Source of the DNA: an uncultured Fidelibacterota bacterium
Lineage (GTDB): Bacteria; Fidelibacterota; Marinisomatia; Marinisomatales; UBA1611
Assembly (NCBI GenBank): GCA_902562835.1
Contig: CACEUX010000006.1
Location: 1-64,000, forward strand
Direction: 5' to 3'
Length of the DNA stretch: 64,000 nt
Below, piece by piece: positions 1 through 64,000 of the stretch (the stretch's first letter is position 1; each line of letters begins with the position of its first letter). Below the pieces are notes generated by a model. That model saw only the letters and a list, made by a program, of their open reading frames with translations. It ran no database searches and was not told the DNA's origin. The position numbers and the translations under genes were made by a program.

Positions 1-1
1 A

Positions 2-712
2 AAAAAGGATATTGTACTTAGAGAGTGGAAAACAAAGGACTATCCTGATGGATCTAACTTAATTGAATATTGGGAATTGGACGAGCCGTCCTTATTCTCC
101 CCTATGAAGTTAATTAGGCAGTTTTTACCAAGTGGTGGTTTTAAGTCAGCAAAAATAGATAAAGAGACCTATGAAGCTATTCTTGAATTAGATGAATTGA
201 TATCTGTGAAAGAAGAAATCTCTGGTTTGATATCTGTAACAGTTTTGATGGAGGATCCAAAGTTAGCCTCCGACATTGCAAATTATATTGCAGAGTATGT
301 TAAGAATTTTATTTCACTAGAGCAAAAAAGGGAAACCTCAAGTAATAAGACCTTCGTAGAGAAACAAATGAAAGAAGCAAAATCTCAAACTGAGAACTCT
401 GAAGATTCTTTGACAGATTTTAGAAAAGATCATCCATTAAGATTGGATACACCCTCCATAGAGATGATGAGAGAGAGACTTGAAAGTACAGTAGAAGAAA
501 ATCGTGCAGTTTATATTACACTTAGACAACAATTTGAGATCGCAAAAATTGATGAAGCGAAAGAAAGGCTTCTAATCAATATCTTAGACACAGCAGAGCC
601 TGCGGTTAAAAAAGCTAAACCAAAACGAACTTTAATCGTTCTCCTATCACTTTTTGGTGGTTTCATATTAGCAATTCCTTTCTCCATTTACCTTGACAGA
701 CGAAAAAGTTAA
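2..712 (+). CDS. Wzz/GNVR-type polysaccharide chain-length determinant protein (5' partial, open to window edge)
   Basis: Frame is open upstream of the listed ORF start at 77 to position 2 (KKDIVLREWKTKDYPDGSNLIEYWELDEPS...). Coiled-coil body and C-terminal TM helix (LIVLLSLFGGFILAIPFSIYLDRRKS) typical of Wzz. Confidence 0.75.
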   Translation, partial: KKDIVLREWKTKDYPDGSNLIEYWELDEPSLFSPMKLIRQFLPSGGFKSAKIDKETYEAILELDELISVKEEISGLISVTVLMEDPKLASDIANYIAEYVKNFISLEQKRETSSNKTFVEKQMKEAKSQTENSEDSLTDFRKDHPLRLDTPSIEMMRERLESTVEENRAVYITLRQQFEIAKIDEAKERLLINILDTAEPAVKKAKPKRTLIVLLSLFGGFILAIPFSIYLDRRKS

Positions 713-1241
713 TCAAAAACATAATTTCTTCTTTAGTCAACGCCTTATAAAGAACTCCTTTTATACAGGATTGGCCTTGGGCTTCGTAGGGATTATTCCA
801 TTTGCATTTAATTTTTTAGTAGCTAGGTCCTTTGGTAAAGAAATTTTAGGATCTATAAACATCACCCTAAGCTTCTGTCTCATAATCACGATCTTTGTTA
901 CAAACTTTTTCGGAAGTGCTGGAAACAAATACCTTGCGGAATACCGTGGTAGCCAGGACTTAGAACATTTTCAATTTGTTTTTAAGATAATGATCGGTAT
1001 ACCGATCATTATCTTATCAATTATTGCTGGGCTACTTTCATGGAACTGGGCCTACATATCCAATAATTTTTCTTTACCATCAAATCTTTTATGGCCTGTG
1101 ATAATTTATATTTTTTTAAGATCATTTTATATCCTCTTTCGGCGAGCCTTATATGGCATTGATCTGGTCAAAGCTTATGCAGTAAATGAAATAATATCTG
1201 TTATAAGCGGTTTTTTATTCTCTTGTATTTCGCCCTTTTGA
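693..1241 (+). pseudogene. Oligosaccharide flippase (Wzx/MATE-like), N-terminal fragment of ~170 aa, apparently truncated
   Basis: N-terminal flippase-like TM pattern (GLALGFVGIIPFAFNFLVARSFGKEILGSINITLSFCLI). Only 182 aa versus the usual ~400-500; the 3' end collides with an antisense HTH ORF. Confidence 0.6.
983..1016. repeat. Perfect 34-bp palindrome without spacer
   Basis: TAAGATAATGATCGGTA|TACCGATCATTATCTTA; each of 17 base pairs checked by hand. Confidence 0.97.
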
Positions 1242-1408
1242 ACTTTTACAAGGCCTCTTTTTTTCAGTTCCGCAATACGGTTTCTTAATGTCTTTTCAGT
1301 TAACCCATACTTTTTTGCAACAGTTGCTCTTTTATTTGGATTATCTATGATCTCAGGATTACCTTTAATGATATTTAATATTTTTTCTTCGTGTGGTGTT
1401 AGTTTCAT
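1175..1408 (-). CDS. Small winged-helix/HTH DNA-binding protein
   Basis: MKLTPHEEKILNIIKGNPEIIDNPNKRATVAKKYGLTEKTLRNRIAELKKRGLVKVQKG has a wHTH pattern. Start overlaps the stop of the upstream exporter gene (TAATG). Confidence 0.6.
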   Translation of the reverse strand: MKLTPHEEKILNIIKGNPEIIDNPNKRATVAKKYGLTEKTLRNRIAELKKRGLVKVQKGEIQENKKPLITDIISFTA

Positions 1409-3174
1409 TATGAAGTGACAATTGTTTGAATGTAAACAAATAGTAGTATGACCTGACCTATTGCTGATATGAGCTCTTTAGCAGCATACCATCTATTATA
1501 TTCTAACTTGTCTGGAACAAAAATAATATCTCCACTTTCTATATTTTGATTCCTTCTTAGTATTAATCTTTGTCCCGTTGTTGATTTAACTATGAACTTT
1601 TTTCTTGATGCATTCTTTGAAATACCACCTGCCATTTTTATATAATCATTTGCTTTATTACCTAAAGAAAATGGATATCTTCCTGGTGATAATATCGATC
1701 CAATGACCTCCACATAGGGGAAATCTCTTGGAACAAAAATAATATCATCTCCATTTACAAGGTGACTGTTTTGGTTATTTCTTGAAGATATTTCTAGTGC
1801 ACCTTTTTCTGTTCTAATTCGAGCTTTTACATAAGCTTTTTCTTCAATAGATCTATTCAATCCATCCTTTAACAATATCCGTTCAAGTTCACGGTCTGGA
1901 ATTTTTATTATTGTACTATTATTTACATATATTTTTGAAGAATCAGCATTTGGTAAAAATCCACCTGCCTCAATTATAATGTCGTTTATCGTTGTTGCCC
2001 CAGTTATTATTGGATAGGAACCAGGATATTTTACTTCTCCAATTATTTCAACGATATTATGTGGATTCTCATTATCAAAGTAAGGAACCATGATATGGTC
2101 TTCTGGAAATAGCTCATAATTTTTAGATTGTTCGAATGAAATATAAAAGGATTCGGAATCTCGCTCAGAGCTAGACCGAGTAATTCTTATACTATCTATA
2201 TTACTATCAGAATGAAGACCTCCCGCGATTAACAGAGCATCAGCTATACTGTCCTTTGCCTTAAACTCATAATCACCTGGTTTTTGTATTCCACCTTTTA
2301 CTGTAAAAGAACGATTTTTATAAGGTATTTTTATTATATCATTTTGCTGTATGTACGGATTGTGTAGTACATCACCAGTAACTTTAAATTTTTCAAGGTC
2401 GACCTCGATCGACTTATCACCTCTTAAAACAATAATATTCCTTTTTGATAAGAGATCAATATCGCTTTTTTCAATATCTTGAGCTATTCCAAGCTTTCTT
2501 TTATAAAAGTCATCAACAGCTAGCCTGGATCTCATTCCAAATGTATCATTATTACCAGATTCACTGCCGCGCGTGCTAAATGAATCTTTTTTCCTTTGGT
2601 TAAAGTCAGAGATGATTTGCTCAAATAGATCAGATACTCTTGTCATCGGTGTGACAATAAAGTAACCAGCATTTGTAAACTGGCCAGATACTAAAACTCT
2701 AAATTGTCTGATAACTTCTAATTCTACATTTATTTTAACGTTCTTATTCCAAGATCTTATTTCTTTTTTTATTTCATTTATTAATTGTTTTAGTGTTAAT
2801 TGATTACAATCTACAATTCCTACTGAAGGAATGAGTAGTCTGCCTGATGGAGATATTGTGAGACTGTGATCAAATGTTTCATTACTTGAAATTATATTAA
2901 TATTGAATTGGTCGCCCGGGCCAACATAATATTCATTGGGGTCAATGGGTTTGTCAATTATGAACCTATCTTGCCTCCTGCCTGTTTTCGTAATTGCTGA
3001 CGTTGTACCTGTTGATTTAGATATTTGTTTTTGTGCTAGCCTTAATGAATTAAGGTCCAGTGTCTGGGTTTTGGACGACCCGCTTATATACACTAATAGT
3101 GCAATTAATTTAATAATTACTTTCATTACTTTGGTCATTCTGTCGAGGTATCGACATGAGACAAGGAAGTACAA
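1408..3174 (-). CDS. Polysaccharide export protein, Wza-like (Poly_export plus SLBB domains)
   Basis: YYVGPGDQFNINI...ISPSGRLLIPSVGIV motif plus repeated SLBB-type segments (VEIIGEVKYPGSYPI, VEVIGSILSPGRYPF). True start may be an internal Met (MTKVMKVIIKLIALL). Confidence 0.85.
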   Translation of the reverse strand: MYFLVSCRYLDRMTKVMKVIIKLIALLVYISGSSKTQTLDLNSLRLAQKQISKSTGTTSAITKTGRRQDRFIIDKPIDPNEYYVGPGDQFNINIISSNETFDHSLTISPSGRLLIPSVGIVDCNQLTLKQLINEIKKEIRSWNKNVKINVELEVIRQFRVLVSGQFTNAGYFIVTPMTRVSDLFEQIISDFNQRKKDSFSTRGSESGNNDTFGMRSRLAVDDFYKRKLGIAQDIEKSDIDLLSKRNIIVLRGDKSIEVDLEKFKVTGDVLHNPYIQQNDIIKIPYKNRSFTVKGGIQKPGDYEFKAKDSIADALLIAGGLHSDSNIDSIRITRSSSERDSESFYISFEQSKNYELFPEDHIMVPYFDNENPHNIVEIIGEVKYPGSYPIITGATTINDIIIEAGGFLPNADSSKIYVNNSTIIKIPDRELERILLKDGLNRSIEEKAYVKARIRTEKGALEISSRNNQNSHLVNGDDIIFVPRDFPYVEVIGSILSPGRYPFSLGNKANDYIKMAGGISKNASRKKFIVKSTTGQRLILRRNQNIESGDIIFVPDKLEYNRWYAAKELISAIGQVILLFVYIQTIVTS

Positions 3175-3400
3175 TTACCCGATTGAATGTTCTATTATGT
3201 TTTGCCTTTATTATTTAAACTGGGCGCAATTTATATCGATAGTATTCCTTGTATGAATATTTAAACTTATTCTGGAAATAGAACTAATCCAAATTATATT
3301 TAGCCCGGGCAACTGCCCACTAAAAGCTAAAAATTCTTTAAGCTTTTGTAATGGACAATTATTGAAAATAAATTAATTGTATAACTAAAGGTAATTGTAG

Positions 3401-4666
3401 ATGATATCGATTAAAAAACTTCGAAAAAATAAAGAGTCCTTCCAAGAAAAATTAGCATTGAAGCAGGATAATAGCGATATGGGGCTCATCTTATCTCTCG
3501 ATGAAAAATTACGTGAATTAAAAACAATATCTAGCGAAATGAGAGCAGAAAGGAACAATGCATCTGAGGCGATTGGTCAAGCAAAAAAATCAGGTCATGA
3601 TGCTTCCGCTGCAATTAATACCATGAAAGAATTAGGCGAAAATTTAAAGAAAGTTGAATATGACCTAGATAAGATTTCAAACCAATTAAATGATCTATTA
3701 TTCAAGGTTCCAAACCCTCCACATGATAGCTCCCCACAAGGAATAGACGAGTCAGGCAATGTTGAGATCAGATCTTGGGGTAAAAAACCTGAAATAGATT
3801 TCGAACTAAAAACACATACTGAAATTGGTAAAGACCTAGAATTGTTTGATTTCAAAAGAGGGGCAAAGCTTTCTGGAAGTGGATTTCCCCTTTACATTGG
3901 TCAAGGGGCTCAACTTGAACGTGCCTTAATTAATTCAATGATGGAACACCATCGAAAAGAATATAGTTATAAAGAAATTTTTCCTCCTGTATTGATGAAA
4001 AAAATGTCAATGGTCACAACAGGACAGTTGCCAAAGTTTGAAGAAGATATGTACCATACTGAATTAGATAATTTATATCTGGCTCCAACCGCTGAAGTGC
4101 CAGTTACTAATATTCACCGTGACGAAATCATTAATGAATCAGAACTACCTATTCAGTATGTGGCATATTCTCCATGTTTTAGAAGAGAATCAGGTTCTTA
4201 TGGAAAAGACACAAGAGGTTTATTGCGCGTCCATCAATTCAATAAGGTAGAATTAGTCAAATTCACAACTCCAGAAAGCTCTTATAGAGAATTGGAAAAC
4301 CTTACTAAACAAGCTGAATCAATTTTGCAAAAACTAGGATTGCATTATAGAGTGATAGAATTATGTACTGGTGATCTAAGCTTTGCTGCGGCAAAGTGTT
4401 ACGATATAGAGATTTGGGCTCCTGGAGAATGTAAATGGTTAGAGGTCTCTTCATGTAGCAATTTTGAATCATTTCAAGCTCGTCGTGGAAATATTAGGTA
4501 TAGAGGTTCTGATAATAATGTACAATTTCTTCATACATTAAATGGCTCTGGTGTCGCAACACCTAGGTTAATGGTTGCTTTAATTGAGACTTATCAACAG
4601 CAAGATGGGACAATAAAATTTCCTCAAAAGGTTGCTGATTTTCTAGGCATTCAGGAGATTTTATAA
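3401..4666 (+). CDS. serS: Seryl-tRNA synthetase
   Basis: Class II aaRS motifs: coiled-coil N-arm, TAEVPVTN, FRRESGSYGKDTRGLLRVHQFNKVE, CSNFESFQARR. Confidence 0.97.
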   Translation: MISIKKLRKNKESFQEKLALKQDNSDMGLILSLDEKLRELKTISSEMRAERNNASEAIGQAKKSGHDASAAINTMKELGENLKKVEYDLDKISNQLNDLLFKVPNPPHDSSPQGIDESGNVEIRSWGKKPEIDFELKTHTEIGKDLELFDFKRGAKLSGSGFPLYIGQGAQLERALINSMMEHHRKEYSYKEIFPPVLMKKMSMVTTGQLPKFEEDMYHTELDNLYLAPTAEVPVTNIHRDEIINESELPIQYVAYSPCFRRESGSYGKDTRGLLRVHQFNKVELVKFTTPESSYRELENLTKQAESILQKLGLHYRVIELCTGDLSFAAAKCYDIEIWAPGECKWLEVSSCSNFESFQARRGNIRYRGSDNNVQFLHTLNGSGVATPRLMVALIETYQQQDGTIKFPQKVADFLGIQEIL

Positions 4667-5365
4667 TTGAGGGCTTTCTGGGCTTTCCTGATTACAGTTA
4701 TCTTTACATTTATTTTTGGACTATCAGGTATCTTTATATCATTTTTCGAATCTAAAAAAGGTAGGGCTCTAGGACACTGTGCAAGGTTGTGGGCAAAAAG
4801 TATTTTATTTTTCACTGGGGTAAAATTTTCTATAAAAGGCCTAAATAATCTTGATAAAAATAGTAATTATATTTTTGCAGGTAATCACACATCAGTATTT
4901 GATATCCCACTAGCATTTGCAGTTCTGCCTTTTTGGTTGGTTCCTATAGCAAAAAAAGAACTGAGGTCCGTTTTTTTATTAGGCTGGGTAATGGATACAG
5001 CTGGGCATATTTGGGTAGATAGAAAAAATACAGAAAGTGCTCTTAAATCCCTTCAAAATGCAAAGGAGTCATTAATGCTCATACCCAGATCTATTTTACT
5101 ATTCCCTGAGGGAACACGTACTCGTAACGGTTTGTTGGCTCCTTTCAAGCCCGGAGGGTTACTAATAGCAGTTGATACCAATATGCCTATTGTGCCAATA
5201 GCATTTGTTGGCACATTTGAGAAGCTTGAGCCTGAATCATGGTCTATGAATAATAACCCAATAGAATTGCGTATAGGAAAACCCATCTCTTCAGAAAGTT
5301 ATTCTGTTGAAACCCGAAAAGAATTAGCTAACTATGTTAGGGATCAGGTAAAGAAATTGCAGTAA
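4667..5365 (+). CDS. plsC: 1-acyl-sn-glycerol-3-phosphate acyltransferase (PlsC family), TTG start
   Basis: NHTSVFD (HX4D-type) and FPEGTRTR motifs. Confidence 0.9.
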   Translation: MRAFWAFLITVIFTFIFGLSGIFISFFESKKGRALGHCARLWAKSILFFTGVKFSIKGLNNLDKNSNYIFAGNHTSVFDIPLAFAVLPFWLVPIAKKELRSVFLLGWVMDTAGHIWVDRKNTESALKSLQNAKESLMLIPRSILLFPEGTRTRNGLLAPFKPGGLLIAVDTNMPIVPIAFVGTFEKLEPESWSMNNNPIELRIGKPISSESYSVETRKELANYVRDQVKKLQ

Positions 5366-5832
5366 TGAGAAAAAATATTAAATCCACTATTCACAAAGAT
5401 TGTATTAAATGGAAGAGCTCTGGGAAATGTATTGTGTTTACAAATGGATGTTTCGATCTGTTACATAAGGGGCATACTGATTTATTAATGACATCTGCGA
5501 AGTTTGGCGATATATTAGTTGTGGGTTTGAACTCTGATATTTCAGTTAAAATGCTTAAGGGTGAAGGCAGGCCCATTCAACCTGAGTCAATTAGATTAGA
5601 TGCTCTAATAAAAACAGGGCTCGTATCGAGGGTATATCTTTTTGATGATGAAACTCCTTTAAATTTAATTAAAATTATTAAACCGGATATTTTAGTAAAG
5701 GGTGGAGATTATTCGCCAGATGAGGTTGTGGGCAAAAGCGAGGTAACTGAATGGGGTGGAAAAGTGAAAATAGTCCCATTAACCCCAGGATATAGCACTA
5801 CAAAAACTATTCAAAAAATGAATAGACAATGA
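5365..5832 (+). CDS. RfaE2/HldE C-terminal-type nucleotidyltransferase (heptose-1-phosphate adenylyltransferase-like)
   Basis: FTNGCFDLLHKGH and LKGEGRP...VKGGDY motifs of the cytidylyltransferase family. Confidence 0.85.
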   Translation: MRKNIKSTIHKDCIKWKSSGKCIVFTNGCFDLLHKGHTDLLMTSAKFGDILVVGLNSDISVKMLKGEGRPIQPESIRLDALIKTGLVSRVYLFDDETPLNLIKIIKPDILVKGGDYSPDEVVGKSEVTEWGGKVKIVPLTPGYSTTKTIQKMNRQ

Positions 5833-5889
5833 CTTGTGTGAATTAATATTTTAGGTTAATATCCCATCGCGGAGTTACACTAAATCCCT

Positions 5890-7518
5890 TTGAATAGCAT
5901 ACTTAGAGCAATTGTATTCTTACTTGTCTTAACCAGGGCCTTGCTTGGCTCAGAAGCAAAGTCTATTTCAAGCGTATTCCCTAGCGCTTCTGTTTTTACA
6001 ACAGCAACAAACGATACTACTTCTAATATCACCGTTGATGAAACTCGAAATAGATTCCCTGAAATACTAAAGGACGCGAAATTGCTCATGTCTGAGGTGA
6101 TTATTTCTGATTTCAATAAAGACACACTTGAAGTAGCATTCTTATTAAGTAAGATTTTTGAATTGCTCATAGAAGCAGATCAGATTGGAGAAATGAACCT
6201 TGAGGATAAAGAAGAATTTGGTCGTTTCAATAGAACTTTTACCGACCTTTATACTCATAACTTGGTAACTGTACAAAATATTAATGCACCCGTAATGGCA
6301 GAGAAAGTTTGGGCTGATATATCTGAAGCCATAGAAATTGAGATGGGTGAAACAAAATTTACAGTGGTAGAAGATCGTGATGGACATATCCCTTTAGTTA
6401 GAAATAAGCAGGTAGATCAATACATTAATTATTTTCAAACAAAGGGAAGAAAACAGTTCCAGATCTGGCTAGATAGATATGTCAAATACAAAGATTTAAT
6501 CTTGCCAATTCTTAAAGAGCATGAGATGCCTGAAGAATTCATGTACCTTGCAATGATAGAATCTGGCCTTAACCCAAAAGCCTATAGTAAAGCAAAAGCA
6601 TCAGGGATGTGGCAATTTATTTATTCAACAGGTAAAACATATGGTCTGAATCGAGATTGGTACAGGGATGAACGAAGAGATCCAGTTAAAGCAACTCACG
6701 CTGCTTGTAAATACTTAAAAGACCTATATACTCTTTTTGATAATTGGTATCTAACATTGGCAGCTTACAATTGTGGTGAGGGAAGGGTTTTGAGAGCATC
6801 CAAATTGCATCAAACATATGATTTTTGGCAAATGCATTCTTTGCCAAGAGAAACAAGAAACTACATTCCATACTTTTTATCAGCTGCAATTATAGCCCGC
6901 ACCCCTGATGCATATGGTTTCAAAGTGCCAAAAAATATAAAACCATTTAGGTATGAGACAATTACACTTGAGAAAAGTGCAGATATTGCAGTTCTTGCAC
7001 GTGTTGCAGGTTTAAAACCAAATGTATTAAGGGAGTATAATCCAGAACTTAGACAATCAGCCACCCCAACAGAGGCTGGTTATCAATTGAAATTACCAGT
7101 TGAAAGCAAAGAGGGATTTATTGCTGCATGGAACGCCATTCCAGAAGAAGAGCGCTTTGCACCGCAATTTGTAGTTCATAGGGTAAGATATGGTGAAAGC
7201 CTTTGGACTATTTCTAAAAAGTATAATGTTTCTATACATGACCTAGCAGCAGTAAATAAAATTAGGAATAGAAATAAGGTTCGCGTTGGCCAAAAATTAA
7301 ATGTGCCCTTAAAAGGTGGCCGAGTTTGGGGGAACGGTGACAATGGAGGGCCTCCAGGATACTCCAAACGGGTATACAGAGTTAAACGTGGTGACACGCT
7401 AGGGCAGATTGCAGAAAATTTTGGTACAAGAGCAAGCAAGATAAGGCGGTGGAATAATTTAAAATATGGCTCTCATTTAATTCATGTAGGACAAAAATTG
7501 GTTATTTGGGTTAAATAG
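5890..7518 (+). CDS. Membrane-bound lytic murein transglycosylase, MltD-like, with two LysM domains; TTG start
   Basis: SLT motif ESGLNPKAYSKAKASGMWQFIYSTGKTYGL...AAYNCGEGRV; LysM repeats (VRYGESLWTISKKYNV..., VKRGDTLGQIAENFG...). Confidence 0.92.
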   Translation: MNSILRAIVFLLVLTRALLGSEAKSISSVFPSASVFTTATNDTTSNITVDETRNRFPEILKDAKLLMSEVIISDFNKDTLEVAFLLSKIFELLIEADQIGEMNLEDKEEFGRFNRTFTDLYTHNLVTVQNINAPVMAEKVWADISEAIEIEMGETKFTVVEDRDGHIPLVRNKQVDQYINYFQTKGRKQFQIWLDRYVKYKDLILPILKEHEMPEEFMYLAMIESGLNPKAYSKAKASGMWQFIYSTGKTYGLNRDWYRDERRDPVKATHAACKYLKDLYTLFDNWYLTLAAYNCGEGRVLRASKLHQTYDFWQMHSLPRETRNYIPYFLSAAIIARTPDAYGFKVPKNIKPFRYETITLEKSADIAVLARVAGLKPNVLREYNPELRQSATPTEAGYQLKLPVESKEGFIAAWNAIPEEERFAPQFVVHRVRYGESLWTISKKYNVSIHDLAAVNKIRNRNKVRVGQKLNVPLKGGRVWGNGDNGGPPGYSKRVYRVKRGDTLGQIAENFGTRASKIRRWNNLKYGSHLIHVGQKLVIWVK

Positions 7519-7561
7519 TTCCCAAAATTGTTAATCGGACTCTTTAAGGGGGAAAAATATA

Positions 7562-7849
7562 ATGACAAAACAAGAAATTGTAGACCTTGTCGCGGAAGCA
7601 ACTGGGCTAACAAAGGTTGAAACGGAAACTGTTATGAATGGAATAATGGGTACGATCATTGATTCATTGGCAGATAATGAGAGGGTCGAGTTAAGGGGTT
7701 TTGGTACTTTTGGAATAAAACATAGGATGCCAAAGAAAGCTCGTAACCCGGGTACAGGAGAGCCAGTTTATTTGCCAGAAAGGTTTGTTCCAACATTTAA
7801 ACCTAGTAAACTTATGCGTTCACGTGTGAACGATTTAATCAATAAATAA
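7562..7849 (+). CDS. HU/IHF-family DNA-binding protein
   Basis: MTKQEIVDLVAEATGLTK...ELRGFGTFGIKHRMPKKARNPGTGE. Confidence 0.93.
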   Translation: MTKQEIVDLVAEATGLTKVETETVMNGIMGTIIDSLADNERVELRGFGTFGIKHRMPKKARNPGTGEPVYLPERFVPTFKPSKLMRSRVNDLINK

Positions 7850-7860
7850 GTGGGTTTTAA

Positions 7861-7956
7861 ATGCCAAGTGGTAAAAAAAGAAAAAAGAAAAAGATGAATA
7901 CGCATAAACGTAAAAAACGTTTGCGTGCAAATCGCCATAAGAAAAAAGATAAATAG
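7861..7956 (+). CDS. 31-aa highly basic AURKAIP1/COX24-domain-like small protein (putative ribosome-associated)
   Basis: Manual translation MPSGKKRKKKKMNTHKRKKRLRANRHKKKDK*; matches the MPSGKKRK..K..THKRKKRLR.NRHKKK pattern I recall from Bacteroidetes small proteins. Absent from the ORF track because of length. Confidence 0.8.
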   Translation: MPSGKKRKKKKMNTHKRKKRLRANRHKKKDK

Positions 7957-8016
7957 TTTATAATTAAAAGGCTAATAGCCCTTTGCCCTAATCACCTTAG
8001 GTCATACATTTAAGTT

Positions 8017-9225
8017 ATGTTTGAGTTCCAAGATTGTTACACAGTCTCTAATTTAAATATGATTATAAGAGAGTCACTTGAGCATCAGTTCGCTAATATT
8101 TGGGTGAGGGGTGAGATTTCTAATTTTCATCATCACCCCTCTTCAGGGCATATGTATTTCACCTTAAAAGACACCAGGAGTGAATTACGATGTACCATGT
8201 TTCGAATAAACAACTCCTATTTAAAATTTAAACCCAATGATGGTATGGAGGTTCGTCTATTTGGCTTAGTTACTGTTTATGAAAAACGTGGACAGGTTCA
8301 ACTTAAGGTTTCCATAATGGAACCATTAGGATTGGGTAATCTTTATAAGTCATTTGAGCTTCTTAAGAAATCTCTGAATGAGGAAGGACTCTTTCTTGAA
8401 AAACATAAAGAAAAAATTCCACCATACCCCAATTATATAGGAATCATAACTTCAGGATCCAGTTCTGCCTGCCAAGATATTCTTAACGTTATTTCTAGAA
8501 GGGCACCCAATATCAATGTCCTAATTTTATCGGTAAGGGTCCAGGGAGATGTTGCCGCAGATGAAATAGTACAAGCTATTAAAACGTTCAATGAATATAG
8601 TGGTACAGATGTATTAATTCTAGCAAGAGGTGGTGGCTCCATTGAAGATTTATGGTCCTTTAATGAAGAGAAGGTAGCCCGTGCTATTTTCTCATCTTCT
8701 ATCCCAATAATTTCAGGTATCGGACATGAAACAGATTTTACAATAGCTGATTTTGTGTCCGATTTGCGTGCACCGACACCTTCTGCAGCAGCAGAACTTG
8801 CTGCACCCTTACTTGATGACATGTTACTATCAATATCCGAAACCCAGTCTAGATTAATTCGTTCAATGAAGAATCAATTAGAGCAAAAATGGCAAATAAA
8901 AGATCAGATCGATAAGAGGATAACCATTCAGCAGCCTGCAACAAAAATAGAAAGACAATCAGAAAAGTTATCTCAACTATATAAACGTTTCCTATTGGCG
9001 ATAGACCTTAAATGTGAAAAATATAGTAAGCATACCGAATCCCTATCTAAGCAATTAATAAACCTAGGTCCAAAACATGTTCTTCAAAGAGGGTATGCGA
9101 TACCTTTTGATCAGTCAGGAAATATAATTCGTAGAGCAGATCAAATATCTGTAGGGGAAGAATTTGCCTTAAAAACGGCGAGAGGTAGCCTCAGTGCAAA
9201 GAAAACATCTGATATTAATACTTAA
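8017..9225 (+). CDS. xseA: Exodeoxyribonuclease VII large subunit
   Basis: OB-fold N-terminus (VRGEISNFHHHPSSGHMYFTLKD) and RGGGSIEDLWSFNEE...GIGHETDFTIADFVSDLRAPTPSAAAE. Confidence 0.96.
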   Translation: MFEFQDCYTVSNLNMIIRESLEHQFANIWVRGEISNFHHHPSSGHMYFTLKDTRSELRCTMFRINNSYLKFKPNDGMEVRLFGLVTVYEKRGQVQLKVSIMEPLGLGNLYKSFELLKKSLNEEGLFLEKHKEKIPPYPNYIGIITSGSSSACQDILNVISRRAPNINVLILSVRVQGDVAADEIVQAIKTFNEYSGTDVLILARGGGSIEDLWSFNEEKVARAIFSSSIPIISGIGHETDFTIADFVSDLRAPTPSAAAELAAPLLDDMLLSISETQSRLIRSMKNQLEQKWQIKDQIDKRITIQQPATKIERQSEKLSQLYKRFLLAIDLKCEKYSKHTESLSKQLINLGPKHVLQRGYAIPFDQSGNIIRRADQISVGEEFALKTARGSLSAKKTSDINT

Positions 9226-9246
9226 TAAAACCATTTAATTTTAATT

Positions 9247-9477
9247 ATGTCAAAAAAGAAAAATGAAATTAGTTTTGAAGAATCTCTAGAACGCTTAGAG
9301 AACTTGGTTAATAAAATGGAATCAGGAGATGCAACCTTAGAACAGAGTTTAGTTTGGTTTGAAGAAGGAATGGATCTTATAAAATTATGCCAAGTTCAAT
9401 TAAATAATGCTGAACAGAAAGTACAAGAACTCGTTAAAAAAACAGATGGTAAATTTGAGCTCAAGGATATTAAGTGA
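9247..9477 (+). CDS. xseB: Exodeoxyribonuclease VII small subunit
   Basis: SFEESLERLENLVNKMESGDATLEQSLVWFEEGMDLI; immediately after xseA. Confidence 0.93.
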   Translation: MSKKKNEISFEESLERLENLVNKMESGDATLEQSLVWFEEGMDLIKLCQVQLNNAEQKVQELVKKTDGKFELKDIK

Positions 9478-10355
9478 ATCCTCCAAAAACATTTGGTATA
9501 TGGGGTAACACCGATAAAGAATCCTTTTGGAAAACATTACCCGATATCATTACGTGGGCTGAAAGTAATAAATTAGATCCATACCTGACTAAAAGAATCC
9601 TAGACCATGAAAATGGATCTGAGGTTAAGTCAAAGGTGATTAGTTCAAAAGGCGACATTGAAAATCTTGATTTTATGCTTGTTTTGGGCGGTGATGGTAC
9701 ATTCCTCTCACTAGCGCGCACAGTGGCACATCGTAATACACCAATATTAGGTATCCACTTAGGAGACCTTGGTTTTCTTGCAAAAGTCACGCTCAAAGAT
9801 CTTTTTTTTCGACTAGACAAAGTGGCAAAGGGTGATTTTGTCCTAGAAAAAAGAATTTTTGTTAATGCAGCAATAGAAAAAAATGATCAAAAGATTGAAC
9901 AAGTAGCCTTAAATGATTTTGTCATTACGAATAGTCAATCTCACCGCATGCTTAATGCAACGATATATGTTGACGGGCATATGGTAGGTAATTACAGGTC
10001 AGATGGTCTGATTATATCAACTCCTACAGGTTCTACTGCCTATTCATTGTCAGCTGGTGGACCAATAGTAACGCCAAAAGTAGATTCACTAATTATCACA
10101 CCCACCGCGGCTCATACCCTTACATCTCGTCCCTTGGTAGTCCCATCAGATTCAAACATCACATTAAGTTTTCCAAACTCTGATGATTCAATTCAGTTTA
10201 TTGCAGATGGTCAGGTGCATGAATACCTAGATCCTTCTTGTAAAGTAAAAATCACTAGAGCAGACTTTAGTGTGAAATTGATTGATTTTGAAGATACTGA
10301 TTATTTTGAGACATTGAGAAAAAAAATGGGCTGGGGTAAGAGGGGAGATCAGTAG
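9474..10355 (+). CDS. nadK: NAD kinase; GTG start overlapping the xseB stop
   Basis: LGGDGTFLSLAR and STPTGSTAYSLSAGGPIV motifs. Confidence 0.95.
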   Translation: MNPPKTFGIWGNTDKESFWKTLPDIITWAESNKLDPYLTKRILDHENGSEVKSKVISSKGDIENLDFMLVLGGDGTFLSLARTVAHRNTPILGIHLGDLGFLAKVTLKDLFFRLDKVAKGDFVLEKRIFVNAAIEKNDQKIEQVALNDFVITNSQSHRMLNATIYVDGHMVGNYRSDGLIISTPTGSTAYSLSAGGPIVTPKVDSLIITPTAAHTLTSRPLVVPSDSNITLSFPNSDDSIQFIADGQVHEYLDPSCKVKITRADFSVKLIDFEDTDYFETLRKKMGWGKRGDQ

Positions 10356-10396
10356 GAATACAGGTTTGGAATATGTGATCTAAAAATGCTAATATT

Positions 10397-11170
10397 TCAT
10401 GGTATTTGCTTAAATGGCATATGCTCATTTCCTTGAAATATTGGTTTGTTTACATAGAAATTATTTACATCTTCCTTTTTATGACCGCGCAATAGTGCAC
10501 ATTTCCAACCATCGCGATTAACAAATGTTGTGGTGGGAATATACCTGAGAGTTAGGCCAATACGCCACTCGTTGGAAATATTCGCATTTGAACCATGTAT
10601 TATGAATGGATTATGTATAGATATATCTCCTGGTGCCAGTTCTATGTCTAAGGATGATTTCTCATCAATATCATCAGGGTGAATAGCAAGGTCTAAAACA
10701 TATTCTTCTGTATCTAATTTTATCATTTCTGAGGGTTTTAATAGTCGTTTATTCTGCGTTCCTGGAATGATTTTCATACATGCATTTTCTTTGGTTGATT
10801 GTGTACCTGCAAGCCAGACCGAAACCACCTCCATGGGTTCTAGTGGCCAATAGGAGCCATCTTGGTGCCACCCAACTGGCTGGCCACTAAATGGTTTTTT
10901 GGCTATATAGTGTGCTCCAAAAAGAGCAATATTAGGTCCAATGATCTCTTCTACTATATCTAGAATGGTTCTTTGATCTAAAATATGATGAATGAATGGA
11001 TCATGTATAAGCATGTTATGGTGGAATGCTTCTGCTCTTGTATTTGGATACTTCTTACTTAACCAGGTTACATGATTCTGGATCTCTTTGGCTAGCCCAG
11101 TACTTATAACATTTTTTATAATTGCAAACCCATCGCGCTCATATTGTTCCTTTACTTTTTCTTTTAACAT
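10397..11170 (-). CDS. Phytanoyl-CoA dioxygenase (PhyH) family protein
   Basis: PVGWHQDGSYWPLEP (HxD) plus distal His in HNPFIIHGSNANIS; Fe(II)/2OG dioxygenase layout. Confidence 0.88.
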   Translation of the reverse strand: MLKEKVKEQYERDGFAIIKNVISTGLAKEIQNHVTWLSKKYPNTRAEAFHHNMLIHDPFIHHILDQRTILDIVEEIIGPNIALFGAHYIAKKPFSGQPVGWHQDGSYWPLEPMEVVSVWLAGTQSTKENACMKIIPGTQNKRLLKPSEMIKLDTEEYVLDLAIHPDDIDEKSSLDIELAPGDISIHNPFIIHGSNANISNEWRIGLTLRYIPTTTFVNRDGWKCALLRGHKKEDVNNFYVNKPIFQGNEHMPFKQIP

Positions 11171-11580
11171 TTTGGACTATTTGCTTTGAGCAATTTATGC
11201 TGTCTTAAAATGCAATCATTCATCACAACAAAAATACCATCTTTCCTTGCTTTAATAGCAGCCTCCTCATGTATTACAGAGTCTTGCATCCAAATGGCTT
11301 TGGCATCTATCGACAAAGCTGAATCAACAATGGGAGGAACAAATTCGCTTCGCCTGAAAATATCAACAATATCAATGGGTTCATTAATTGACTCTAGTGT
11401 AGGATAACAATTCATACCTGCAATCTTCTTGTGACCAGGATTTACGGGAATAATGCGATACCCATGCTGTTTTAAATATATTGAAACATAGTGACTAGGT
11501 CTTTGTTTATTCGGGCTGAAACCCACAACAGCTATTGTCTTCAATTGAAGGATATATTTTATTGTATCTAGATCATTCAT
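11164..11580 (-). CDS. CoA-binding domain protein (YccU-like)
   Basis: TIAVVGFSPNKQRPSHYVSIYLKQHGYRIIPVNPG Rossmann CoA-binding pattern. Confidence 0.85.
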   Translation of the reverse strand: MNDLDTIKYILQLKTIAVVGFSPNKQRPSHYVSIYLKQHGYRIIPVNPGHKKIAGMNCYPTLESINEPIDIVDIFRRSEFVPPIVDSALSIDAKAIWMQDSVIHEEAAIKARKDGIFVVMNDCILRQHKLLKANSPKC

Positions 11581-12478
11581 TTTTAAAAAAGTTTGATATC
11601 ACATATCCTGCAATATTTGGATTTTCTTTTAATCGACGCACTGAATAATCAAACCAATCAGGCCCATAAGGCACATAGACTCTAACTTTAAACCCCTTTT
11701 CTAGTAAAGATTCTAACCTGCCATCCATTGGAACACCGAATAATACTTGAAATTCGAAAAGATGCTTGGCAATGTTCTCATCTTGGATCCATTCCAATAA
11801 TTTATCAATAAGCACCTGGTCGTGTGTAGCATATCCACAAAATGAACCACGTTTAGCCATCATTTTAGCTAGCAATAGAAAATTATTTCTAATATCATCA
11901 CGACCTTGATAAGCAATAGTACTTGATTCCTTATATATGCCCTTACAGATCCGGGAATTAAATTGGTCATTACTTAAATTATTTATATCATTTTGACTTC
12001 TAAAAAGATATGCCTGTATGGCTACGCCTACATTATCATAGAATTTTTTACAGTGTTTTAATATTTCAAAAGTTTGATCAGTATAGCCTGAGCTCTCCAT
12101 ATCAATTCTCAAAAAATTTCCAAATTCTTTTGCCTTTTGTGCAATTGCGCTCATATTAGCAAGGGCTTCGGATTCTGAAATTTTCAATCCAATATGAGTT
12201 GGCTTGACCGACAAGGTACATTCCAATGCATGTTCATCAATTAACTCATATAGCTTACAGTATTGAGATGTTATTTTCTGAGCCAGTTCTTTATCCATGA
12301 CATGCTCCCCGAGGATATCAAGAGTAGCATCAAACCCTTTGTCATTAAGTTGTTTTACATGCTGAAGTGCATCTTCACTTTTTTCTCCAGCAACATAGGG
12401 TTTAGCAAATGGCTTGGCAAACCATTTTGGTAGCAGCGGCAAAGATGAGGTGATGATTGAATTAATAAATGACATCAA
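11573..12478 (-). CDS. Proline dehydrogenase family protein
   Basis: PRODH-like: LSVKPTHIGL, LRIDMESSGYTDQTFEI, VGVAIQAYLFRS, GVPMDGRLESLLEKGFKVRVYVPYGPDWFDYSVRRLKENPN. Confidence 0.9.
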   Translation of the reverse strand: MMSFINSIITSSLPLLPKWFAKPFAKPYVAGEKSEDALQHVKQLNDKGFDATLDILGEHVMDKELAQKITSQYCKLYELIDEHALECTLSVKPTHIGLKISESEALANMSAIAQKAKEFGNFLRIDMESSGYTDQTFEILKHCKKFYDNVGVAIQAYLFRSQNDINNLSNDQFNSRICKGIYKESSTIAYQGRDDIRNNFLLLAKMMAKRGSFCGYATHDQVLIDKLLEWIQDENIAKHLFEFQVLFGVPMDGRLESLLEKGFKVRVYVPYGPDWFDYSVRRLKENPNIAGYVISNFFKNE

Positions 12479-12630
12479 AAAGATTAGGCTAAACTTAATT
12501 TTACAACCAATGTGTTTTCCAATAATTTCTTAAGATTGGAGTGGGTATTTTAAATGAAGTTTAATTTGACTCAGCAAAATATCACAGACTAAATTTAAAG
12601 GCTGTTTACCCCCTTTCTTAAGTAGGATAT

Positions 12631-13047
12631 ATGTATAGAGATTTCGGAACTGTTTTTTTTACGAGTATTGTTGCTATCATTTTTGTGATAGTGCCACTTG
12701 TCATAGCCTGGCTGGTCGCACCCTCAAACAAAACAAAAGAAAAGTTAGAGACCTATGAGTGTGGAGAAGTAGTTGAAGGTTCTGCATGGTTGCAGTTCAA
12801 TATACGGTTTTACGTCATTGCACTAATATTTCTAATTTTCGATGTTGAAGTTGTTTTCTTATTCCCATGGGCGGTTGTGTTTAAAGAGCTAGGCCTTCTT
12901 GCTCTAATTGAGATGGGGATTTTCCTTTTGATCCTAGTAGTCGGCTTAGCATATGTATGGGTCAAGTCTGATTTAGATTGGGTAAAAAGAAGGGTACGAT
13001 ATGGTGCTGGTAGATATTCAAAAATTGCAATGGATCAGGATAAATAG
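12631..13047 (+). CDS. nuoA: NADH-quinone oxidoreductase subunit A
   Basis: [41 protein letters not shown]. Confidence 0.96.
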
Positions 13048-13542
13048 ATGGGATTATTAACAAATAAATTTCAAGAAGATAATGTAATTGTTGAAAAACT
13101 TGAAAAGTTACTTAATTGGAGCAGAAGTACTAGCCCATGGTTCTTTCAGTTTGGTACCGCCTGTTGTGCGATTGAAATGATGGCTGCTGCAGCACCAAGA
13201 CATGATATTAAAAGAATTGGTTTTATCCCAAGATCATCCCCTAGGCAAGCAGATGTGATGATCGTTGCTGGTACTGTCACAATGAAAATGGCTATACGCG
13301 TAAAAAAACTTTACGAGCAAATGGCAGACCCTAAATATGTTGTTGCAATGGGTTCATGCGCCACTAGTGGTGGACCATATTGGCAGCACGGCTACCATGT
13401 ATTGAAGGGTGTAGATATTGTAATCCCTGTTGACGTTTATGTTCCTGGTTGCCCACCCAGGCCTGAGTCGCTAATAGAGGGCCTCTTAAAGCTTGAAGAA
13501 CAAATACTTGAAGACCGTCCACTAACACGTAAAATGACATGA
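13048..13542 (+). CDS. nuoB: NADH-quinone oxidoreductase subunit B
   Basis: [11 protein letters not shown]...[39 protein letters not shown] (4Fe-4S ligands). Confidence 0.97.
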
Positions 13543-14450
13543 GCGCAGATAAAGAAAAACTCATAGCAGAACTGGTAAACAAAGGTCTTGATGGTGATAT
13601 GGACTCTGTCAATGCCTGCGAGGACAAGATCATTCGCGGAAAGGCAAAAGCAATGATCATGAAAGTTAAAAAAGGGACTATTGAGCGACCGCCAAAGCCT
13701 GAACTCGCTGCAAATGAAAAGATTGATTCAAAAACTCCAGAATCCCTTTCGAAAGATGAAATGATATCTTATCTAGTAAATAAAGGCCTTGATGGCGATA
13801 TGGACACTGTCAATGTCTGCGAGGATAAGATTGTTCGCGGAAAGGCAAAAGCAATGATTATGAAAGTTAAAAAAGGGACTTTGGAACGTCCTGAGATGCC
13901 AATATTGGATTCACCTGTGTCCTCTGGTGAGCCTCTAGAAGACAATACCCAAGATGATGATAAAGATACTTTTCAAAAAATAAAAAAATTGATCTACGAT
14001 AAATTTCCTAACTCCATAATTGAAAATGAAGAGGGGGATTACATTCAGATCAAACCTGATGAATGGAATGAGTTAGCCGTATGGCTCAAATCAGAACCCT
14101 CGCTTTTATTTGACTCACTTCAATGCCAAATGGGAATAGATATAGGAGACGACAATCTTGAATCAAGATATAATCTTCATTCTATGGAACTAGACCACTA
14201 CATCGAGATAAGAATAGCTGTCCCAAGATCTGATCCTAAAATACCATCTGTTGAGCAGGTGTGGAGGATTGCTGATTGGTTCGAAAGAGAGACCTATGAT
14301 ATGCTGGGTATAGAGTACACCGGACACAGAGATTTAAGAAGAATCCTACTACCAGACGACTGGGAAGGCTGGCCACTAAGGAAAGATTATCAAGTACAAG
14401 AAACTTATCATGGCATTGTAGTGCCAAAAATGAAGGAAGGATGGGAGTAG
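13539..14450 (+). CDS. nuoC: NADH-quinone oxidoreductase subunit C with a duplicated N-terminal extension
   Basis: C-terminal NuoC signature ([47 protein letters not shown]); N-terminal ~118 aa contains two copies of a 40-aa module. Confidence 0.93.
13569..13892 (+). repeat. Two-copy tandem repeat within nuoC ([11 protein letters not shown][ST]VN[AV]CEDKI[IV][15 protein letters not shown][IL]ERP)
   Basis: 36 of 40 residues identical between copies; the stretch cgcggaaaggcaaaagcaatgatNatgaaagttaaaaaagggact (45 nt) differs at one base. Confidence 0.95.
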
Positions 14451-15562
14451 TACACGGCGAAGAAATGGTCCTAAACATTGGGCCACAGCACCCTGCCACA
14501 CATGGTGTCCTACGTTTACAGGTTAGAACTGACGGTGAAGTAGTTTCCCAAATAACTCCTTATATGGGTTATCTACACAGATGTTTTGAAAAACACTCAG
14601 AAAATGTTACTTATGAGCAGGTAATACCATTTACCGATCGTTGTGATTATTTATCATCGATGTCCATGAATTTTGGATATGTAGTGGCGATGGAAAAATT
14701 GATGGATATTAAAGTCAATAATAGGGTAGAGCACATAAGAGTGGTTATGGCAGAACTACAACGGATTGCGAGTCATCTACTCTGTACAGGTGTGTTTGGA
14801 TTAGACCTTGGTGCATTTACGCCATTCCTGTGGGCCTTAAGGGACAGAGAAAGGATACTAGATCTATTTGAATTAACATGTGGCGCACGGCTATTATATA
14901 ATTATATGTGGGTTGGTGGATTAAGTCATGACATCCCAACAGGCTTTGTTGAGTCTACTTTTGAATTTCTTGATTATTTTGAGCCTAAGGTAGATGAATT
15001 AGAAAATATTCTTGCTCATAACAAAATTCTAGTCGAGCGTTCTGCGGATATAGGTGTGATGCCAAAAGATGTGGCAATTAGTTATGGGGTCACTGGCCCG
15101 AACCTAAGAGCGTCTGGAGTTAAGTGGGACCTACGAAAAAACGACCCTTACTCTATTTACGATAAATTCGATTTTGATGTCCCCATTGGTGAAGGCAAGA
15201 AGGGTACCGTTGGAGACTGTTGGGACAGATTTTACGTAAGGATTATTGAAATAAGGGAGAGTGTAAAAATAATTAGGCAGGCTCTAGCAAGTATGCCAAA
15301 AGATGGGGATGTTCATCAGTCTTTGCCCAAAAAATTACGACCTCCTAAAGGCTCTATCTATGCGCGCACAGAGACACCAAGAGGAGATCTGGGGTATTAT
15401 ATTGAAAGCGATGGAAGTCCCATACCTTACAGAGTCAAGATGCGGTCTCCTGCTTTTACAGCCTTATCAGTTCTTGATGAAATAGGTGCTGGTTGGTTGC
15501 TCTCTGATGTTCTTGCTATTCTTGGAAGTCTTGATATCGTACTAGGAGAAATCGATAGGTGA
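14441..15562 (+). CDS. nuoD: NADH-quinone oxidoreductase subunit D
   Basis: NIGPQHPATHGVLRL...ARTETPRGDLGYYIESDG...EIDR. Confidence 0.97.
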   Translation: MGVVHGEEMVLNIGPQHPATHGVLRLQVRTDGEVVSQITPYMGYLHRCFEKHSENVTYEQVIPFTDRCDYLSSMSMNFGYVVAMEKLMDIKVNNRVEHIRVVMAELQRIASHLLCTGVFGLDLGAFTPFLWALRDRERILDLFELTCGARLLYNYMWVGGLSHDIPTGFVESTFEFLDYFEPKVDELENILAHNKILVERSADIGVMPKDVAISYGVTGPNLRASGVKWDLRKNDPYSIYDKFDFDVPIGEGKKGTVGDCWDRFYVRIIEIRESVKIIRQALASMPKDGDVHQSLPKKLRPPKGSIYARTETPRGDLGYYIESDGSPIPYRVKMRSPAFTALSVLDEIGAGWLLSDVLAILGSLDIVLGEIDR

Positions 15563-16635
15563 CAGTTGATTTTATTTTTGATGGTTTGAACCAACTATTT
15601 CCCGAATTTGCGGGTAATGACATCTTTCTAATTATAGCTATGCTTCTTCCAGTTGCTGCCTTACTTGGATTCATTACCGTCTATGGATTTGGAGTTATTT
15701 ACTCTGAAATAAAAGTCTCATCATTTATCCAAGATAAAACTGGCCCCATGGGTCAAGGCCCTGGACTCCATGCTGGTAAATGGGGACTTTTGCAACCTGT
15801 AGCAGATGGAATAAAATTATTTATTAAAGAAGATATAATTCCTGCCAGTGCGGATAAGCCATTATTTATTCTTGCTCCGTTCCTTATCTTTATTGGTGCC
15901 CTCACTTCATTTATTGCAGTTCCATTTGGAGAAAAAATAATTATTACTGATATGAACATTGGTATCTTCTATATAATTGGCGTAGGGAGTTTAGCCGTGA
16001 TAGCATTGATCTTAGCAGGTTGGTCATCAAATAATAAATGGGCGCTTTTTGGAGGTATGAGATCTGCTGCGCAGATCATCAGTTATGAAATACCTGCCGG
16101 CATCTCCCTAGTGGTCGTTATCATGATAGCAAGCTCTCTCAACATGCAGGAAATCATTGCGTATCAAGCAGGTGGGCTATTTAATTGGATAATTTTTGAT
16201 AATCCATTTATGCCAATTGTATTTATTATTTTCTTTATCAGCGTATTAGCGGAAACAAATAGAACGCCTTTTGATCTTCCCGAGTCAGAATCAGAATTGG
16301 TAGCAGGCTTTGTGACGGAGTATTCCGGAACTCGTTATGCTATCTTTTTTTTAAGTGAATACGCAAACATGTTTGTAGTTAGTGCTGTTGCTGCCACCGC
16401 ATTTCTTGGTGGATGGCAGAGCCCCTTTTCCAACTTCCTTAACTCTCCCGCATGGGGTGTTTTTTGGATGATGAGCAAAACGTTCTTTCTAATTTTTGTT
16501 ATGATATGGGTTCGATGGACTGTTCCGCGGTTACGAGTGGACCAGCTTATGCATTTATGTTGGAAGGTTTTTATACCCATAGGTCTATTTAATGTTTTTG
16601 CCGTTGCAATATGGATAGTAGTCAGAGGATCATAA
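15559..16635 (+). CDS. nuoH: NADH-quinone oxidoreductase subunit H
   Basis: QDKTGPMGQGPGLHAGKWGLLQPVADGIKLFIKEDI; AETNRTPFDLPESESELVAGFVTEYSG. Confidence 0.97.
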   Translation: MTVDFIFDGLNQLFPEFAGNDIFLIIAMLLPVAALLGFITVYGFGVIYSEIKVSSFIQDKTGPMGQGPGLHAGKWGLLQPVADGIKLFIKEDIIPASADKPLFILAPFLIFIGALTSFIAVPFGEKIIITDMNIGIFYIIGVGSLAVIALILAGWSSNNKWALFGGMRSAAQIISYEIPAGISLVVVIMIASSLNMQEIIAYQAGGLFNWIIFDNPFMPIVFIIFFISVLAETNRTPFDLPESESELVAGFVTEYSGTRYAIFFLSEYANMFVVSAVAATAFLGGWQSPFSNFLNSPAWGVFWMMSKTFFLIFVMIWVRWTVPRLRVDQLMHLCWKVFIPIGLFNVFAVAIWIVVRGS

Positions 16636-16636
16636 G

Positions 16637-17221
16637 ATGATAAAATACTTTACGGATATTTTTACTGCAGTTTCAACCATTACTGGAGGAATGTTTATCA
16701 CATTAACCCACTTGATTGGAGCAAAGAAAGGAATTGCTACATTGCAATATCCAGAAGAAAGGTGGCCCCGTCCAGAAAGGGGTATTGGTTTCGAGCATGG
16801 AAGATATAATGTGATAAGATCGCGGCTCCATGTAGATATGGATGATTGTATCGGATGTCTTAAATGCGAAAGAGCTTGTCCAGTTGATTGCATAAAAATT
16901 GAAACGGAAAAATCTCCGGATAGGGGAAACGATCTAAAAGATATTAATCACCGAGGTATTACTTCAAATGGCACCAAAAAAGCACTTGTTGTTACAAGGT
17001 TTGATATAGATATGACCGAGTGTTGCTATTGTAACCTATGCACGTATCCCTGCCCTGAGGAATGTATTTTCATGACAGGCGGACCCAATGGTAAAAAACA
17101 TCCAATAGATTATGAGTTCTCTGAACCAGATCGAAGTGATCTTATCTATCGGTTTGCAAAGCCAGGTACAAAAGAAGGTATGGAAAAGATAATGAATGAA
17201 AAGAGTCAAGTTGAGGCCTAG
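16637..17221 (+). CDS. nuoI: NADH-quinone oxidoreductase subunit I
   Basis: Two 4Fe-4S motifs CIGCLKCERACPVDC and CCYCNLCTYPCPEEC. Confidence 0.95.
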   Translation: MIKYFTDIFTAVSTITGGMFITLTHLIGAKKGIATLQYPEERWPRPERGIGFEHGRYNVIRSRLHVDMDDCIGCLKCERACPVDCIKIETEKSPDRGNDLKDINHRGITSNGTKKALVVTRFDIDMTECCYCNLCTYPCPEECIFMTGGPNGKKHPIDYEFSEPDRSDLIYRFAKPGTKEGMEKIMNEKSQVEA

Positions 17222-17226
17222 GCCAA

Positions 17227-17715
17227 ATGGCTGAAATGTTATTCTGGCTCATCGCTGCATTAACGATTGCGTCTGCAGCAATGGTAGTATTAAATAATCA
17301 GTTACTATATTCTGCAATAGCTTTACTGTTCACACTGTTTGGTGTAGCCGGACTGTATATTTACCTCTGGGCAGACTTCATAGCGGGGGTACAACTCTTA
17401 GTTTATATTGGCGGTATCAATGTTCTTATTATCTTTGGAATTATGCTGACCAATAGAATCTCATCCATCAGACTTTCTCAAACAAACGTTCAACAAGGGG
17501 TCGGAGGAGTTGTTTCATTCTGGCTACTAATACTAGTCTCTATGGTCATAACAAAAACGCCATGGTACCAGACCACATCTGCTGAACCTTCAAGTACGGT
17601 CCGAGAAGTAGGAACTTTACTCATGACAAAGTATATATTGCCATTCGAAGCCATATCATTGCTTTTATTAGGCGCATTAATTGGAGCTGCTCTTTTATCT
17701 AGGGAAGCAAGTTAA
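17227..17715 (+). CDS. nuoJ: NADH-quinone oxidoreductase subunit J
   Basis: Membrane protein with ADFIAGVQLLVYIGGINVLIIFGIMLTNR; position between nuoI and nuoK. Confidence 0.93.
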   Translation: MAEMLFWLIAALTIASAAMVVLNNQLLYSAIALLFTLFGVAGLYIYLWADFIAGVQLLVYIGGINVLIIFGIMLTNRISSIRLSQTNVQQGVGGVVSFWLLILVSMVITKTPWYQTTSAEPSSTVREVGTLLMTKYILPFEAISLLLLGALIGAALLSREAS

Positions 17716-18020
17716 TGGATCAGCTTAATAACTACCTTTTTATATCTGCGATTCTCTTTTCTCTTGGAGTGTTTGGCGTGATGACTAGGCGTAATGGAAT
17801 TGCGGTCTTAATGGGTGTTGAGCTCATCTTGAATTCAGCAAATTTGAATTTTGTAGCCTTTTCAAGATTTGGAGGAATGAACCTTGATGGACATATTTTT
17901 GGTCTCATCGTTATCGTGCTTGCAGCAGCAGAGGCTGCAGTAGCGCTAGCAATTGTAATTAATATTTATAATAACTTGAATACAATTAATGTAGATGAAG
18001 CCTCTACAATGAAAGAATAA
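17715..18020 (+). CDS. nuoK: NADH-quinone oxidoreductase subunit K
   Basis: GVFGVMTRRNGIAVLMGVELILNSANLNFVAFSRF...AAAEAAVALAIVI. Confidence 0.95.
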   Translation: MDQLNNYLFISAILFSLGVFGVMTRRNGIAVLMGVELILNSANLNFVAFSRFGGMNLDGHIFGLIVIVLAAAEAAVALAIVINIYNNLNTINVDEASTMKE

Positions 18021-20101
18021 TGGAAAATAGTTTCATACTTTATTCATTATTGATCTTATTTCTGCCTCTTCTAGCATTTGTAATCCAGATATTTTTCGGA
18101 AAACGTCTACCGCGCGAAGGCGATTGGGTTTCAATAGGAGCAATATCAATCACATTGATCTTGGCGATCACAATGTTTGTAAAAATGCTCCTAGTTGGTG
18201 ATCCGGAGTTTAAACATGAAGCTTCTATTGTCTGGTTAGATATGGGTGCATTTACCATTAGTTTGGGTTTTCTTGTGGATAATATTACTATTATCATGTT
18301 GCTCATTGTTGCGCTTATATCGACCTGCACTCATATTTTTTCTACAGAATACCTCAAAGGAGATATCAGGTACTCGCGTTATTTTGGTTACCTTGGTCTT
18401 TTTACATTCTCGATGAATGGTATAGTTCTAGCGAATAACCTTATGTCAATGTATATGTTTTGGGAATTGGTAGGAGTGAGTTCCTATCTACTAATAGGGC
18501 ATTGGTTTGAGAAAGATTCCGCTGCAGATGCCAGTAAAAAAGCTTTTCTTACAAATAGGGTAGGTGATATAGGTTTTTTTATAGGGATTATGCTCATTTA
18601 TAGTGCTGTAGGATCATTTGCATTTACTGATGTTTTCGATGGTGTTGCTTCTGGAATGATCGCTGGTACAACATTGACTTTTGCTGGAGTTGGGTTATTT
18701 ATGGGTGCCATGGGAAAATCATCACAGTTTCCTCTCCATATATGGTTACCAGACGCAATGGAAGGGCCGACTCCTGTTTCTGCATTAATGCACGCTGCTA
18801 CCATGGTAGCTGCAGGAGTCTATCTAACTGTCAGAATTTTTCCAATTCTTACTCCAGATGCATTGCTGGTAGTTGCTTATGTGGGTGGATTTACAGCCTT
18901 ATTTGCAGCCTCTATTGCAATCACACAGACAGATATCAAAAAAGTATTAGCATATTCAACCGTTAGCCAGCTGGGTTACATGATTTTGGCGGTAGGTACA
19001 GGAGTTTATACTGCCGCGTTTTTTCATTTATTGACACATGCTATGTTTAAAGCCAACTTGTTTTACGGGTCTGGGTCGGTTATCCATTCGATGCATCATG
19101 CTCTTCATGAGAAACATGACCATGAAACAGACCCTCAAGACATGCATAACATGGGTGGATTTAAAGATAAGATGCCAATCACTTATTGGTCCATGCTGAT
19201 AAGTACAATGGCAATAGCGGGTGTGCCACTGTTTTCAGGCTTTCTTTCAAAAGATGCAATACTTGCAGGAACTTTATCTTTTGCACAGCATCACCCAGAA
19301 CATTTATTATTACCGTTATTTGGTTTTGGCGCGGCTCTTATGACTGCATTTTACATGTTCAGAATGATATTCTTGACTTTTCATGGTGAGCCAAAGATGC
19401 CTGAATTAATAGATGATATCCATGAGTCTCCAAAAGAAATGACAGGTCCAATAGTCTTATTGGGAACCCTAAGTGTTTACATTTGGTATACTTTACCCAA
19501 TAACCTAAGCCCAATGTCAAGTTACGGTTGGTTTAATCCGAAACTAGATAACCATAACTTTAAAGGAGGTTTAGTTCATCCGATTGATTCTAGTGTTCCA
19601 GGTAGTATCAGCGCACTTGAAATTGCCGAGCATGCGCATCATGCTCATCATATGGCCATGTATATCTCAATTGCAGTCGCGGCAATTGGTATCTTTCTTT
19701 CTTGGTTTATTTACATCAAAAAAGGCTTGTCTGTAAATGCTCTGGCGGAACGTGCTGGTTTTCTTTACAGATGGAGTTTTAATAAATATTATTTTGATGA
19801 AAACTATAATAAATATCTGTATCAACCTACCTTGAGGTTAGCCGACAAAGTATCTTGGTTGGATTGGGAGCTTTATGATAAATATTTTATCAATGGATTT
19901 GGTCGATTAACGAATTGGGCTAGCAAAGTCACAGGAAAGTTTGATTTTGATGTAATTGATCAGTTACTTGTTGATGGTACGGGCAAGATTGCAAATTTGA
20001 TTGGTAGGAAGTTTAAAGGTGTTCAGACTGGAAAACTTCAAAATTATGTGCTGTATGTAGCAGCAGGGGTAATCATTTTAATGGTTATTCAATCATTTTA
20101 A
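18020..20101 (+). CDS. nuoL: NADH-quinone oxidoreductase subunit L
   Basis: MYMFWELVGVSSYLLIGHWFEK...LPDAMEGPTPVSALMHAATMVAAGVYLTVR. Confidence 0.97.
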   Translation: MENSFILYSLLILFLPLLAFVIQIFFGKRLPREGDWVSIGAISITLILAITMFVKMLLVGDPEFKHEASIVWLDMGAFTISLGFLVDNITIIMLLIVALISTCTHIFSTEYLKGDIRYSRYFGYLGLFTFSMNGIVLANNLMSMYMFWELVGVSSYLLIGHWFEKDSAADASKKAFLTNRVGDIGFFIGIMLIYSAVGSFAFTDVFDGVASGMIAGTTLTFAGVGLFMGAMGKSSQFPLHIWLPDAMEGPTPVSALMHAATMVAAGVYLTVRIFPILTPDALLVVAYVGGFTALFAASIAITQTDIKKVLAYSTVSQLGYMILAVGTGVYTAAFFHLLTHAMFKANLFYGSGSVIHSMHHALHEKHDHETDPQDMHNMGGFKDKMPITYWSMLISTMAIAGVPLFSGFLSKDAILAGTLSFAQHHPEHLLLPLFGFGAALMTAFYMFRMIFLTFHGEPKMPELIDDIHESPKEMTGPIVLLGTLSVYIWYTLPNNLSPMSSYGWFNPKLDNHNFKGGLVHPIDSSVPGSISALEIAEHAHHAHHMAMYISIAVAAIGIFLSWFIYIKKGLSVNALAERAGFLYRWSFNKYYFDENYNKYLYQPTLRLADKVSWLDWELYDKYFINGFGRLTNWASKVTGKFDFDVIDQLLVDGTGKIANLIGRKFKGVQTGKLQNYVLYVAAGVIILMVIQSF

Positions 20102-20126
20102 CACAAATGTGTGAGTAGAGGAGAAG

Positions 20127-21671
20127 ATGGATTATATTCTCAGTTGGTTAATTTGGCTTCCCGTCATTGGGATGGTGGCCATTGCATTCATACCTCGAGA
20201 TAAAGAGGTTTTGATCAAACAGTCCGCTGCGGTGACAACGGGGCTACAATTTGTTCTTACCTTGGTCTTGTGGAATAACTTCGATTCAAAAGATGGATCC
20301 ATGCAGTTCAAAGAGTGGGCTGAATGGATACCTTCATTTAATATTTCATACTATCTTGGTGTTGACGGTTTAAGCTTACCTATGGTTATCCTTACAGGGA
20401 TGCTTTTCTTTATAGGTGTATTTGTAAGTTGGAATATTAAAAAGGCAGTTAAGGGGTATTTTGCACTTTTTCTTCTACTCAATACAGGAGTAATGGGGGT
20501 TTTCTTATCACTTGATTTTTTCCTTTTTTATATATTTTGGGAAGTGATGCTTTTGCCTATGTATTTCTTGATAGGAATGTGGGGCGGCCCTCAAAGAGAA
20601 TATGCGGCCATAAAGTTTTTTCTGTATACTCTTTTTGGTTCTGTATTGATGTTAATTGGCATATTAGGCCTTTATTTCTCTTGTGGTAAGACTTTCGATA
20701 TATTGGAGCTTACAAGAGTAGCTCCTGAAGCTCTTAGTAGTATAATGTGGTGGGGTATGAGTGCAATAAAAGTGATATGGATACTGTTATTTATTGGATT
20801 CGCTATTAAAGTTCCTGTTTTTCCTTTTCATACTTGGTTACCTCTAGCTCATGTTGAGGCGCCGACCGCTGTTTCCGTATTATTAGCGGGTATTTTACTA
20901 AAGCTTGGTGTATATGGTATTATCAGAGTTAATTATGGATTAATGCCAGATGGTGTTTACTGGTTCTCATATGCGCTTGCATTTCTTGGGCTCATAAATG
21001 TTGTCTGGGGAGGTCTTTGTGCTTTAGCCCAAAAAGATTTAAAAAAACTGGTAGCCTACTCAAGTGTAAATCACATGGGCTATTCCTTAATTGGAATGGC
21101 AGCAGTGGTAGCAGCTGGCGAGGCACATGGAGCGAATCTAAAGGCTGCTCAGGCTGGTCTGGGTGGAGCTGTATTTCAGATGTTTAACCATGGAACAATT
21201 TCTGCAATGCTGTTTATACTCGTCGGTGTAATCTATGAAAGAGCACACCATCGGGAAATTGAAGGTTTCGGTGGACTTGCTAGTCAGATGCCGGTCTACA
21301 CTGGTGTTACAGCAGTAGCATTTTTTGCAGGACTAGGTTTACCTGGGCTGTCTGGTTTTATTAGTGAAGCGATGTGCTTTATTGGCGCATTTCCAGTTTA
21401 TAAAGGAATTGTGATTGCATCTACGATTGGCATTCTATTAAATGCAGCCTATTTCTTATGGGCATTCCAAAGGATATTTTTTGGTGAGTTGAATGAGAAA
21501 TACAATGATCTTCCTGAGATAAATCGCTTAGAATTATTTACAGTAATACCATTACTAGTAGTAACTCTTTTCTTAGGTATTTATCCAGCTCCATATCTAG
21601 ATATAATTTCTAGTACAATGGACACTATCATTGAGCACGTTGTCTCGATGGCAACGTATGCAAGCATGTAA
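20127..21671 (+). CDS. nuoM: NADH-quinone oxidoreductase subunit M
   Basis: FYIFWEVMLLPMYFLIGMWGG...FPFHTWLPLAHVEAPTAVSVLLAGILLKLGVYG. Confidence 0.97.
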   Translation: MDYILSWLIWLPVIGMVAIAFIPRDKEVLIKQSAAVTTGLQFVLTLVLWNNFDSKDGSMQFKEWAEWIPSFNISYYLGVDGLSLPMVILTGMLFFIGVFVSWNIKKAVKGYFALFLLLNTGVMGVFLSLDFFLFYIFWEVMLLPMYFLIGMWGGPQREYAAIKFFLYTLFGSVLMLIGILGLYFSCGKTFDILELTRVAPEALSSIMWWGMSAIKVIWILLFIGFAIKVPVFPFHTWLPLAHVEAPTAVSVLLAGILLKLGVYGIIRVNYGLMPDGVYWFSYALAFLGLINVVWGGLCALAQKDLKKLVAYSSVNHMGYSLIGMAAVVAAGEAHGANLKAAQAGLGGAVFQMFNHGTISAMLFILVGVIYERAHHREIEGFGGLASQMPVYTGVTAVAFFAGLGLPGLSGFISEAMCFIGAFPVYKGIVIASTIGILLNAAYFLWAFQRIFFGELNEKYNDLPEINRLELFTVIPLLVVTLFLGIYPAPYLDIISSTMDTIIEHVVSMATYASM

Positions 21672-21682
21672 TTGACCAAGTA

Positions 21683-23176
21683 ATGAATAACCTCCAAAGT
21701 CTTTCCTTTTTCTATCCAGAATTACTGCTAACGTTAGTTATTTTGTTTGCTATTATTTATGACCTATTAATCGATTCCTCAGAATCTGGAAAGGTTGGAT
21801 GGGTATTAGTTTTTGGATTAGTTCTGGTAGCCATAGCTATATGGTTTCAAGATAGTAGCAAAGTAACGACCCTGTTTACAGATGCTGTGGTCTTAGACCC
21901 TTTTTCGACCTTCTTTAAACTGCTTATAATTCTTGCAACGATTTTTGTATCAGTGGTAAGCCTATATTCTAATGAGCTAAGGGACTATAGGAAGGGTGAA
22001 TATTTTTATTTGCTAGGGATAATCACATTTGGACTTTTTATGATGGTCTCTTCTATTGACCTTATCATGGTCTATGTTTCAATAGAGATTGTTTCAATCA
22101 TGTCTTTTGTCCTGGCAGGGTATCTAAAAAAGAATACACGTTCAAATGAGGCTGCGTTAAAATATGTTGTATATGGTGCCTTTTCATCTGGTATCATGCT
22201 ATTTGGTCTGAGTTATATCTATGGTCTTACAGGCAGTACAAACTTCTTTCAAATTCAACAGATATTAGCTTCTAGTGGTAGTGAATCAAATTCTGCAATT
22301 TTGATGGCAGTTGTAATGATTTTGGCCGGTTTTGGATATAAGGTCTCTGCAGTTCCCTTTCATTTCTGGACCCCAGATGTATATGAAGGGTCACCAACGA
22401 CAATCACAGCATATTTATCTATCGCACCAAAGGCTGGAGCATTTGCAATGATGATCCGGTTCTTCAATCAAGTATTAGCTGATGGCGGTGCAATGAGTGG
22501 TTTAGGCTATTTTTCTACAACAGATTTGCCTTGGGCAAGTTTAATAAGTTTACTCGCTGTCCTTACAATGACCGTTGGTAATGTTGTTGCTATTCAACAA
22601 GATAATATAAAGCGAATGCTTGCTTATTCTAGCATAGCACATGCAGGATATATGTTACTCGCTATGCCAGTTATGTCTGGTGATAGTATATATGCGATCA
22701 TGGTCTACCTGGTCATGTATCTATTTATGAATCTTGGAGCATTCTTTGTAGTGATAACAATAAAGAACAAGACCGATGGTGAAACCTTTGATGATTACAA
22801 GGGGCTTGGATGGGAAATGCCTATAGTTGGCATAACTATGACACTTTTTATGGTCTCACTCACAGGACTCCCACCCACTGCTGGTTTTATTGGCAAGTTC
22901 TATATTTTTGCTTCTTTAATTCAGGGAGGCGGCTCATTCTATTGGCTTGTTGTCATTGGCGGAGTTAACAGCGTTGTTTCTTTATACTATTATCTCAGAG
23001 TAGTAAAAGTTATGTATTTTGACGGAGATAGAAAGGACTCACTAGTCTCTCCACCCAAAGTTCTTACAGCAATGCTTTTAGCAACTGCAGTTCCAACAAT
23101 GGTTCTTGGCATATATTGGGTACCTATAGCAAAATGGATTAAAGAGTCTTTAGTGTTTTTTATTCAAACTATTTAA
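21683..23176 (+). CDS. nuoN: NADH-quinone oxidoreductase subunit N
   Basis: FHFWTPDVYEGSPTTITAYLSIAPKAGAFA; MLAYSSIAHAGYMLLA. Confidence 0.97.
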   Translation: MNNLQSLSFFYPELLLTLVILFAIIYDLLIDSSESGKVGWVLVFGLVLVAIAIWFQDSSKVTTLFTDAVVLDPFSTFFKLLIILATIFVSVVSLYSNELRDYRKGEYFYLLGIITFGLFMMVSSIDLIMVYVSIEIVSIMSFVLAGYLKKNTRSNEAALKYVVYGAFSSGIMLFGLSYIYGLTGSTNFFQIQQILASSGSESNSAILMAVVMILAGFGYKVSAVPFHFWTPDVYEGSPTTITAYLSIAPKAGAFAMMIRFFNQVLADGGAMSGLGYFSTTDLPWASLISLLAVLTMTVGNVVAIQQDNIKRMLAYSSIAHAGYMLLAMPVMSGDSIYAIMVYLVMYLFMNLGAFFVVITIKNKTDGETFDDYKGLGWEMPIVGITMTLFMVSLTGLPPTAGFIGKFYIFASLIQGGGSFYWLVVIGGVNSVVSLYYYLRVVKVMYFDGDRKDSLVSPPKVLTAMLLATAVPTMVLGIYWVPIAKWIKESLVFFIQTI

Positions 23177-23185
23177 ATAATTAAA

Positions 23186-24517
23186 TTGAATCATATTTCC
23201 ATAAATAAGGGTCACGATATAAAATTATCTGGCGTGCCAAGCCAAGAGATAAAGCAGGCTCCCACTCCTAAAAGTGTATCGATCCTTCCAAATCACTTTA
23301 GGAATGTGAAGCCAAAATTATTAGTAAAAGAAGGGGATATTGTAAAAATAGGATCACCATTGTTTTTCGATAAGACCAAACCTGAAGTTAAATGGGCATC
23401 TCCAGCTAGTGGTCAAATTAGGACTATCCAATTTGGTGCGAGGAGAGTGGTCGAGAAAATAGAGATTGCAATAAAAGATAATGAAAAAGTTTCTTTTCCA
23501 GAACTTACCAAATTAAACCTCGAATCTTTAGACCGAAATAAAATATTAGATATAATTTTAGAAGCTAATCTATTTACTCTAATCCGTCAGAGGCCTTTCA
23601 ATAAAGTTGCAGACCCAAAAGATACTCCAAGGGATATCTTTATTTCAGGCTATAACTCATCTCCATTGTCTGTTGACCTTCAAAATTTAATTGAGCAAGA
23701 AAGGGATGCTTTTCAAACTGGTCTTACCTCATTAAATAAGTTAACAGAAGGAACTGTTTTTCTAACTTTACGTAACCCAATGCAGTTTGATAATGTTTCA
23801 GTACAAACAATATCTGGTCCTCATCCTTCTGGTAATGTTGGTATACAGATACATCATACAAAACCATTAAAACCAGGCGAAGTTATATGGTCCGTGAATG
23901 CCCAACATGTAATAACTTTAGGAAGGTTATTTAAAACCGGGTCCTATGATCCTGCAGTAATAGTTTCTATAGGTGGCTCAGGTGCAACAAACCCCTCTAC
24001 AGTTAAGACTATTACGGGTGTAAATATCGGCCTCCTCGTTGAAGAACAAAATTTAAAGGTACCTGCCCGCTTGATTTCTGGGGATGTATTGACTGGAAAG
24101 ACTGTTGAAAATGCAGATTTTTTGGGTTTTTATGATTCGTCAGTTAGTATAATAAATGATGATGTAAAAAGGCCATTCTTAGGTATGTTATCTCTTGGAA
24201 GTGGTAAAACAAAATATAGTTTAACTAAGGCTTTTTTATCATTTGGAAACAAAGCATTTAATTTCACCTCATCCCAGAATGGTGAATTACGAGCTATGGT
24301 TCCATTAAATGCGTGGGAAGATGTATTGCCAATGGATATATATCCAAACCCGCTATATCGCGCTATCTTAGCTCAAGATATTGAGGAAATGGAAAAACTT
24401 GGTATTTGGGAATGTGATGATGAAGATTTTGCACTATGTTCCTTTGCTTGTCCGAGCAAGATTGATGTAGGAGGTGTTGTACGTGATGGACTCGATCTGA
24501 TGGAGAAGGAAGGGTAG
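23186..24517 (+). CDS. nqrA: Na+-translocating NADH:quinone reductase subunit A
   Basis: NqrA-like sequence: KPKLLVKEGDIVKIGSPLFFDKTKPEVKWASPASG; first in an nqrA-F series. Confidence 0.95.
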   Translation: MNHISINKGHDIKLSGVPSQEIKQAPTPKSVSILPNHFRNVKPKLLVKEGDIVKIGSPLFFDKTKPEVKWASPASGQIRTIQFGARRVVEKIEIAIKDNEKVSFPELTKLNLESLDRNKILDIILEANLFTLIRQRPFNKVADPKDTPRDIFISGYNSSPLSVDLQNLIEQERDAFQTGLTSLNKLTEGTVFLTLRNPMQFDNVSVQTISGPHPSGNVGIQIHHTKPLKPGEVIWSVNAQHVITLGRLFKTGSYDPAVIVSIGGSGATNPSTVKTITGVNIGLLVEEQNLKVPARLISGDVLTGKTVENADFLGFYDSSVSIINDDVKRPFLGMLSLGSGKTKYSLTKAFLSFGNKAFNFTSSQNGELRAMVPLNAWEDVLPMDIYPNPLYRAILAQDIEEMEKLGIWECDDEDFALCSFACPSKIDVGGVVRDGLDLMEKEG

Positions 24518-24519
24518 CT

Positions 24520-25704
24520 GTGAAATTAATCAGAAATTTATTAGATAAAGCTGCGCCGACTTTTAAAGAAGGAGGTAGCTTGGAAAGACTTTACCCAATT
24601 TTTGAAGCAACAGACACCATTCTCTTTAGTACAGATGAGCGTACAAAATCAGGGCCGCATATACGCGACAGTATTGATATTAAGCGTGTAATGATTTTGG
24701 TTGTATTATCACTGATACCATGCTACATATTTGGTGCAATTAACATTGGGTATCAAAAGTCGCTGACCTTTGGTCTAACTACAACTTGGTCCGAAAATCT
24801 TTTTACTGGTATAGTAACAATCATTCCTATTATTGCAGTTACCTTTGCGTCTGGTGCCTTTTGGGAGTTGTTATTTGGTGTAGTTAGAAAACATCCTATT
24901 TCTGAGGGTTTTTTAGTGACATGTGCACTCATACCCCTGACCTTGCCTCCATCCATTCCATTATGGCAGGTAGCAGTCGCTACATCATTTGGAATTGTTA
25001 TTGGTAAAGAAATTTTTGGTGGAGTTGGTATGAACATATTTAATCCAGCATTGATGGCCAGAGCATTTCTATATTTCACATATCCGATTGATATTTCTGG
25101 GGATAAGGTCTGGGCGCTAGCTCCTGATGGCTATTCTGGTCCAACTGCCCTAAGTATTCCTGCTGGCAAGACAAATGCCAATGCAATAGAATTACTCAAC
25201 AAAGCTAGTTCAGATCTGGTTTTTGATTATTCTTGGATGAATATGTTCATGGGGTGGATACCAGGGTCTATTGGAGAGACAAATAAATGGCTGGTATTGA
25301 TTGGTGCTATTTTTCTAGTGACTATTGGAATAACAAGTTGGAGAGTAATGGTAGGTTCAGTTCTAGGTCTTTTATCGATGGCATTTATCACAAATATTCT
25401 TGCCCCATATTCTACAAATGCAATGCTTACAATTCCACCTCACTATCATCTAGTTATGGGTAGTTTTTTGTTTGGAACTGTTTTTATGGCAACTGAACCA
25501 GTCACTGGATCGCATACAAATACTGGAAGATGGATCTTTGGGTTTTTGGTTGGAGCATTAACAGTCATCATTCGAAGCATTAATCCGGCATATCCCGAAG
25601 GAATAATGTTGGCTATTCTTTTGATGAATGCGTTTGCACCACTCATTGATTATTATGTTGTTCAAAGTAATATCAAAAGGAGAATGGTCCGCTATGCACA
25701 GTAA
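24520..25704 (+). CDS. nqrB: Na+-translocating NADH:quinone reductase subunit B
   Basis: NqrB/RnfD-type protein; GGVGMNIFNPALMARAFLYFTYP; FMN-attachment-like motif DGYSGPTALS. Confidence 0.96.
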   Translation: MKLIRNLLDKAAPTFKEGGSLERLYPIFEATDTILFSTDERTKSGPHIRDSIDIKRVMILVVLSLIPCYIFGAINIGYQKSLTFGLTTTWSENLFTGIVTIIPIIAVTFASGAFWELLFGVVRKHPISEGFLVTCALIPLTLPPSIPLWQVAVATSFGIVIGKEIFGGVGMNIFNPALMARAFLYFTYPIDISGDKVWALAPDGYSGPTALSIPAGKTNANAIELLNKASSDLVFDYSWMNMFMGWIPGSIGETNKWLVLIGAIFLVTIGITSWRVMVGSVLGLLSMAFITNILAPYSTNAMLTIPPHYHLVMGSFLFGTVFMATEPVTGSHTNTGRWIFGFLVGALTVIIRSINPAYPEGIMLAILLMNAFAPLIDYYVVQSNIKRRMVRYAQ

Positions 25705-26395
25705 TCAGTATACTCTGATTTTTACCTCGGTGCTCACGATTATCCTTGCATCATTATTATCTGTTGCAGCTGGAAGTCTAAATCAAATTCAAAAATTAAA
25801 TGTAGAAATTGATAGTAAAAAAAATATACTGTCATCTCTTGGATTTAAAGAATCTGATGATGAAAAATGGACATCAAATGAAATTTTAGAGCTTTTCAAT
25901 AGTAATATAGAATCATATGTATTAGATAAAAATGGTAATCAGACAGAGATAAATATAAAATCAATAGACCCAGAAGATGATTATGATAATATGCCCATCT
26001 ATATTAATAAAACTGAAAATGGGATTAATGGTTATGCCATACCCATATCGGGGAAGGGGTTATGGAGCACCCTTTATGGCTATTTTGCAATTGAGCCAGA
26101 TGGCATGACTGCAAAAGGTATTACTTTCTATGCTCATAAAGAAACTCCTGGTCTTGGAGGTGAAGTGGATAAGTCGTGGTTTCAAAATAATTTTGTTGGA
26201 AAGAGATTTATAGATGACAAGGGTAATTTGGTAGGTATAAAGGTAGTCAAAGGTAAAGCAGATGTGAACAGCGATTATGAGGTCGATGGCATTTCTGGTG
26301 CAACTATTACCAGCAAAGGCCTTGAAACATTTTTGGTTGATGACCTAAGAAAATATGAACCATTTTTTAAGAAAATAAGGAATGCTAACGGTTAA
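25694..26395 (+). CDS. nqrC: Na+-translocating NADH:quinone reductase subunit C (start revised to the ATG at 25694)
   Basis: MHSNQYTLIFTSVLTIILASLLS...; FMN-binding motif VDGISGATITSKG. Confidence 0.95.
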   Translation: MHSNQYTLIFTSVLTIILASLLSVAAGSLNQIQKLNVEIDSKKNILSSLGFKESDDEKWTSNEILELFNSNIESYVLDKNGNQTEINIKSIDPEDDYDNMPIYINKTENGINGYAIPISGKGLWSTLYGYFAIEPDGMTAKGITFYAHKETPGLGGEVDKSWFQNNFVGKRFIDDKGNLVGIKVVKGKADVNSDYEVDGISGATITSKGLETFLVDDLRKYEPFFKKIRNANG

Positions 26396-27021
26396 TGGCA
26401 CTGCTTGATAAAAAATCAAAAGAAGCTCTTACAGATCCGCTTATGGCCAATAATCCCATAAGTTTACAAGTACTTGGCATATGCTCAGCACTTGCAGTGA
26501 CAGTACAATTGAATACTGCTGTGGTGATGACATTAGCAGTTGTCTCAGTGCTCTCAATATCGAATACAGTTATTTCCATTCTGAGAACAATGATTCCTGG
26601 TAAGGTGAGGATAATAGTCCAATTATCAGTGATTGCGAGCCTAGTAATATTAACCGATCAAGTCTTACAGGCTTTTATGTATGATATAAGTAAACAACTT
26701 TCAGTGTTCGTAGCTCTAATTATTACAAATTGTATAGTTATGGGAAGAGCAGAAGCCTTTGCAATGCAGAATTCACCTGGAAAGTCTTTTTTGGATGGTT
26801 TAGGAAATGGTTTAGGATATGGAGGCATACTCATTTCAGTAGCCTTCTTCAGAGAATTACTAGGTAATGGATCTATATATGGTTATCAGGTTATTCCCAA
26901 TTCATTGTATGAAATGGGATACCAAAACATGGGTTTGATGGTTTTATCTCCTGGCGCTTTTATAATTTTAGGTTTAATTGTTTGGCTACATCGTATTGCA
27001 AGTGGAATTAAAGAGGATTGA
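26395..27021 (+). CDS. nqrD: Na+-translocating NADH:quinone reductase subunit D
   Basis: [29 protein letters not shown]; NqrD/RnfE family. Confidence 0.95.
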
Positions 27022-27025
27022 TTTT

Positions 27026-27655
27026 TTGGAACACTATATTAGCATACTGACCAAAGCCATTTTTATTGAGAACATACTCTTGGCTTACTTTTTAGGCATG
27101 TGCTCCTTTTTGGCAATTTCAAAAAAAGTAGATACATCTATAGGTCTTGGGTTTGCTGTAATTTTCGTTCTTAGTATAACTGCACCAACAAATTGGATAA
27201 TTCATAATTTCCTTTTGAAAGAAGGTGCATTGGTATGGTTAAATTCTGATTATGGAATTGATGGAAATAATACGATTGATCTCAGTTTTCTTAACAGCAT
27301 CATTTTTATTGCGGTAATAGCAGCTATGGTACAACTTGTTGAAATGACCTTAGATCGATTTTCCCCTACGCTATATATTAGTCTTGGGATATTTCTGCCA
27401 CTCATCGCAGTAAATTGTGCTATCCTAGGTGGCTCAATGTTTCTTGTTGAGAGAGAATACAATCTAATTGAGTCTACAGTTTATGGTTTTGGTTCTGGAA
27501 TTGGGTTTTTTCTCGCAATCGCCTCGATGGCAGCAATAAGGCACAGAATAAGATATTCGAATGTCCCCGCCGAACTAAGAGGTGTAGGGATAACAATGTT
27601 ATTGACCGGTTTAGTTTCCATGGCATTTATGGCCTTTTCAGGAATCGATTTATAA
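27026..27655 (+). CDS. nqrE: Na+-translocating NADH:quinone reductase subunit E (start revised to the TTG at 27026)
   Basis: [34 protein letters not shown]...; NqrE/RnfA family. Confidence 0.93.
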
Positions 27656-28884
27656 TGGAGCAGATTTTCTTAAGTGTATCTGTTTTTACAGTTGTGGTCC
27701 TTATTTTGGTCTTAATACTCAACTTCGCTGAGAGCCAATTATTGCCTCAGGGTGATGTAACTGTTGAGATAAATGGTAATCCAGAAAAAAGTATAACGAC
27801 ACGTCCAGGTTCTACGCTGCTCAGTGCATTGGCTGGACAATCAGTTTTCTTACCTTCAGCATGTGGAGGCGGAGGAACTTGTGCGATGTGTGAGTGCCAA
27901 GTATTTGAAGGTGGTGGGGAAATACTACCAACCGAGACAGGTCATATCAATCGTAAACAAGCTAAAGATAATTGGCGTCTGGCCTGTCAGGTGAAGATCA
28001 AAGAAGACATGAAGATTCATGTTCCAGACGAGATTTTTAGTATTCAGAAATGGGAGTGCACCGTTGAATCAAACCAAAACGTTGCAACATTTATAAAAGA
28101 ATTGGTCTTGAATTTACCAGAAGGTGAGAATTTAGATTTTCAGGCTGGTGGATATATTCAGATAGACATACCAGAATACCATAATCTGGGATTTAATGAT
28201 TTTTCCATTGAAGAAGAATATCACCCGGATTGGGATAAATATAAAATTTGGGACCTGGTAGCGAATAATGATGAATCTGTTTTTAGGGCCTATTCCATGG
28301 CAAATCATCCAGCCGAGGGAAATAGAGTAATGCTAAATGTTAGAATTGCAACACCACCCCCTCCATTATGGGATCAAGTGCCACCTGGTTTAGCTTCATC
28401 TTATATCTTTAACTTAAAGCCTGGAGATAAGGTTACAATTTCAGGTCCATATGGTGAGTTTTTTATAAAAGATTCAGATAGAGAGATGGTTTATATAGGT
28501 GGGGGTGCTGGGATGGCACCAATGAGATCACATCTTTTTCATCTTTTTCATACCCTTAAGACTGGTAGGAAGGTTTCATTCTGGTATGGCGCTAGATCTG
28601 TTCGTGAAATGTTTTATGATGAACATTTTAAACAAATTGAAAAACAGTTTCCAAATTTCACATATAAGGTTGCCCTATCAGAGCCAATGGAAGAAGATAA
28701 TTGGTCTGGGCATACAGGTTTTATTCACCAGGTTCTACATGATGAATACTTAAAAGACCATGAAGATCCTACAGAATTAGAATTTTATATGTGTGGTCCA
28801 CCACCGATGATCAACGCATGTGATGGTATGCTTGATAGTTTAGGCGTCGATAAGGAAATGATCGCTTATGATAGTTTTGGATAA
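27655..28884 (+). CDS. nqrF: Na+-translocating NADH:quinone reductase subunit F
   Basis: 2Fe-2S motif [13 protein letters not shown]...WRLACQV; FAD-binding [23 protein letters not shown]. Confidence 0.97.
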
Positions 28885-29932
28885 ACTCAAAACGTACAAT
28901 TACTTTTTTAAAGCCCAACTTTCGTTGGGCTTTTTGTTGTTAATTAATGGTTGTGGTCAACAAAAGCATATTTCCCAGATTACTGGTGAGTCAATGGGTA
29001 CGACCTATTCAATAAAAATAGCCCAAAATATGAATGAGACTACTATTCAACCACTAGAAAATGGAATTGACTCAGTTCTTCATCAGATCAATAAGCAAAT
29101 GTCAACTTGGGACCCCAAGAGTGAAATTTCAATGTTTAATCAATGGCAATCAATAAAACCTTATCCGGTTTCATATCCTTTAATAACTGTTATTGATACT
29201 GCAATTTTAATTTCAAAAAAAACTCAGGGTTTATTTGATTTCACAGTTTATGATCTTATGAGCTTATGGGGTTTTGGACCTAATCCCAAGAAAGGTATGC
29301 CTAGTATCAGTGAAGTTGATAGAGTTTTGAGTAGTACAGGATATGGCAAAATTAAGACCATAAATAACACAATTAAAAAAAACCATCCATTGGTTAAGAT
29401 AGACCTCAATGCAATTGCTAAAGGATATGCAGTGGATCAAGTATTCAAATACGTTCAGGATAAAGGCTATAATAATATTTTTGTTGAGATAGGTGGGGAG
29501 GTAAGGTCTTCAGGCAGAAACTATCAAAACGATTATTGGTCAATAGGTATTGAGAATCCTTATGGAGGAGAAAAGTCAGATAAGAAAATTGCTGCAATTA
29601 TTGACCTAGATAATAATAGTGTGGCTACATCAGGAAACTACCGAAATATAGTTAATATAAATGGTGACATTTTAGGTCATACCATCAATCCTAGAACAGG
29701 GTATCCAATTCAGACAAATATATTATCTGTGACAGTTATTACTAGTTCAAGTATGATTGCTGATGGATGGGCAACAGCTCTTATGACTATGGATTATAAA
29801 GAAGGTCTTGAAATTATAAACAAAGAGGATGGGGTCGAGGCCATTTGGATTATTCTAAATAAAGATGGGACACGTTCTATGGGACTTTCGGCAGGAGCGA
29901 TTATGAGGGAGCCTATCTATGATCTTAAATAG
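28868..29932 (+). CDS. apbE: FAD:protein FMN transferase (lipoprotein)
   Basis: Lipobox [42 protein letters not shown]. Confidence 0.94.
28904..28936 (+). terminator. Intrinsic-terminator-like hairpin inside the apbE 5' coding region
   Basis: Perfect 10-bp stem AAAGCCCAAC-TTTC-GTTGGGCTTT followed by further T's (28910-28919 / 28924-28933), 26 nt after the nqrF stop. Confidence 0.75.
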
Positions 29933-30116
29933 CAGCTGAATCTAAATTAGAATTATCACACTTATCTTCATCCCCTCCGCAAATTTTACAGACACCATTT
30001 GGATCAAAACCTCCACATGAGCCAGAGAGCGGTCTCCTGTTAAAAATAACTCCGATTGACATCGCTGCTATGGCAATACATAAAACAACTATTCCTAGTA
30101 TGATTTCCATAGCCAA
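29925..30116 (-). CDS. nqrM: (Na+)-NQR maturation protein NqrM-like
   Basis: N-terminal TM plus FNRRPLSGSCGGFDPNGVCKICGGDEDKC Cys pattern of the NqrM/DUF539 family; overlaps the apbE 3' end by 8 nt. Confidence 0.88.
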   Translation of the reverse strand: MAMEIILGIVVLCIAIAAMSIGVIFNRRPLSGSCGGFDPNGVCKICGGDEDKCDNSNLDSAAI

Positions 30117-30219
30117 AAATTAGTTATTATTAGTAACAAATTTCATTTGATTATATTTCTAGTATGTTTCCATTTTTTAGGATAACCAACGTAATTTTGA
30201 TGCTAGCTTAAGTTTAAAT

Positions 30220-31656
30220 ATGAATTACTTTAACGCTTTTCGACTAATACTATTTTTGTTACCCGCTTTTGGGTTTGCGGGTGATGCCGGCCATGGTTCA
30301 GCACCACATTTAAGTGGTGAAAGTTTAGGGGTTATTTGGGTCGTACCCTTTGTAGGAATTTTATTATCTATTGCAATATTCCCTCTAGTTGCGCCTCACT
30401 ATTGGCATGAAAATTTTGGTAAGGTCTCCCTTTTCTGGGCTGTCTCCCTAATTATTCCTTTCACTCTAAGCCAAGGTATAGGAGTTACAATATATGAGCT
30501 CCTTCATGTTGGACTTTTAGAATATGTTCCATTTATTGTGCTTCTATTATCTTTATTCACTATATCCGGTGGAGTTCGATTGAAAGGCGCTTTAGTGGGG
30601 ACACCCATTCTGAACACTGCAATCATATTCATTGGCACAGCCTTAGCTAGTTGGATGGGTACTACAGGTGCAGCTATGTTACTGATTCGTCCCTTAATAA
30701 GGGCAAATCAATTTAGAAAAAATAAGGTCCATATAATGGTATTTTTCATATTTCTTGTAGCGAACATTGGTGGATCCTTAACCCCTCTTGGAGACCCGCC
30801 ACTTTTTCTTGGTTTTCTTAAAGGTGTTGACTTTTTCTGGACAACAAAAGCTATGTTTATTCCTATGGTTTTTATGGTCGTATGTCTCTTATCAATATTT
30901 TTTATTATTGATTCATATTACTATAGAAAAGAAGTAAAACCAGAACCAGATAATAATCCCGAAAAATTAAGCCTAGAAGGATCTTTTAATTTATTACTCT
31001 TGGCTGGTGTAATAGGTGGGGTGCTTTTATCAGGTTTTTGGAAACCTCATATCCATTTTGAAGTATACCATGTTCACTTAGAATTACAGAACATTATTCG
31101 TGATATTTTGCTATTATCATTTACCTATGCAAGTTGGACGTTAACACCACAATCAATTAGAAAAGCAAATGAATATACATGGTTCCCAATCATTGAAGTT
31201 GGAAAGCTTTTTGCGGGTATTTTTGTCACGATCATTCCAGCAATTGCAATTCTTAAAGCAGGTACAAAAGGAGCTTTAGCGTATGTGGTCTCATCAGTCT
31301 CGTCTGATACTGGTGAACCAATCAATTACATGTATTTTTGGCTTACGGGTATTCTATCGAGTTTTCTGGATAATGCTCCTACCTACCTCGTGTTTTTTAA
31401 TACTGCAGGAGGTGGTTTAGATGGAGGTCCAGAGTTGCTAATGGGTGATATGTACAATACATTACTAGCTATCTCTGTTGGAGCAGTTTTTATGGGCGCA
31501 AATACGTATATCGGTAATGCGCCAAACTTTATGGTTAAGTCCATATCTGAATCATCAGGGATAGAAATGCCAAGTTTTTTTGGCTTCTTATTCAAGTGGT
31601 CCGTTCCAATTCTCATTCCCTTATTTATTATTGTAACTTATATTTTCTTTTTATGA
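30220..31656 (+). CDS. NhaD-type sodium:proton antiporter (ion transporter superfamily)
   Basis: Polytopic; LTPLGDPPLFLGFLKGVDFFWT, SSFLDNAPTYLVFFNTAGG, IGNAPNFMVKSISE. Confidence 0.85.
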   Translation: MNYFNAFRLILFLLPAFGFAGDAGHGSAPHLSGESLGVIWVVPFVGILLSIAIFPLVAPHYWHENFGKVSLFWAVSLIIPFTLSQGIGVTIYELLHVGLLEYVPFIVLLLSLFTISGGVRLKGALVGTPILNTAIIFIGTALASWMGTTGAAMLLIRPLIRANQFRKNKVHIMVFFIFLVANIGGSLTPLGDPPLFLGFLKGVDFFWTTKAMFIPMVFMVVCLLSIFFIIDSYYYRKEVKPEPDNNPEKLSLEGSFNLLLLAGVIGGVLLSGFWKPHIHFEVYHVHLELQNIIRDILLLSFTYASWTLTPQSIRKANEYTWFPIIEVGKLFAGIFVTIIPAIAILKAGTKGALAYVVSSVSSDTGEPINYMYFWLTGILSSFLDNAPTYLVFFNTAGGGLDGGPELLMGDMYNTLLAISVGAVFMGANTYIGNAPNFMVKSISESSGIEMPSFFGFLFKWSVPILIPLFIIVTYIFFL

Positions 31657-32195
31657 GGATCACCAAAGTAACAACAAAAACAGGCGATATGGGTCAAACT
31701 GGTTTAGCGAATGGAGAGCGTGTTTCAAAAAATAGCCCAAGAATACATGCAATAGGCTCATTAGACACCCTTAACTCATTTATCGGTTGGACAAGGGTAA
31801 ATGCTAAAAAAAATATTGATAAATCGCTCCAAGAAGTACAGCAAGACCTTTTCAATATTGGAGCAGAACTTGCCATACCTGATGTTGAAATGAATTTATT
31901 GAATAATTCAAGATTGGAATGGCTGGATGAACAAATTGATATGCATAATAAACAATTACCGCCGCTCGATGAATTTATTCTTCCAGGAGGAACTGAACTT
32001 GCATCTAGATTACATATATCAAGAGCAGAATGCAGAGAGACTGAGAGAAATATTATATGCCTGAGTGAACAAGAATATGTTTCTGATCTTCATAAAAAAT
32101 ATTTGAATAGGTTATCAGACCTTTTGTTTAACCTTTCAAGAGTAGTAGCTTTAGAAAAAGGCGTGTCTGAAATTTCATGGGAGTACAATAAATAG
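31653..32195 (+). CDS. Cob(I)alamin adenosyltransferase, PduO type (start revised to the ATG at 31653)
   Basis: MRITKVTTKTGDMGQTGLANGERVSKNSPRIHAIGSLDTLNSFIG...RLSDLLFNLSRVVA. Confidence 0.92.
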   Translation: MRITKVTTKTGDMGQTGLANGERVSKNSPRIHAIGSLDTLNSFIGWTRVNAKKNIDKSLQEVQQDLFNIGAELAIPDVEMNLLNNSRLEWLDEQIDMHNKQLPPLDEFILPGGTELASRLHISRAECRETERNIICLSEQEYVSDLHKKYLNRLSDLLFNLSRVVALEKGVSEISWEYNK

Positions 32196-32196
32196 A

Positions 32197-33225
32197 ATGC
32201 ATTATAACAACATACCCATTGATTGGAATGCAGTTCATGGTATTATTGACCAAGCTAATACAATAATGTTGACAACCCATGAAAACCCCGATGGAGATGG
32301 CCTTGGATCTGAGAGTGCCCTTTACTATCATTTGATTGAAAATGGGAAGGATGTACGTATTGTTAATTATTCACCATTGCCTATCCAGTATGATTATTTA
32401 AATGTTGATAACATATTTGATTGTTATGATAAGTCAGCCCACGACTCTTGGTTAAGTAAAGTAGACTTAGTGATCATATTTGATGTAGGTGATTATGTCA
32501 GAATAAGAACTTTAGTTGATGCTATTGAGAAACATGGGCTCAATACCATGAATATTGACCATCACCCACATACCAATAATGATTTGTTTAATTATAATCT
32601 AGTAGACCTGTCTGCTGCTGCAACAGGTTGCATGGTATATGATTATTTAAAAGTGGTCCGAGATGAACCCATAGTCAAAAAAAGTCTTGAAGGTATATAC
32701 ACAGCTGTCATGACAGATACAGGTTGTTTTCGTTATAGCAACACCGATACTAAATGTCATGAGATTGCAACTCAGTCCTTAAATGCTGGCATAGAAACTC
32801 ATATGATTTATCAACGCATATATGAGAATAGTACCAAGTCTCGTATAAAATTAATGGGTGATTTTTTATCAAATCTTAAATATGAGCTAAATGGGTCTTT
32901 GGCATGGTTTATGATAACAAGGGAAATGATGGAGAATGCAAATGGACAAAAATCAGACATAGAAGGTTTTTCCGATTTGGTAAGAAGTATTAGTGGTGTT
33001 GAGGTCGCTCTGATGATATTTGAACAGGATACATCTAGTTGCAGAATCAATTTTCGTTCCAAGGGTAAGTATAGTGTTAATAATATCGCTAAGTCACTAG
33101 GTGGTGGTGGTCATGCTTTTGCTGCGGGAGCCCTAATAAGCGGAAAGCTTGGGGATGTCATAGAAAAAACAGTTAATATTACCAAAAGATCTCTCAAAAA
33201 TCAGATAAATGGTGATGCTAAATGA
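32197..33225 (+). CDS. DHH/DHHA1 phosphoesterase, NrnA-like (oligoribonuclease/pAp phosphatase)
   Basis: THENPDGDGLGSE; DHHPHTNN; GGGGHAFAAGA. Confidence 0.92.
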   Translation: MHYNNIPIDWNAVHGIIDQANTIMLTTHENPDGDGLGSESALYYHLIENGKDVRIVNYSPLPIQYDYLNVDNIFDCYDKSAHDSWLSKVDLVIIFDVGDYVRIRTLVDAIEKHGLNTMNIDHHPHTNNDLFNYNLVDLSAAATGCMVYDYLKVVRDEPIVKKSLEGIYTAVMTDTGCFRYSNTDTKCHEIATQSLNAGIETHMIYQRIYENSTKSRIKLMGDFLSNLKYELNGSLAWFMITREMMENANGQKSDIEGFSDLVRSISGVEVALMIFEQDTSSCRINFRSKGKYSVNNIAKSLGGGGHAFAAGALISGKLGDVIEKTVNITKRSLKNQINGDAK

Positions 33226-34085
33226 AGATATATGTTGCTAGAGATGCCGGATATTGTTTCGGGGTTCGCGATGCGGTCAATCTGGCTTATGATTCAGCTA
33301 AAACACATGGAGAAGTCTATATGCTAGGTACAATCGTTCATAATGAAAGAGTCATTGAAGACCTTGCAAAAGTAGGCGCCAAAGTAGTTGATTCTATAGA
33401 TGAGGTTCCTGAAAATAAACCTCTATTATTTCGTGCCCATGGAACATCCCCTGAGCTCTGGAACGAGGCATCGAAGAAAAACCTGAAGTTAATAGATGGA
33501 ACATGCCCGTTAGTGACAGAGATTCACGATGAGATAAAAAAACTAGATCTAGAAGGTAGAAAGACCATTGTTATAGGAGACCATGGTCATGATGAGGTTT
33601 CTGCTATAGCTGCGCAGGTACAAAAGCCCATCGTAATTGCAAATGTTGAAGAAGCTAAGAATCTTCGTAAAATGAAAAGAGCAGGTGTGGTGAGTCAGTC
33701 TACCCAAATGATTGAAAATGTTCAAGAAATCATCAACGTGCTTATGGAAAAGGTTTTTGATCTTAGATTTATCAATACAATCTGCTTTCCAACAAGAAGA
33801 AATCATGACCAGATAAAAGAATTAGCTGAAAGATGTAGTGTGATGATTATTATTGGATCTTATACCAGTGCAAACTCTAAACGATTAACTCAGTTATCTC
33901 TGGAACGTAACCAAAGATCTTATCAAGTCACATCATCTGATGAATTAGATGTCTCTTGGTTTAAAAATTGTGAGTCTGTTGGAATATCAGCTGGTGCATC
34001 TACTCCAGATGAAACAATTAATGAAGTAGTTAGTAAAATCAAAATGATTACTGATGTAAAAACAAAGGAATTAGTCTATGAGTAA
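33222..34085 (+). CDS. ispH: 4-hydroxy-3-methylbut-2-enyl diphosphate reductase
   Basis: [33 protein letters not shown]. Confidence 0.95.
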
Positions 34086-34959
34086 AGGAACATTTGAAGT
34101 TAAAGTAGGTTTAGCAGAAATGCTCAAGGGTGGAGTGATAATGGATGTTACAGGACCTGAGCAAGCAAAAATAGCTGAAGATGCAGGTGCTTGCGCTGTT
34201 ATGGCACTAGAAAGAATACCTGCAGATATCAGGAAAGATGGTGGAATATCTCGTATGAGTGATCCTGAAATGATCATGGGGATACAAGAAACAGTCTCAA
34301 TACCTGTAATGGCTAAGTGTAGAATAGGCCATTTTGCTGAAGCTCAAGTTTTAGAGACACTTGAAATAGACTTTATTGATGAGAGTGAGGTTCTGACGCC
34401 TGCAGATGAGCATAATCATATTTGGAAATATGATTATAAAGTACCCTTCGTTTGTGGTTGTAGAAACCTTGGCGAAGCACTTCGTCGCATAGCTGAAGGT
34501 GCCGCGATGATTAGAACTAAAGGTGAAGCGGGAAGTGGAAATATTGTAGAAGCCGTTAGGCATATGAGAACTGTTATGACTGAGATCAAACGAGTCATGC
34601 GGCTTGATGAAGAAGAGCTTGTTGCAGAAGCAAAAAACATTGGAGCCCCTCTTTCTTTAGTGCAGCAGGTTGCAAAATTAGGGAAGCTGCCAGTTCCAAA
34701 CTTTGCAGCTGGTGGTATAGCGACACCTGCTGACGCATCACTAATGATGCAACTGGGAGCAGAATCAGTTTTTGTAGGATCGGGTATCTTCAAAAGTGAT
34801 GATCCTGCTGCTCGTGCAAAAGCGGTAGTGGAGGCTACAACGCATTATAAAAATCCTAAAAGTGTTGCAAAGGCTAGTTCCGGCCTAAAAAAAGCAATGA
34901 AGGGGTTAGAAATGTCAGATATTCCCAAAGAAGAAAGACTGCAAGAGAGAGGCTGGTAA
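34078..34959 (+). CDS. pdxS: Pyridoxal 5'-phosphate synthase subunit PdxS
   Basis: [44 protein letters not shown]...[16 protein letters not shown]. Confidence 0.97.
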
Positions 34960-35567
34960 TTAAAGTCGGTGTCCTTGAACTACAGGGCGATTTTGACCTT
35001 CATCATCAAGTTCTTAATAAGATTGGACTTGAATCCACTGCAGTAAAAGTTCCTGATCACCTTGATAATATTGATGGGCTAATAATCCCTGGCGGTGAGT
35101 CAACAACAATATCCTTATTGATTAATACGTTTAAAATGTATGAACCGCTTGTTAACTTTGGTAGGGAGAACCCTGTTATGGGAACTTGCGCTGGTTTGAT
35201 AATGATGGCAAAAACTGTGAATGATAGTAGAATTAATCCACTTGGCCTATTGGATATTGTCGTAGAAAGAAATGCATATGGTAGGCAAATTCAATCATCT
35301 CAAGATATAGTACAATATAATTTTTGTGATAGGGATACAATTAGATTGCCTACAACTCTGATAAGGGCTCCCAAAATAATAAATATAGGCAATAACATAA
35401 AAGTGATAGGCAAATATAATAATTCACCCATAGCTATTTTAGAAGGCCACCATCTAGGTTTATCTTTTCATCCAGAATTGGATGGGCTAGAAATTTTCCA
35501 TCAATTTCTATTTGATAAAGAAAGTCAATACTATTTTAAAAAAATAAAAGACTCTCATGTCGCTTAA
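34959..35567 (+). CDS. pdxT: Pyridoxal 5'-phosphate synthase glutaminase subunit PdxT (start extended; non-canonical ATT at 34959 or CTG at 34953)
   Basis: Upstream in-frame translation [I]KVGVLELQGDFDLHHQVLNKIGLESTAVKVPDHLDNIDGLIIPGGESTTISLL supplies the conserved N-terminus missing from the listed ORF (35118). Confidence 0.92.
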   Translation: MKVGVLELQGDFDLHHQVLNKIGLESTAVKVPDHLDNIDGLIIPGGESTTISLLINTFKMYEPLVNFGRENPVMGTCAGLIMMAKTVNDSRINPLGLLDIVVERNAYGRQIQSSQDIVQYNFCDRDTIRLPTTLIRAPKIINIGNNIKVIGKYNNSPIAILEGHHLGLSFHPELDGLEIFHQFLFDKESQYYFKKIKDSHVA

Positions 35568-37494
35568 ATATTTACCAAATATTAATAGCCCGAAAGACAT
35601 CCGTAATTTTTCTAGTAAAGAACTACAAGAGCTTTGTGGTGAATTAAGGTCTCATACGATAGAAACAATTACAGAGATTGGTGGACACTTAGCTCCAACC
35701 TTAGGAGTAATAGAATTAACAGTGGCTCTGCATTATGTATTTAATACTCCTAAAGATAAATTGGTATGGGACGTAGGGCATCAAGGCTACGCACATAAAT
35801 TACTTACAGGTAGATTTAAAGAATTTCCTACAATACGGCAATTCAAAGGTCTAAGTGGATTTTTAAAGCGTTCAGAAAGTGATTATGATGTTATTGGCGC
35901 AGGTCATGCTTCCACCTCTATTTCTGCGGGACTTGGCATTGCGGAAGCAAGACGACAACTGAATGAAGATTATAGGGTTGCATCTATTATTGGGGATGGA
36001 TCTATGACCGGTGGGTTAGCTTTTGAAGGAATAAATAATGCGGGGCATTTAGGAAAACAGTTTCTTGTCATACTAAATGATAATGAAATGTCTATCAGCC
36101 CAAATGTTGGCGCCCTTTCATCTTACTTCACTAGGTTGATATCTAATCCACTTTACAATAGGGTTCGGAATGAATTTTGGGATTTAACTGGAAGATTACC
36201 AATAGCAAAAAGTCAAACCAGAACACTTATTAAAAAAGTTGAAGAGAGTCTGAAAGGTTTGATTGTTCCAGGGATTTTATTTGACGAATTGGGTTTTCGT
36301 TATTTCGGCCCAATAGACGGACATGATTTGAATATGGTTATTAGCACATTGGAAAATATTAAAGACATACAAAAGCCTGTGCTATTACATATTTTGACCA
36401 AAAAAGGTAAAGGCATGGTCTCTTTAAATATGAAAAATCGTGAATACCATGAAGATGCTATAAAATTCCATGCGGTAAAACCTAATGGTAAGGCAGCTGT
36501 TCCTGAAAAGATTGAAAGTAAAGTAATAAAAGAAAAACCAGTACCTAGCTTTCAAGATGTTTTTGGAAAATTATCTTGTGAAATAGCAAGAAATAGAAAT
36601 GATACAGTATGTATCACAGCTGCAATGCGTGAAGGAACGGGTCTTGTGACATATTCTAAGGAATTCCCAGATAGGTATTATGATGTTGGAATTGCTGAGG
36701 GTCATGGAGTTACTTTTGCCTCTGGTCTAGCTGCTCAAGGAGTTCGTCCTATTGCAGCAATATATTCCACATTCCTTCAAAGAGCATACGATCATATTAT
36801 CCATGATTGTGCTATTCAGCACCTTCCAGTTATCTTTTGCATGGACCGTTCTGGTATAGCAGGAGAGGATGGCCCCACCCATCATGGCTCCTTAGATATA
36901 GCCTATTTACGTTGTGTGCAAGATATGATTGTAACTGCGCCTAAAAATGGTAATGAGTTCCGGCATTTACTTTATACTGCATTGAACATTAATGATAAGC
37001 CGTTTTCAATACGATATCCCAAAGCAAGCGCTGTACTATTTGATGAACCCGGGCAGATGGAGCTTTTACCCATAGGTTCATGGGAAACATGCAAACAAGG
37101 TTCAGATATTGTAATTTTAGCGGTTGGACCTATGGTCTACAAAGCACTTGACGTAGCAAAGAAGATGAATGATGTTGGCGTTAGTGTTGAAGTCGTGAAT
37201 TGTAGATTTATTAAACCCATGGATATTGCCTGTCTTGAAAATATTAGATCAAGATTCTCTAAGATTGTTACTATAGAAGAAGGAATCATAAATGGCGGTT
37301 TTGGAGATGGTGTATCTGGTTGGTTATTAGAGGCTGGTTTTTCTGGTAGATTAAAACGTCTTGGGTTACCTGATACATTTGTTGAACATGGATCGAGAGA
37401 TCAAATACTGAGCATACTGGGCCTTGATAGTGATGGACTATTAAAAGCCATACAAGATATGGTTGATGATAAAAAGGAAGTCCATAATTTCTAA
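35557..37494 (+). CDS. dxs: 1-deoxy-D-xylulose-5-phosphate synthase
   Basis: VWDVGHQGYAHKLLTGR; IGDGSMTGGLAFEG; MDRSGIAGEDGPTHHG. Confidence 0.96.
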   Translation: MSLKYLPNINSPKDIRNFSSKELQELCGELRSHTIETITEIGGHLAPTLGVIELTVALHYVFNTPKDKLVWDVGHQGYAHKLLTGRFKEFPTIRQFKGLSGFLKRSESDYDVIGAGHASTSISAGLGIAEARRQLNEDYRVASIIGDGSMTGGLAFEGINNAGHLGKQFLVILNDNEMSISPNVGALSSYFTRLISNPLYNRVRNEFWDLTGRLPIAKSQTRTLIKKVEESLKGLIVPGILFDELGFRYFGPIDGHDLNMVISTLENIKDIQKPVLLHILTKKGKGMVSLNMKNREYHEDAIKFHAVKPNGKAAVPEKIESKVIKEKPVPSFQDVFGKLSCEIARNRNDTVCITAAMREGTGLVTYSKEFPDRYYDVGIAEGHGVTFASGLAAQGVRPIAAIYSTFLQRAYDHIIHDCAIQHLPVIFCMDRSGIAGEDGPTHHGSLDIAYLRCVQDMIVTAPKNGNEFRHLLYTALNINDKPFSIRYPKASAVLFDEPGQMELLPIGSWETCKQGSDIVILAVGPMVYKALDVAKKMNDVGVSVEVVNCRFIKPMDIACLENIRSRFSKIVTIEEGIINGGFGDGVSGWLLEAGFSGRLKRLGLPDTFVEHGSRDQILSILGLDSDGLLKAIQDMVDDKKEVHNF

Positions 37495-37559
37495 TAAAAT
37501 ATTCCAATTAATGAAAATATTTTAATGATTGCCTTAATTAAATCATAAAAAGTTAAATA

Positions 37560-39218
37560 ATGGACGATCAATTAGACTTATTTAATGAATCACTGGAATT
37601 ATGGGATAAGGAAATAAAATCCAATAATTCTAGAGAGGCTGATTTTGATACTCTATCTGGTGTAAAACAAAAACCATGCTATTTCCCAGAGAATCCGGAT
37701 AATAATTATATAGATAATATAGGATTCCCAGGTCAATTCCCTTTTACCAGAGGTATTCATTCTAATTTATATCGTGGTAGACTTTGGACAATGCGCCAAT
37801 TTGCTGGATTTGGGACACCTGAAGAGACAAATGAGAGATTTAAAAATCTATTAAAAAAAGGGCAAACCGGTCTTTCTGTAGCTTACGATATGCCAACACT
37901 AATGGGCTACGACCCAGACCATAGTTTTTCCAAAGGTGAGGTTGGGAAATGTGGAGTTAGTGTTTTTTCATTATCTGAAATGGAAAAGTTGTTCCAAGGA
38001 ATAAACCTTGGAGAGATTTCTGTATCCCAAACTATAAATGGTCCTGCAATTATTTTACTGGCCTTTTATATTGCCGCTGCAGAAAAACAAGGGGTGCGCT
38101 TAGAACAACTAAAAGGAACTTTACAAAACGATATCCTAAAAGAATTCACAGCTCAAAAGGAGTGGATATTTCCACCAAAGTCATCAATGCGAATAATTAC
38201 AGATATGTTAAAATATTGTACAAGGTCCATGCCAAATTATAATACAATCTCTATAAGTGGTTATCATATTCGTGAAGCGGGGTCAACAGCTGCTCAAGAA
38301 TTAGCCTTTACATTAGCAGACGGTTTTTGCTATATAGAACATGGTATAAAAGCTGGATTAAATATTGATGATTTTGCTCCAAGACTTTCATTCTTTTTTA
38401 ATTCACATTTAGACTTTTTTGAAGAGATAGCAAAATTTAGAGCTGCTCGTCGAATATGGGCAAAGCATCTAAGATTTAAATATGGTGCTAAAGATCAAAA
38501 GTCTTGGAAATTACGTTTTCATACGCAAACTGCAGGATGTAGTTTGACAGCTCAACAACCAGAAAATAATATTGCAAGGACAGGGTTCCAAGCGCTAGCA
38601 GGTGTTCTCGGAGGCACCCAAAGTTTACATACAAACTCAATGGATGAAACATTAGCATTACCAACAGAAAAAGCTGCTGAAATAGCATTACGTACACAAC
38701 AATTGATTGCTTATGAAACTGGTGTTTCAAATGTGGTGGATCCGCTAGGCGGTTCGTGGTATATCGAAAAATTGACAGATGATATCGAGCAGAAAGCAGA
38801 AGAATATTTTTCAGAAATAGAGGCGCTTGGTGGTGTCGTTACCGCTATTGAACAAGGGTTTTTCCAGAGAGAAATCGCTAAATCGGCCTCTGATTACCAG
38901 AATAAAGTAGATGAAGGAAAAAGAATTGTAGTTGGAGTAAATAAGTTTGTTAAAGACAATGAGGAAATAGATATTCCGATTTTAGAGATTGGTTCGGAAG
39001 CTGGACAAGATCAACTTAAAAAGCTATCAGAGTTAAAAAAGGATAGAAATAATAAAAATGTTGAAGATGCAATTTCAAAAATAAGGAAAGCCTGCAAAGA
39101 GGAGACTAATTTGATGTATCCTATTATTGATGCAGCTAAAAAATATGTTACCCTCGGTGAAATCGTTCTTGCTCTAAAGGGTGAATTCGGAGAATGGCAG
39201 GAATCAGCAGTTTTCTAA
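37560..39218 (+). CDS. B12-dependent acyl-CoA mutase large (catalytic) subunit; residues suggest isobutyryl-CoA mutase type rather than methylmalonyl-CoA mutase
   Basis: MCM-family signatures ([68 protein letters not shown]); no C-terminal B12-binding domain. Confidence 0.9.
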
Positions 39219-39323
39219 TTCCTCTGATAATAATTCTTATAAGATTTGATATTATGTTAATTTTTAATTCATATTTTGAATGAAATTGATTAAAAGCCTC
39301 TACATTTTTTAGGAGATAAAATA

Positions 39324-40388
39324 GTGGAACGAAAAATAGTGCATGTAATTGGGACTGGTACAATTGGTGAACCCCTTATAGGCCTTTTATGTGATTATAA
39401 AGATCAGTTGGGAATTGATGAAATTACTTTCCACAAAAATTCAGCATTAAAAAATGATAGGTCCAAGGTCTACGATCTTTTAAAGCGAGGAGCTCGACTT
39501 TCAGTAGATAAAGGCAAAGAACACGAATTTAAGAAACTTGGAATGGATCCTGATTTTGAAGCAGAGGAATCAATTAAACATGCCTCAGTTGTTATTGATT
39601 GCACCCCTAGAGGAATAGGTCAATCAAACAAATTAAATTATTATGAAAAATTTACCGATAATGTTAGAGGGTTTTTAGCTCAAGGGAGTGAAGATGGGTT
39701 TGGTAAAAAATATGCTCATGGTATTAATGACATTGCATTAGATACAAATGATCAGTTTATTCAGGTCGTTTCTTGTAATACCCATAATATGGCATGCATA
39801 ACAAAGACATTAGCCCTAGATATTAATCCTGATAATTTATTGGAGGGGAAATATGTGTGTGTCCGTAGAGCTAATGATCTCAGTCAGAAAGATGACTTCA
39901 TTCCATCGCCAAAAGTTGGTACACATAATTATGAAAACTATGGGTCTCACCATGCAGCAGATGCGGCTGGCCTTTTTTCAACATTGGGGATGGATCTTAA
40001 CCTGTTTTCTTCTGCCATGAAAATTAATAGTCAATATATGCACGTATTATGGTTCAACCTTAAAGTAAAAGAGCCTATATCTCTAAATGATGTTAAGGAA
40101 AAATTGCATAATAATAAGCATGTAGCTCTAACAACTAAAGATTTAACCAGTACTGTATTTTCTTTCGGGCGAGACCATGGCCATTACGGAAGAATAATGA
40201 ATCAGACGGTAGTTGTAGAACAATCATTGCATATACGCAATGAGCATGAGATATCTGGATTTTGTTTTACTCCACAGGATGGAAACTCAATTTTTAGTTC
40301 TATCGCTGCAGCAGAGTGGATGCTTTATCCTCACTCTTATGAAGATAAAATCCAATGTTTATCACATTTATTTTTTAATATTATCTAA
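39324..40388 (+). CDS. Archaeal-type (type II) glyceraldehyde-3-phosphate dehydrogenase-like protein
   Basis: IGTGTIGEPLIGLL, VVIDCTPRGIG, VVSCNTHNMACITKTL (catalytic Cys), VCVRRANDL, GSHHAAD; pattern as in archaeal GAPDH (IDCTPEGIG, VVSCNTTGL, IVRRGAD, SHHGPD). Confidence 0.78.
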   Translation: MERKIVHVIGTGTIGEPLIGLLCDYKDQLGIDEITFHKNSALKNDRSKVYDLLKRGARLSVDKGKEHEFKKLGMDPDFEAEESIKHASVVIDCTPRGIGQSNKLNYYEKFTDNVRGFLAQGSEDGFGKKYAHGINDIALDTNDQFIQVVSCNTHNMACITKTLALDINPDNLLEGKYVCVRRANDLSQKDDFIPSPKVGTHNYENYGSHHAADAAGLFSTLGMDLNLFSSAMKINSQYMHVLWFNLKVKEPISLNDVKEKLHNNKHVALTTKDLTSTVFSFGRDHGHYGRIMNQTVVVEQSLHIRNEHEISGFCFTPQDGNSIFSSIAAAEWMLYPHSYEDKIQCLSHLFFNII

Positions 40389-40521
40389 TCAAAAATAGCA
40401 GACAGTAATCTTAAGTATCTATTTGAAACTCATACTGTTTGAAGACTTTTTCTTAGAATTCCTATTTTTGTTTAAGAAATATATTCACCTAAATCGCTCA
40501 GAACCTGAATAACCACAAAAA

Positions 40522-41889
40522 TTGAAAAAACTCTCGATTCAAAGTGACCCCTTTTTTAATGATTTTCAAGATAAATTAATTCAGTTTAACTCTTTATCTA
40601 GAGGAGATAAACTGGTAGTAGCAGTATCAGGTGGTCTTGATTCAGTTACCTTGCTGATACTTTTGAGCGTCATTGATGATTATAATATTGTTGTTGCTCA
40701 TGTGGACCATCAGCTAAGAACAGATAGCATAATAGATCAAAATTTTGTTAGAAAATTAAGTGTTAATTTAAATTTTCCATTCTTTTCAAAAACATTAGAT
40801 TCAAAGAAACGTGATAAAAAACTTAGTATTGAAGAGTGGGGAAGATTAGAACGTTATTCATTTTTCAATAGTATTTTGAACAAGACCAAAAGTAAATGGA
40901 TAATGACAGCTCATCATGCGAATGACCAAGTTGAAACATTATTAATGAACTTAGAGCGTCAAACTGGCGTAGCTGGACTAAGAGGGATTGCAAAGGAGCG
41001 CAATAAAATATTACGTCCTATGTTAGATTTTTCAAAAAATGAGATAATCAAATTTTCAAAGAGGATTGGATATGAATATCGTGAGGACCCATCAAATACG
41101 GATACAACTATTCCAAGAAACTTCTTACGTCACAAAATAATAAAACAATGGGAAGATAAAGCACCAAGAATTATCCCAGGTATAAGAGGGTCTATTGAAC
41201 ATTTTAATGAATGGAAAATTGCCCTTGATTTCATGATTAATACCCATCTTAAGCCTAGGGTAGTTGAGGAAAAAAACAATATAATTATTCACTCGAGAAT
41301 TATTTCTAAGTCACCAAAAATGGTAATAGTCAGATTAGTACAATTATTGACCGATTATCAAAATGAACTCTGGTCAAAACATCAGATACAAATGTTAAAT
41401 CAATTTATTAGAAATAAAACTACTGGTGGGTTACATACTTTACATAATGGATGGAGGATCCTCCATGATAGAGGAAACCTCATTTTAAACAGAAAGCCTA
41501 AAAAAAATGTAATTGAATCAGTTAATCTTTATCCAAATGATCCTGTATTTTATGGGGATTATAAGTATGAATTAGTAGTTAATGATGCTGATGAAAAGCA
41601 ATTAAAAGATGCTGAGTCTGTCGATTGGTCAAAGTTAAAGAATAAGAAACTCAAACTTCGCACATGGAAAAAAGGAGATTCATTTCAACCATTGGGCATG
41701 AAAGGGCATCAAAAAATCAGTGATTTTCTTATTAATGAAAAGGTAGACCTAATATCAAAAGAATCACAAAGTGTATTGACTGCAGATGGGAAGATTGTTT
41801 GGGTTTGTGGAAAAAGAATCTCTAATTCAGTTAAGCTAACAAAAGATACTATGCATACTGCCTTCCTCAAAAGAGATTCCATTTACTAA
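40522..41889 (+). CDS. tilS: tRNA(Ile)-lysidine synthase
   Basis: PP-loop AVSGGLDSVTLL; TAHHANDQVETLLMNL; C-terminal LRTWKKGDSFQPLGMKGHQKISDF. Confidence 0.94.
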   Translation: MKKLSIQSDPFFNDFQDKLIQFNSLSRGDKLVVAVSGGLDSVTLLILLSVIDDYNIVVAHVDHQLRTDSIIDQNFVRKLSVNLNFPFFSKTLDSKKRDKKLSIEEWGRLERYSFFNSILNKTKSKWIMTAHHANDQVETLLMNLERQTGVAGLRGIAKERNKILRPMLDFSKNEIIKFSKRIGYEYREDPSNTDTTIPRNFLRHKIIKQWEDKAPRIIPGIRGSIEHFNEWKIALDFMINTHLKPRVVEEKNNIIIHSRIISKSPKMVIVRLVQLLTDYQNELWSKHQIQMLNQFIRNKTTGGLHTLHNGWRILHDRGNLILNRKPKKNVIESVNLYPNDPVFYGDYKYELVVNDADEKQLKDAESVDWSKLKNKKLKLRTWKKGDSFQPLGMKGHQKISDFLINEKVDLISKESQSVLTADGKIVWVCGKRISNSVKLTKDTMHTAFLKRDSIY

Positions 41890-42413
41890 TGAGAAATATT
41901 ACTGATAATTTGGAGTTGCTTTACTCTGCATCAGAGATAAGGAAAAGAATAAAAACGTTGGGTGCATTAATATCAAAAAAATACGATAAAAAGGATCCCA
42001 TTTTTATTGGTGTTTTAAATGGTAGTTTTATTTTTATGGCAGACCTCTTAAGATCTATATCAATTGAATGTGAAATGGATTTTATTAAAGTTCGTAGTTA
42101 CTCAGGTCAAAAATCTTCTGGTACAATCCAATTATTAAAAGATATCTCAGCTGATGTAAAGGATAGAGATATAATTCTTGTCGAGGATATAATAGATACA
42201 GGCCTCACAATCAAATTTCTACGTAACAGGTTGTTTGGCTCGTCACCAAAATCTATTGCAATTGCAACACTATTATTCAAGCCAAGCGTGGCAGAAATTG
42301 ATTTTGATATAGATTATATAGGGTTTGAAATTCCCCAAGAATATGTTGTAGGATATGGGCTAGATTATGAGCAAAAATTAAGACACTTGGACGGTCTGTA
42401 TTGTATAAAATAA
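41889..42413 (+). CDS. hpt: Hypoxanthine phosphoribosyltransferase
   Basis: GVLNGSFIFMADLLRSI; PRPP motif ILVEDIIDTGLT; YVVGYGLDY. Confidence 0.94.
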   Translation: MRNITDNLELLYSASEIRKRIKTLGALISKKYDKKDPIFIGVLNGSFIFMADLLRSISIECEMDFIKVRSYSGQKSSGTIQLLKDISADVKDRDIILVEDIIDTGLTIKFLRNRLFGSSPKSIAIATLLFKPSVAEIDFDIDYIGFEIPQEYVVGYGLDYEQKLRHLDGLYCIK

Positions 42414-42435
42414 AATTGATTAGTTAAAGAGAGAT

Positions 42436-44535
42436 ATGTCAAATAATAAAAAACAAAAAAAAGAGACAGGTAAGCCAACTCAAAATAAACAAAATGATAA
42501 TTTTGATTGGCAAAGAGCAGGGAAAACTAGTTTTATCTGGTTAATCATTATTTTCAGTGCAATTTATATTTCAGGGCTCCTCACAGACGCTGGGAAAAAA
42601 GAGATAGAGATAGAATACACTCAGTACAGAAAATATCTAGATAATGGGGATATCCAGAAAGCTGTAATTATGGGTGATGTGTTTCATGGAGAATTTAAGA
42701 CTCCGCAGTCAATTCAGTTACCTATTGGAACGCAATTGAATGATATCACACATTTTAAGCTAACATTACCCTTCATTGATAGAGAAAATACAAATGAGTG
42801 GGATGCTGCCGGTTTAGAATATACCTTTAAAGAAAGAACAATTGACTGGACAGGGTATCTTCTAAATATGCTCCCTTGGATATTACTACTTGGGTTTTGG
42901 TTCTTTATGATTAGAAGAATGCAGGGAGGAGCTGGTGGCGTTGGTGGAATTTTTAAGTTTGGAAAAAGTAGAGCTGCCCTATGGACATCAGATCAGCCGC
43001 GCGTTACTTTTAAAGATGTAGCTGGTTGTGAAGAAGCAAAAGAAGAACTAAAAGAGGTGATTGACTTCTTAAAAAATCCAAAACGTTTTCAAAAGTTAGG
43101 TGCCACTGTACCTAAAGGAGCTCTGTTAGTAGGGCCCCCAGGCACAGGAAAAACATTGCTTGCAAGAGCTATCGCAGGTGAAGCTGCAGTTCCATTCTAT
43201 AGTCTGAGTGGTGCTGATTTTGTCGAAATGTTCGTTGGTGTTGGAGCTTCTCGTGTAAGAGATCTTTTTGAACAAGCGAAAAAGAGCTCACCATGTATAG
43301 TGTTTATTGATGAGATGGACGCAGTTGGTCGACAAAGAGGAGCAGGAATAGGCGGAGGACATGATGAAAGAGAACAAACATTAAATGCCCTTTTAGTTGA
43401 AATGGATGGATTTGATAATACTCAAAATGTTATAGTTATAGCAGCTACTAATCGTCCAGATGTTCTTGATCCTGCATTATTGAGACCAGGCAGATTTGAT
43501 AGACAAATTGTAGTTGATGTGCCAGATATAAAAGGTCGTCTAGGAATCCTTAAGGTCCATACTAAAAAAGTTGTAATTAATCACAGAAAAGTAGATTTAG
43601 AATCAATTGCAAAAGGAACACCGGGGATGGTCGGTGCAGACATTGCCAATATCGTAAATGAAGCCGCTTTACTTGCAGCTAGGAAACGAAAAAGATCCAT
43701 AGATATGGATGATTTTGAAGAAGCAAAAGATAAAGTTATGATGGGTGTCCAGAGAAAAAGTATGATTCTTTCAGATGAAGAAAAAGAAGTCACTGCCTAC
43801 CATGAGGCAGGGCATGCCTTGGTAGCGATAAAAACTAAAGGTGCTGACCCCGTTCATAAAATCACTATTATTCCTCGTGGACGTGCACTGGGTGTCACCA
43901 TGCAACTGCCAATGGATGAAAAACATGGCTATACAAGAAATTATGTTGAAGGTAGATTGGCGATTCTAATGGGTGGAAGAAGTGCCGAAATGCTCATTTT
44001 TGACCAAATGACGACAGGAGCTGGGAATGATATTGAACAGGCAACCCAAATAGCAAGAAAAATGGTAACAGAATGGGGGATGAGTGATTTACTCGGCCCT
44101 ATGACATTTGGAAAGAAAAATGAAGAGGTCTTTTTAGGGCGTGAGATACAGTCTAGCCGAGATTACAGTGAGGTTACAGCTAGAATGATTGATGAAGAAA
44201 TATCTAGGATTGTCAGAGATTCGCAGAGGTTGGCTGATGAAATTCTTCGCAAGGATATTGAAATATTACACCGTATGGCAAAAGAACTACTAAAGTATGA
44301 AACAATCGATGCAAATGATTTGGGGAAAATCATTAAAGGTGAAAAGTTGACCAGGCCTCTTAATGATAAATCAGGGGCTAAAAAACAGAGAAGGCCAAGA
44401 CGTCGTTATCAGCGTAAAACAAGTACTAGTAATGGTGCAAATGGTAGTTCTGTGAATGTTAAAAATAAATCAAATCAAAAAGATGTAAAGTCAAAAACAT
44501 CTAATAAGATAAAACAAGTAGGAGCTAAATCCTGA
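42436..44535 (+). CDS. ftsH: ATP-dependent zinc metalloprotease FtsH
   Basis: [29 protein letters not shown] zinc motif; basic low-complexity C-tail. Confidence 0.97.
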
Positions 44536-44536
44536 C

Positions 44537-45391
44537 TTGAGTCAGTCTCCCCGGTTAAGCTCATTTCGTAATTGGTGTCAAAATACAGAACGGGACACAC
44601 TAGTTATGGGAATATTAAATGTCACCCCAGACTCATTTAGTGATGGAGGTGAGTTTTATAGTCAAAAGCAAGCTATTCGGCATGCGACCCAATTAATTAA
44701 TAATGGTGTGGATATTATAGATGTGGGAGGTGAATCATCTAGGCCAGGTGCAGATGAAGTATCTGAAAAAGAAGAATTAAATAGAACAATACCTGTAATT
44801 CAAAAAATACGATCTATTTCATCAGATATTCTAATTTCAATTGATACCACCAAATCCAGAGTTGCCTTGGAGGCAATTCAGTCTGGTGCTGATATCATTA
44901 ATGACATTAGTAGTCTATCTTTTGATTCTAAAATGGCAGATATCGTTAAGGATTTAAGAGTCCCTTTAATTATCATGCACATGCAAGGGATTCCCTCAAA
45001 TATGCAAAATAATCCAACTTACAGGGACCTCATTGAAGACATATCTTTGTTTTTCAAGAGGAAAATAAAGTTTGTTTTGAGTGTCGGAATAGATAAGAAA
45101 CAAATTATTCTTGATCCGGGGATTGGTTTTGGGAAAACAGTTGATAATAATTTTCAAATTATAAATCAATTAAATGAATTTTGTAAACTAGGATTACCTG
45201 TCATGATCGGACCAAGTAGAAAATCATTTATCGGGACTACCCTTGATTTACCAGTTGATGATAGGTTAGAGGGTACTGCTGCTACGGTAGCAGCAGGTAT
45301 TTTGAATGGTGCTCGAATTGTGCGTGTTCATGATGTAAAAGAAATGAAAAGGGTAGTATCTATAGTTGAAAAAATTAGAACAGCAGCATGA
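44537..45391 (+). CDS. folP: Dihydropteroate synthase; TTG start
   Basis: MGILNVTPDSFSDGG; DVGGESSRPGA; DPGIGFGKT; GPSRKSFIG. Confidence 0.96.
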   Translation: MSQSPRLSSFRNWCQNTERDTLVMGILNVTPDSFSDGGEFYSQKQAIRHATQLINNGVDIIDVGGESSRPGADEVSEKEELNRTIPVIQKIRSISSDILISIDTTKSRVALEAIQSGADIINDISSLSFDSKMADIVKDLRVPLIIMHMQGIPSNMQNNPTYRDLIEDISLFFKRKIKFVLSVGIDKKQIILDPGIGFGKTVDNNFQIINQLNEFCKLGLPVMIGPSRKSFIGTTLDLPVDDRLEGTAATVAAGILNGARIVRVHDVKEMKRVVSIVEKIRTAA

Positions 45392-46164
45392 CATTCTTTA
45401 AACTAGGATTTTTAACAGTAACTCTTATTGATTTTATTGACATCATACTAGTTACGTGGGTTTTCTTTAAAGTCTATCAATATTTTAAAGATACTAGAGC
45501 AGGTCAAATGTTGATTGGACTTGTGATTCTATTAATATCCTCGTTCATATTTAATTCAATTGGTTTAAGTGCTATGTCGTGGCTAGTTAATCAATTCCAA
45601 ACTGTTTGGGTAGTCGCATTTGTCATTTTATTCCAACCAGAGATACGTCGATTATTAATATATATTGGACAAACTCGATTTTTCCAAAGAATTTTTAGAA
45701 TGGGGACATCGAGATCGTTGGAGGCAATTGTTGAAGCATCGCTTCAACTTTCAGCCAAGAAGTGGGGCGGTCTCATTGTCATTCAAAGAGAAACAGGTCT
45801 ACGCTCTTATAAAGAAGCCGGTATACAATTGAAAGCGGAGGTTTCTACTCCCCTGCTTATGTCAATATTTAATCCAGAATCTCCAATGCACGATGGGGCA
45901 GTCATTTTACAGAATACACTTCTTGAGGCCTCAGGCTGCATCTTACCCCTAACTGAGAGTCAAATGGTATTACCAGAAATGGGAACAAGACACCGCGCTG
46001 CATTAGGCATAACAGAAGAATCTGATGCTATAGTCGTCGTGATTTCAGAAGAACGCGGAACTATCTCTACGGCTGAGAATGGACGGTTTACCAATTTAGA
46101 AATGGATGAAATGAAACTTAGACGCTATCTCAATGAACGGCTTTTTATATCTTCCGGTGATTGA
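45388..46164 (+). CDS. cdaA: Diadenylate cyclase (c-di-AMP synthase, CdaA type)
   Basis: Three N-terminal TM helices plus DAC domain with MHDGAVIL and GTRHRAALG motifs. Confidence 0.94.
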   Translation: MTFFKLGFLTVTLIDFIDIILVTWVFFKVYQYFKDTRAGQMLIGLVILLISSFIFNSIGLSAMSWLVNQFQTVWVVAFVILFQPEIRRLLIYIGQTRFFQRIFRMGTSRSLEAIVEASLQLSAKKWGGLIVIQRETGLRSYKEAGIQLKAEVSTPLLMSIFNPESPMHDGAVILQNTLLEASGCILPLTESQMVLPEMGTRHRAALGITEESDAIVVVISEERGTISTAENGRFTNLEMDEMKLRRYLNERLFISSGD

Positions 46165-46215
46165 TTACAAAAGAATTATCCTTATTCCTTAAATTTCACT
46201 ACTGTAAATTTTTGT

Positions 46216-47317
46216 GTGGAATTAAGTGATTTAAAAGAACAGTTTAATCTTGCTAAGAAAAAAGATTTAGAAATAAGGAGGCACCTTTGACCTAGAAAAG
46301 CGTTCAAGTAATTTAGAACAACTAAGGGAACAATCGTCTTTTCCTGACTTTTGGAATGATAGTCAGGAGGCATCTAATATTTTAAAAAATATTTCGCTTA
46401 TAGAGAAAGAAATTGCACTGTGGAAAGACCTCGCACGACGTCATGATGATATGGAAGTTTTATTTGAATTTGCAGATTCTGGAGAAACTGAGTTAAAAGA
46501 GATTCAAACGGAGCTAGATGCATACAAACAAATTATTGATAAAGTAGAATTAAAACTTACTCTTGGGAAGCCTGAAGATTTGCAAAATGCAATTGTTTCA
46601 ATACATCCTGGCGCAGGAGGCACGGAAAGTCAGGATTGGGCGCAAATGTTATACCGTATGTACTCGCGCTGGGCTGAAAAAGAGGAATATAAACTAGAAG
46701 TTATTGATTTCCAGCCTGGTGATGAAGCGGGTATAAAAGATGTGACTATTGAATTAAAAGGTGATTATGCTTTTGGCCTTTTAAAAGGTGAAGCTGGAGT
46801 TCATAGAATGGTAAGGATCTCACCCTTTGATGCAAATAGTAAAAGGCATACAAGTTTTGCATCAGTTTTTGTCTACCCTGCAGCAAAAGATAATATAGAG
46901 GTCAATATTAATCAGACGGACCTAAGAATAGACACATATAGAGCAAGTGGTGCTGGAGGTCAACATGTCAATAAAACTGATTCTGCCGTAAGAATTACCC
47001 ATATCCCGACTGGTATTGTTGCGCAGTGCCAAAATCAGCGTTCTCAGCATAAAAATAAAAATCAGGCAATGAAAATTTTAAAAGCACGGATATATCAATT
47101 AGAATTGGAAAAAGAGAAGGAAAAGAATAAGGATCTCGAGAATAAAAAAATGGATATTGGTTGGGGTAGCCAAATTAGGTCATATGTTTTCCATCCCTAT
47201 CAAATGGTAAAAGATCATAGAACAAAGGAAGAGAATGGTAATACTCAGGCAGTTATGGATGGTAACCTAGATCGATTTATTCGTGCTTACCTATTAAATA
47301 TGATTCATCAAAAATAA
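46216..47317 (+). CDS. prfB: Peptide chain release factor 2, with programmed +1 frameshift: join(46216..46287,46289..47317)
   Basis: ORF1 (GTG) MELSDLKEQFNLAKKKDLEIRRHL ends at CTT-TGA-C preceded by AGGAGG with 3-nt spacing; +1 frame continues DLEKRSSNLEQLREQSSFPDFWND...; GAGGQHVNKT motif. Confidence 0.96.
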
Positions 47318-47337
47318 GTGGTTGTAAAGGATTAATT

Positions 47338-48831
47338 ATGTCAGATCAAAATAAAAGTTTAAAGCAGATAATGGATTTTAGGGTAGAGAAATTAGATGCA
47401 TTGCGAGAAGCTGGTATTAACCCCTATCCAGTAAAATTTGACCCATCACATTCTAGTGCATTTATTAAGTCGAACTACAATGAGATTGAGGGAAAAACTG
47501 TTAAAATTGCTGGTAGAATTATGGCCTTAAGGAAGATGGGTAAAGCATCTTTTTCTCAAGTAATGGACTCTGAGGGTCGAATTCAATTTTTTATTCGAAG
47601 AGATGATGTTGGAGATGAATCTTATTCTTGTTTTAAGCTTCTAGATATTGGTGATTATGTGGGAGTTGAGGGATTAGTCTTTACTACAAAAACAGGTGAA
47701 ATATCTATTCATACTTCAGCTTTATCTGTTTTAGCAAAAAGTATTCGTCCACTACCTGTTGTTAAAGAAAAAGATGGTAAAATATTTGACTCGTTTTCAG
47801 ATAAAGAACTCCGTTATAGAAACCGACATTTAGATTTAATATTAAATCCGGAAGTAAAGGAAACATTTATTAGTCGTGCCGCAATTATTAGATCAATAAG
47901 AGAATTTTTAGATAATAAAAGTTTCCTTGAGGTTGAGACGCCAGTTTTACAGCCCCTATATGGCGGCGCAAATGCACGACCATTCATAACACATCATAAT
48001 TCTTTAGACCAAACTCTTTATTTAAGAATTGCTGATGAACTCTATTTAAAAAGGCTAATTATTGGTGGATTTGATCGTGTATATGAAATAGCCAAAGATT
48101 TTCGTAATGAGGGCATAGATAGAAATCATAATCCTGAGTTCACTATGCTTGAGTTTTATTGGGCATATGCTGATTATGAAGACTGTATGGAATTAGTTGA
48201 AGATTTAATTCGACAATCTGCTAAAAAGATAGATGCAATGAATATTAATTGGGGAGGAATGGATATTGATCTATCAAAAAAGTTTATAAGAAAACCATTT
48301 TTTGAACTTTTGTATGAAGCTACTGGTCACGATATAGCTGACTTAGATGAAAAAAAGCTTAGAGAAATATGTACTGAAAAAGAGATAAGCATTGATGATG
48401 ATTTTAATCTAGGGCAAATACTTGATGAATTAATGAGTGAATTAGTTGAACCAAAACTTATCCAGCCAACTTTTGTAATAGATTATCCTAAAGAGATATC
48501 TCCTTTAGCAAAAGCACATAGGAATGGGAATCCAAGTATAGTAGAACGTTTTGAATTATTTATAGGAGGTGCAGAGTTTGCGAACTCTTTTTCAGAGCTA
48601 AATGACCCAATCGATCAAAGAAATAGATTGGAGGCTCAAGCTCTGCTCAGAGAGGGAGGTGATGATGAAGCACAGCCAATTGATGAAAACTTTATTCAAG
48701 CCATGGAATGTGGCATGCCACCAACTGGCGGAGTTGGTATAGGTATTGACCGCCTTACAATGCTTCTTACAGGCAATCGCTGGATAAAGGATGTGATATT
48801 ATTCCCGATCTTGCGTTCTGAAAATATATAG
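47338..48831 (+). CDS. lysS: Lysyl-tRNA synthetase (class II)
   Basis: RYRNRHLDLILNPEV; FRNEGIDRNHNPEFTMLEFYWAYADY; GGVGIGIDRLTMLL. Confidence 0.97.
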   Translation: MSDQNKSLKQIMDFRVEKLDALREAGINPYPVKFDPSHSSAFIKSNYNEIEGKTVKIAGRIMALRKMGKASFSQVMDSEGRIQFFIRRDDVGDESYSCFKLLDIGDYVGVEGLVFTTKTGEISIHTSALSVLAKSIRPLPVVKEKDGKIFDSFSDKELRYRNRHLDLILNPEVKETFISRAAIIRSIREFLDNKSFLEVETPVLQPLYGGANARPFITHHNSLDQTLYLRIADELYLKRLIIGGFDRVYEIAKDFRNEGIDRNHNPEFTMLEFYWAYADYEDCMELVEDLIRQSAKKIDAMNINWGGMDIDLSKKFIRKPFFELLYEATGHDIADLDEKKLREICTEKEISIDDDFNLGQILDELMSELVEPKLIQPTFVIDYPKEISPLAKAHRNGNPSIVERFELFIGGAEFANSFSELNDPIDQRNRLEAQALLREGGDDEAQPIDENFIQAMECGMPPTGGVGIGIDRLTMLLTGNRWIKDVILFPILRSENI

Positions 48832-48833
48832 AC

Positions 48834-50000
48834 GTGTTTTTAAGCCTTAAACTGGCAATACGTTTTTTATTCTCACATAAATTAGGAAGTTTCTCTTCCT
48901 TTGCAAGCTGGTTAGCAATAGGTGGGCTTTCAATTGGGGTTACTGCTTTAATGTTAACAGCAAGTATCATAGAAGGATTCCAAGACGTAATTTCTGAAAA
49001 ATTATCATCATTTGAGGGTCATGCTAGGATATCGCATATTTTAGGTAAGCCTATTAATATATCAAATGAACCAATTAATTCATTACTCAAAGATTCTAAC
49101 AATTTACCAGACGAATTTATTAGGGGAGTTTGCATGGTGCGTTCTGGTGCTTTTGCTGAAGGAGTTTTGATTGAAGGTATTAATTTTTTACCTAGATCAA
49201 TTTCAATGAATCAAAATAAACAAATTGAACCTAACGAGATTGTTTTAGGTAATGGTCTTGCATTATCTCTTAATGTTAAAGAAGGTGACACACTTTTTAT
49301 TCAATCCTTTCCCCAAGGCAACTTGTATTTAAATACTCCAAGAATTAAGGCTCTCAGAATAAGTAAAATATTTTCTTCAGGGTTACAAGAATTTGACAAA
49401 ACTCTTGCATATACTAGGCTAGAAGATGCTAGATGGTTACTTTCATTAAATAGCAACGAGGTTTCAGGACTTATAGTTAACAATGAATTTTTATCTCAAT
49501 ATCAAAAAAGAATCAAATATCCTTTCCATCTTGAAACATGGAAGGAGAGACATTCTCTACTTTTTGAATGGATAGATCTACAACGTTGGCCAGCTTATCT
49601 TATGTTTGGCCTAATCGCTTTAGTTGGCTTGGTTAATCTAATTGCATCGATAGCTATGATTATAATAGAAAAATCAAGCCAAATAGGCATTCTGCTTTCT
49701 CAAGGCATAACTAAAGTTGACTTAGTACGAATTTTTGTTTTGCAAGGCGTTTTTATAGGATTTATAGGTGGATTACTTGGGGGTTTGATGTCAACAATTA
49801 TTATTTTTATACAATTAAGATACAGACTTTTTGAAATACCAGCTGATATTTATTTTATGGACAATGTTCCTTTCTCGTTTAACATTTTTATTTTTTTGAT
49901 AATCTTAGGCTTGGTTCTCCTTTTTTCAATCCTCGCTTCATGGGTACCAGTTAAAAATTTATCAAAATTCAATATTGTGGCAGCTTTGAGGTATGAATGA
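48834..50000 (+). CDS. LolC/LolE-family lipoprotein-release ABC transporter permease
   Basis: FtsX/LolC topology: ASWLAIGGLSIGVTALMLTASIIEGFQ; paired with a second permease and LolD. Confidence 0.88.
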   Translation: MFLSLKLAIRFLFSHKLGSFSSFASWLAIGGLSIGVTALMLTASIIEGFQDVISEKLSSFEGHARISHILGKPINISNEPINSLLKDSNNLPDEFIRGVCMVRSGAFAEGVLIEGINFLPRSISMNQNKQIEPNEIVLGNGLALSLNVKEGDTLFIQSFPQGNLYLNTPRIKALRISKIFSSGLQEFDKTLAYTRLEDARWLLSLNSNEVSGLIVNNEFLSQYQKRIKYPFHLETWKERHSLLFEWIDLQRWPAYLMFGLIALVGLVNLIASIAMIIIEKSSQIGILLSQGITKVDLVRIFVLQGVFIGFIGGLLGGLMSTIIIFIQLRYRLFEIPADIYFMDNVPFSFNIFIFLIILGLVLLFSILASWVPVKNLSKFNIVAALRYE

Positions 50001-51160
50001 ATTGGGAAAAATACATTTCTGAGCGTTTTTACATTTCTTCAAATAAACAGGGTAAACACCTTGGAGTGCTATCAATGATTGGAATGGGTATTGGTTGTTT
50101 CGCAATGATAGTCTCTATATCTGTGATGAATGGATTTGAAACTATGGTTCATGGAAAATTAAAAGGGATTGAAGGAGACATAAGTATTTTAGGTAATCCT
50201 GAAGAGAAAATATTAAATAAAGTAGATGGTGTTACAGAGATTATGCCTTTTATGGAAAGAAAAGGTATCATTGAAGTAAATGATATAAGCAGAGTGGCAT
50301 CTATTAAAGCAATTGATGAAACAAAAATGGACAGGTTTTACAATCTTAATTTTATAGGAGATATACCACAATTAGGGCAGATAGTTATTGGGCAAGACCT
50401 AGCCAATCGGTTAGGTAAGGGAATTGGTGAAGACCTCTTTGCATATAGTCCTGTCGACCAAACCGTTGGATTGGCAATTCCACATAAAAAGAAATTGAAA
50501 ATAAGCGGTATTTTTTCAACAAGATTACTTGACTATGATGAGCGTCTTGTATTCATTTCTCTAAAAGATGGTCAAAGTATTTTTAAAAGAAAATACAAAA
50601 TTGATGGATATGATTTAATGACCAGTAAAGTTAGTACAAATATTATTAAGCAAGAGTTGATTAAAAAATTAGGTTTGGAATACCCAGTTTATACATGGGA
50701 CGAGAAAAATAAATCATTAGTTAGTGCCATGAAAATGGAAAGACTCGGAACCTTTGTAGTACTAAGCTTAATATTTTTAGTTGCAGCATTTAATCTGGCT
50801 GCAAATTTGACGCTGATATCAATACAAAAAATGAAAGAGGTTGGTGTAATTAGAGCAATGGGTGCGCCTACTGGCTCTATTTATAAAATGATTATTCTTT
50901 TGGGGTATAAAAGAGCAGGTACAGGCCTATTAGTTGGGTTTTTATGTGGACTTATTATTGTTATTTTACAAAACCAGTTTAAGATAATTCCCTTGCCTTC
51001 AAGTATATATTTTATTGATTCACTACCAATGTTACTTTACGCTTCAGATATACTTATCATACTAATAGTTTCATTCCTATTCATTTTAGTTGCTTCTATT
51101 CTATCAGGTAGAAAATTAATATCAACCCAAATTAGTGAGTCATTGCAATGGGTAAAATAG
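49997..51160 (+). CDS. LolC/LolE-family lipoprotein-release ABC transporter permease
   Basis: GKHLGVLSMIGMGIGCFAMIVSISVMNGFE; C-terminal KMKEVGVIRAMGAPTGSIYKMI. Confidence 0.88.
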   Translation: MNWEKYISERFYISSNKQGKHLGVLSMIGMGIGCFAMIVSISVMNGFETMVHGKLKGIEGDISILGNPEEKILNKVDGVTEIMPFMERKGIIEVNDISRVASIKAIDETKMDRFYNLNFIGDIPQLGQIVIGQDLANRLGKGIGEDLFAYSPVDQTVGLAIPHKKKLKISGIFSTRLLDYDERLVFISLKDGQSIFKRKYKIDGYDLMTSKVSTNIIKQELIKKLGLEYPVYTWDEKNKSLVSAMKMERLGTFVVLSLIFLVAAFNLAANLTLISIQKMKEVGVIRAMGAPTGSIYKMIILLGYKRAGTGLLVGFLCGLIIVILQNQFKIIPLPSSIYFIDSLPMLLYASDILIILIVSFLFILVASILSGRKLISTQISESLQWVK

Positions 51161-51822
51161 TTCTTAAGGCAAATGAGATTTGCAAATCATATAAAAATGG
51201 AGTAAATAAACTCAACGTATTAAATGGTCTGTCACTTTTAATCGAGGATGGTGAAATGATAACAATTATGGGCCAATCTGGATCCGGAAAATCTACTGCA
51301 TTAAATATTTTGGGAACTTTAGACAAGCCTGATTCAGGTAACCTCGAAATAAAAGGGATTGATACAGACACTTTGAATAATAAAGATATTGCAAAACTTA
51401 GAAACAGAGATATTGGTTTTATTTTTCAATTCCATCATTTACTTCCTGAGTTTACGGCCTTAGAGAATGTATTGATTCCTACATGGATAAAAGGTGAATT
51501 TGATTTTGAAGCTAAAGTAATAGATTTATTTCAAACTCTTGGGGTTGCAGATAGAATTCATCATTTTCCAAATGAATTATCAGGTGGAGAAAGGTCTAGG
51601 GTCGCTACCATTCGTGCTATTATTAACAAGCCATGTGTTTTGTTCGCAGATGAGCCAACGGGAAATCTTGATGAAAAAAACTCTACAAAACTAATTGACC
51701 TATTGGGTCAAATAAATAGAGATTTTAATCAATCAATTGTTATAACTACGCACAATCCTGAAATTGCATCAATTGGTAATAAACAATATAAACTCGAAGA
51801 AGGTTTACTAAATAAGGTATAA
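51148..51822 (+). CDS. lolD: LolD-type ABC transporter ATP-binding protein
   Basis: GQSGSGKST, FQFHHLLPEFTALENV, LSGGERSRVATIRAI, LFADEPTGNLD. Confidence 0.92.
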   Translation: MGKIVLKANEICKSYKNGVNKLNVLNGLSLLIEDGEMITIMGQSGSGKSTALNILGTLDKPDSGNLEIKGIDTDTLNNKDIAKLRNRDIGFIFQFHHLLPEFTALENVLIPTWIKGEFDFEAKVIDLFQTLGVADRIHHFPNELSGGERSRVATIRAIINKPCVLFADEPTGNLDEKNSTKLIDLLGQINRDFNQSIVITTHNPEIASIGNKQYKLEEGLLNKV

Positions 51823-54288
51823 ATGAAAGAAAATTTTTCAAAAAGAGTTCAACAAATAATAAAAAATTCAAAAGAAGAAGCAATCCGACTAGGACATAGC
51901 TATGTTGGTTCTGAACATCTATTGTTGGGGATGCTAAAGGAAGATACTGGTTTATCAAAAAAAGTTCTCGATGTCTTTGATATTAAAATTTCTGAAATGA
52001 TATCAATGATAGAGAATATGATAAAATCATCAGGTGGCACCATGACTCTAGGTCACTTACCACTTACACGTAGAGCTGAACGTATTTTAAGAAATTCTTA
52101 CAACGAAGCATCTACACGTGGCGAAAATATTGCAGATGATGAACATTTGTTATTGGCCATTTTAAAAGAATCTGAGGGAATTGCATCGGATATTTTAAAA
52201 TCATTTTCTCTTGATTATGAAACTATTAGTGACTTGATAGATTCAGATGCTGAAGATAAAACAATTGCCGATCTAGGACATTCTTCTGGAGTATCTGGAA
52301 AAAGTAAAACTCCAACTTTAGATCATTTTTCTAGAGATATCACTCATATGGCAAAAAGGGGAAAGCTCGATCCTGTTATAGGTAGAGAAAAGGAAATTGA
52401 AAGAGTTGCTCAAATTCTAACGCGTAGAAAAAAGAATAATCCGGTTTTAATTGGAGAACCAGGAGTAGGAAAAACTGCAATAATTGAGGGCCTAGCACAG
52501 AGGATAATTCGTAAAGTAGTGCCTAGAACTCTGCATAATCAAAGAATATTGTCCTTAGACCTTGCTGCTTTAGTAGCCGGAACTAAATATAGAGGTCAGT
52601 TTGAAGAGCGCTTAAAAAGTGTGATGATGGAATTAGAGATAAGTGATAATATTATTATTTTCATTGATGAACTACATACTATTGTTGGAGCTGGAGGCGC
52701 TTCTGGCTCTCTAGATGCTTCAAATATGTTTAAACCTTCATTGGCAAGAGGCGATATTCATTGTATTGGTGCTACGACATTAGATGAATATCGAAAATAT
52801 ATAGAGAAAGATGGTGCACTTGATCGAAGATTTCAGAAAATCACTGTCAGCCCGCCATCCATTCAAGAGTCGATGGATATTCTTCATGGTTTAAAAGAAA
52901 AATATGAAGAGCACCACAAAGTAAAATATACTAATAATGCAATAGATGCATGTGTTAATCTATCAGAAAGATATATATCTGATAAATTCCTACCAGATAA
53001 AGCAATTGATATAATGGATGAAGCGGGTGCAAGAGCTCATATGTATAATTTGGAAGTGCCAAAAACTATTTTAGACATGGAAGATAAAGTCCAAAAGATT
53101 AGAGAAGAAAAAGAACTTAAAGTGTCAGAACAACTATTTGAGGATGCCGCTTCTCTAAGAGATAAAGAAAGACAATTATTTAAAAAGCTATCAAAGGCGC
53201 AGGTAAAATGGCAAGAGGGAGAAGGCAAGCGCTTAATCGATATTGATTCTGAAACTATTGCAGATGTTGTCTCTCTTATAACTGGTATTCCTCTTTCAAA
53301 AGTAGCAGAATCAGAGAGCGAACGTTTACTGAATCTTAATGAAGAGCTAAGTAATTATATCATTGGACAAAATGAAGCAATAAATAGTATAACAAATGCA
53401 ATTAGACGTTCGAGGACCGGTCTTAAAAGTCCTGACCGACCAATAGGGGTTTTCCTTTTTCTTGGCCCAACAGGCGTTGGCAAAACAGAATTAGCAAAAT
53501 GTTTAGCTAAATATTTATTTCCTCATAGTAATGCGCTGGTAAAAGTAGATATGTCAGAATTTACGGAACGTTTTTCTATTTCAAGATTAATAGGGGCACC
53601 TCCCGGCTATGTTGGATATGAAGAGGGTGGAGAACTCACTGAAAAGGTTAGAAGAAACCCATATTCAGTCATTCTTTTGGATGAAATTGAAAAGGGTCAT
53701 CCAGATATATTCAATGTATTACTTCAAGTTTTTGATGAGGGTACTTTAACAGATGGGCTTGGTAGAAAAATAGACTTTAGAAATTCAATTTTGATTATGA
53801 CATCCAATATAGGTACAAGAGAGCTAAAAAATAATGGTTTTGGTTTCGGTAGAGAAAAAGATGAAGAAGAGTATCAAAAAATGAAACAAAAAATTATGGA
53901 TAATGTAGAAAAATTATTCTCGCCTGAATTGGTAAACCGAATCGATGAATCTATTGTTTTCCATCAGCTTAATGAGAAGAATGTTTATGAAATAATTGAT
54001 TTGCAAATTTCTGACCTTGTTAATAATCTTTCAAAAATTGGACTAAAGATTAAGTTGAATAAATCTGCTAAAAAATACTTAGCCAAGCATGGTTATGATT
54101 CTAGATATGGAGTTAGAATGCTTCGTCGAGAAATTCAAAGTTCTCTTGAGGATCCAATTTCTGAATTACTTTTAAGGAAAGTATTTCCTAAAGGTACAAT
54201 AATAACGGTTAAGTCAGTGAAGAATAAATTAATATTTGATTATAGATTCAGAAGAAAATCAAAATCTTCTGAATTATCCCTAAAGTAA
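51823..54288 (+). CDS. clpC: ClpC-type ATP-dependent Clp protease ATP-binding subunit
   Basis: Two Clp_N repeats, two Walker A sites ([16 protein letters not shown]), UVR-like middle segment. Confidence 0.93.
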
Positions 54289-54499
54289 TATATCATAAGC
54301 TGGATATTTATGTTATGCCTAATCGATGTTTATTAATTAATTATCCAAATTCACTTTCATAAAAATAGGATGTAAAATCTCTGCCATAAAGTAAGATTAA
54401 TTAGAATAGTCTGTCAATATTAACTACTATTTTATATGGTATATTCCTTGCAAGTCGTAGTTCGAGATAGTTTATAATTTTTAGTTTTTTGGAGATAGT

Positions 54500-56401
54500 A
54501 TGAGTAAAATTATTGGAATTGACCTTGGTACTACCAATTCATGTGTAGCTGTACTTGAAGGTGGTGAACCAACAGTAATCACAAGTCCAGAAGGTGGTCG
54601 GACTACTCCTTCTGTTGTTGGATTTGCAAAAGATGGAGATCGCTTGGTAGGTCAAGCTGCTAAACGACAGGCTGTTACAAACCCTGAAAACACTGTTTTT
54701 TCAATTAAGCGTTTTGTAGGAAGAATGTTTGATGAGGTTAGTACAGAGATATCTGAAGTACCATATAAAGTTGAAAAAAACTCTAGTGGCGCCTGTGTAG
54801 TCAAAGCAGGTGAAAAAGAGTACACTCCACCTGAAATTTCTGCTATGGTTCTCCAAAAATTGAAGCAGCAGGCAGAGGAGTATCTTGGATCCAAAGTAAC
54901 AGATGCAGTTATAACAGTTCCAGCCTATTTTAATGATTCACAGAGGCAAGCAACAAAAGATGCAGGTAAAATAGCAGGCTTAAATGTCAGACGCATCATT
55001 AATGAACCCACTGCTGCATCATTAGCATACGGCCTAGATAAGAAAAAAGATGAAAAAATTGCCGTCTTTGATCTAGGCGGTGGTACTTTTGACGTTTCAA
55101 TTTTAGAACTTGGTGATGGTGTTTTTGAAGTTAAATCATCAAATGGAGATGGACATCTTGGTGGAGATGATTTCGATCAAAAAGTTATTGACTGGATTGC
55201 TAATGAATTTGATAAATCTGATGGCATTGATCTTAGAAAAGACCCAATGGCTCTACAGCGTTTAAAAGAAGCTGCAGAGACGGCGAAAAAAGAATTATCA
55301 ACATCTAAACAGACTGACATCAATCTACCATTTGTTACAGCAGATGCCTCAGGACCAAAGCATCTAAACCTAACACTATCTCAAGCTAAATTTGAAGAAT
55401 TAGTAAGTGATTTGATTAATAGAACAATTGAACCATGTGTCCAAGCAATTGAAGATGCGGGATTATCGAAGTCTGAAATTGATGAGGTGATTCTAGTAGG
55501 TGGCTCCACTAGGATTCCAAAGATTCAAGAACAGGTAAAAGAGATATTTGGTAAAGAACCAAATAAAAGTGTCAACCCTGATGAAGTTGTCGCACTTGGT
55601 GCGGCTATTCAAGGTGGCGTTTTATCTGGAGATGTTGATGATATACTTCTTCTTGATGTTACGCCCTTATCACTTGGTATTGAAACACTAGGTAGTGTTT
55701 CGACAACATTGATAGAAAGGAATACAACTATTCCAACAAAAAAGTCACAGGTTTTTAGTACTGCGGCTGATAATCAGACCACTGTTGAGATTCATGTATT
55801 ACAGGGAGAAAGGCAAATGGCCACAGATAACAAGACGATTGGCAGATTTCACCTTGCAGACATACCTCCTTCACCACGCGGAGTTCCCCAAATTGAAGTT
55901 TCATTTGATATAGATGCAAATGGAATACTTAATGTAAATGCAAAAGATAAGGCTACAGGAAAGGAACAGAGCATTAGGATTGAGGCATCAAGTGGTTTAA
56001 GTGATTCAGAAATAGATAAGATGGTAAATGAAGCAAAAAAACATGAATCTGAAGATAAAGATAAAAGAGAGAAAATTGACCTAATTAACCAATCAGAGCA
56101 CCTTATTTATGAAACGGAAAAAAATGTTAAGGAACATGCTGACAAATTGGAAAAATCAGAAAAGGGAGATTTAGATGAAAAGGTCAAAGCTCTAACCAAA
56201 GCTAAAGAAAGTGGTAACATAGAAGATATTAGATTCTCAATGGATGCCCTAAATGCTTCATGGAGTGCAGTCGCTTCAAAATTGTACGATTCTACTAAAC
56301 AGGAACCCAATGCTTCTGAACAACAGACAAATCAAGATGCTGAAAAAAAAGAAAAGAAGGAAGGGGAAATTGAAGATGCAGATTTTGAGGTTGTAGACTA
56401 A
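54500..56401 (+). CDS. dnaK: Molecular chaperone DnaK (Hsp70)
   Basis: [55 protein letters not shown]. Confidence 0.98.
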
Positions 56402-56427
56402 AGTATCTAAAATATATCAATAAATAT

Positions 56428-56460
56428 AAAAAAGGCACTCTGAACGAGTGCTTTTTTTAT
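56428..56460 (+). terminator. Rho-independent terminator downstream of dnaK
   Basis: aaaaaagGCACTC-tgaac-GAGTGCttttttt: 6-bp stem extended by A/T tracts, followed by T7. Confidence 0.9.
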
Positions 56461-56506
56461 ATTTGGAACTCGCTTCCTATATACAAGTTTATTTTATAAT
56501 GTTTCT

Positions 56507-59500
56507 ATGATGCAAATGGGTAAAAAATATCTACTTATCGCACCAGCGGTCTTAATAACTATATTAGTTCTTTCATTGAAGACCTCAGTTTGGAATAGCT
56601 ATTTTCAGTCTGAATTAAATAAATATATCAACTCTAGTGGCTGGAGTATTCAAGTTGAACATGCTGAGGGATATTTATTTAGTACTTCCGTTTTTAATAA
56701 CATTAATCTCATTCACAATAATGGTTCATCGTTAAGAATACAAGAATCTTCTATAAATATTGGATTATTTTCATCCTTACTAGGAACTCCAGTTTTTGAT
56801 TTATTAACCCTAGAGGGAATGCATGTAAATTATTCTGGAGACATTTATTCGCAAGAAGAGACTGGAAAAGAAGGTGATCTCGTATTAAATATTCCATTTC
56901 ATGTCAGATCATTTTTTGTTGATGGGAAGGTGCGGTCCAACATAAAAAGTAAAAAATATATATTTAATATAATGGCTGGAGGAGAATTAATAGGTTTGGA
57001 AAAACCTTCATTAAAATGTGATTTAGTTAATGTGTCATTAGAGGATAATTCAGATTTGGTGTGCAAATTTGATACTATGGTGTTGGGATATGATGGTAAT
57101 TCATATTTTTTAAAAGATATTGATGGCGAACTTTTTACTTTGCCAATATCAGGTAGTTTATCATTCGAGAAATCAAACTCAATTTTAAAGGGATCTATAG
57201 AAGCTTCACAATTTAGTTTTCCATCAGAACTTTTTAGTAGGTTGCCTCTGCAAGCAAAATTTTCTACGTTCACAGGTCAATTTAATTTTGAATCAGATCT
57301 TGAGTATTTTGAAGGAGAATTATTGGTTGAGAATCAATTAGGCCTTGATATGGGAGGCCGATTCGATATATCTAAGAAAGGAAAAACTTGGATAATTAAT
57401 GCACTTGAACTCAAGGGGGAAAGTTCTAAGCTTACTATGAATGGACTATGGAATGAGAATGAGAGAATTAGTTCTTACATGAATTTAGAGAACTTAGATC
57501 TGGGTCGATGGATAAAAAATCAAAAATCCACTCAAATGTCGGGCCTTTTCATTATGGACGCAGGCTTGACGGAAAATGGCGCATTAGATCAGATTGATAT
57601 GACAGTTGAAATGATTGAAAGCAAATTATTCAATCAGGGGGAAATCTCGATTCATGGTCAATTAACATATAGGGATAGTCTTTTATCGACAATAGATCCT
57701 GTAATGCTTTTTGTTGGAGATAGTTATTTAACCATTGATGGTAAAGCTGATTTTTTTTCAAAGACCATTAATTTATATACCGATATGGAAAAGGCTGATA
57801 TTGAGTTAGTAAATAGTTTTCTACCAGGCGATTTTGTTTCAGGAAAGGCTACTGGTAATTTAAAAATATCGGGAGATATTCTTTCACCATCAGCTTTAGC
57901 AGAGCTAACATGTGAAAATGTAAAAATAAGTAACTTTACACTTGAGTCTATCGATCTGAATTCTCATATAACTGTTAATGAAAGTATTCCCTCTGGTTTT
58001 ATTGATATTAAAGCTGATAAGGGCCAATGGAAAAACAGAGGTTTTGAAAGTGGTACCGTGAGTGCAATTATTGATAATAAGTCAATCGTTTTAGAAAATT
58101 GTCATTTTAAATCTGGAGATGATTTTTTGCAGGCATCTGGTCATTTTAATGGAGTAGATAAATATAGAATTGATAGATTACAATTTGCATACAAGGATAA
58201 CTATATGGTGAACGCAAAACCACTCAACTTTGTTATCCAAGATTCAATTTTTCAGTTTAACCCATTTGAACTACACATAAATGATGGTTTAATGGAAGGA
58301 GTAATTACAGGCACTAAAAATCCTGAAGGTAGGTTCAAAATGTCCAATTTTGATGCAGAGATTCTGACGCAATTCTTCGATGATGAGCGTTTAAAACTGT
58401 CTGGATTGATTTTTGGTGAGGTTTGGATAAAATCAAATCAGGGTAGAATTGACCTTGACGTGGACCTTTCCCTTAAAAAGGGCAAATATATGGAGGAATC
58501 ATTTGATGAAATGACCCTATCATGTCTCTACAAGAGTGGTATGCTACACCTTGACGACATTACTATGACACGGAAAGGTACTATGGGAATACAAGTATCT
58601 GGAATAATTCCATTTGAAAAACTAAATACTAAAAATGAATCAATATCATTAGTCTCGAATTTTTCGAATATTTCATTAGAGTTTGTTCATCGATTTATTC
58701 CTAGGTTTTATACAATAGGTGGCTCTGGGACTGGCAGGCTTGATTTAAGTGGTACCACAGAAAAGACAAAATTTTCTTATGATATAAATATAGATAATGC
58801 ATTATTTGATCTAGTACACTTAGGAAAATTTAAAAGTAAGGGCACCTATGACGGACGAAAATTAAATGTGGTTTCAGCAAGTTCTCAGTCTAAAGAAGGA
58901 ACTATAACAGCATTTGGTTATGTTCCTTTTGATTTAAATCTTAATTCTTCAAGATTTGGATCTTTCTTTAATGAAGATAATATCAATTTTAAGGCAAATG
59001 CTGAATTATATTCATTACCATTTCTTTCTCCATATTTGGCCGACCTGGATTCCGCAAACGGGAATATTAATATCCAATTACTACTTGAGGGTAAAGGTGA
59101 TGCTATAAATCGTAATGGATATATTAATATAAATAATGGTAGTTTGTATACGATGCTAGTTAGTGACCCTATCAAATTAATTGATGGTAATGCTAGCATG
59201 GTAAATAATACATTATTCATCAATAGATTTGATGCGCTTTTGTATAATTCAAACAATAGAAGCCCGAATAAAAAAGGTCAAAATACTACCATATCTGGTA
59301 CAATGAATTTTGCTAAATTTTTTAATCCAGGATATGATTTAAAAGTAAAAGCAACTAATGCTTCATATAAATTATTGTTTTTGGATGTCGAAGGTAATAG
59401 TAACCTAGACCTAAAGATTGTTGGTAGGGATACAGTGCTTGTAGATGGTATAATAGAGACTCAAGAAGCAAATGTCTTTTATGAGTTTAGTACAGAATAT

Positions 59501-60283
59501 GTTGGTACAGCAATGCAGGATAATCAGGGCTCTATATTGGCTTATGATTTAAACATCCCAATAACTGGATCAGCATTTTTTAAAAATTCCCAAGTAAATG
59601 CAAAGGTTACAGGTGAATTGAATTTAGCTCAAATAGGAAATGAAGAAGTAGATTTTGGAGGGCAGATAATTGTGGAAGATGGGAGTGTCATTTCTTTTAC
59701 AGATTATTTTGATGAGCTACAAGGCTTGGTGAGTTTTGATAATAAAGGTTTTAATCCTTACATTGATGTGAATGCAAATACTATGGTTGATGATGAACGA
59801 ATAGAATTACGTATGAGAGGTGGTATCGAAGACCTTGATATTATATTAGAGTCTGGCAGTGGTTTTTCCGAGAGTGATATACTTGAATTGTTAACATGGG
59901 GTAAGAGGATTGAGGATGCTGAGTGGACTTCAACTGGATTTGGCAACCAGACTGTTTCAATTTTAGGTACATTATTAGAAAATCAATTAGAAAAAAATCT
60001 TAAAGAATCTAACCTGGGTATGATGAATTATGTTGATGATATTGACATATCTGGCGCAGCAGGTTTGCTCCAGGGTTCTAATGAAGATTATGAAGTGACC
60101 GTAAAAACAAAACTAAGCGATAAAGCATTTTTAAATTTATCTTATAAAAGGTCATTTTCACTTAATAACGAACAAAAACAGATTGGTGTTGAGTACAAAT
60201 TAAATCGTCACTTTTCTGTGGTTGGTGCTTACGATGAAGAAGGGAATTTGAATCTTAAATATCGTTATAGATACGCTTATTAA
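56507..60283 (+). CDS. tamB: Translocation and assembly module TamB-like protein (DUF490)
   Basis: N-terminal TM anchor, long beta-rich AsmA/TamB-like repeats, C-terminal DUF490-like DDERIELRMRGGIEDLDIILESGSGFSESDILELLTWG. Confidence 0.88.
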   Translation: MMQMGKKYLLIAPAVLITILVLSLKTSVWNSYFQSELNKYINSSGWSIQVEHAEGYLFSTSVFNNINLIHNNGSSLRIQESSINIGLFSSLLGTPVFDLLTLEGMHVNYSGDIYSQEETGKEGDLVLNIPFHVRSFFVDGKVRSNIKSKKYIFNIMAGGELIGLEKPSLKCDLVNVSLEDNSDLVCKFDTMVLGYDGNSYFLKDIDGELFTLPISGSLSFEKSNSILKGSIEASQFSFPSELFSRLPLQAKFSTFTGQFNFESDLEYFEGELLVENQLGLDMGGRFDISKKGKTWIINALELKGESSKLTMNGLWNENERISSYMNLENLDLGRWIKNQKSTQMSGLFIMDAGLTENGALDQIDMTVEMIESKLFNQGEISIHGQLTYRDSLLSTIDPVMLFVGDSYLTIDGKADFFSKTINLYTDMEKADIELVNSFLPGDFVSGKATGNLKISGDILSPSALAELTCENVKISNFTLESIDLNSHITVNESIPSGFIDIKADKGQWKNRGFESGTVSAIIDNKSIVLENCHFKSGDDFLQASGHFNGVDKYRIDRLQFAYKDNYMVNAKPLNFVIQDSIFQFNPFELHINDGLMEGVITGTKNPEGRFKMSNFDAEILTQFFDDERLKLSGLIFGEVWIKSNQGRIDLDVDLSLKKGKYMEESFDEMTLSCLYKSGMLHLDDITMTRKGTMGIQVSGIIPFEKLNTKNESISLVSNFSNISLEFVHRFIPRFYTIGGSGTGRLDLSGTTEKTKFSYDINIDNALFDLVHLGKFKSKGTYDGRKLNVVSASSQSKEGTITAFGYVPFDLNLNSSRFGSFFNEDNINFKANAELYSLPFLSPYLADLDSANGNINIQLLLEGKGDAINRNGYININNGSLYTMLVSDPIKLIDGNASMVNNTLFINRFDALLYNSNNRSPNKKGQNTTISGTMNFAKFFNPGYDLKVKATNASYKLLFLDVEGNSNLDLKIVGRDTVLVDGIIETQEANVFYEFSTEYVGTAMQDNQGSILAYDLNIPITGSAFFKNSQVNAKVTGELNLAQIGNEEVDFGGQIIVEDGSVISFTDYFDELQGLVSFDNKGFNPYIDVNANTMVDDERIELRMRGGIEDLDIILESGSGFSESDILELLTWGKRIEDAEWTSTGFGNQTVSILGTLLENQLEKNLKESNLGMMNYVDDIDISGAAGLLQGSNEDYEVTVKTKLSDKAFLNLSYKRSFSLNNEQKQIGVEYKLNRHFSVVGAYDEEGNLNLKYRYRYAY

Positions 60284-60286
60284 TTT

Positions 60287-62083
60287 ATGACATACATAAT
60301 TAAGGCAGTCTTTTACCTGTGGATATTCATAGGTATTTCCAAATCAGAAACTGAACCAAGATTTATTAATAAAGTTTTGCTGGAAGGAAATGATAATGTC
60401 ACTATGAATGAGGTTCTTTATATTGTTAGACAAAGACCTCCCAATTTCTTTTTTCGTAAACCTAAGTTTGATGACCGTTTATTAAGATTAGATGCATTAA
60501 CTTTAAAAAATTATTATCATTCAAAAGGCTTCCTCGATGTCAAAATAAATGATTCATTTAAAGAAATAGAAATTTCAAATAAGAGATATGTCGATATTCT
60601 TTTTAGTATTGATGAAGGTAGGCAGTTCTTTCTCTCAAAAGTTAATATTGTTGGAAATAATATTATTGAAAAAGAAAGAATACGAGAAGTTTTGGGATTA
60701 TCACTGAATGAACCCTACAACCCGGTTGGATTAAATGACAATTTATATTTATTAGAAAATGAATATCATGAGCAAGGGAAACTTTTTTTTGACGTCTCAA
60801 TTAAAGATGTGGTCAATGATTCAGTATTTGTTGATATCAACATAAATGAAGGTAATAATTACTACGTGCGAAATACTACTTTTGAAAAAGCTGGTAATAT
60901 TGATAGTTCATTAGTTTTAAGAGAATTAGTATACAAAAGTGGAGATCCTTACATTAAATCAGCCATGGATAAGACATCAAAACATTTGAGGGAAATTGGG
61001 ATTTTTTCAACAGCAAGTCTAATTCCGGTAAAAGTTACTGATTCTGATTCTCTAGTTGATATTTATATTGATTTAAAAAGATATAAGCAGCGCGAATGGA
61101 ACTCTTCTGGGGGTTTAGTACCAATCAGCTTTGCTGAAGGTGCAAATGAAATTGATGCAGTAAGTGCAACAATAGAATGGAGAGATCGTGCTTTTCTTAA
61201 TTCACCTAATCAGTTTTCTATGAAACTTTTAGCTGGCTTTACGGTAGATACGAGTTTTATTGCTTCAAGGCTTAGATCTGATGCAAGTCTTTCCTCAAAT
61301 TGGTTTTTTGGTATAAGGTTTCCAACAAAAATAATTGGATATTATGAAAGATTTACTTTTGGTAAGGCCACAGATTTACCAGAAGGAATAGATAGATATG
61401 GTGGTAATCTAGCTCAGCGCATTCAGCTAAAAGGAAGATCTTATTTTGAGACTAGAACAATTTGGGAAGGTTTTTCTGATAGATCTGAAGAGAATATTGA
61501 AGAACGATCTATATCATTAAAAATAAATATAGATCGTAAGGATGATCCCCTTTTCACAAAAAATGGTTATTTAATTCAGGGTCTAATAAAGAAAGCTGGC
61601 TTTGAAGGTTCTCGAGAATATTTTAAAACCGATTTAACATTTCAGTCATATTTATCTTTATCAAAAGGCCCTGTTTATGCCATGCGTATCCAATATGGTA
61701 GTCTATGGCAATGGGATCCCGAATATGAGGATTATTCTTTTGAGAAGTTCTATCTTGGTGGGAGTACTTCAATGAGAGGTTGGCAGGTGTTAAAGTTCAA
61801 TGTAAATGAACAAGGTGAACCATATGGTGGGACAACACGGCTTATGACAAATATTGAGCTCAGACAACATCTTTATAAATCACTAGGAATGACACTTTTT
61901 GCTGATGGTGGAATTTTATCCGATGAACCACTAAGGTTTAATTTCCTAGGGGAATTAAAATGGGATTTAGGTATAGGATTAACTTTTGAAACTCCTTTGG
62001 GTCCTGCTAGACTTGATTATGCAATCCAAATTGATAATAAAAATAGTCAACAGTTTAATATTGGAGTTCAAAACTTATTTTAA
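60287..62083 (+). CDS. Omp85-family outer-membrane protein (BamA/TamA-like) with POTRA domains
   Basis: POTRA-like repeats (INKVLLEGNDNVTMNEVLYIV; LSKVNIVGNNIIEKERIREVL) and C-terminal barrel with FYLGGSTSMRGW and TPLGPARLDYA. Confidence 0.92.
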   Translation: MTYIIKAVFYLWIFIGISKSETEPRFINKVLLEGNDNVTMNEVLYIVRQRPPNFFFRKPKFDDRLLRLDALTLKNYYHSKGFLDVKINDSFKEIEISNKRYVDILFSIDEGRQFFLSKVNIVGNNIIEKERIREVLGLSLNEPYNPVGLNDNLYLLENEYHEQGKLFFDVSIKDVVNDSVFVDININEGNNYYVRNTTFEKAGNIDSSLVLRELVYKSGDPYIKSAMDKTSKHLREIGIFSTASLIPVKVTDSDSLVDIYIDLKRYKQREWNSSGGLVPISFAEGANEIDAVSATIEWRDRAFLNSPNQFSMKLLAGFTVDTSFIASRLRSDASLSSNWFFGIRFPTKIIGYYERFTFGKATDLPEGIDRYGGNLAQRIQLKGRSYFETRTIWEGFSDRSEENIEERSISLKINIDRKDDPLFTKNGYLIQGLIKKAGFEGSREYFKTDLTFQSYLSLSKGPVYAMRIQYGSLWQWDPEYEDYSFEKFYLGGSTSMRGWQVLKFNVNEQGEPYGGTTRLMTNIELRQHLYKSLGMTLFADGGILSDEPLRFNFLGELKWDLGIGLTFETPLGPARLDYAIQIDNKNSQQFNIGVQNLF

Positions 62084-62194
62084 AAATTTATTAATGGAAC
62101 TCTTTGTAGATCTTTCACATATAAGGTTCCATCAAACACTTTACGGGTAAAGAAACAGGCATTAATTTCCACAGCTTTTAAATAAAGGAAGATA

Positions 62195-62929
62195 ATGAAA
62201 ATTAAATATACGTTAGTCTTTTTAGTATTTTTTTGGATGAGTAGTTGCACTAAGTCATCTAAAGAACTCTTTGAGTCATCCGAGCAAAATACTGAGAGTA
62301 ATCAGATTGATCTGGCAATAAAAGATCTTCAGGAATTATTAGAAAAATACCCCAATGATAGCCTAGCTTCTAAAGCACAATACAAGCTTGCTTCAATTCA
62401 CTTAAACTGGAAAAATGATTTACGGTCTGGTTTACTTGAACTACAAAATACAGTTGATGATTATGGAGAATCGATACATGGTGAGCAGGCTCAAACACAA
62501 ATAGACGAGTTTCCTGATTATATCTTGAATAAAGCTGAATCACTTCGAAAGCGTAAACTATTGAAAGAAGCCGTTGACCATCTAATGTATATGACCGAAG
62601 AATACTCACAACATGAGTTTACACCTAAAGCTCAATATATGCTGGGAGATATATATATGAATGACTTTAGAGATTTCACTACTGCAATTCAAGAATATAG
62701 AAAGGTAAGTGAAAAGTTTGTCGGTTCGAACCAAGAGCCACATGCCTTATTTATGGTCGGTTATATTTATGCTAATATACTGAATGACACAAAAAGTGCA
62801 CAAATTGAATACGAAAGTTTCTTAAATAAATTCCCAGATCATGAATTATCTCCATCAGTAAAGTTCGAGATTGACTATCTGGGTAAAAGTATAGAAGAAA
62901 TTCCTGCATTAAAGCACATCACCTCCTAG
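62195..62929 (+). CDS. TPR-containing lipoprotein (BamD/YbgF-like)
   Basis: Lipobox MSSC; repeated TPR-like segments (DLQELLEKYPNDSLASKAQYKLASIH, EYRKVSEKFVGSNQEPHALFMVGYIY). Confidence 0.8.
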   Translation: MKIKYTLVFLVFFWMSSCTKSSKELFESSEQNTESNQIDLAIKDLQELLEKYPNDSLASKAQYKLASIHLNWKNDLRSGLLELQNTVDDYGESIHGEQAQTQIDEFPDYILNKAESLRKRKLLKEAVDHLMYMTEEYSQHEFTPKAQYMLGDIYMNDFRDFTTAIQEYRKVSEKFVGSNQEPHALFMVGYIYANILNDTKSAQIEYESFLNKFPDHELSPSVKFEIDYLGKSIEEIPALKHITS

Positions 62930-62939
62930 ATAATATTTC

Positions 62940-63935
62940 ATGAGTGATTTTAGTTTATCACAGATTAATGATAAGATCTCTAAAGCATCTAGTTTTATTG
63001 ATGATCTAAAAAAAGGTATGAATGGGGTTATTCTTGGCCAAGATGAACTCATAAATAAAATAATTATATCTATGTTATCAAATGGCCATATACTTTTGGA
63101 AGGAGTTCCAGGTCTTGCCAAAACATTAACTGTGAAAACACTTTCAAGTCTAATTAATACTGATTTTCAAAGAATTCAGTTTACTCCTGATATGTTACCT
63201 GCAGATTTATTAGGAACTCTGATTTACAATCAAAAAACAGGAAGTTTTGAAACGAGGCAAGGGCCTATATTCTCAAATATAATACTTGCTGATGAAATTA
63301 ACCGATCACCTGCAAAAGTCCAAAGTGCACTATTAGAGGCAATGCAGGAAAGGCAAGTAACTATTGGCGAAAATACCTTTGCTCTTAAGGCTCCTTTTCT
63401 AGTTATGGCAACCCAAAATCCAATTGAACAGGAGGGAACCTATCCATTACCTGAAGCACAGGTCGATCGTTTTATGTTTAAACTTATTGTTAAATACCCA
63501 GATCATGATTCAGAAAGGTTAATTTTACGTCAGAATACAAGATCTAATGATGCTACAAAGTTAAGTTATGTTGTCACTCCAGAAGAGATATTAAATGCTC
63601 AGGCAATTATTGATGATATATATGTTGATGAAAAAGTAGAGGATTATGTCTTGAATTTAATTTTTGCAACGAGAAAGCCCAATAATTACGGGCTTAATGA
63701 TCTTGATGGAATTATTGATTTCGGTGCATCACCTCGAGCAACCATAAATCTTATTCGCGCAGCTAAGGCAAGGGCGTTTACTGAACACCGTGGTTATATA
63801 ACTCCTGAAGATATTAGGTATATAGGAACTGATGTATTGCGACACAGAGTTATACTCACTTATGAAGCTGAAGCTGAAGAATTAACTCCTGAAGACGTTA
63901 TAAAACGTTTATTTGAAGTTGTAGAAGTACCCTGA
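62940..63935 (+). CDS. MoxR-family AAA+ ATPase
   Basis: GHILLEGVPGLAKTLTVKTL; ADEINRSPAKVQSALLEAMQERQVTIG; TQNPIEQEGTYPLPEAQVDRFM. Confidence 0.96.
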   Translation: MSDFSLSQINDKISKASSFIDDLKKGMNGVILGQDELINKIIISMLSNGHILLEGVPGLAKTLTVKTLSSLINTDFQRIQFTPDMLPADLLGTLIYNQKTGSFETRQGPIFSNIILADEINRSPAKVQSALLEAMQERQVTIGENTFALKAPFLVMATQNPIEQEGTYPLPEAQVDRFMFKLIVKYPDHDSERLILRQNTRSNDATKLSYVVTPEEILNAQAIIDDIYVDEKVEDYVLNLIFATRKPNNYGLNDLDGIIDFGASPRATINLIRAAKARAFTEHRGYITPEDIRYIGTDVLRHRVILTYEAEAEELTPEDVIKRLFEVVEVP

Positions 63936-63942
63936 TTATTAA

Positions 63943-64000
63943 ATGATTTCTCAGCACCTCCTCAAGAAGGTCAAGCGCATTGAGATTCGAACCCGTGGAT
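63943..64000 (+). CDS. DUF58 domain protein, N-terminal start only (3' partial)
   Basis: MISQHLLKKVKRIEIRTRG resembles the conserved DUF58 N-terminus; follows moxR as commonly found. Confidence 0.75.
   Translation, partial: MISQHLLKKVKRIEIRTRG

Follow-up and report, generated by a model that had tools for sequence, protein, structure and literature searches.

The window, the whole stretch of 64,000 nucleotides that was analysed, is contig C6 of the source genome, that of a marine Marinimicrobia (G000; 1.83 Mb in 97 contigs), taken from the first base of the contig. The genes and features at its start are collected in Table 1. The closest relative available for comparison was the MAG bacterium TMED46 (taken to be G001), a sister species with 97.3% identical DNA over positions 1-1206 of the window. 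No closer relative was found among the GTDB genomes, the others known being distant. In TMED46 and in the relatives G002 and G010 the orthologue of the flippase gene forms an open frame 445 codons long.

Table 1. Genes and sequence features at the start of the window
Feature	Position	Strand	Remarks
wzz-like chain-length/copolymerase gene, C-terminal part (GNVR domain)	2..712	+	extends past the contig start
Flippase gene, 5' part (Polysacc_synt/MatE-like)	693..1200	+	Pfam PF01943 E 1.3e-4, PF01554 E 5.4e-4, both below curated cut-off
Perfect spacerless 34-bp palindrome	983..1016	.	centre 999/1000; third codon positions pair with third, first with second
Third base of Pro codon CCG	1004	+	T (CCT, synonymous) in TMED46 (G001); breaks the pair with 995
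Inversion/chimera junction, microhomology TATCTG	1195..1200	.	left, wzz-flippase in +; right, reverse strand of wzz 5' region
Same wzz gene, N-terminal part (winged-helix-like)	1201..1408	-	opposite orientation, cut by the junction
Polysaccharide export protein gene (Poly_export + SLBB domains)	1408..3174	-	collinear with TMED46

The two parts of the wzz gene are joined in the relatives: in TMED46 and in eleven others the N-terminus and the remainder form one protein of about 400 residues, and in the 11 relatives tested besides TMED46 the fusion is conserved with 62-91% identity over about 400 amino acids. The mechanically called ORF at 1175-1408 spans the junction, and the helix-turn-helix gene that it seems to represent is the N-terminus of wzz. 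Intact wzz genes were located at L017 2940-4142, L018 6345-5146 and L019 1463-2662. The proteins of this Wzz-like family carry a winged-helix-like N-terminal domain before the first membrane helix, for which the Pfam helix-turn-helix matches are weak. A limited literature search found no account of winged-helix Wzz proteins; it would be out of the ordinary for a membrane polysaccharide copolymerase to bear a DNA-binding-like domain. Elsewhere in the window, a coding-like region contains two copies of a repeat of about 120 bp with a spacing of 201 bp (13572-13690 and 13773-13891).

The sequence at 983-1016, TAAGATAATGATCGGTATACCGATCATTATCTTA, is identical to its own reverse complement, and pairing ends exactly at pair 17. 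The perfect palindrome without spacer announced in the preliminary description was thus confirmed, as was its translation in the flippase frame, (F)KIMIGIPIIIL. The chance rate quoted there was 4e-6 per 64 kb; by calculation, perfect palindromes without spacer that are 34 bp or longer are expected 3.7e-6 times per 64 kb with uniform bases and 1.4e-5 times at 64% AT, the latter corresponding to 3.9e-4 per 1.83-Mb genome. In 1,315,536 bases sampled from the source genome 983-1016 was the longest perfect spacerless palindrome, the runners-up being three of 24 bp. These three, at L029 10873-10896, L070 8633-8656 and L074 1326-1349, each lie in a long open frame. Palindromes of at least 24 bp were in modest excess in the 1.3 Mb of the source genome (4 observed, the 34-mer included, against 0.2 expected) and in weak excess in the genome of TMED46 (1 observed against 0.14 expected). 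When synonymous codons were shuffled in 1,107 crude ORFs over 60 rounds, a length of 34 bp was never attained, and one palindrome of 30 appeared. The 34-mer is therefore unusual for a single genome, though it would be unremarkable if many genomes were scanned.

The argument from rarity is weakened by the encoded peptide. In the register of 983-1016, Ile codons (ATN) stand opposite Ile or Met (ATN), Gly (GGN) opposite Pro (CCN), and Lys (AAR) opposite Leu (TTR). Because of this register 11 of the 17 pairs are set by the peptide K-I-M-I-G-I-P-I-I-I-L, and six wobble pairs remain free. Given the peptide and the codon usage of the genome, at least 16 of the 17 pairs are formed with a probability of 0.010 (1.0%), and all 17 with a probability of 7e-4. 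By the phase nomenclature introduced for coding repeats (PMC6649704) the palindrome belongs to phase 3, the phase that restricts the protein most. It is a clean bacterial case of a protein sequence that, through the codon register, makes its own gene nearly palindromic, and striking palindromes within coding DNA call for a codon-aware null.

Flippase orthologues were sought in 61 genomes, the source genome included, and found in 13. When the codons were aligned, 17 of 17 positions were paired in the window, 16 in TMED46, 9 in G002, 11 in G010 and 4-8 in the nine further orthologues, G019 being at 8. Pairs between first and second codon positions were complete (11/11) in the window and in TMED46, and reached at most 7/11 in the other relatives, this value being that of G002, G010 and G024. 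Both sides of pair 986/1013 are synonymous positions; the pair is G-C in the window and TMED46 and A-T in G002, G010 and G019. Relative to G002, which is 80% identical over 1.2 kb, 12 of the 34 bases of the palindrome differ. The folding energy at the site followed the same course, being -25.1 in the window, -19.1 in TMED46, -14.5 with a different fold in G002, and -3.8 to -10.9 in the remaining orthologues. Since the next relatives show the palindrome neither in their sequence nor in their folding energy, it does not count as a conserved element: comparison of orthologous flippases at the DNA level, proposed in the preliminary description, showed that the symmetry is absent beyond the sister species (4-11 of 17 pairs).

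Recurrence within the genome, also proposed there as a check, was not found either. A search of the assembly, whose completeness is about 78%, for further copies of the 17-mer gave none with one mismatch or fewer and a single one with two mismatches; the 21-base core of the palindrome was absent from the viral contigs searched. The 20-bp core, searched in 60 relatives, gave besides the sister species matches with 2-3 mismatches. In all four of these near matches that were examined the longest open frame was in frame 0, and three of the four had MIGIP- or IIGKPII-like codons. Relatives without the symmetry and no other genomic copies had been named in the preliminary description as evidence against the palindrome's significance; this is what was observed, except in the sister species. 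The palindrome is thus real, coding and specific to one lineage.

These results bear directly on the proposal that 983-1016 is a functional site in the flippase gene, whether an operator, a recombination site or an mRNA hairpin. The palindrome is predicted to form a very stable hairpin (in RNA, 15 bp with a 4-nt loop, -25.1 kcal/mol for 81 nt, z -6.5; in DNA, z -7.1), and the sister species has kept 16 of the 17 pairs, both of which would suit such a site. However, the structure is absent from every orthologue beyond the sister species, those of G002 and G010 included, the scarcity of genomic and viral copies argues in the same direction, and no run of T follows the hairpin, so that we regard a functional site as very unlikely. 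Neither the recurrence nor the conservation expected of an operator or recombination site was seen, and the protein-binding or recombination site suggested in the preliminary description, with symmetry confined to the source and the sister species and a 17-mer lacking a second copy, was not supported. An intrinsic terminator was ruled out because the sequence directly 3' of the palindrome, TCAATTATTGCTGGG, is in the open frame and has no T-run. That the palindrome is a recently fixed element, an intragenic hairpin or binding site regulating the polysaccharide locus and specific to this Marinimicrobia genus, is more doubtful still and seems highly improbable. It may be a point of cruciform instability, with which the strong predicted hairpin energies would agree; the junction, however, is some 180 bp further on and has a 6-nt microhomology of its own. 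The same junction, as a probable chimera at this short distance, could raise the suspicion that the palindrome itself was made by fold-back during amplification or assembly. This is hardly credible: TMED46 was assembled separately, shares the stretch with one synonymous difference and has the intact 445-codon frame, so an origin of the palindrome in amplification is excluded. With 16 of 17 pairs present in an independent MAG, the fold-back origin suggested in the preliminary description was rejected for the palindrome.

The origin of the symmetry is best discussed from the relatives. Because these reach at most 7 of the 11 protein-level pairs, the ancestor was probably less symmetric than the present palindrome. 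The symmetry exceeds what independent substitutions would be expected to give: 12 random substitutions starting from the G002 sequence produced at most 14 pairs in 400,000 trials, under a null that has no protein constraint, and when residues were sampled from the family profile the probability of at least 16 pairs was 2e-6 to 4.5e-6 at the site, which was chosen post hoc. We consider it fairly probable that the palindrome is a lineage-specific mutational by-product without detectable function, produced by a template switch in an Ile-rich segment; both the switch and the absence of function are what we infer from the comparisons. A hydrophobic, Ile-rich membrane segment that was by accident self-complementary would have served as the starting quasi-palindrome. 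In the ancestor common to the source species and TMED46, template switching would have occurred at this quasi-palindrome, the polymerase briefly using one arm as template to copy the other and so homogenising the arms. Wobble changes that affect both members of a pair could be ascribed to this step, and the difference between 17 pairs in the window and 16 in TMED46 to one later substitution or one last correction. The main rival is pure coincidence, in which ordinary point substitutions under codon constraint completed the symmetry with no template switch. The probability of 16 or more pairs once the peptide is given is not prohibitive, palindromes of 34 bp are expected by chance across thousands of genomes at the rate per genome calculated above, and other Marinimicrobia have near matches to the core that share its frame and encode MIGIPII- or IIGKPII-like stretches, which indicates that such peptides alone lead to near-palindromes. 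Against this, the ancestral peptide was probably different, as judged from the peptide-level and total pairs of the relatives, and several independent substitutions in the right direction would have been needed; coincidence thus appears rather unlikely, though it deserves to be taken seriously.

The gene-truncating junction, placed about 200 bp from the palindrome in the preliminary description, is real and has an explanation of its own. When the window was compared with TMED46 (L017 and neighbouring pieces), positions 1195-64000 were collinear in reverse orientation, and 1-1206 matched in forward orientation. In TMED46 the export protein gene is followed by wzz and then by the flippase gene; in the window the stretch that runs from the middle of wzz to the middle of the flippase gene has the opposite orientation, and TATCTG marks the join. 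Two segments about 1.5 kb from each other are linked in inverted orientation through a 6-nt microhomology near a contig end, and both wzz and the flippase gene are broken, which is the signature of a chimera. The 275 bp of wzz between these segments and the remainder of the flippase gene are missing from the source assembly, and the next contig found in the region, C54, restarts about 6 kb further on in TMED46 coordinates. Fold-back chimeras were sought in about 480 kb aligned with TMED46, in which few contig ends were testable, and this junction was the only one found.

The junction is separate from the palindrome and is a probable chimera of displacement amplification or assembly. Polysaccharide loci rearrange often, and as this is the sole nearby inversion in the sequence comparable with TMED46, a genuine chromosomal inversion in the cell or population is possible. 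It is nevertheless doubtful in view of the two broken genes, the nearby contig end, the short inverted join at a microhomology and the sequence missing from the assembly; moreover, the arrangement fits the commonest class of chimeras formed in displacement amplification, of which 85% are inverted, mostly over less than 10 kb and with 2-21 nt of complementarity (PMC1855051). As the junction is probably a chimera, the genes near the start of the window should not be taken as natural truncations; a chimera at a contig end can mimic both a truncated gene and a free-standing helix-turn-helix gene. The interpretations offered in the preliminary description were in this way partly supported: a fold-back type of chimera, which failed for the palindrome, is a good explanation of the junction.

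With the inverted chimeras of multiple displacement amplification (MDA; PMC1855051) the junction shares inverted segments less than 10 kb apart (about 1.5 kb), an intervening deletion and complementarity within the range of that class (6 nt, TATCTG); unlike them, it was seen in an assembly, and in one whose source genome may not have been amplified. For the palindrome, the nearest parallels are cases of template switching and quasi-palindrome correction. Homogenisation of arms by template switching within coding genes has been documented in S. cerevisiae (PMC8604942), and the origin of a perfect hairpin by one event in RNA genes (PMC8794818). As in these cases, 983-1016 is an inverted repeat that is perfect in one lineage and imperfect in close relatives, several bases of the arms differ, and the outcome at the amino-acid level is conservative. 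It differs from them in that the arms, 17 nt long, touch without a spacer, and the event is one that we infer across the gap of about 20% divergence between TMED46 and G002. In Nematomorpha mitochondria (PMC6649704) coding palindromes occur in large numbers and reach a length of 284 bp, the longest belonging to phases 1 and 2, unlike the single 34-bp, phase 3 palindrome described here; in both systems, a perfect inverted repeat lies within a protein gene and the same codon-phase classes apply.
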